Origin: a virus
IMG/VR virus record: IMGVR_UViG_3300037587_000252
Coordinates: 1 to 28,557 of that record
Reading direction: 5' to 3' (one strand)
Length of the DNA stretch: 28,557 nt
The notes beneath the pieces are model-generated. The model saw only the letters and a program-made list of their open reading frames with translations. It was not told the origin of the DNA and made no database searches. Made by a program: the position numbers and the translations under genes. How positions within the stretch are numbered: the first letter of the stretch is position 1; every line of letters begins with the position of its first letter. Below are positions 1-28,557 of the stretch, one piece after another.

Positions 1-161
1 TACCCTTTCAGGATTGAAGGCTATTAACCTTGACGCGTCTTATGGAGGCGTGAATCATCAGCGAACAAGTCGTGATAACCCTTTTTTAGTCGCCTTCGTC
101 ATGCCGTGACATGGGAGGTAGCGACCCAAGAGCCTGAAAGCTGCTCTTTGTGTTTTCTGTA
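1..161 (+). other. Gene-free segment with possible structured RNA
   Basis: No open reading frame of useful length with a ribosome binding site is seen on either strand. Several short inverted repeats are present on the + strand: AAGG/CCTT near 15-29, ACGC/GCGT near 34-52, and GTCGC/GCGAC enclosing GTCA/TGAC near 91-125. An 8-base pairing of CTTTCAGG (5-12) with CCTGAAAG (133-140) could close the whole segment. This may be the 3' end of a transcript from beyond the left edge, or a structured RNA. The folding is inferred by eye only. Confidence 0.3.
128..155 (+). terminator. Hairpin with T-rich tail (candidate terminator)
   Basis: A 6-bp stem AAGAGC/GCTCTT (128-133 with 143-148) has a 9-base loop and is followed by TGTGTTTTCTG. 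It has the shape of a rho-independent terminator for + strand transcription entering from the left. Seven bases of its loop are complementary to CTTTCAG at 5-11. Confidence 0.45.
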
Positions 162-285
162 TGATCAATCAAGTTGACCATGTAGCGAATGATAGTTGAA
201 TGCTTTGAGCCTGTCAACAACTAATTTCAAATGATTCTGAAATCAGCAACCAGACAATGTAACCGCCGGTTTTTTCTCTCGCTGT
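162..285 (+). repeat. Tandem repeat copy 1 (124 bp)
   Basis: First of three diverging direct repeats. The order inside the unit is: the start block TGATCAATCAAGTTGACC followed by ATGT, a spacer of about 37 bases, TGTCAACA, then a hairpin at 221-246 (stem CTAATTT/AAATCAG with one A-C mismatch, around the loop CAAATGATTCTG), the block CAACCAG, and a short AACC/GGTT inverted repeat running into a T tract. The spacing of each block matches copy 2. No protein-coding frame is shared by the copies, so the unit is probably regulatory or structural. Confidence 0.8.
261..280 (+). terminator. Short hairpin plus T tract at end of repeat copy 1
   Basis: AACC/GGTT (261-264 with 268-271) with a 3-base loop is followed by TTTTTTCTCTC. 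The stem is short, so termination may be weak. Its position is equivalent to the stronger hairpin at the end of copy 2. Confidence 0.35.
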
Positions 286-411
286 TGATCAATCAAGTTG
301 ACCATGTGAAAGATGATATCAACAGTTTGTAACCCTGTCAACAGTTAATTTCAAATGATTCTAAAATTAACAACCAGCTAATAAAACCTCGCTGGTTTCT
401 TTTCTTCTTTT
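286..411 (+). repeat. Tandem repeat copy 2 (126 bp)
   Basis: Second copy, beginning with the same 22 bases as copy 1. Its central hairpin is a perfect 8-bp stem GTTAATTT/AAATTAAC (344-351 with 364-371) around nearly the same loop. Relative to copy 1, one stem pair changes from C-G to T-A and the A-C mismatch becomes A-T, so the pairing is kept while the sequence changes. This suggests selection on structure. Confidence 0.85.
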
Positions 412-412
412 T
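372..412 (+). terminator. Hairpin plus long T-rich tail at end of repeat copy 2
   Basis: Stem AACCAGC/GCTGGTT (372-378 with 391-397), 12-base loop, then a T-rich run to 412. This is a plausible + strand rho-independent terminator. Together with 128-155 and 261-280 it makes three serial stop signals facing rightward transcription. Confidence 0.5.
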
Positions 413-507
413 GATTGAACTAGTCAACCATGTATCGAATCTTAAACCATACCTTTACACCCGTCAACACCTAAATGCATATAAGTTAACAAAAGCCCTT
501 GTAGGGC
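412..507 (+). repeat. Tandem repeat copy 3 (degenerate)
   Basis: The start block is recognisable (TGATTGAACTAGTCAACC then ATGTATCGAAT), as is CCCGTCAACACCTAA at the equivalent position. The central hairpin has decayed. A GC-rich stem GCCCT/AGGGC with a TGT loop (495-507) lies where copies 1 and 2 carry their terminal hairpin, but without a T tract. Confidence 0.55.
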
Positions 508-713
508 GTTACAAGAGCTTATACCCCCTATTAAAGGTACGTAAACCACCGTACAAGCTCCTGTGCTGCGTTCTAAGCAACTTTAGGGTATAGATAGGTA
601 TAATCATATTGATCTGGTATTATGGAGCAGTACAAGAGCTTACAAGAGTTTATAGATATGACTAGGAAACAAGAGGCACCTGGGAATCATTCGCATTTAG
701 AAAGTAATAGACA
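508..713. other. Gene-poor spacer with short direct repeats
   Basis: No supported gene. TACAAGAGCT occurs at 510-519 and 631-640, the second time followed at once by a near copy TACAAGAGTT (641-650), and both are followed by TATA. A TATAAT box at 599-604 has no recognisable -35 element at 16-18 bp. A small inverted repeat GTACG/CGTAC lies near 538-555. Confidence 0.4.
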
Positions 714-743
714 TAAAAAAAGCCCCTGCCAGTGTAGGGGCTT
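714..743 (-). terminator. Rho-independent terminator of the leftward gene cluster
   Basis: On the - strand an 8-bp stem AAGCCCCT/AGGGGCTT with an 8-base loop is followed by a run of seven T (714-720 read in reverse). It lies 22 bases past the stop codon of the last - strand gene, which fits transcript termination of the 3448-to-766 cluster. Confidence 0.85.
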
Positions 744-765
744 GTGTGGCGGTACTGGCGAGAGA

Positions 766-1824
766 TTAGATAGTGATAGGGCCAACGAACGACCGGCGGT
801 GTTTAATCCCTGCCACCACCTTGTCATGTATTAGAGCGGGGTCTTGTAGATCACTACGCTCTTGTACTGTTAGTGGTATAGCCATTGGGACGGCCTCTAC
901 ATGGCTAGGCTCTTGTACTACCCTTTCCATAGGCATGTTCCGCATAGTTCCGCTTGGGAGGTCGTTAACTTCAATCTTAGGCTTACCCTTTACACTTAAA
1001 TCATGCGACCCCTTTGCATTGCTACTAACATGATAAAGTGAACTGTTATTATGAATGTTTCTAAACAGCTTGTTAAACCCGGCTTCCATCTCTTCCTTGA
1101 TGGCCTCTTTCTGTACGCGTAACTCTTTCAGTTTAGTATTGTATACCGAGTGATTAATATCACCCCGCTTTAAATCCTTTTTGAGTTTAACCTTCTCGCC
1201 GTTATAGTCGAATGTATTGTAGGCATGAAAACCAAAAGAGCGTGTATAGTCTTTAGGCAATAATCCCTCGATAACCGCAGCATCTAGAAAAGCGCCCACC
1301 TTAGCATGTCCATTTTTACCGTCCCTTGATGCAGCGCCTAGCAAATGCGCTTTAAGTTTAGCGCCCCAAGTGGAAACAACTTCCGGCGTATACTCTTTGC
1401 GCTTGCCGCGTGTTATCACGTTATATTGTGGCCGGATGAAATTCCATTCAGCTTTTGATAGTTCACGCTTGGACATATAGGTAATAAGTCCCATAAAACG
1501 ATGTATACTTCCATCAGTGTGGCCCCATACACTCCCAGCACATATGTGGAAGGGTTTTACCGTTTGGTCAGGCATAACTACCAGTTGTTGTTTGTTACAA
1601 GCCCTAACAAAGGCTGTAAACAGTTTATCCCTTTCAGCCCTTATCAGTTCACGCTTGAAACCAGTGCGGGCCATGTCTGCAATGTGTTCAAAGCCTTTTA
1701 ACAGGTTTAAACTGTTTTCTATAGTAACTGGTAAGACCGGAGTCTCTTTCAAACCTTTAGTGGTTTCTTTTGAGGGATGAAAATGAATACCTAACCGGAT
1801 TGTTTCAACTGTTGAACTAGTCAT
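766..1824 (-). CDS. Hypothetical protein, 352 aa, last gene of leftward cluster
   Basis: The function is not recognised. The protein is soluble-looking, with no signal peptide or membrane segment, and is rich in Lys/Arg (for example residues 130-220), which would be compatible with nucleic acid binding. A charged helical stretch around residues 230-250 precedes a low-complexity C-terminal third. The ATG at 1824 has GAGG about 9 bases upstream, and the preceding gene stops one base earlier in transcription order. It is by far the largest gene of the - strand cluster and is followed by a strong terminator. An early host-interaction or DNA-transaction role is possible from position only. Confidence 0.8.
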   Translation of the reverse strand: MTSSTVETIRLGIHFHPSKETTKGLKETPVLPVTIENSLNLLKGFEHIADMARTGFKRELIRAERDKLFTAFVRACNKQQLVVMPDQTVKPFHICAGSVWGHTDGSIHRFMGLITYMSKRELSKAEWNFIRPQYNVITRGKRKEYTPEVVSTWGAKLKAHLLGAASRDGKNGHAKVGAFLDAAVIEGLLPKDYTRSFGFHAYNTFDYNGEKVKLKKDLKRGDINHSVYNTKLKELRVQKEAIKEEMEAGFNKLFRNIHNNSSLYHVSSNAKGSHDLSVKGKPKIEVNDLPSGTMRNMPMERVVQEPSHVEAVPMAIPLTVQERSDLQDPALIHDKVVAGIKHRRSFVGPITI

Positions 1825-1825
1825 T

Positions 1826-2062
1826 TTAAAAAGCCTCGTTATTTAATGGAAACAAAGTCCGATTATTAAATGTCTGATGCAACTTGATCCTGTTATGTAC
1901 AGATCCCTTGTTTCCTTTCATCCAGACACCACCAAACACCACCCAGCCGCCTAAGCAACGCCTAGTGGGTCGTTTCTTTTCCCCTAGAACAATATCAGTG
2001 TACCGAGGGATAGAAACACCAGAGAAACGGCGGTATATAGATGTAGATTGTTTCCTGTACAT
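1826..2062 (-). CDS. Hypothetical basic protein, 78 aa
   Basis: Small, strongly basic protein (many Arg and Lys, few acidic residues) with a Gly/Val/Trp-rich centre around residues 37-50. No family is recognised. The ATG at 2062 is preceded by GAGGTG at a good distance, and the stop lies two bases before the start of the 352-aa gene, so the two are probably co-translated. The gene sits two bases after the stop of the upstream membrane-protein gene. The assignment as a gene rests on packing and the ribosome binding site, not on similarity. Confidence 0.65.
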   Translation of the reverse strand: MYRKQSTSIYRRFSGVSIPRYTDIVLGEKKRPTRRCLGGWVVFGGVWMKGNKGSVHNRIKLHQTFNNRTLFPLNNEAF

Positions 2063-2064
2063 GA

Positions 2065-2310
2065 TTATTTAACACCTCTATTGAATTTCTCAATGTAATA
2101 AAGCTTTGCGGATTGATACAAGATATGAATACAAAAAGAACAGAAAAGAAAAGCTCCGAATAGCGGCTTTAATTCACAAGTGAGAATAAACCCGCAATTG
2201 TTCAAGCTATCGAACATGTACAGGAATGAAACAATGACACACACCGCCATTAACCAACGCATACAGAAACCGAATGGAGCCACTAACTTAAAAGGATTAC
2301 CCACTTTCAT
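2065..2310 (-). CDS. Small membrane protein, 81 aa, two TM segments
   Basis: Two hydrophobic helices are visible, about residues 15-35 and 45-66, the second rich in Cys and Phe, with a basic C-terminal tail. Phage early regions often encode such inner-membrane proteins, but no family is recognised. The ATG at 2310 overlaps the TGA of the upstream 41-aa gene (ATGA), and a GGAG element lies just upstream inside that gene, so translational coupling is likely. Confidence 0.7.
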   Translation of the reverse strand: MKVGNPFKLVAPFGFCMRWLMAVCVIVSFLYMFDSLNNCGFILTCELKPLFGAFLFCSFCIHILYQSAKLYYIEKFNRGVK

Positions 2311-2432
2311 TTACTCCAGTCGTCGCGATTATATTTTTTAGGTGGTGTTTTCCATGGCCTAGCTGGGTTTTTAATTGCACCACGTACACTAAGAACAAGT
2401 GCAATGAGGATGAGTACAGGGATAATAAACAT
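2307..2432 (-). CDS. Very small membrane protein, 41 aa
   Basis: This short frame fits exactly between its neighbours: ATG at 2432, two bases after the stop of the upstream gene, and a TGA overlapping the next ATG. AAAAGGTAA lies at the correct distance upstream. The product has an N-terminal hydrophobic helix (about residues 2-16) and a basic, Pro/Lys-rich tail with a Trp at 27 and 39. Without it there would be an unexplained 120-base gap in an otherwise gap-free cluster. Function unknown. Confidence 0.65.
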   Translation of the reverse strand: MFIIPVLILIALVLSVRGAIKNPARPWKTPPKKYNRDDWSK

Positions 2433-2434
2433 GG

Positions 2435-2644
2435 TTAATTACCTTTTTTAATAAACGCTTTAATTTCTTTGATAAGTAGGTATAAACCTACTCCAGAAAG
2501 GATACCAGACCCCACAAAAGCGGATAAAAGTAAAATAATAAATGATAAGTCACCTTTATATACTATGGAACATATCAAGAGAAAACCATAAACGCACATA
2601 CTAAGAAAACTTATAAAAACAGCACCTACTTTAAGAATCATCAT
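2435..2644 (-). CDS. Small membrane protein, 69 aa, two TM segments (holin-sized)
   Basis: Two hydrophobic helices, about residues 3-28 and 34-58, are separated by a short KGD turn, and the C-terminus is lysine-rich. Size and topology resemble two-TM holins, but many other phage membrane proteins look alike and it lies far from the late genes. The first ATG shares its A with the upstream stop (TAATG); a second in-frame ATG follows at once. GGAGGT lies about 9 bases upstream. Confidence 0.7.
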   Translation of the reverse strand: MMILKVGAVFISFLSMCVYGFLLICSIVYKGDLSFIILLLSAFVGSGILSGVGLYLLIKEIKAFIKKGN

Positions 2645-2895
2645 TAAACTAATACCTCCGAAATAACGACATCACCTTCAAACTTATCAACCACTACATG
2701 AACCAACAAACGACTAGTGACCTGTACAAGCTTTTCATGTACAGGGAAGCCTGTAATGTCACCACACCACGCGCTACACTCTTTGATGTAGTCACCATAG
2801 GGAGAGAGATTAAAGCCCCTCTCGGACGCTATACGCTCTAATTTAGCGACTGCCCTTTGGCTGTTTATTTGCGCATATAAATCATGAGTAGCCAT
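2644..2895 (-). CDS. Hypothetical protein, 83 aa
   Basis: Unrecognised small soluble protein. It has an N-terminal helix-prone half, a central segment with two Cys around a Trp (residues 40-44), and a beta-prone, Val-rich C-terminus. The ATG at 2895 has CGGAGT upstream at suitable spacing. It is part of the packed - strand cluster and overlaps the start of the next membrane-protein gene by one base. Confidence 0.7.
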   Translation of the reverse strand: MATHDLYAQINSQRAVAKLERIASERGFNLSPYGDYIKECSAWCGDITGFPVHEKLVQVTSRLLVHVVVDKFEGDVVISEVLV

Positions 2896-2909
2896 TCTAT
2901 ATACTCCGG

Positions 2910-3194
2910 TTACGCTAAAATCATTAATTGGAATTTAATCATTCTCTCTAAGAGCTTTTCATTATCATCATAAGATGAATCAGAAAAAGACAATACATTA
3001 CGGTTAAGCCTTATAACAGCTTCCGTAGTGTCTGGATGATTCTCTAACCAGAACAACAGTTCATCTATTAGAGCCGTTGATTTATCAAGTTGAGTGATAG
3101 AATCCATACCAGTTAGTAAGTCAGACTGATTAACAAGAGCGTTGTTCTTGATATGTACCAATGTGGACAGTTCGCCGATAGTTAAGTTTTTCAT
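2910..3194 (-). CDS. Hypothetical protein, 94 aa
   Basis: Predominantly helical acidic protein with no membrane segment and no recognised motif. The ATG at 3194 overlaps the TGA of the upstream gene (ATGA), and AAAAAAGGATT lies just upstream inside that gene. The overlap suggests coupled translation with the 85-aa protein encoded before it, and possibly that the two act together. Function cannot be inferred. Confidence 0.7.
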   Translation of the reverse strand: MKNLTIGELSTLVHIKNNALVNQSDLLTGMDSITQLDKSTALIDELLFWLENHPDTTEAVIRLNRNVLSFSDSSYDDNEKLLERMIKFQLMILA

Positions 3195-3448
3195 AATGTC
3201 TTTAATCCTTTTTTAGCAGCTTTATAGTCGTCTTTAAAAGTATCTAGTTCATCAATATCAACTATGTATTGAGTAGCCATTGAATCAACTTTCTCTCCTT
3301 CCTCGTATATGGTTCCCCACTCCCTTTTCCAATCCTTGTTTAAGGTGGCTACCATTGCATCTAATTCAATCTCACAAGAGCAGGTAAGTACCATGTAAGC
3401 CATGCCACGAAACTCGTTATTCTCCATTGCTGCACGTTGTAGTCTCAT
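3191..3448 (-). CDS. Hypothetical protein, 85 aa, first gene of leftward cluster
   Basis: First gene of the - strand cluster, transcribed away from the 3449-4157 divergent region. The soluble, charged product has no recognised motif. The ATG at 3448 is preceded by AAGGATT at about 10 bases. An alternative in-frame ATG (residue 8) exists but lacks an equally good site. Its transcript should start within the divergent region, though no clear sigma70 promoter could be read. Confidence 0.7.
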   Translation of the reverse strand: MRLQRAAMENNEFRGMAYMVLTCSCEIELDAMVATLNKDWKREWGTIYEEGEKVDSMATQYIVDIDELDTFKDDYKAAKKGLKTL

Positions 3449-4157
3449 GATACTGGCAATCCTTAGTAGGTTAGTAGGTCAATCTTTCCTGCTCTTTTTT
3501 CTTTTAATTGTAGCTGCTGAAGGGGCATAAATCCACTATATCTAGCTCTAACCACACATATATACGATCTTATACAATCCTTTTACATATAACTAATCCT
3601 TTATGGATAGCCAGGATACCATTAAAGCACAGTCCTTAGCACATATATGTAAATAAATCTATAATAATATGAAATTAGATTGAACTTTCTTCCATTCTTG
3701 TTGTCTTAGTAACTATATTTGAATACAAAGATAAGTAATAACATGAATGATAACGATAAATAGAAACGCAATATAAAAGTAAGTGAGAGTGTAAGTGCGA
3801 TAGAGAGTAAGAATGGTTCGTATTCACCCTCAGACTCTCCCCTCATACACTCGTCTAGCTAAATAATAATGCGGTGAGAACCACTATTCATAGTAATAAA
3901 GAGAGTAGTAATACGAATGATTAGCGTTTACCTGGATACATAGTAGTAGCGGTATGTGTAGCGTTGTTGTTAGCGGTGTCAATGTTGCTGTCGATGGTGC
4001 TGCTGGTAGTGGTATTGTTAATGCTATTGATTCTCAGTACGCGCGGGTAGGGGTATAGGGACATGTGGGGGCAGTGAAAGGGTGGGCACACCACTCTCAC
4101 AGAATATCCCAGAATAGCTTGTCTACTTAAATTACAATACAACGCAAGGATAGCGTG
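3449..4157. promoter_or_regulatory. Divergent intergenic region with structured leader
   Basis: This 709-base region separates the leftward cluster from the rightward genes, so promoters for both should lie here. The part from 3530 to 3790 is AT-rich. One weak + strand sigma70-like pair is TTGTCT (3701-3706), a 17-base spacer and TACAAA (3724-3729), each 4 of 6 to consensus; it is only a candidate. Inverted repeats at 3803-3839, 3817-3917 and 4074-4100 suggest a long structured 5' leader for the rightward transcript. Positions 3925-4050 are a low-complexity GTN/NTG block. No convincing conserved gene is seen. Confidence 0.6.
4074..4100 (+). other. Hairpin in the leader of the rightward genes
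   Basis: Outer stem GTGA/TCAC (4074-4077 with 4097-4100) and inner stem GTGG/CCAC (4082-4085 with 4091-4094) around GCACA, separated by an asymmetric internal loop. There is no T tract after it, so it is not a standard terminator. It lies about 60 bases before the first + strand gene. Confidence 0.4.
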
Positions 4158-4337
4158 ATGAACAATGAACGTATCACCCTCGAAGATATCAAGCGTATGC
4201 AGAAAGCAATGGATGAGGCAAACGTTCCAATGCCTATTTGCTTCTTCAGTAATGAAGGTAAGAGATATAAGCATAAGCGTATCCCTGTGTATCCTTTTGA
4301 GGTCTATGAAGAGGTTCCTTATAATGAAGGACTATAA
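4158..4337 (+). CDS. Hypothetical protein, 59 aa, first rightward gene
   Basis: Small soluble protein, Met-rich at the N-terminus, with a Lys/Tyr/Pro-rich C-terminal half. No family is recognised. The ATG at 4158 has AAGGA 7 bases upstream; a GTG at 4155 directly before it is an alternative start. Its end overlaps the next gene by 14 bases. As the first gene after the divergent region, its translation would be the one most affected by structure in the leader. Confidence 0.65.
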   Translation: MNNERITLEDIKRMQKAMDEANVPMPICFFSNEGKRYKHKRIPVYPFEVYEEVPYNEGL

Positions 4338-4563
4338 CAGAGATACTAGAGTACTTACCATTTCTCCTGGTGATATAGATAACACTAGAGAGAATCATGG
4401 GTATTTCTTACCAGAGGGTAGGAGCTATCGTGATGTGTGGAGATATAGCGGTCTAATGGTTCAAGAGATTATCTTTGCAGATGGTGCTAAGGATGAACTC
4501 TCCCACAATGATATAAGGTATTTAGAGAGTAGGGTAAGGAGTCGGCCTAATGTCAGCACATAA
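4324..4563 (+). CDS. Hypothetical protein, 79 aa
   Basis: The open frame extends upstream to 4165, but that part would be out of frame inside the preceding gene. The ATG at 4324, with GAGGTT in front, gives a sensible protein overlapping its neighbour by 14 bases. The product is charged and soluble, rich in Asp/Arg, with no recognised motif. It overlaps the following 57-aa gene by 14 bases as well, so three consecutive small genes are interleaved. Confidence 0.65.
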   Translation: MKDYNRDTRVLTISPGDIDNTRENHGYFLPEGRSYRDVWRYSGLMVQEIIFADGAKDELSHNDIRYLESRVRSRPNVST

Positions 4564-4723
4564 CTACGTACTTGATCTCATATACTCACCCTTCCAAGCT
4601 ATTCACTATGTTGAGCTACAGCTCCATAGCGGCTCCTATGGCACAGTGCGCATAGGGCAATACGCGGTACGAGGATACTTCTTTAAGACTGTACCTGGCC
4701 TATTGAAGGAACTACTGAAATGA
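4550..4723 (+). CDS. Hypothetical protein, 57 aa
   Basis: This small gene fills what would otherwise be a gap. The ATG at 4550 has AAGGAG 9 bases upstream, and its TGA overlaps the ATG of the next gene (ATGA). The product is aromatic-rich, with many Tyr and Phe, and looks beta-prone with a helical C-terminus. No family is recognised. Both overlaps and the strong ribosome binding site support a real gene. Confidence 0.65.
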   Translation: MSAHNYVLDLIYSPFQAIHYVELQLHSGSYGTVRIGQYAVRGYFFKTVPGLLKELLK

Positions 4724-4935
4724 AAGAATCTCCGTACATGTCACTTGGTGAACTCTTAGAGCGCCTCGAAGATTATAAAGAGCGTGGGCTTATCACTGAT
4801 GCGTCTAGCGTAAGAGTATGCGCAGATGGTAATTGGGAACAACAAACAGAAGCTTTCTTCGTTTGCTATACAGAAGAGCAAGAGATTAAAGGGACTACGT
4901 GCCAAAGCATACGTATCCCACTTTACAGGAAGTAA
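4720..4935 (+). CDS. Hypothetical protein, 71 aa
   Basis: Small soluble protein with an N-terminal helix (residues 6-22, LGELLERLEDYKERG) and a C-terminal beta-prone half containing two Cys. This arrangement, a leading ELLERL helix and then a short domain, recurs in small phage proteins of unknown function; I cannot name a family. AAGGA lies 8 bases upstream of the ATG, and the gene is just upstream of the small terminase. Confidence 0.7.
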   Translation: MKESPYMSLGELLERLEDYKERGLITDASSVRVCADGNWEQQTEAFFVCYTEEQEIKGTTCQSIRIPLYRK

Positions 4936-4942
4936 TATAGAA

Positions 4943-5344
4943 ATGAAAGAACTTACAGCGCAACAAGAACTCTTCCTAGAGTATCTGTTCAACGATCCAG
5001 AGTGTGCTCGTGATACTAAGAGTGCTTGCGTAGCTGCAGGTTATGAACTCACTTATCATGGTAGGCTGGTCAAGTCTCTACGAGATGAGATCATGGAGCG
5101 TACCAACATCGAACTGGCTATGTCAGCGCCTAAGGCGTCTGGTAGGTTGGTTAGTATGATGGATGAAGATGGTACTATCCCTAAGGCTGAGACACGTCTT
5201 AAGGCTATTGAGAGCGTACTAGATCGTGTAGGTCTAGCTAAGAAGCAGCAATTGGATATCACATCTGAGAGCGCTATCCCTCTATTTATCTTGCCTGAGA
5301 AGAAAACAGTTGTCCTAGATAACGAGGTGGTACTAGATGAATAA
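4943..5344 (+). CDS. terS: Terminase small subunit (DNA recognition)
   Basis: A 133-aa protein whose N-terminus (LTAQQELFLEYL, then the A-x-x-A-G-Y pattern around residues 25-30) is the helix-turn-helix region typical of phage small terminases, which bind the packaging site and load DNA onto the large subunit. The C-terminal half carries helices for oligomerisation and a beta-prone tail. The start at 4943 (AGGAA upstream) is preferred over the frame's upstream ATG at 4826, which lies inside the preceding gene. The large subunit follows about 1.5 kb downstream, separated by several small genes rather than adjacent. Confidence 0.7.
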   Translation: MKELTAQQELFLEYLFNDPECARDTKSACVAAGYELTYHGRLVKSLRDEIMERTNIELAMSAPKASGRLVSMMDEDGTIPKAETRLKAIESVLDRVGLAKKQQLDITSESAIPLFILPEKKTVVLDNEVVLDE

Positions 5345-5594
5345 TCAGTGGTACGAACTTGATAAAGAGATTGAAGTAGCGGGAGAGTATCCCTTTACCT
5401 ATGTGGTCACTAGCGGTGACGTAGATGGTATCGAGGTACATATGGCCCGTGTAACATCTATAAAGAGTCATAAAATCTTTATGACGTGGGAAGCAGATCG
5501 AGAAGCGACAGACGTGACTGAGAAGCTAACTGTAAATTCGTTGAAGTATAGCGTCAAGAATGTCCTACAACAAGAGGAAGGTGAAAATGCCTAA
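5337..5594 (+). CDS. Hypothetical protein, 85 aa
   Basis: Acidic, beta-rich small protein without recognised motif. The ATG at 5337 lies 8 bases inside the end of the small terminase gene, with GAGGTGG upstream, so it is probably translationally coupled to it. The following gene starts 8 bases before its stop. Function unknown; its position within the packaging region suggests a late gene. Confidence 0.7.
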   Translation: MNNQWYELDKEIEVAGEYPFTYVVTSGDVDGIEVHMARVTSIKSHKIFMTWEADREATDVTEKLTVNSLKYSVKNVLQQEEGENA

Positions 5595-5859
5595 GCATCA
5601 AAGCCTGAGCCATAAGCAGATGGCTGCTAACGATGAAGTCAAGCAAGCCGTAGTTCAAGCGGTAGCCGTAGAGTCTGTAGAGCGTATTGTTAACGCACCT
5701 GTGATGGAAGAAATCTATACACGAGCAGCTGCAAAACTTGCAGATGATTTCGATAAAGAAGTTCTTGATATGATGTCTACTGAAGCCATTGTATTGGAAA
5801 CACCAGTGAAGCCCACAAAGAAGAAGTCTAAGAATACTAAGACAACTAATAAGGAATAA
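5587..5859 (+). CDS. Hypothetical protein, 90 aa, Lys-rich tail
   Basis: The start ATG at 5587 follows AGGAAGGTG and overlaps the previous gene by 8 bases. Residues 10-70 are helical (QMAAND, then many Ala/Val/Glu), and the last 17 residues are strongly basic (KPTKKKSKNTK). It is followed by two even smaller Lys-rich genes, so basic tails are a theme here. Nucleic acid or capsid binding is possible but not shown. Confidence 0.7.
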   Translation: MPKHQSLSHKQMAANDEVKQAVVQAVAVESVERIVNAPVMEEIYTRAAAKLADDFDKEVLDMMSTEAIVLETPVKPTKKKSKNTKTTNKE

Positions 5860-5865
5860 ACTATC

Positions 5866-6003
5866 ATGCCTATTCATACTCCTAAAGAACGTGCTAAGAA
5901 CGCTGCAGTAAATGCTAAGCGTCTTGCTGGTAAAGATACTACCAAGAAAGTCCAAGCAGTTACTAAGAAGAAAGTCATTAAGAAGAAAAAGAATAAGGTC
6001 TAG
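5866..6003 (+). CDS. Very small Lys-rich protein, 45 aa
   Basis: ATG at 5866 with AAGGAATA upstream; TAG at 6001. About 16 of 45 residues are lysine, with the C-terminus VTKKKVIKKKKNKV almost wholly basic. No structure-forming core is seen, and the protein is probably disordered or DNA/RNA-bound. It lies between a 90-aa protein with a basic tail and another 45-aa basic protein. Such proteins may condense or coat DNA, but that is inference from composition. Confidence 0.65.
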   Translation: MPIHTPKERAKNAAVNAKRLAGKDTTKKVQAVTKKKVIKKKKNKV

Positions 6004-6007
6004 TCCA

Positions 6008-6145
6008 ATGGCAATGACACTTAAAGAAATCCGAGCAACCCGAAAGAAACTGATGACCTCCCTTGAAAAGCAAAGAGTTGCTGGTCAGAAGAAGATTGAT
6101 AGCTTTGCAAAGCTTGAAGAAAAGATGAAAGCAGCAAAGAAGTAA
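6008..6145 (+). CDS. Very small basic helical protein, 45 aa
   Basis: ATG at 6008, four bases after the preceding stop, with AAGGTCT upstream. The open frame reaches back to 5912, but that part lies inside the previous gene in another frame. The product is a predicted single long helix rich in Lys, Glu and Ala without Pro, suggesting a coiled coil. Same length as the preceding protein but not obviously homologous. Followed by a weak hairpin. Confidence 0.65.
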   Translation: MAMTLKEIRATRKKLMTSLEKQRVAGQKKIDSFAKLEEKMKAAKK

Positions 6146-6158
6146 CAACACCCCCACC

Positions 6159-6190
6159 ACAGTCCGTCAGTACGAGGGCTGTGTATTTAA
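6159..6190 (+). terminator. Hairpin after the small basic genes (weak terminator)
   Basis: A 7-bp stem ACAGTCC/GGGCTGT (one T-G pair) with a 10-base loop, followed by GTATTTAATTA. The tail is only partly T-rich, so this may be partial termination or an mRNA-processing hairpin. Confidence 0.35.
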
Positions 6191-6222
6191 TTAACAACAA
6201 ATATATAATGGAATATATCCAA

Positions 6223-6384
6223 ATGAAGTTATGGAATAAAGTAGCCCTCGTCATTGCAACACTCATCCCCGCCGTATTCACATACCCTGTCAAAGAGAAA
6301 GGTGCATACCTTCTTGTGAAAGATGTCGTGTGGTGTGGTTTTGTCATGCGTACTAAGAAGACAAAGATCTCTGATATGGTATAA
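6223..6384 (+). CDS. Small membrane or secreted protein, 53 aa
   Basis: From ATG 6223 the product begins MKLWNK, followed by a hydrophobic helix (residues 7-20), like a signal anchor, and ends in a basic tail. An in-frame ATG at 6208 would add five residues. Neither has a strong ribosome binding site. There is a TATAAT hexamer at 6204-6209 without a matching -35. Function unknown. Confidence 0.5.
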   Translation: MKLWNKVALVIATLIPAVFTYPVKEKGAYLLVKDVVWCGFVMRTKKTKISDMV

Positions 6385-6388
6385 CACT

Positions 6389-6586
6389 ATGGGTGAAGTT
6401 GTAACGTTCAAGAGCAAGAAGGAACTCGAAAAGCCAGTACTAAAGTCTCTCGATGATGTGGTTAAGGAAGATCATGTCTGGTGCTGCACATGCGGTGATC
6501 AGCTCTTCTTCATTACCCCTCTAGGGTTTGAGTGCTTTACGTGCGGCTTCGTACACACTAACATAGGAGACGGTTTCTGTGACTAA
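6389..6586 (+). CDS. Zinc-ribbon protein, 65 aa
   Basis: Start chosen at ATG 6389, four bases after the previous stop; the frame's upstream extension lies inside that gene. The second half holds C32-x2-C35 and C49-x2-C52, a Cx2C-x13-Cx2C pattern typical of a zinc ribbon, with His 56 nearby. Such modules bind nucleic acid or stabilise small folds. It precedes the terminase region by two genes. The ribosome binding site is weak, suggesting coupling to the upstream gene. Confidence 0.65.
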   Translation: MGEVVTFKSKKELEKPVLKSLDDVVKEDHVWCCTCGDQLFFITPLGFECFTCGFVHTNIGDGFCD

Positions 6587-6788
6587 AGGCATCAATGTAA
6601 AAGATACGAAAGAAGCATCACCTACTAATCCGCTGAAGTCAAGAGCGAATAAGATCAAGTCACCTACCCTAGGTGGTCGTGGTAATGCGCCCTTGACTGC
6701 AGCCCAACTAGATCCACTGAGTCCTTTCAAGCACCCTGTTGTAACTATCAACAATGATGGTAAGCAAGGGAGACGAGGTACTTTCTAA
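6579..6788 (+). CDS. Hypothetical protein, 69 aa (GTG start)
   Basis: The GTG at 6579 has AGGAG 10 bases upstream and overlaps the end of the zinc-ribbon gene by 8 bases. The product is basic, rich in Pro, Asn and Gly, with few hydrophobic residues, and is probably disordered. It ends 15 bases before the large terminase start. No family is recognised; a small packaging accessory or head protein is possible from position only. Confidence 0.65.
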   Translation: MTKGINVKDTKEASPTNPLKSRANKIKSPTLGGRGNAPLTAAQLDPLSPFKHPVVTINNDGKQGRRGTF

Positions 6789-6803
6789 GGAGACCCCCGG
6801 TAC

Positions 6804-8822
6804 ATGGATACCTCCAACAGCAACAAAGATGTGCTACTCCCTGAGTGGTACGACGTTAACCCAGACATTGAAAAGGATCTGGAGCGTCTCCTTTCAGCCA
6901 CACGTAATCTCCGTGCTAACGTACCTAGAGGGTACTCTGATGGCGGTGATGGCCTTGCATACCCAATCACAGAAGATCTACTAGCGCTCGTACGCATGAC
7001 TGCAGAAGTCAGGTACAAGTCACAGAGATCAATGAGAGAGGGGCTAGCCCTAGTAAACTCACAGCTGAGTGCACCTATTAACTCAATAGGCGGCTTCTCT
7101 ACAGTGATGACCCGTATAGAGAAAGACTTAAATATCTATAAGGGAGAGGCTAGTAGTACAGAACGATTACAAGCTGAAAGAAAGAAACAAGTTCAGGAAC
7201 GGAGAACTGCAGGTCTTAAGAGAAAGAAGATCGCAACCACTCCCGACCAAGAAAGAATAGATAGACAAAAGGTTTTGACAGCAGCACGAAACGACCTTAA
7301 AGAACTGAAGGCTAAAGAGAAGAGACTCAAGGCAAGCATGGCAAGGAAAGCTATGAAGCTGAAGCTCTCTGGTGATCCTACTAAGGAAGTCCAGCCTGAG
7401 AAGAAGCCGAAGGTACCTCGTACAGAGTATGACGAAGCAGGACTACCACAAGAAAGAGAAGTAGCGTTCAGGCCTAACCCTGGACCTCAGACAGAATTCC
7501 TATCCTCTGATGAAGATATCGTTCTTTACGGAGGACAAGCCGGTGGTGGCAAGAGTATGGCTATGGTGGTTGATCCTCTCCGCTATGCTCACTGTAAGAA
7601 TCATCGAGCGGTTATCATACGGAAGACAATGCCTGAGCTGAAGGAACTTCTTGATTCGGCACGTGAGCTGTACTTTAAGTATGACCCCAAGGTAAGGTTC
7701 AGGGAGAACCCACAACCTACGTTCAAGTTCTCTAGCGGCGCTGAGATAATGTTTCGCTTCTTAGACAGACGTGAAGACATGTTCAAGTTCCAGGGTATTG
7801 CTTATACCTACATTGGATTCGATGAGCTATCTCAACAAGCTACCCCCGAAGGATTCAACTACGTACGCTCTCGTCTACGTTCTGCTAAGTCAGGTGAAGA
7901 TGAGATCAGGTGCTACGTACGAGCAACAGCTAACCCAGGAAGTCTCTGGGTATACGAAATGTTTATTAAGGACAGAGAGCCTAATAAAGCATTCATCATG
8001 CCAGGCACAGAGAAGTCTCAGCACCCTACTACGCTGAAGTTTATACCTGCCAAGCTGTCAGACAATCCCTACTTGGATGAAGATGGCCGCTATCGGTCAG
8101 TACTTGAATCTCTCGGTGAGACACTGAAGAAGCAATTGCTCGAAGGCGACTGGCTAGCCTCTAACGATAACATGTTTAATGAGTTTGAAATACCTCTGCA
8201 TGTTGTAGATCCTTTCACTATCCCCAAGCACTGGACTAGAGTAGCTGGCCTAGACTACGGATATAAAGATCCTTCAGCAGGCGTATGGTTCGCTGTAGAT
8301 CCTGAGGATGGCTCTCTCGTAGTGTATGACGAGTTTATGGAAGTCGGTCTTACAGGTAGGGAGTTTGCTCTCGCTATCAAAGAGAAAGAAGAGAACGAGC
8401 TTGTCACGGTAGACCATCCGATAGATTGGCAGATCTACGCAAAGACAGGACACACAGGGCCTTCTATAGCGGAGTCAATGTTTACTGTCCGTGGTTTCCA
8501 ATGCCGTAAGGCAGATAAGAATCGAGATGCAGGTTGGGTACAGATCCACGAGTTACTCCGGAGAGATCCAGTAACTGGTATACCTAAGGTAAGGATCTTT
8601 AGTAGCTGTAAGAACCTCATAAAACAACTTATGAGTGTCAAGGTACATCCTACTAAACCTGGAGATATAAATCAGAATCGTAACTCAGATGGCCACTGGG
8701 ACTTACTAGATGCCTTTAGGTACGGAGTAATGTCTAGACCGAAACAAGAGACCTATGAAGATAGGTTAATGCGTTCGAAGTCTGGTAACACGTGGAACAA
8801 ATATAGAGGTTACTTCAATTAA
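6804..8822 (+). CDS. terL: Terminase large subunit (packaging ATPase/nuclease)
   Basis: A 672-aa DNA-packaging motor. Walker A GGQAGGGKS is at residues 243-251, Walker B ends in FDEL with D340/E341, and the coupling motif TANPG is at 375-379. The RNase-H-like nuclease begins at the GLDYG motif (D484), with D509/E510 and a C-terminal D636 in DAFRYG as further likely metal ligands. The first 220 or so residues are an extra region: residues 105-205 are a Lys/Arg/Glu-rich predicted coiled coil, not part of the usual fold. AAGGAG lies upstream of the ATG. The portal gene follows 11 bases later. Function is secure; the role of the extension is unknown. Confidence 0.95.
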   Translation: MDTSNSNKDVLLPEWYDVNPDIEKDLERLLSATRNLRANVPRGYSDGGDGLAYPITEDLLALVRMTAEVRYKSQRSMREGLALVNSQLSAPINSIGGFSTVMTRIEKDLNIYKGEASSTERLQAERKKQVQERRTAGLKRKKIATTPDQERIDRQKVLTAARNDLKELKAKEKRLKASMARKAMKLKLSGDPTKEVQPEKKPKVPRTEYDEAGLPQEREVAFRPNPGPQTEFLSSDEDIVLYGGQAGGGKSMAMVVDPLRYAHCKNHRAVIIRKTMPELKELLDSARELYFKYDPKVRFRENPQPTFKFSSGAEIMFRFLDRREDMFKFQGIAYTYIGFDELSQQATPEGFNYVRSRLRSAKSGEDEIRCYVRATANPGSLWVYEMFIKDREPNKAFIMPGTEKSQHPTTLKFIPAKLSDNPYLDEDGRYRSVLESLGETLKKQLLEGDWLASNDNMFNEFEIPLHVVDPFTIPKHWTRVAGLDYGYKDPSAGVWFAVDPEDGSLVVYDEFMEVGLTGREFALAIKEKEENELVTVDHPIDWQIYAKTGHTGPSIAESMFTVRGFQCRKADKNRDAGWVQIHELLRRDPVTGIPKVRIFSSCKNLIKQLMSVKVHPTKPGDINQNRNSDGHWDLLDAFRYGVMSRPKQETYEDRLMRSKSGNTWNKYRGYFN

Positions 8823-8833
8823 GGATATTATGA

Positions 8834-10930
8834 ATGGCTCACAATAACGATACAGACCAAGAGATGTCAGAACTCCTAGAGAAAGAGTTCCGCATTTCCT
8901 CACTTGTTGCTCACGCAACCGATCGTGTTGAACTGGCAAAGATGAACCGTACTGAACGAGAAGGTCAGTGGTTCAAGAACACTCAAGCTTTTAAAGGTAT
9001 TGATACAGATAGGTTCCGTGAATCTGAAGAGAGTGATGTCTATCTGCGGACTACTACAGTCAAGACGCGTTCTGCTTTTGCACAGATCATTGAGGCGCTC
9101 CTCTCCGATGGCCGTTACCCTATTCAGGTAATGCCTACCGAGATTCCTTTTGGTGTCTCTGAGTATGCACACCTCTCTTCTGAGATGGCAGCGATCCCGA
9201 ATGCTGAGCCAGATGCTAACGCTGCACAAGAAGTACCGAGCGGTGTAGGCTTTGCAGGTGATGGACAAGATCTTGCACCCGGAGCTACGTTTTCTTCTCT
9301 TCAAGAAGGTAAAGGATTCCTCGGTGGACTCAAAGAAGAGTTCTCAGATGAGTCTGGTGAGACTCCATTGGCTGCAGGACCAGCAAGGCAAGGTGAACCA
9401 CAGATCTCACCAGCCCGTATTGCTGCCCGTCGTATGGATAAGCTGATTCAAGATCAGCTGACCGCCTCTAAAGCACAAGATGCACTGCGTAAAGCTATCT
9501 TTGAGTGCTGTTTGCTAGGTACAGGTATCCTTAAGGGACCATTCAACGTGAATGAGACCCTTCCTAAGTGGACAACTGACCCAGCAACAGGCGTTCGGAG
9601 CTTTACTCCGGTAGAAATCGTCACACCTAAGACAGATTTCGTGTCTGTCTGGAACCACTACATCGATCCCAATGCAAATACCCCAGAAGATGCAGAGTGG
9701 ATGGCCGAAGACCACCGTTTCACTGCCCAACAGGTACTCGCACTCAAGAAACGCCCACATTTCCGGGCACAAGAGATTGATGAGCTGGTAGCAAGCGGTG
9801 GTAACTACACTGAGAAGGACTTTGAGTCCCAGATCCGTGGTAATCCTACCGGTACAGAGATTAATAACCTGTTTAGGGTCGTAGAGTACTGGGGATACAT
9901 GCCAGTAAAGGATCTTGAAGAGTTTGGGCTAGATATCCCTGCAGATGCGGGCGATACAGTGCAGGTAAACTTGTGGTACTCCGATCATCGGGTACTTCGT
10001 ATCGTATTGAACCCATTCCTGCCCCAACGCCTACCATATTTCGTATTCCCCTACGAACAACGTCCATATGAGATCTATGGAGTGGGTGTTCCAGAGGCTA
10101 TGGAAGATTCCCAGCGTCTGATGAACGGATTTGCCCGTTTAGCCATAGATAATCTAGCCCTTGCAGGTAATGTTATGATGGCAGTAGACGAATCTGCCCT
10201 AGTTCAGGGGCAAACAGACGACATCTACCCTGGTAAAATCTGGAGAATCATCTCTGGAACCAATGCAAATCAGGCTATTCAGGACATTAAGTTCCCGAAT
10301 ACTGCACCTGAAAACCTACAAATGATGAAGGAATTCCGCCAACAAGCTGATGAAGCTACTGGTATTCCTAGTATCGCACACGGACAGACAGGTGTTTCTG
10401 GGTTTGGTCGTACCGCTTCAGGTATGTCCATGCTATTACAGAACGCAAGTCTGAACATCAAGACTGTAATACGAAACGTTGATGTCTTTTTGTTTAAGCC
10501 TCAAGGTGAAGCCTACTTCCAGTGGAACATGCAGTTTAGTACTGAGCAGTTCCCTGACATTGAAGGTGATCTTGAAGTAAAAGCAATCGGATCTCAATCA
10601 CTACAGCAAAAAGAAGTACGTTCACAGCGTCTTCAAACTTTCCTACAGATCTCGGCCAACCCTGCACTAGCTCCTCTCATCAAGATCCCAACGATCCTGA
10701 GAGAACTAGCTCTTGCTATGGACATGGACCCTGAAGAGATTATCAACAATCCTGAAGAAGCTAGTATCTACGCAGCGTTAATGGGGGCACAAAATATGCA
10801 ACAGCCCCAACAACCTGGCGGTGCTGGTGCTTCTGCAGTTCCTCTTCCTACTGACCCAGGCTTTACCGGCAACAACGAAGGCGCAGGTAACGCTGGTGGT
10901 ATTGGTGGTGCAGCTCCCGAGCTTGCATAA
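8834..10930 (+). CDS. Portal protein
   Basis: A 698-aa protein directly after the large terminase, with the long helical/beta mix of podovirus portals. An N-terminal helical region (residues 1-95) is followed by an acidic, Gly/Ala-rich insert (about 105-190) that looks disordered, a core including the aromatic-rich YVFPYEQRPYEIYG segment (about 405), and the motif GVSGFGRTASGMSML (about 520), which resembles the stem/channel-helix entry of this portal type. The last 50 residues are Gln/Gly/Ala-rich. It forms the dodecameric DNA channel and docks the terminase. The assignment rests on order, size and these segments. AAGGATATT precedes the ATG. Confidence 0.88.
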   Translation: MAHNNDTDQEMSELLEKEFRISSLVAHATDRVELAKMNRTEREGQWFKNTQAFKGIDTDRFRESEESDVYLRTTTVKTRSAFAQIIEALLSDGRYPIQVMPTEIPFGVSEYAHLSSEMAAIPNAEPDANAAQEVPSGVGFAGDGQDLAPGATFSSLQEGKGFLGGLKEEFSDESGETPLAAGPARQGEPQISPARIAARRMDKLIQDQLTASKAQDALRKAIFECCLLGTGILKGPFNVNETLPKWTTDPATGVRSFTPVEIVTPKTDFVSVWNHYIDPNANTPEDAEWMAEDHRFTAQQVLALKKRPHFRAQEIDELVASGGNYTEKDFESQIRGNPTGTEINNLFRVVEYWGYMPVKDLEEFGLDIPADAGDTVQVNLWYSDHRVLRIVLNPFLPQRLPYFVFPYEQRPYEIYGVGVPEAMEDSQRLMNGFARLAIDNLALAGNVMMAVDESALVQGQTDDIYPGKIWRIISGTNANQAIQDIKFPNTAPENLQMMKEFRQQADEATGIPSIAHGQTGVSGFGRTASGMSMLLQNASLNIKTVIRNVDVFLFKPQGEAYFQWNMQFSTEQFPDIEGDLEVKAIGSQSLQQKEVRSQRLQTFLQISANPALAPLIKIPTILRELALAMDMDPEEIINNPEEASIYAALMGAQNMQQPQQPGGAGASAVPLPTDPGFTGNNEGAGNAGGIGGAAPELA

Positions 10931-10947
10931 CAAGGAGGATATGCTAA

Positions 10948-11148
10948 ATGGATTTAGATAAACTAAAGCCAATAGTTGGTAACCAACATTGGTATCTCTT
11001 CGAGCAGTATCTCGGGGAAAGAAGGCAGGACTTTATTAAACGCCTCATCAGTGAGGAAGATACTAAAGCTGCTGCCGTCCTTAGAGGGCGTCTGAAAGAA
11101 CTCGACATTCTTTTAGATCTCCCCACTAAGGTTCTACGAAGAAAGTAA
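10948..11148 (+). CDS. Small helical protein between portal and scaffold, 66 aa
   Basis: Strong ribosome binding site (AAGGAGG) before ATG 10948. The protein is almost wholly helical, charged and basic at the end (VLRRK). No family is recognised. Small helical proteins encoded between portal and scaffold genes in other podoviruses are often head accessory or connector-associated proteins, but nothing in this sequence proves it. About 90 bases of non-coding sequence with no clear promoter follow. Confidence 0.75.
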   Translation: MDLDKLKPIVGNQHWYLFEQYLGERRQDFIKRLISEEDTKAAAVLRGRLKELDILLDLPTKVLRRK

Positions 11149-11240
11149 ACATAAATACTTTAACACTCTGTGCAGAAGCTCTAACGAACAAAGCCGTAGA
11201 TACCTTCTGACTCTATACAGAACTAAAGGAGATCACTAAC

Positions 11241-12062
11241 GTGACAACCGAAAGCCTTATCCAACGCTCTGAGAACATTGTTGACAAGAGCGACAAGAAA
11301 CCTGAAGTAGGAACAACAGTTGAGCAGCAGGGAAAAGTCGAAACTCCTGCAGCGACCAACCTGATTCCTACCCCGGACACTTCTGACAAGACCAGTGAAG
11401 TAGATTGGGAAAAACGTTACAAGGATCTGCAGTCCTTTCAATCAAAGCGTGAAAGCGAATTGAGAACGAAGGTTGCAGAATTAGAAGCTGCTGACTCATC
11501 CTTCCATGCACCAACAACACCGGAAGAGATGGAAGCGTTTAAGGAAGAACACACCAACGCTTACAATGCAATGTTGACCATTGCTCGCGAACAAGCGACT
11601 GAGGCCACGCAAGGTATTAACGCACAGCTCCAAACCTTTGAAGAGGATCGTATGATGAATGAGTACGCACAAGCACAAGAAGTTATTCGCGCATCTCACT
11701 CAGACTTCTCAGAGGTAGTGAACTCTACGGAATTCCAAGCGTGGGCACAGAACCAAAAGCCTCATATTCAGGAGTGGATTTTCAACAATCCTAATAACCC
11801 TGATCTGGCTATCACTGCCCTTGATATGTATAAGGCTTCACGAGACGCTGACACAGCGCACCTCGAAAAGGAAACCAAGAAGAAGGCGAGCACTCGTAGT
11901 GCAGCCGAATCGGTAGGTAGCTCGACAGCTCCCACTATCAGCGATGGCAAGACTATCTGGACTAAGTCTCAGATTCAAGCGTTGACCAGTGCTGAGTGGA
12001 GTACACACGAAGCTGACATCGAAAAAGCCTACCTCGAAGGTAGAGTCAATTTTAATAGTTAA
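11241..12062 (+). CDS. Scaffolding protein
   Basis: A 273-aa acidic, helical protein immediately before the major capsid gene, the usual place of the scaffold that directs procapsid assembly and then leaves. Residues 1-55 are polar and low in hydrophobics; the YKDLQSFQSKRESEL segment (about 61-75) resembles the coiled-coil region of T7-like scaffolds; a helical middle follows, and the C-terminus (residues 240-273) is a likely capsid-binding helix. The start is GTG at 11241 with AAAGGAG upstream, and GTG may keep its level below that of the capsid protein. Confidence 0.85.
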   Translation: MTTESLIQRSENIVDKSDKKPEVGTTVEQQGKVETPAATNLIPTPDTSDKTSEVDWEKRYKDLQSFQSKRESELRTKVAELEAADSSFHAPTTPEEMEAFKEEHTNAYNAMLTIAREQATEATQGINAQLQTFEEDRMMNEYAQAQEVIRASHSDFSEVVNSTEFQAWAQNQKPHIQEWIFNNPNNPDLAITALDMYKASRDADTAHLEKETKKKASTRSAAESVGSSTAPTISDGKTIWTKSQIQALTSAEWSTHEADIEKAYLEGRVNFNS

Positions 12063-12086
12063 TTTTTTATATAAGGTATTTTTAAC

Positions 12087-13052
12087 ATGGCAACAGATAA
12101 CAGCCTATTTAATGGCGCAGGTACAACTAACTTTGAAACAGTCGCAGCCGGTAACTGGCTTGCTACTATCTTCTCTCGTAAGGTTCTTGAGTTCTTCAAG
12201 AATGCTTCCGTAGTTGAAGGTATCACTAACAACGACTTCATCGGCGAGATCGCTGCATTTGGTGATGCTGTTGAGATCATCAAAGAGCCCGTAATCTCCA
12301 CTCAAGCCTACACTCGTGGCCTGACCCTGGTTGATGATGAGCTGGATGATAACAACTTGATCCTGCAAATCGACCAAGCTAACGCTTTCTCTTTCAAGAT
12401 CGATGATCTGGAAACTAAGCTGTCTCACGTAAACTGGAAAGAGATGGCTACTAAGTCAGCTACTTACTCCTTGCGTGACCAGTTCGATCACGATGTTCTG
12501 CAGTTCATGGCTGATGCCGCTGATACTGCTACCAACTTCGTTAACGATCTGACCACTGCTAATGGCCTAGACGTTGGCTTCGGTGCTGGCGAGACTAACC
12601 CTCTGGACCTGCTGTCTCAGATGGCTCGTATCCTAGATGAAGCTAACGTTCCTGAAGAAGGTCGCTACGTTGTAGCCTCTCCTCGGTTCCTGGAAGCTCT
12701 GGTACGCGCTGGTTCCGACCTGCTGTCTAGCGACTTCAACGATGGCGCTACTTCTTTGAAGAATGGTCTGGTAATGGCCGCTCCTCTGCGTGGCTTCCGT
12801 ATCCACAAGACCAACAACTTCCCGACTTACAGCTCTACTGGCGGAACTCCCGTTACTGCTGCTGAAATCCTGGTAGCTGGTCACATGACTGCTGTAGCAA
12901 CTGCTAGTGCAATCACTAACGTTGAGTCCACTCGTCTGGAAGCAACCTTCGGTGAGCGCGTCAAAGGTCTGCACGTATACGCCCGTGGTGTTGTACGTAT
13001 TGAATCTTTGGTTACTGCACACATCACTACCTACGGTGGTGTTTCTCTGTAA
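12087..13052 (+). CDS. Major capsid protein
   Basis: A 321-aa protein that should form the HK97-fold shell. It follows the scaffold gene, is about the size of T7-like and related podovirus capsid proteins, begins MATDNSLFNGAGTTN without an obvious cleaved prohead domain, and is acidic with alternating helices and beta segments. ERVKGLHVYARGVVRIE near the C-terminus (about residues 290-305) fits the last P-domain strands. Codon choice is noticeably biased (many CTG, CGT, GGC, AAC), as expected for the most highly expressed gene. AAGGT lies upstream and a strong terminator lies 22 bases after the stop. Confidence 0.92.
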   Translation: MATDNSLFNGAGTTNFETVAAGNWLATIFSRKVLEFFKNASVVEGITNNDFIGEIAAFGDAVEIIKEPVISTQAYTRGLTLVDDELDDNNLILQIDQANAFSFKIDDLETKLSHVNWKEMATKSATYSLRDQFDHDVLQFMADAADTATNFVNDLTTANGLDVGFGAGETNPLDLLSQMARILDEANVPEEGRYVVASPRFLEALVRAGSDLLSSDFNDGATSLKNGLVMAAPLRGFRIHKTNNFPTYSSTGGTPVTAAEILVAGHMTAVATASAITNVESTRLEATFGERVKGLHVYARGVVRIESLVTAHITTYGGVSL

Positions 13053-13074
13053 TCTGATTTATAGAGTTCTGATG

Positions 13075-13107
13075 GGAGGGGCGTTATGCTCCTCCTTTCT
13101 TTTTATT
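13075..13107 (+). terminator. Strong rho-independent terminator after the capsid gene
   Basis: Stem GGAGGGGC paired with GCTCCTCC (13075-13082 with 13088-13095, one G-T pair), loop GTTAT, then TTTCTTTTTATT. Placement directly after the capsid gene matches the T7 arrangement, where a terminator separates abundant head from less abundant tail transcripts. Confidence 0.9.
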
Positions 13108-13121
13108 ACTGAGAGGCACAC

Positions 13122-13826
13122 ATGGCTAAGACTTACTTAGACGTTACTAACTTGGTACTTCAAGATGCAAACGAAGTACAATTAACTGAGGTTACTTTCC
13201 TAAGCCCTCGTGGTCTCCAATCCTTTGCGAAGGAAGCAGTTAACCGTGCTCTTATGGACATCGTTAACTCATCTCCTGAATGGAACTGGTTGAAGACAGG
13301 TACAGCAGCATCGCTGAATACTGTATCAACAGTTGCAGACACACAGTGGTATAACTTTAAAACAGTTGTAGCACCAGACACAGCATATGCTACGGTAGAT
13401 TTCGATACATTCTTTCTAGATAACGGAGTAGATGTATATCAGAAACTCGAACGTATCTCATATGATGAATGGAATACAAGCTTAAGAGAGCAAGACGAAA
13501 GCGTAAATGATCAGGGCGGACAGCCTAAGTGGGTAGTTGAGACAAACGATAGTAATCTGTTTGGCCTATCCCCTGTACCTGATAAGGTCTTGACAGTTTC
13601 TTTCCGCTCTTGGGAAGATGCTAATACTCTGGTTAATGCTTTAGACACATTACCATTCCCAGACAGATTCTTTAATACACTTGTAGCACGCGGACGCTAC
13701 TACTTGTGGAACTTTAAAGAAAACAATTTCCAATCCTCTGTTGCGAACAACGAGTTTGAACAGGGATTAAATAGAATGAAGGAGCAGCTTACTACGCCTA
13801 AGGGCCGTAAGATGCGACTAGTTTAA
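13122..13826 (+). CDS. Tail tubular-like / head-tail adaptor protein, 234 aa
   Basis: First gene after the capsid terminator. Its opening TYLDVTNLVLQDANE and the helix AVNRALMDIVNSSPEWNW (about residues 40-57) resemble the N-terminal helical region of T7 gp11-type tubular proteins, which form the ring below the portal. A beta-rich middle and a C-terminal helical segment follow (DRFFNTLVARGRYYLWNFK, then an ENNFQSSVANNEFEQGL stretch). GAGAGG precedes the ATG. The next gene is the nozzle-like protein, as with T7 gene 11 and 12. Confidence 0.75.
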   Translation: MAKTYLDVTNLVLQDANEVQLTEVTFLSPRGLQSFAKEAVNRALMDIVNSSPEWNWLKTGTAASLNTVSTVADTQWYNFKTVVAPDTAYATVDFDTFFLDNGVDVYQKLERISYDEWNTSLREQDESVNDQGGQPKWVVETNDSNLFGLSPVPDKVLTVSFRSWEDANTLVNALDTLPFPDRFFNTLVARGRYYLWNFKENNFQSSVANNEFEQGLNRMKEQLTTPKGRKMRLV

Positions 13827-13840
13827 GAGGAGCATAAAGG

Positions 13841-15472
13841 ATGCCTAGCAAAGAGAAGACATCTCTTATCAAGTTCCAAGGCGGTTTAGATACAGTCTCT
13901 GACCGATTAGCTCTCTTTCAAACTCCAGGCAAAGCTATCAGGATGGTGAACTTCGAAGGTGGTATCCTTGGAGGCTATCGCCGAATCAATGGCTTTACTA
14001 AGTTCGGCACACTCTCGCCGGACGGTGTAGGCATAGATCCGGTAATCGCTGCACGTAGCTATTTCAACGGAAGTATTGCGGTGCAAGGCGGTAATCTTTA
14101 TTTCAGTCAGGACAATACATCTTGGCTGCAAGTAAATAAAGATACCTCAGATGCCTTTGTTAATGCAGCCACACTTGCAGGGCTCGGAGCACTTACACGA
14201 ACAACTGATGATACAGAAAGGTATCGTTTCATTGAGTGGCACAATGGTTCAGAGAAAGAACTTTACTTTGTAGATACCTTAGGGGTTAACCCTATAGGTA
14301 AGTTGGTCCTCCGAGATAACGGAGGCACTACAGAATATAAGTATAAACATGCAGGTGTTTCTGATTGGGGCGCAGGCAATGTGAGAACACCCACTCTTAT
14401 TGAGATTCACGATGAACGCTTAGTAGTGGCATGTGATCCTAGCTTTAAGAATGAGGTGGCTTACAGTAATCTGCTCGCACCTCTTGACTTCCTTGGTGGT
14501 GGTTTATTCAACATAGCTGATGAAGTAGTTTGGTGTGAGACCTTCCGAGAAAGTTTAGTAGTCTTTGGCAGCGGTTCTATTAAGATCGTCACAGGCCTAG
14601 GTGATCCTACAAGACAACTCATCACAACAATCACTAATAAGATGGGGTGTATTGCTGGAGGATCTGTTCAAGAGTTTGCTGGAGGGTTGATCTTCCTAGC
14701 ACCTGATGGCCTCAGGACTGTTTCCGCAACACAACGTATTGATGACTTTGAACTAGGTACAGTTACTACAACGATCCACGATGAGATTCTCGACATCATT
14801 GATGATATTGATATTGGTGATATTGTCTCTACTATCGTACGTTCAAGGAACATGTATCAGCTTTACTTAAAGCGTACAGGTGGAGATACTATAGGTATTG
14901 GGGGCGTGATACGCAGTGCACTCCCTGGAAGCAGTACGGAAACAGGTGTTAACATTGAGTGGAATACCTACACAGGTAACCCGCTACATGACATAACCTC
15001 TACACGAGACGATGATAACAGAGAAGTATTGTTTCAAGTTAACGCGGATGGTTTTGTTTACCTACATGACAGCGGCAATACTTTTGATAGCACTAATATT
15101 GTAGCCTCTTTCCAACTACCTGATCTTTCTTTCGACGATCCAAACGTTCGTAAGACACTCAGCACTGTAGAGATATATACAGAAGAAGAAGGTCTTGTTG
15201 CTTACAGTTTCAAGGTTTTATTCGACGAGCAACTAAAGACAGCCGCGTCTCCTGGCCTTTTCCCAGTAGGTGAAGACACTACGGTATCTCGTTATGATGT
15301 TGCACTATATGACTCAACAGCTATATATGCTGCAATAGATACCAAGATCACAAGAGTATATGTAGAAGGGAGTGGGAAGCTGATATCTTTCTTGTTCCAA
15401 TCCAGTACTGAGAGCGCACCTTTTACAGTCCAAGGTATCAATATTAATTACTTCCTGAACGGCAGGTATTAG
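13841..15472 (+). CDS. Tail nozzle / tubular B-like beta-propeller protein, 543 aa
   Basis: The sequence is rich in repeated beta segments with Gly turns. It begins KTSLIKFQGGLDTVSDRLAL, and continues through DFLGGGLFNIADEVVWCETF (about residues 215-235), GSGSIKIVTGLGDP and a conserved-looking APDGLRTVS (about 287-295). These are features I associate with the propeller-type nozzle and stabilisation proteins of short-tailed phages, which extend the tail tube and anchor fibres. RBS AGAGGAG upstream; 14 bases after the previous gene. Alternative: another beta-rich tail hub; a virion role is near certain. Confidence 0.75.
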   Translation: MPSKEKTSLIKFQGGLDTVSDRLALFQTPGKAIRMVNFEGGILGGYRRINGFTKFGTLSPDGVGIDPVIAARSYFNGSIAVQGGNLYFSQDNTSWLQVNKDTSDAFVNAATLAGLGALTRTTDDTERYRFIEWHNGSEKELYFVDTLGVNPIGKLVLRDNGGTTEYKYKHAGVSDWGAGNVRTPTLIEIHDERLVVACDPSFKNEVAYSNLLAPLDFLGGGLFNIADEVVWCETFRESLVVFGSGSIKIVTGLGDPTRQLITTITNKMGCIAGGSVQEFAGGLIFLAPDGLRTVSATQRIDDFELGTVTTTIHDEILDIIDDIDIGDIVSTIVRSRNMYQLYLKRTGGDTIGIGGVIRSALPGSSTETGVNIEWNTYTGNPLHDITSTRDDDNREVLFQVNADGFVYLHDSGNTFDSTNIVASFQLPDLSFDDPNVRKTLSTVEIYTEEEGLVAYSFKVLFDEQLKTAASPGLFPVGEDTTVSRYDVALYDSTAIYAAIDTKITRVYVEGSGKLISFLFQSSTESAPFTVQGININYFLNGRY

Positions 15473-15480
15473 GAGAAGAC

Positions 15481-17094
15481 ATGACGGGATATACAAGACA
15501 AGAGATCTTCATAAGTGGAGATATCATCGAAGCAGCTCACGGCAATAACGAGTTTAACCAAGTTGTTGCAGCCTTTGCACAGGCAACAGGGCACAAGCAC
15601 AACGGTACGGCAGCGGAAGGTGCATTCATTCCAGTAATTTCGAATGCTGCAAACACAGATAAAGTAGAGATTGTTACTGGCGGTGCTAAGACTACTGGTA
15701 CTCATCAGGTAACTGGCGTAATCACAGCTGATGTAGGCGTTACTGCAACAACAAACGGCTTCACAGCAACAGCTGGAGATATTACTGCAACAGCTGGTAA
15801 CGTCGTCCTTACTGCTGGTAACGTTACCTTGGCAGCCTTAGCGACTGTCGATGGCCGTGATGTATCTGTTGATGGTACAAAACTAGACGGCATTGAGACT
15901 GCAGCTACTACAGACCAGACCGGTGCTGAAATTAAGACAGCCTATCAGGCTGAGGCTAATGCCTTTACAGACGCACAGTTTACCAAATTAGCGGGTATTG
16001 AGGCTGCAGCTACTGCAGATCAAACTGCTGCTGAAGTTGTATTCACCGCAACAGGTAACATTGTTGCAACTGATGTTCAAGCAGCTATTGCAGAAGTAGA
16101 TACAGAGAAAGCGGCTCTTGCGGGTGCTACCTTTACAGGTGCAGTCACTGTACCAGGCTTCACTTCTACCGGTATTAATGATGATGCCACAAGCGAAAAA
16201 CTGCAGATCAGTGATGCATTTATTCAGATAGGTTCGGACGGTTCAGCCCCCACTTTAGATATCAAAGCTGTTAATTCAGCAGCTGAGGGAGCGCAGATCA
16301 ATTTGTCAGGGTCTGCCTCTAACGACAATTGGGTTTTTGATATAAGTCAAAACGATATGCGTTTTTTCCCTAACAGTGCCAGTACAAACGAAGTAAAGTT
16401 TTTTAATGCCGGAGCAGGACAGGTAAATTTATCTACAGACGGAACCATTACCTGCGGAACCTTCACCTCTACTGGTATTGATGACAATGCTACTGGAGAG
16501 AGATTGCAGCTTACAGATACTGAGATGGTTTTAGGAGCCTCAGGAGATGACTATGATATTACCCGAAATGTAAATGATAGGATATTGTTTTTATCGGGAG
16601 GCAACGGGGCTTCAAGTGGCGCTAACATAGCCCTCATTGGTGGCACTCACGCAACTCTTGCTAATGATATTAAATTAAGATCTGGAAGTACTGACCAACT
16701 AGCTTATGATGACTCAGCATCTCTATGGGACTTCCAAGCTAACGACATCACTACTACAGGCACAGCAAGTACTAATAAGATAGTGACCCCTAATGCAGGA
16801 AACCTTACGATAGCTGCTGGTGTCATAACAGTAACAGGATCTTTCCATAGGGTAGATACTGAGGCAGCTGCATCTACCGATGATCTAAATACAATAAATG
16901 GATTTGAAGATGGGATGCAACTATTCATAAGGCCTTTCAGTGGCGCGAATACTGTTGTCGTAAAAGATGCTACTGGTAATCTTAGCCTTTCTGGGGATTT
17001 TTCTATGGACTCTTCTGAAGATATCCTCCAGCTAATCTATACTACTGCTGGAAATAAATGGCTTGAAGTCAGCAGAAGTAATAACTTCACATAA
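15481..17094 (+). CDS. Tail fibre protein, 537 aa
   Basis: The N-terminus (residues 1-60) probably attaches to the tail. Residues 85-120 are short repeats (TATAGDITATAGNVVLTAGN), followed by VDGRDVSVDGTKLDGIE (about 123-142) and a degenerate second copy KLAGIEAAATADQ, a repeat common in phage fibres. Two longer modules begin FTSTGINDDAT (about 227) and FTSTGIDDNAT (about 328). The last 110 residues form a C-terminal domain ending ...ILQLIYTTAGNKWLEVSRSNNF, probably the trimer tip or host-contact domain. AGGAG precedes the ATG. Confidence 0.85.
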   Translation: MTGYTRQEIFISGDIIEAAHGNNEFNQVVAAFAQATGHKHNGTAAEGAFIPVISNAANTDKVEIVTGGAKTTGTHQVTGVITADVGVTATTNGFTATAGDITATAGNVVLTAGNVTLAALATVDGRDVSVDGTKLDGIETAATTDQTGAEIKTAYQAEANAFTDAQFTKLAGIEAAATADQTAAEVVFTATGNIVATDVQAAIAEVDTEKAALAGATFTGAVTVPGFTSTGINDDATSEKLQISDAFIQIGSDGSAPTLDIKAVNSAAEGAQINLSGSASNDNWVFDISQNDMRFFPNSASTNEVKFFNAGAGQVNLSTDGTITCGTFTSTGIDDNATGERLQLTDTEMVLGASGDDYDITRNVNDRILFLSGGNGASSGANIALIGGTHATLANDIKLRSGSTDQLAYDDSASLWDFQANDITTTGTASTNKIVTPNAGNLTIAAGVITVTGSFHRVDTEAAASTDDLNTINGFEDGMQLFIRPFSGANTVVVKDATGNLSLSGDFSMDSSEDILQLIYTTAGNKWLEVSRSNNFT

Positions 17095-17115
17095 TCTATT
17101 CAGGACATCTTTGAT

Positions 17116-17529
17116 ATGGATATCACAAGACTGGAACATGAAGAAAAAATAAAAGTATGGGATGCAGTCTATCCCATGCTTTCTTTAGCTGATGATTTTA
17201 CCTCGAAGCTGGCTGACCTCTGTACGGATATCCTCTCAGATGATTCGTACGAACTCTGGGTTGGCATCTCTGAAGAAGAGAAGCTCAGTGCTGTGTGCTT
17301 AACACAAGCAATTGACGGTTACTATTTCATACACAAACTCTCTAGCGACAATGCACAACATGATTGGAACACCTTGATCGGTCATGTTGAAGAGAGAGCT
17401 AAAGAGTTAGGACTGGATCGAGTATCTATTCTTGGAAGGAAGGGATGGTCTAAGGTTCTTAAAGAATATCATACATCAAAGTACTTATATACGAAGAGAT
17501 TAACCGGAGGTTCACACGATGGCTGGTGA
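17116..17529 (+). CDS. GNAT-like acetyltransferase-fold protein, 137 aa
   Basis: The length and strand/helix pattern resemble a GNAT acetyltransferase: WVGISEEEKLSAVCLTQ as the beta4-like core (about residues 48-65), then a helix, and AKELGLDRVSILGRKGWSKVLKEYH as the C-terminal helix-strand-helix (about 96-120). The classical acetyl-CoA loop (R/Q-x-x-G-x-G/A) is not clear, so it may keep the fold without activity. It overlaps the next virion gene by 11 bases. Similar small proteins sit beside internal-protein genes in other podoviruses, but the role is unknown. Confidence 0.55.
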   Translation: MDITRLEHEEKIKVWDAVYPMLSLADDFTSKLADLCTDILSDDSYELWVGISEEEKLSAVCLTQAIDGYYFIHKLSSDNAQHDWNTLIGHVEERAKELGLDRVSILGRKGWSKVLKEYHTSKYLYTKRLTGGSHDGW

Positions 17530-18778
17530 AGGAAGAGGTCAGGTAACAACAAATCAACTGACAGAAGAAGATGAAGCTATACTTGCGGCTACCGCAACAC
17601 CCCCAGAAACACCTACTCCAGGCTCAACAGAGACGACTACTACTACTGCTACTCGGGAGACCGGCATCCTTACAGATGCTGAGCGTACTGCTGCAGTAAG
17701 TAGCACAGTGCTCCAGAACCTCTCAGAGCCTCAGATCCCTGCTGCTGCTGTACAGTCGGCAGTTCAGATTGACCCTGCTGCAGATCAGTTTGTTGATCCA
17801 ACAGCTGCTCAGTTTCAAGCGGGTACAGATACTGCACTGCAAGCTACAACTGGCACAGCAGTAACACAAGCTACTCCTGAAGAGATTGAAGCACAACGTA
17901 TCACAGCAGCAGAAGCTATCGCAGCTGGGACTTCTGGAGTCACACAAGAACTACCAGAAGAGTTCTTAACATCACAACGATTGACTGGGTTACTAGAAGC
18001 TACAGGTGATGATCAAATCCCTGACTTTGCTAGGCCAGCTGTTGCACAAGCGGAGCGGCTACTGGCTGCACGTGGCTTGAGCCGTTCTACTATTGGACGT
18101 GATCAACTAGTCAACACTATTATCCAATCTGCCTTGCCTCTTGCACAAGCAGATGCTGTTGCTCTTCAACAGAACTTTGCACAGAATTTAACTAATAAGC
18201 AACAAGCAAACATCCTGTCTACGCAGAACAGGCAGCAGACTATCTTAAGCAATCAAGCTTCTGAGAATGTAGCTCGACAGTTCAATGCATCTAGCCAAGC
18301 TCAGACAGACCAGTTCATGTCTAATATGAAAGCATCTATTGAGAAGCAGAACGCTGACCGTCTCACCTCGATGGAACAGTTCAATGCAGGGCAAGAGAAT
18401 GCTCTTGAACAGTTCAGTACTCAGATCTCATTTGCACGTGACCAGTTCAACGCACAGAATGCTACAGCTATTGAGCAGTCCAATGTTCAGTGGAGACGTC
18501 AGTCTAACACTATCAACACTGCTGCACAGAACGCTGTGAACCAAGCGAATGCCATGAACGCATTCAACTTGAGTAATCAGTCCTTGACATTCATGTGGCA
18601 AGAGATGCGGGATGCTGCGAAGTGGACCTTCGAGTCTTTCCAGAATGAAGAACAGCGTCGTGCTGCTCTTGCACAGGCTGCTCTCGGTAATGAGGCTGCA
18701 CTGGATGAAGCTAAGATTGGCTACATTGAGCGGCTAGGTGAGTTTGGTCTCAACTTGTTTGCAGATAGGGGAGAGTAG
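17519..18778 (+). CDS. Internal virion-type protein, Gln/Asn/Ala-rich, 419 aa
   Basis: The N-terminal 140 residues are Ala/Thr/Glu/Pro-rich and probably disordered. Residues 150-350 form long helices very rich in Gln, Asn and Ala, with a recurring QFNA/QFS pattern about every 11-14 residues (for example QFNAGQENALEQF and FARDQFNAQN), suggesting a long coiled coil or helical bundle. No membrane segment. GAGGTT is upstream. By position and composition it is probably an internal or ejection-apparatus protein; I cannot assign it to a named T7 or P22 counterpart. Confidence 0.65.
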   Translation: MAGEGRGQVTTNQLTEEDEAILAATATPPETPTPGSTETTTTTATRETGILTDAERTAAVSSTVLQNLSEPQIPAAAVQSAVQIDPAADQFVDPTAAQFQAGTDTALQATTGTAVTQATPEEIEAQRITAAEAIAAGTSGVTQELPEEFLTSQRLTGLLEATGDDQIPDFARPAVAQAERLLAARGLSRSTIGRDQLVNTIIQSALPLAQADAVALQQNFAQNLTNKQQANILSTQNRQQTILSNQASENVARQFNASSQAQTDQFMSNMKASIEKQNADRLTSMEQFNAGQENALEQFSTQISFARDQFNAQNATAIEQSNVQWRRQSNTINTAAQNAVNQANAMNAFNLSNQSLTFMWQEMRDAAKWTFESFQNEEQRRAALAQAALGNEAALDEAKIGYIERLGEFGLNLFADRGE

Positions 18779-18780
18779 AG

Positions 18781-19809
18781 ATGAGTTCACTAGTTAAAGC
18801 AACTAAGAAGGTTGCCAAAGGCTTCGGCAAGGCTGTTAAGAAAGTTGCTCGTGGCATCGGAGATCTGGGGAAGAAAGTAGTCTCTGGCTTCGGTAAGGTA
18901 TATGCTAAGACCTTTGGGAAGCTCGGACCTCTAGGAGCTATTGCAGCTTCCTTTATTCTGCCAGGTATTGGTGGAATGATTAGTGGAATGTGGGCGAACA
19001 CAGCTGGTTTCCTTGGGGCACAGGGCGGTGTCCTTAGTGCAGTAGGTCAAGGCATGAATGCTATCTCTTCCGGCCTCTCTACAGCACAAGGGTTTGTAGG
19101 TAAGGCCTTCTCCTCTGTATCTGATAAGATCTCTGGAGCATTGACGAACTTAGGTGGTTCTGTAACGAAGGGTGCTAACGCACTATTCAAAGGTGCACAA
19201 GAGTTTGTTGGTGTTACTGCTAAAAACCAAATGTCTATCCAAGACGTAGGTACATGGGTATCTAATAAAGCACAGAGCTTTGCAGGTAAGCCACAGCCAG
19301 GCGGAACAACAGTACCCTTCCAACCGGGACAAGAGTCTGTCTTTGGACAGGTACCTACAGATGCACTGACCGGCCCTGCAGGCCAGATCCCACTCGCTCC
19401 AGCGGCTGGGCCTACACCTACAGTACCTTTCGGAGGCGATCAACAGTCTGTGTTCACAGGCTTGCAGACACCTCAAGCACCTACTACCGATATCACACAG
19501 CAAGGCTTGCCCGGTATTACCTCTCCTGCACAGGAAGGCTTACCAGGAATTACCTCTGTACAAGAAGCACAGAAATCATCGTTACTTGATAACGCAACTA
19601 AGGCACTGGCTAAGACATTCCTAGCTGGCGGACCTGCTCAACAAATAGGTGCCCTTCCCTTCATCAGTTCACTCCCAGATCAAGGACAGCTTGGTGCATC
19701 TAATAGGGGTCTTGTAAGTGGATCAGGTGCTGGCGGTGGTCAGTTCTTGACACCTGAACAGAAAGCATTCTTTGAACAAGAGCGTCGTCGCCTAGGAGTA
19801 TCTGGATAA
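18781..19809 (+). CDS. Candidate membrane-active ejection protein, 342 aa
   Basis: The N-terminus is an amphipathic Lys/Gly pattern (residues 5-48, for example KKVAKGFGKAVKKVARG) followed by a hydrophobic glycine-rich helix (about 49-72, LGAIAASFILPGIGGMISGM). This resembles membrane-inserting peptides and suggests a protein ejected into the host envelope. Residues 170-270 are Pro/Gln/Gly-rich with two duplicated units: VPF..G.(E/Q)QSVFG and GLPGITS. It ends with a charged helix. The gene shares one base with the next (TAATG). The ejection role is inference. Confidence 0.6.
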   Translation: MSSLVKATKKVAKGFGKAVKKVARGIGDLGKKVVSGFGKVYAKTFGKLGPLGAIAASFILPGIGGMISGMWANTAGFLGAQGGVLSAVGQGMNAISSGLSTAQGFVGKAFSSVSDKISGALTNLGGSVTKGANALFKGAQEFVGVTAKNQMSIQDVGTWVSNKAQSFAGKPQPGGTTVPFQPGQESVFGQVPTDALTGPAGQIPLAPAAGPTPTVPFGGDQQSVFTGLQTPQAPTTDITQQGLPGITSPAQEGLPGITSVQEAQKSSLLDNATKALAKTFLAGGPAQQIGALPFISSLPDQGQLGASNRGLVSGSGAGGGQFLTPEQKAFFEQERRRLGVSG

Positions 19810-20372
19810 TGGCTATTGAAGAAACAGTAAACCTAACATCAGGTGCAGATCCTTTTGATGCCCCTATCCCTGGAGAGTCTTTGACATCTTCTCCTGATGC
19901 TCCTCAGTCTTACGAGAAAGCCCCTAGGTTTTCTTCAGAGCAAGAGGCAGTAGAAGAGATCTTCTTACAAATAACAGAAAACGACAGACTGGATGAAGTC
20001 CTTGACTTGATGCGTGCTGAAGTACCTCTGGAAGATATTGCACAGACAGTTCTCTTCCAAGGTTTCCGTGAAGGACATTGGAACCCAGACATGATGCTGA
20101 TGCTCATTGAGCCTACCATCTATGTCTTGGCCTTCATCGCTAACTACGGTGGTGTTAAGGCAGTGATCACTCCTGAAGAAGATACCGGCATTGACGAGGA
20201 TGATGCAGAGATGACTGCCCTCCTTGAGAAACTTGCAGGTCAGGGGGAACTCCCAGAAGAAGTAACCGTTGGTAGTACTACACTTCAGCGTCCTTCTAGT
20301 GTTCCTGATACGCTGCTGGCATCCCTAAAGAAATCAGATACCCCTAGCTTACTGACGGAAGGAGAAGTCTAA
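19809..20372 (+). CDS. Virion-associated protein, 187 aa
   Basis: An acidic protein with a disordered N-terminus (residues 1-40) and a helical core (43-125) including MLMLIEPTIYVLAFIANYGG (about 97-116), which is hydrophobic and could be a membrane-interacting or buried helix. The C-terminal region is acidic and low-complexity. It starts at an ATG overlapping the previous stop, with AGGAG upstream. I recall similar proteins among structural genes of marine phages but cannot name a function. Confidence 0.6.
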   Translation: MAIEETVNLTSGADPFDAPIPGESLTSSPDAPQSYEKAPRFSSEQEAVEEIFLQITENDRLDEVLDLMRAEVPLEDIAQTVLFQGFREGHWNPDMMLMLIEPTIYVLAFIANYGGVKAVITPEEDTGIDEDDAEMTALLEKLAGQGELPEEVTVGSTTLQRPSSVPDTLLASLKKSDTPSLLTEGEV

Positions 20373-21895
20373 TGGCAATTAATTTCGGCACAGCTCTTCT
20401 TGCGGCAGCAGGCGGGGCAGCTAAGAAAGGCAATGAAATCCTTGATGAGGGGCGTGCAGCTCGTCAGAAGAAACTCACTGACCGCTATCAGCAGATGCTT
20501 TCTTCTCGTGGCAAGGAAGCTGAGACAAGGTTCTCAGAAGACTACAAAGGATACGCTAAGCAAGTACAGTCTCATAATACTTGGGGTGCTGTAGACTTTA
20601 AAGACAATGTGGCTCAACAGAAGCGTGCTCTTATGGGTACCTTAGGGTTCACTGAGAAGGATGCAAAGGCTCTTGTTAACACGAAAGAAGCCATGGCAAT
20701 GTTTAAGCAATTGCAGCAGGCTCCTGGCGATAAGCCCTCTATGTCCCTCTCTTCATTGGAAGAGGCTACCGATCCTGACTCAGGAGCTGTTGGTTCTGCA
20801 GATAGGTTGAGAGAGATGTTCTCCTTTGGGAATAAGGCAACCGAACGTGCTGAGAATGCATTTGTTCCTTACTCTAAAGAGATAGATAAGCGAGTAGAGA
20901 AGTCCCGCATTGATGGTGCAGAGGTTCAAGCAAAAGCAGATGCAGATGCTGAAGAGTTTAGGTCTGTAGGTTCTGATCTCTTTGGACCAGATGACACAGT
21001 CACCGTAGATGCCAGCGATACTGTAGTGCGATTGACCGCACAGGTTGAGAATGCAGAGGCTGCTCTAGCATTAGATCCCGGTAATCCTAAACTCATTCGT
21101 CGCTTAGATAACTTCAATACAGAACTTGACAACGAGCTGGAAGTCATTGGCCGCACTGAAGCTGATGAGAACTTCAGGCTACGTCTACCACGTCAGATTG
21201 AGTCAGTCAATAATAAGATCGTGAATGCCACAGGTGCTTTGGAAGAGTTGAGCAGGTTCGCTGCCCTACGGACACCAGGACGTACTGGCCTTGCTGGTGC
21301 AGTCGGTTCGATCAAGGCAAGCCTTACCAACGCTATTGAAGGTATCGCAGAGATGGTGGGAGTCGTTGACCCTCGCCCTATCAGTGATCAACTGTTAGCT
21401 CTAGAAGCTGCAGGTCTTACTCAAGATCAGATCGATAAGCTAGATGGTCCTCTCTTACACGGCATGTCGCAGACTTCAAAGATTCGGTTGGTCTACGCTG
21501 TTGCTTCTACTTTCAAAGAAGAAGGACGGAAGAACGTTAACAACATTGATATCGCATTCGCTGCTGACATCCTTGGTAAGGGCGCTACAGAGATGGATGT
21601 TGGCCGTGTCTTAGCTCTTCAGAATGGGCTAGAGCGGAACATCCTTGCAGCTAATAAGCAAGGCTATCTGCTGGTAGGTGTAGGCGCTAAAGAGAAAGCA
21701 CAGTACGGTAATGGATGGATGCGTCAGAAGATGAAATCTAATCCAGAACTCTTCGTTGCCCCGGATGGCAGTGAGGAGTTTGTTCGAGGCAAGCACTGGG
21801 CCATTGGCGCAGAAGGTACTGTCTGGTTCGCTACAGGTAAGGATCTCCAAGGAGAAGCAATCTCTCTTGATGACTTCCTTGCACTTCAACTATAA
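20372..21895 (+). CDS. Internal virion-type protein, 507 aa
   Basis: It begins with an Ala/Gly-rich segment (residues 3-18) and continues largely helical and charged to about residue 330 (for example Ala/Glu-rich coiled stretches at 180-260). The C-terminal 140 residues include a compact-looking domain with YGNGWMRQKMKSNPEL and WAIGAEGTVWFATG. AAGGAG precedes the ATG, which shares a base with the upstream stop. It lies between two other large virion proteins, so an internal core or ejection role is likely. No catalytic motif seen. Confidence 0.6.
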   Translation: MAINFGTALLAAAGGAAKKGNEILDEGRAARQKKLTDRYQQMLSSRGKEAETRFSEDYKGYAKQVQSHNTWGAVDFKDNVAQQKRALMGTLGFTEKDAKALVNTKEAMAMFKQLQQAPGDKPSMSLSSLEEATDPDSGAVGSADRLREMFSFGNKATERAENAFVPYSKEIDKRVEKSRIDGAEVQAKADADAEEFRSVGSDLFGPDDTVTVDASDTVVRLTAQVENAEAALALDPGNPKLIRRLDNFNTELDNELEVIGRTEADENFRLRLPRQIESVNNKIVNATGALEELSRFAALRTPGRTGLAGAVGSIKASLTNAIEGIAEMVGVVDPRPISDQLLALEAAGLTQDQIDKLDGPLLHGMSQTSKIRLVYAVASTFKEEGRKNVNNIDIAFAADILGKGATEMDVGRVLALQNGLERNILAANKQGYLLVGVGAKEKAQYGNGWMRQKMKSNPELFVAPDGSEEFVRGKHWAIGAEGTVWFATGKDLQGEAISLDDFLALQL

Positions 21896-21906
21896 GGAGA
21901 ACGGTT

Positions 21907-24900
21907 ATGCGGTTAGATGAGATCCCAGTCCTGGAACAGGCTGAGTCTGAAACTGCTGAGAGATCAGGGGGCAGGTCACTTGCAGACATTGCAAAGATGG
22001 ACCAAGGCCCAGACATTGAGACATTGATCCAAGACACCCCTCTCCTTGCGGCACTATCTGGCAGGAGGGTCGGTGATCTACAGACACCTCCTCCAGGGCT
22101 GCCTGTTGAAGGGACTGATGCTGCTACCCCTACCACTACGGTAGAAGGACAAGAGCCCTCACGGAGGCTTACACGAGCTTCAGCGACATCTCAGGAGAGG
22201 GAGATCCCTGCTCAGCAAGAGAACAGTAACTCTATCCATGATCTCGGTTCTTTCGCAGAGCGGTTAGATCACGATGTCAAGCTGGCTGGTGAGTCTCTCA
22301 TCATGGGTGGGGCAGAGTTTATTGACTTCGCTCGGAAGTCTAAGCATTGGCTAGATACTCTTGGCCTTGAGAAGGGTGGCTTTAAGTTACCTGAGATCGT
22401 AGTTGGTGGTGAGACGTTAAGTAACCAATCCTTGGCTGATGTGGTCAAAGACGAATATCTCTCCTTGAAGGATACTCTGGGTGGTGGTACTAAGCTTGAA
22501 GAAGTTCGTGATGAGGCTGATATCTTTATCAAGCTTCTTGGTGAGAACCTAGGACCTAGTGCTGGCCTCAATGCTACACGTAAAGCAGTTCAAGCAGCCT
22601 CTAAAGTATCTGATACTCTTAGCGACTTTTGGGCTATTGAGAAGAAGATTGGTTTTACTGGTGCTGCTACTGGTGCTTTTGCAGCAGGCTTTACTCAGAA
22701 AGATTTAACTCAGAAAGAACATGTCGCAGAACTATTCAACGTAGTCGGCATGGTAGGCGTACCAATGCTGCAAGCATTTAGTACTCCCCGTCTAGCAATG
22801 AAAGCGTACAAGACTGCGAAAGATAATCCTCTCTTCGGAGATGAAGGTTACGAGCTGTCTGATAGAGCTGTTAAGAAGCATCTTGCAAAGCTGGTACCTG
22901 CTGCAAAGAGACCGGAGATCGTAGAACGTATGCGATTGATCCGTGAAGTTCAGAAGATGGAACCTGACTATAAGCCTACTGTAGGTAACATGATAGGTAC
23001 GGAGGAAGCCAAGGCAGTACAACGTATGGTGGATTCTCGTAACTATGATCTAGCTACTGAGCAGTACTTAAAGACTGAGCAGGCTGTCAAGCGTCTGACC
23101 TCACGTCTGATTGAGGACACCGATCCTGCTAACAAAGCCAAGATCGCAGCAGCACTATCCTTCTTCGCTGAAGAGACTAAGCAACAGCTTAAGACTTCAC
23201 GTGACCGCCTCATTGGGCTTGAAGAGAATCTTCGTAGGGTTGGTGATCCCAACTACTCCGCTGCACAGACAGGGGACGAGATCCGTAAGGAGATGGACAA
23301 AGTACAAGGCATCTATAGGCATCAACGCGATGTCATGGCCGATGCTATTGATCCTAACAAGACAGCTAAATTTGATCTGGAAACTATCAACGACCGTCTG
23401 GACACTCTTGTTAACGGAACTGATCCTGTCCTACGTATCCGTGAAGGTCAGCGTGGATTCAACTACGCTTCTAAGGAACTCCCCGCTATCTTGAAAGAGA
23501 TGGCAGAAGTGCAGGTATTACGTGGGGCTTCTGGCGTAGGTGTTGCGCTGGGATCTACTGTTAAGGAGAAGCCTTCCATTACTTTTGGTAACCTCCACGC
23601 TATCTATAAGCAGCTCGGTTCACGGGCAGCAGACATCGCAGGGAAAGATCCTACTTCAGAGGTACCCCGAGTACTGAAAGGTCTTCAAGAAGACTTGCTT
23701 GGTATGATGGATAGCACTATGGCCAATGCAGCTACCCCTGGGATTGCTGACCGTTATGCAGATTTCCGTGAGTTCATGACTAACGAATACTACTCACGGT
23801 TTCAGAGGGGTGCTGGTGGTCAGTTGACCGAGAAGTCGGGAGGCGTTGCTACAGTAGACCTTGATCGTGTCGGTGATACCTTCTGGAAGACTGGAGACAA
23901 AGAAGTCTCTATGCAAGAGTTCAACAAGATCTTCAGTGAAGCTGCTGAGCAGATCAGTCCAGGTAATAAAACATTACTTGATGATTTTGGAGAGATGGCT
24001 CGTTCATCCCTCGAATCACATGCACTCAATACACTACAGAATGAGATCAAGGGTTCTAAGAACTCTCTTGCAGCTGTAGAGCGTTGGAAGCAGAAGTTCC
24101 GCGGTGCCTTGAAGAACTTCCCTGAGATTCAGGACAAGGTTGATGACATCGAGAACTCCTTCAGGAAGCTTGAGCTAGATAAGACAACCTTCTCTACTAA
24201 AGAAGCTGAAGTAAACAACAGCATCATTAATAAGTACACAGATACAGATCCTGATGAGATGATGGATCAGTTGTATAAGATGTCGCCGCAGAAAGCGAAT
24301 CAGTTCATCAATGATATCTTGGTACAAGCCCAGCAAACCCTAGAAGATCCTGCATTCTTAAAGAAAGCTGCAGATCTTGGAGTGCTTGGCGACAAGGTAG
24401 CTCCTCTACTCGATCAATCTATTCGACACTCTTTCATGAGACATCTCGTAGGTCGGGCATACGATGCTAATATAGGCGGACCTGACTGGAAGAAGCTTGA
24501 TGTAGATCTTGTTAAGAAGAGTGAGCTTATTGATACTATCCTCCTTCCCGTGGATAAAGCTAACCTAACAGATCTTAAGGAAGTACTGAAGATCCTAGGT
24601 TCTGAGAACAAGCCGCAGACTAAGGCAGATCTGAACCACATCGACACAGCGTTGAAAGGTTTCGGTATCTCTCTTGCATCTATCTCTTCTCGTTACTACT
24701 CTGCCTCTCTTGGTAAAGTAGGTCCGGTCTATCTTGCAGTTGATGCACTGACCCGGATGTTTACAGGAATGACTGCTAAGCATTTCGATAAGGTCTATCG
24801 TGAGACTATGTACGATCTGGATGGACTTGAAGCTGTATTAAAGCATTCAGGTACTCCAGAAGCAGTGAGCGTAGTTAAGAAGTCTAAGCAAGCAATGAGA

Positions 24901-25845
24901 GCAGCTTTGAAAGCTGTCGGTAGGGCAGGAGTAGGTGGGTTTAAGAGAAGTCTTAATCAACACATGGTTCTCCTAGGCTATCGTGTTACTGATGCTGATA
25001 CAGAAGCTGATACTCAGAGCACTAGTACGATTATCAAGAGATACTTGAATGCTAATGATGATCTTACTGGACAGTCTTCTCGTCTTATTAGTGAGGTGCG
25101 TGAGCCTGCACAAGATCTTCTCTCCTTGGTACAAGCCGAACGTAAACAGTTCGAGCAACCTACGATAGAAGAAGAAGCTCCAGTTGTTGAAGGGAAACAA
25201 CCTTCAATCTTTACAACTGCTCCTGAAGTAGCTCCTGAGATCGATGTAATAGATTCTAAAGCCTTTGTAGCCACTGGATTGCCGAACATTGTTAAGCAGG
25301 TACAAGAGTCCGGCACTAAGCTACTGCCAGAAGTTCTTATGGCAATGACAGCACTAGAGACTGACTGGGGAAAGAAGGCACCTGAGAATGCTTTCTTCGG
25401 AGTCAAGGCTTCTGCTGTAGATAAGGATGTTGTGAAGTTTGCAACTAAGGAAGCTGACGTAGAAGGTAATCTTATACCTACTGAAGCTACTTTCAAAACC
25501 TTTAAGAGTTTCCCTGAAGCTGTGGCCGGTGTGATTGCTTTCTTAGAAGTGAATCCGCGGTACACTAAGGCAGGTGTGTTCGAAGCGACTACCCCTGAAG
25601 AACAAATTCAGGCTATCGCAGATGCAGGATTCGCAACTGATCCTGACTACGCTGAGAAGCTGATAGATATGCTTGATAGCGTACGTCGTAGACTGCCCGC
25701 TGAGACTGAGGCGACTCCTGAGTTATCCAAGGAAGTCACTATCATTGTCGCAGGTAAAGAGATGACATTATCACTTACACCTGAACAACTGAAGTCTCTT
25801 GGCATCGAGTTACCAGAATCGACTACCGAAGCTGATCAACCATAA
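21907..25845 (+). CDS. Giant internal/ejection protein with C-terminal glucosaminidase domain, 1312 aa
   Basis: Residues 1-110 are low-complexity, and residues 110-1080 mostly long charged helices, as in the large internal proteins of podoviruses. Residues about 1125-1258 form a glucosaminidase domain of the FlgJ/LytG type (Pfam Glucosaminidase): MAMTALETDWG contains the expected catalytic Glu 1151, followed by ENAFFGVKA, a TFKTFKSFPEAV segment, NPRY and AGFATDPDYAEKL. A 50-residue tail follows. The domain should cut peptidoglycan, most likely to let the ejected tube cross the cell wall. T7 gp16 has a lytic domain in a similar giant protein, but N-terminal and of another family. AAGGAG upstream. 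Confidence 0.82.
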   Translation: MRLDEIPVLEQAESETAERSGGRSLADIAKMDQGPDIETLIQDTPLLAALSGRRVGDLQTPPPGLPVEGTDAATPTTTVEGQEPSRRLTRASATSQEREIPAQQENSNSIHDLGSFAERLDHDVKLAGESLIMGGAEFIDFARKSKHWLDTLGLEKGGFKLPEIVVGGETLSNQSLADVVKDEYLSLKDTLGGGTKLEEVRDEADIFIKLLGENLGPSAGLNATRKAVQAASKVSDTLSDFWAIEKKIGFTGAATGAFAAGFTQKDLTQKEHVAELFNVVGMVGVPMLQAFSTPRLAMKAYKTAKDNPLFGDEGYELSDRAVKKHLAKLVPAAKRPEIVERMRLIREVQKMEPDYKPTVGNMIGTEEAKAVQRMVDSRNYDLATEQYLKTEQAVKRLTSRLIEDTDPANKAKIAAALSFFAEETKQQLKTSRDRLIGLEENLRRVGDPNYSAAQTGDEIRKEMDKVQGIYRHQRDVMADAIDPNKTAKFDLETINDRLDTLVNGTDPVLRIREGQRGFNYASKELPAILKEMAEVQVLRGASGVGVALGSTVKEKPSITFGNLHAIYKQLGSRAADIAGKDPTSEVPRVLKGLQEDLLGMMDSTMANAATPGIADRYADFREFMTNEYYSRFQRGAGGQLTEKSGGVATVDLDRVGDTFWKTGDKEVSMQEFNKIFSEAAEQISPGNKTLLDDFGEMARSSLESHALNTLQNEIKGSKNSLAAVERWKQKFRGALKNFPEIQDKVDDIENSFRKLELDKTTFSTKEAEVNNSIINKYTDTDPDEMMDQLYKMSPQKANQFINDILVQAQQTLEDPAFLKKAADLGVLGDKVAPLLDQSIRHSFMRHLVGRAYDANIGGPDWKKLDVDLVKKSELIDTILLPVDKANLTDLKEVLKILGSENKPQTKADLNHIDTALKGFGISLASISSRYYSASLGKVGPVYLAVDALTRMFTGMTAKHFDKVYRETMYDLDGLEAVLKHSGTPEAVSVVKKSKQAMRAALKAVGRAGVGGFKRSLNQHMVLLGYRVTDADTEADTQSTSTIIKRYLNANDDLTGQSSRLISEVREPAQDLLSLVQAERKQFEQPTIEEEAPVVEGKQPSIFTTAPEVAPEIDVIDSKAFVATGLPNIVKQVQESGTKLLPEVLMAMTALETDWGKKAPENAFFGVKASAVDKDVVKFATKEADVEGNLIPTEATFKTFKSFPEAVAGVIAFLEVNPRYTKAGVFEATTPEEQIQAIADAGFATDPDYAEKLIDMLDSVRRRLPAETEATPELSKEVTIIVAGKEMTLSLTPEQLKSLGIELPESTTEADQP

Positions 25846-25874
25846 TCACTATCCTAAATTGAAGGAGCCTTTGA

Positions 25875-27014
25875 ATGCCACACACAGAACACAAAGTCAC
25901 ATACGGTGAATTCAGGAGCGTAGTGACTGCTGTAGGCTCTGTAGCTACTATTACTAATATGAACCCTTCGTTGCTTAATAGCTTCGTAGGGATCATTTGG
26001 TACTCAGAACCTACTGGCGTCACCAAGGCTACACCTACTGCTGGTACAGCTGGAGTAGAATTCCTTGAAGTAGTTACTGATCAGTTTACTCCTGCATTGG
26101 GTGATCCTATTGATGCTACAGTTCTTACTGCTACTGTAAATATCCACGCTAATTATACTCAGGTACGTGTCACACCTACTGGTGTTACTGGCGCTACTCA
26201 TTATAAGGTAATCGTTACGGCTAACAGTGAGGACAGTTTCCCAGACACTTTAGTAGAAACATCTAATAGAGGTAGTTCAGGCGTAGCTGTCTTCGTACAA
26301 GACCAGACTACTGAATCACTCGATGTGCCTATGCTGAATGATAGGGGAACCTTCACTACCGATGGAGCCACTACGAGAGATTCTAGGTTCTTCGATGCTG
26401 TCGCTGGACACGGTATTCTTGTAGGTGAAATCATAGAGCTTGGTAGTTCAACTACATTTATACAAGCTCGGGTTGTTGGTGTAGTAACTAATCAGATAGA
26501 GCTAGATTCTCCAATCAACTCTGCGTACATCAGTGGTACCGTTGGCATAAGATCTTCTGATGATCTCAGAGTCGATGGTTCTATTACTCCACAAATCTTT
26601 AGTATCTTGCCTCTAGTCGGTCAGGCTGGTGACATGGTAAGAGTAATCTTTGAAATAGAGTCTACCACTTCCATGGATTTTAGTTCCTTCGGAGATATTG
26701 CCGCATTACCTAATGGCTGTGTCTTACGCATCAAGCGGGAAGGTGGTGATTTTAGAAATCTCTTTAACTGGAAGACTAACGGCGAGCTAATTGAAAGAGC
26801 TTTTGACCATACATTCCAGAGTAAGACAGGTGGAGGGCTGCACGGTTTTGTTTCGAGGATCACTTTCGGTGGTCAAGATAAACATGGTGTAGTTATTCGG
26901 ATAGATGGTACTCTCGGCGAAGCATTAGAAATTGTTGTACAAGATGATCTCACTGCGGCGTCCCTCTCTAAAATCAGATTGATTGCACAAGGCCACGAGC
27001 TACAAGGGATGTAG
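25875..27014 (+). CDS. Beta-rich decoration or receptor-type protein, 379 aa
   Basis: Residues about 8-115 form a beta-rich domain homologous to the 116-aa protein encoded at 27830: both share the pattern VTA/VTV...ATITxxNP, a Y-S turn, TxQFT, DATANI-like strands and PTG(V/I)T.ATHY. The remaining 260 residues are beta-rich with Gly turns (for example GGGLHGFVSRITFGGQDKHG near the end), like receptor-binding or fibre-tip proteins. AAGGAG lies upstream. It is probably on the outside of the particle. Whether head decoration, fibre or receptor-binding protein cannot be decided here. Confidence 0.65.
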   Translation: MPHTEHKVTYGEFRSVVTAVGSVATITNMNPSLLNSFVGIIWYSEPTGVTKATPTAGTAGVEFLEVVTDQFTPALGDPIDATVLTATVNIHANYTQVRVTPTGVTGATHYKVIVTANSEDSFPDTLVETSNRGSSGVAVFVQDQTTESLDVPMLNDRGTFTTDGATTRDSRFFDAVAGHGILVGEIIELGSSTTFIQARVVGVVTNQIELDSPINSAYISGTVGIRSSDDLRVDGSITPQIFSILPLVGQAGDMVRVIFEIESTTSMDFSSFGDIAALPNGCVLRIKREGGDFRNLFNWKTNGELIERAFDHTFQSKTGGGLHGFVSRITFGGQDKHGVVIRIDGTLGEALEIVVQDDLTAASLSKIRLIAQGHELQGM

Positions 27015-27017
27015 GTT

Positions 27018-27449
27018 ATGATTCCATTAGAACTAATAAGTATGGCGGCTGGTGGTATCTTCGGAGCTGTCGTTAAGCTCATCGCAACTAAGCAGCAGAT
27101 GGAGAAAGATAAGCACGACATGCTGATGCAACAAGCTGGTCTTGTAGCAGAAGCTAGGGAGTTCAGCAGACAAGATGCTAAGTTTGCTTGGACCCGTAGG
27201 ACTATCGCACTGACACTACTGGCCGCAGTGACCTGTACTATCTGGGCACCCCTCTTGCCTAACGGGATAGTCTTTATCCCTGAAGTGATGGAAGGGAGTT
27301 CTACTAGCGTATTATTCGGTCTCTTTGAGATACAAGAAGAGATTAAACAGTACATCGCAGTAACTGGACCGACACTGATGCCTATACATTTTCATTCATT
27401 CGCTGCTGTGATGGGTACGTATTTTGGTGCCTCCATCGCATCGAGGTAA
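27018..27449 (+). CDS. Candidate three-TM holin, 143 aa
   Basis: Three hydrophobic segments are seen: about residues 4-22, 62-84 and 121-140. Between the first two lies a charged helical linker (QQMEKDKHDMLMQQ...EAREFSRQDAKFAWTRR). This layout resembles the 3TM holin family found in gene transfer agents and phages (GTA_holin_3TM). A holin would permeabilise the inner membrane at lysis time. The next gene is a coiled-coil/TM protein, supporting a lysis pair, but no separate endolysin gene lies nearby. AAGGG is 9 bases upstream of the ATG. Confidence 0.65.
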   Translation: MIPLELISMAAGGIFGAVVKLIATKQQMEKDKHDMLMQQAGLVAEAREFSRQDAKFAWTRRTIALTLLAAVTCTIWAPLLPNGIVFIPEVMEGSSTSVLFGLFEIQEEIKQYIAVTGPTLMPIHFHSFAAVMGTYFGASIASR

Positions 27450-27452
27450 TTG

Positions 27453-27776
27453 ATGTGTTTGTACATTATAGAAGAACGTGAGCCAAAGGAGGGAAACCCG
27501 GTGACCGACGAAGAAAGACTAAAGACGTTTCGCCGTGCCGAGGATTGGGAAAGACTCGCTATATTAGAAGTACGTGTTGATGATCACGAAACAGATATCA
27601 AAGAAGTTGTAACTAATCAGAAGAAGCTTACCACGTCCATCGACTTGGTAAACAAAACCCTCCTACAGATTAAATACACCGTGATAGGTGCCATCGTTAT
27701 ACTTGTGGCACAAGAGTTTGGATGGTTAGCCGTCCTAAAGGCAGCAACAGTTGGTGGAGCGTCCATCGTAAAGTAA
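27453..27776 (+). CDS. XhlA-like coiled-coil/TM protein (lysis-associated)
   Basis: From the ATG at 27453 (GAGG 6 bases upstream) the product is 107 aa. From the internal GTG at 27501, which has a perfect AGGAGG 8 bases upstream, it is 91 aa and begins TDEERLKTF. Residues 30-75 form a coiled coil (LEVRVDDHETDIKEVVTNQ...) and a single TM helix follows (about 78-100, YTVIGAIVILVAQEFGWLAVL). This coiled coil-TM layout resembles haemolysin XhlA and related lysis accessory proteins. It starts three bases after the holin candidate stops. A role with the holin is inferred from context. Confidence 0.6.
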   Translation: MCLYIIEEREPKEGNPVTDEERLKTFRRAEDWERLAILEVRVDDHETDIKEVVTNQKKLTTSIDLVNKTLLQIKYTVIGAIVILVAQEFGWLAVLKAATVGGASIVK

Positions 27777-27829
27777 GTATGAAGGATTAACTACCTGACA
27801 TTATTAAACCTAAGTAGAGAACCATATAC

Positions 27830-28180
27830 ATGGCTAATCGTATTGAATCACGTACACAACTATACAAATCCGACATTGTAACAGTAGCGACAACTGTTAC
27901 TATCACCGGTATCAACCCCGCCACTATAACTCATTTTGCAGGCTGTCGGTATTACAGTGACGCTATTGGAACACCCGTCACTCCTGGAGCAGGTACAGTT
28001 GCTGTCCAAGGTCTGGATCGGACTACTAACCAGTTCACTGATTTTAACGCTACTCCTCTGTCTGCTACTGATGTCACAGACAAGGTGGATGCAACAGCTA
28101 ATATCACTGAGGTTAAGGCTGCTCCCACCGGTATTACAACAGCCACTCACTACCAATTATTCGTAACCTCTAACGTGTGA
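27830..28180 (+). CDS. Small beta-rich decoration-like protein, 116 aa
   Basis: The whole protein is a single beta-rich domain paralogous to residues about 8-115 of the 379-aa protein at 25875, sharing VTITGINP / ATITNMNP, the TTNQFT / VTDQFT strand and PTGITTATHY / PTGVTGATHY. This indicates duplication of one module in the same cluster. Thr/Val/Ala-rich composition and lack of charge clusters fit a capsid decoration or head-fibre protein. No strong ribosome binding site is seen upstream, only weak purines. Separated from its paralogue by the lysis-type genes. Confidence 0.65.
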   Translation: MANRIESRTQLYKSDIVTVATTVTITGINPATITHFAGCRYYSDAIGTPVTPGAGTVAVQGLDRTTNQFTDFNATPLSATDVTDKVDATANITEVKAAPTGITTATHYQLFVTSNV

Positions 28181-28189
28181 TGTTTACGG

Positions 28190-28214
28190 GACATATGCCT
28201 GTAGGCTTCATGTC
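28190..28214 (+). other. Intergenic hairpin between two surface-protein genes
   Basis: Outer stem GACAT/ATGTC (28190-28194 with 28210-28214) and inner stem GCC/GGC (28197-28199 with 28204-28206) with a TGTA loop. No T tract follows, so it is more likely a processing or stability element than a terminator. The next gene starts 60 bases later. Confidence 0.3.
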
Positions 28215-28274
28215 ACTCTGTAAGAATAACTTATCAATTTCTTAAACCAACTCTCCTTATAAGGAATACATACT

Positions 28275-28557
28275 ATGACACGTCCCGCTATTGCTGGTGC
28301 TGATCAAATCGAATATGATCCCCTTGGAACTCGCTCCGTTGTTAAAGTCCTGGACCAGATCATTGCACAAAAAGGAACCTACTTTCCTGTAGCTCCTGAT
28401 ACTCGTACTGATGCTGGTGCTGTAGCCGTTACAAGCTACTACACTACTGTTGTTACTACTACTGCTTCTGCTATTACCTTGGCAGATGGTACTGAACCCG
28501 GACAGATGAAGAAGATCGTGATGTCTGTTGATGTTGGTGATGCTACTCTGACACCTG
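28275..28557 (+). CDS. Structural (decoration- or fibre-type) protein, 5' part only
   Basis: The ATG at 28275 has AAGGAA 8 bases upstream, and the frame is open for 94 codons to the window edge. The N-terminal 40 residues are mixed and polar; after that a Thr/Ala/Val-rich beta segment leads to ITLADGTEPGQMKKIVM and GDATLTP. This last pattern (a DGT-x-x-GQ-x-K/x-I strand then a GDATLTP turn) is one I associate with small surface or fibre domains of marine phages. It continues the decoration-like cluster. The rest lies outside the window. Confidence 0.65.
   Translation, partial: MTRPAIAGADQIEYDPLGTRSVVKVLDQIIAQKGTYFPVAPDTRTDAGAVAVTSYYTTVVTTTASAITLADGTEPGQMKKIVMSVDVGDATLTP

Follow-up and report, generated by a model that had tools for sequence, protein, structure and literature searches.

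Three tandem repeats near the left end of a podoviral contig as probable leftward early promoters

Which function is served by three tandem repeats that lie between the edge of a viral contig and the end of a leftward gene cluster? The window analyzed here is the whole IMG/VR virus record IMGVR_UViG_3300037587_000252 (28,557 bases). It contains mainly a structural block and is probably, judged by its gene content, a fragment of a larger genome. A first-pass annotation of the repeats had suggested selection on RNA or cruciform structure and had named serial terminators, protein-binding iterons, an origin, and a packaging or terminal region as possible functions. Selection on structure is plausible, but these candidates miss a promoter on the minus strand of each copy. 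From the sequence, we propose with a probability of roughly 0.88 that the three units are tandem leftward early promoters for the host sigma-70 RNA polymerase. An unexplained repeat would thereby become an early-promoter array open to testing, in a podovirus group that has been little studied.

Repeat units and their minus-strand promoters

Three 33-nt copies begin at positions 162, 286, and 412, as first described, with a spacing of 124 and 126. Copies 2 and 3 are 85% and 73% identical to copy 1, respectively. No base differs between copies 1 and 2 across the 22-nt start block, again in agreement with the earlier description. These two copies have two conserved blocks in common, while copy 3 has mainly the start block, and a two-copy block of 55 nt is found at 210 and 334 (84% identity). 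Tandem Repeats Finder left the array unscored, as a large part of every unit has diverged. The location given for the array was also correct; the leftward cluster (766–3448) terminates at 743–720, and the array is placed past this terminator, pointing further left. Each unit carries a promoter on the minus strand:

Terminator (720–743, minus strand): intrinsic terminator ending the leftward cluster, upstream of the array, with a stem of −13.3 kcal/mol.
P1 (189–217, minus strand): promoter of unit 1, with −35 TTGACA at 217–212, a 17-bp spacer, and −10 TATCAT at 194–189.
P2 (313–341, minus strand): promoter of unit 2, with −35 TTGACA at 341–336, a 17-bp spacer, and −10 TATCAT at 318–313.
P3 (439–467, minus strand): promoter of unit 3, with −35 TTGACG at 467–462, a 17-bp spacer, and −10 TAAGAT at 444–439.

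P1 and P2 each match the consensus hexamers of sigma-70 promoters at 11 of 12 positions and P3 at only 9 of 12. For tandem sigma-70 early promoters, two or more −35/−10 pairs with 16–18 bp spacing in one direction would be expected; here three pairs with 17 bp face one direction, and between the promoters there is neither a gene nor a terminator in the reading direction. A strict promoter pattern (TTGAC[AG], 16–18 bp, TA[TA]NAT) matched three times in the 28.6-kb contig, and all matches are inside the units. In dinucleotide shuffles of the window, 0.27 strict promoters and 0.04 inverted repeats were found on average. The promoter pattern and a loose inverted repeat occur three times each in the contig, always paired 8 bp apart.

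The comparison of units 1 and 2 follows the same elements. The hexamers (12/12) and the inverted repeat (19/19) are identical and the 40 nt before the −35 largely conserved (33/40), whereas the spacer (6/17) and the discriminator (3/8) have diverged. Hexamers and upstream block that are kept, together with a spacer that is free in sequence but fixed in length, are the signature of a promoter. Hence, one promoter per copy on the minus strand accounts for both the conserved and the diverged stretches. The units probably arose by duplication and were held by selection on the promoter elements. The 8 bp between the −10 and the inverted repeat (181–188, 305–312, and 431–438) are 7/8 identical between units 1 and 3. 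Those of unit 2 agree with them at only 3/8, although units 1 and 2 are otherwise closest, and a mosaic history of the array is possible.

The region from 1 to 600 contains no open reading frame above 60 amino acids and none that fits the repeats; a decayed coding sequence is thus not supported. Relatives of the neighboring 352-aa protein were searched, and none were found.

A sensitive BLAST search against phage genomes returned marginal matches only, from unrelated phages (best E 0.06), and does not indicate homology. All five matches examined lie on the same stretch, GAAATTA..TGTTGACA with at most slight variation, ahead of a correctly oriented gene, and in three of them (Colwellia phage 9A, PH357, and Sponge) a recognizable −10 follows at 17–18 bp. 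The same −35 region therefore appears to be used in promoters of unrelated phages. The start block had no exact match in viral contigs, and a degenerate 20-mer of it matched six viral contigs, none with a comparable promoter before it. Searches of other phages gave no homologue of the array, and none of seven related records matched it (0/7); relatives of the terminase and the small terminase are numerous among viral contigs.

The inverted repeat after each −10 element

An inverted repeat of 19 nt, TGGTYRA-N5-TYRAYCA, starts exactly 8 bp past each −10:

162–180 (minus strand): inverted repeat after P1, TGGTCAACTTGATTGATCA; predicted 5′ stem-loop or operator.
286–304 (minus strand): inverted repeat after P2, TGGTCAACTTGATTGATCA; predicted 5′ stem-loop or operator.
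412–430 (minus strand): inverted repeat after P3, TGGTTGACTAGTTCAATCA; predicted 5′ stem-loop of the P3 transcript, or operator.

In all three units, transcription would start at either A of ACATGG, 6 or 8 nt past the −10, which would place the repeat at the extreme 5′ end of the RNA. From these predicted starts, the stem-loop begins after 2–4 nt. As minus-strand RNA, all three copies pair at 7 of 7 positions. The stem contains two double-sided changes (C-G to U-A and A-U to G-C), and one of its pairs is G-U in each of the three copies. When read on the plus strand, this G-U becomes an A-C mismatch, and the A-C of the first-pass annotation is probably of this kind. The pairing that was said to persist through base changes is hence real, but its best strand is minus and not plus. 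Random placement of an equal number of substitutions gives P of about 0.01 for this covariation, a value that comes from three copies only.

On this model, we see about an even chance that the 19-nt repeat acts as a 5′ stem-loop of the transcripts. Stem-loops at the 5′ terminus stabilize E. coli mRNA, as described for ompA and papA in works cited in PMC3997798 (Emory 1992; Bouvet and Belasco 1992; Bricker and Belasco 1999). The likeness is that a short stem-loop lies among the first transcribed nucleotides. The array differs in that its predicted stem is weak (−4.6 to −4.7 kcal/mol) and that stabilization is here only presumed. By analogy with E. coli, the stem-loop would guard the early mRNA against 5′-dependent decay.

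With the same promoters, the 19-nt repeat could instead be a DNA operator, and a dimeric repressor of the phage or the host, bound over all three starts, would end early transcription. We consider this possible but, on balance, doubtful. The repeat extends from about +2 to +22, is fixed at 8 bp from the −10 in three of three units, is strongly conserved, and forms a near-perfect DNA dyad (6 of 7 Watson–Crick pairs), all of which would suit an operator. However, the imperfect position is identical in all copies and corresponds to the G-U of the minus-strand RNA. Moreover, unit 3 has changed two positions in both arms together, which would create a different half-site. A repressor gene was not recognized among the scanned proteins of the window, which lacks most of the genome. 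Together, the G-U pair kept in all copies and the coordinated substitutions of unit 3 tilt the balance slightly toward RNA over an operator.

Upstream blocks and folding of the units

Further conserved elements lie upstream of the −35 in units 1 and 2:

218–257 (minus strand): conserved AT-rich, UP-like block before the −35 of P1, 33/40 identical to unit 2.
342–381 (minus strand): conserved AT-rich, UP-like block before the −35 of P2, conserved between units 1 and 2.
248–271 (minus strand): AACC...GGTT stem of unit 1, which would be part of the P2 and P3 leader RNAs.
372–397 (minus strand): AACC...GGTT stem of unit 2, which would be part of the P3 leader RNA.

Similar blocks precede the −35 in unrelated phages. 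Inside the UP-like blocks, a 12-bp inverted repeat is found at 220–247 (unit 1) and 344–371 (unit 2). This stem keeps 12 of 12 pairs despite five substitutions (P about 0.0025 under random placement). Several pairs are G-U as minus-strand RNA and would be A-C on the plus strand; these G-U pairs fit the minus-strand RNA only. Unit 3, which is read first, has neither the upstream stems nor the upstream block. The upstream stems of unit 2 would be transcribed from P3 only and those of unit 1 from P2 and P3 only.

Folded as minus strand, units 1 and 2 are better than 200 of 200 shuffles (z −3.5 and −3.4), whereas their plus strands (z +0.8 and −1.4) are not clearly above shuffles. Unit 3 folds no better than shuffles on either strand. 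Each unit could thus be read as a structured minus-strand RNA with its own function, i.e., as tandem leader or small-RNA units in which the promoters are embedded. The minus-strand z values and the three helices that keep pairing through substitutions are consistent with this, but unit 3 is without the upstream stems, and the upstream stem shares sequence with the UP-like block, for which conservation is expected in any case. This overlap could explain the conservation of the stem equally well, and the covariation statistics from three copies are modest. An Rfam search at both thresholds gave nothing credible and no model match at the gathering score, in keeping with the initial statement that no family is recognized. 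The terminator scan found no minus-strand terminator from 467 down to 1, which speaks against discrete small RNAs. Taken together, we regard structured RNA units as unlikely. A combination, in which the units are a promoter bank plus a conserved multi-hairpin RNA regulator made of the AACC stem, the 12-bp stem, and the 5′ stem-loop, is quite unlikely; if true, the RNA might, for example, bind a phage protein or control processing.

The functions suggested first have to be weighed against the same folds. Three direct copies in an intergenic location would suit this group of functions, and plus-strand AACC...GGTT hairpins followed by T-rich tracts do exist in units 1 and 2, as had been noticed. 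For serial terminators, the terminator scan lists no G+C-rich stem followed by a T run within 162–411, with a loop limit of 8 that would miss the longer loops of the AACC stems. Nor does unit 1, read as plus strand, fold better than its shuffles. The conserved blocks coincide with minus-strand promoter elements around a diverged spacer, a pattern not expected of iterons or packaging sites, and for a terminal region, contig ends need not be genome ends. Serial terminators, iterons, and a packaging site are unsupported, and we judge this whole group of functions, including an origin or terminal region, very unlikely. For repeats near the ends of gene clusters, a promoter scan of both strands should come before any proposal of structural elements.

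Comparison with T7 and related phages

The switch-on of early genes by host-type promoters of this kind is common in phages. For the three tandem promoters proposed here, the host sigma-70 polymerase would read the units leftward into an operon beyond the left end of the contig, and three stacked promoters would presumably raise early output. The contig stops 161 bp beyond unit 1, and the genes that would be driven are not in it:

1–183 (minus strand): leader of the predicted leftward transcripts, with no credible gene start before the contig end.

A comparable design is known from T7. Its E. coli sigma-70 promoters A1, A2, and A3 (annotated at 498, 626, and 750) are spaced by 128 and 124 bp, compared with 126 and 124 bp in the array. 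There, too, the three stand in tandem and face one way, without an intervening gene and with a leader before the first early gene, and the A2 transcript starts with a hairpin, GCTAG-GTAACA-CTAGC. The T7 promoters differ in that no single inverted repeat common to all follows the start, whereas the three of the array share one. As far as the sequences indicate, the resemblance is one of design only, not of homology. The array would be a known kind of early-promoter arrangement, mostly ordinary, and of limited interest beyond its phage group.

By its terminase and portal, the phage falls near four phages of 63–67 kb: Vibrio CHOED, Aeromonas 1233 and MQM1, and Pseudoalteromonas Slicky01. In CHOED, MQM1, and Slicky01, the structural block is rightward and a long operon with replication genes leftward; a phage RNA polymerase is annotated in this operon in CHOED and MQM1. 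By analogy, the missing part of the genome would be such a leftward operon driven by the array. On this reading, a leftward early operon is expected at the start of the missing part.

In Slicky01, a relative by terminase (34%) and portal (46%), the leftward operon is headed by two strong sigma-70 promoters in tandem, at 56768 and 56690, and a weaker third at 57003. The second begins just beyond the start region of the first transcript. In contrast to the array, their spacing is 78 bp, the spacers are 18 bp, and a common inverted repeat is absent. No strong tandem sigma-70 promoters were found in CHOED, and only one strong promoter each in MQM1 and 1233; hence, tandem promoters are not universal in the group. 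A description of promoters in this phage group was not found in the literature, and the MQM1 paper does not mention promoters.

Several minor observations concern these relatives. The gene at the right end of the window (27830–28180) has homologues between the small and large terminase genes of two close relatives (L008:1424–1762 and L009:2082–2420), so this gene has moved. Many terminase-related marine contigs carry divergent sigma-70 promoters adjoining the small terminase gene. The leftward one is followed immediately by a C-run and a G-run, e.g., TGTACCCCCCGGGTTCA (L073:4064, L099:515, and L132:1723, minus strand). By eye, a family-wide 5′ hairpin after leftward promoters seemed likely, but hairpin strength is no different from shuffles, and such a hairpin is not claimed.

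MQM1 (L022, 61533) and 1233 (L019, 18911) have one nearly identical leftward early promoter in common, TTGACC-gataaaccacactgta-TATAAT, in which the spacer is also near-identical. A palindrome, CGGACA-N2-TGTCCG, is absent from the window but occurs 19 times in the 1233 (L019) and 14 times in the MQM1 (L022) stretches, and CHOED (L021) has a related palindrome, AAATCSGACA..TGTCSGATTT. These palindromes may represent promoters of the phage polymerase or sites bound by a phage protein.
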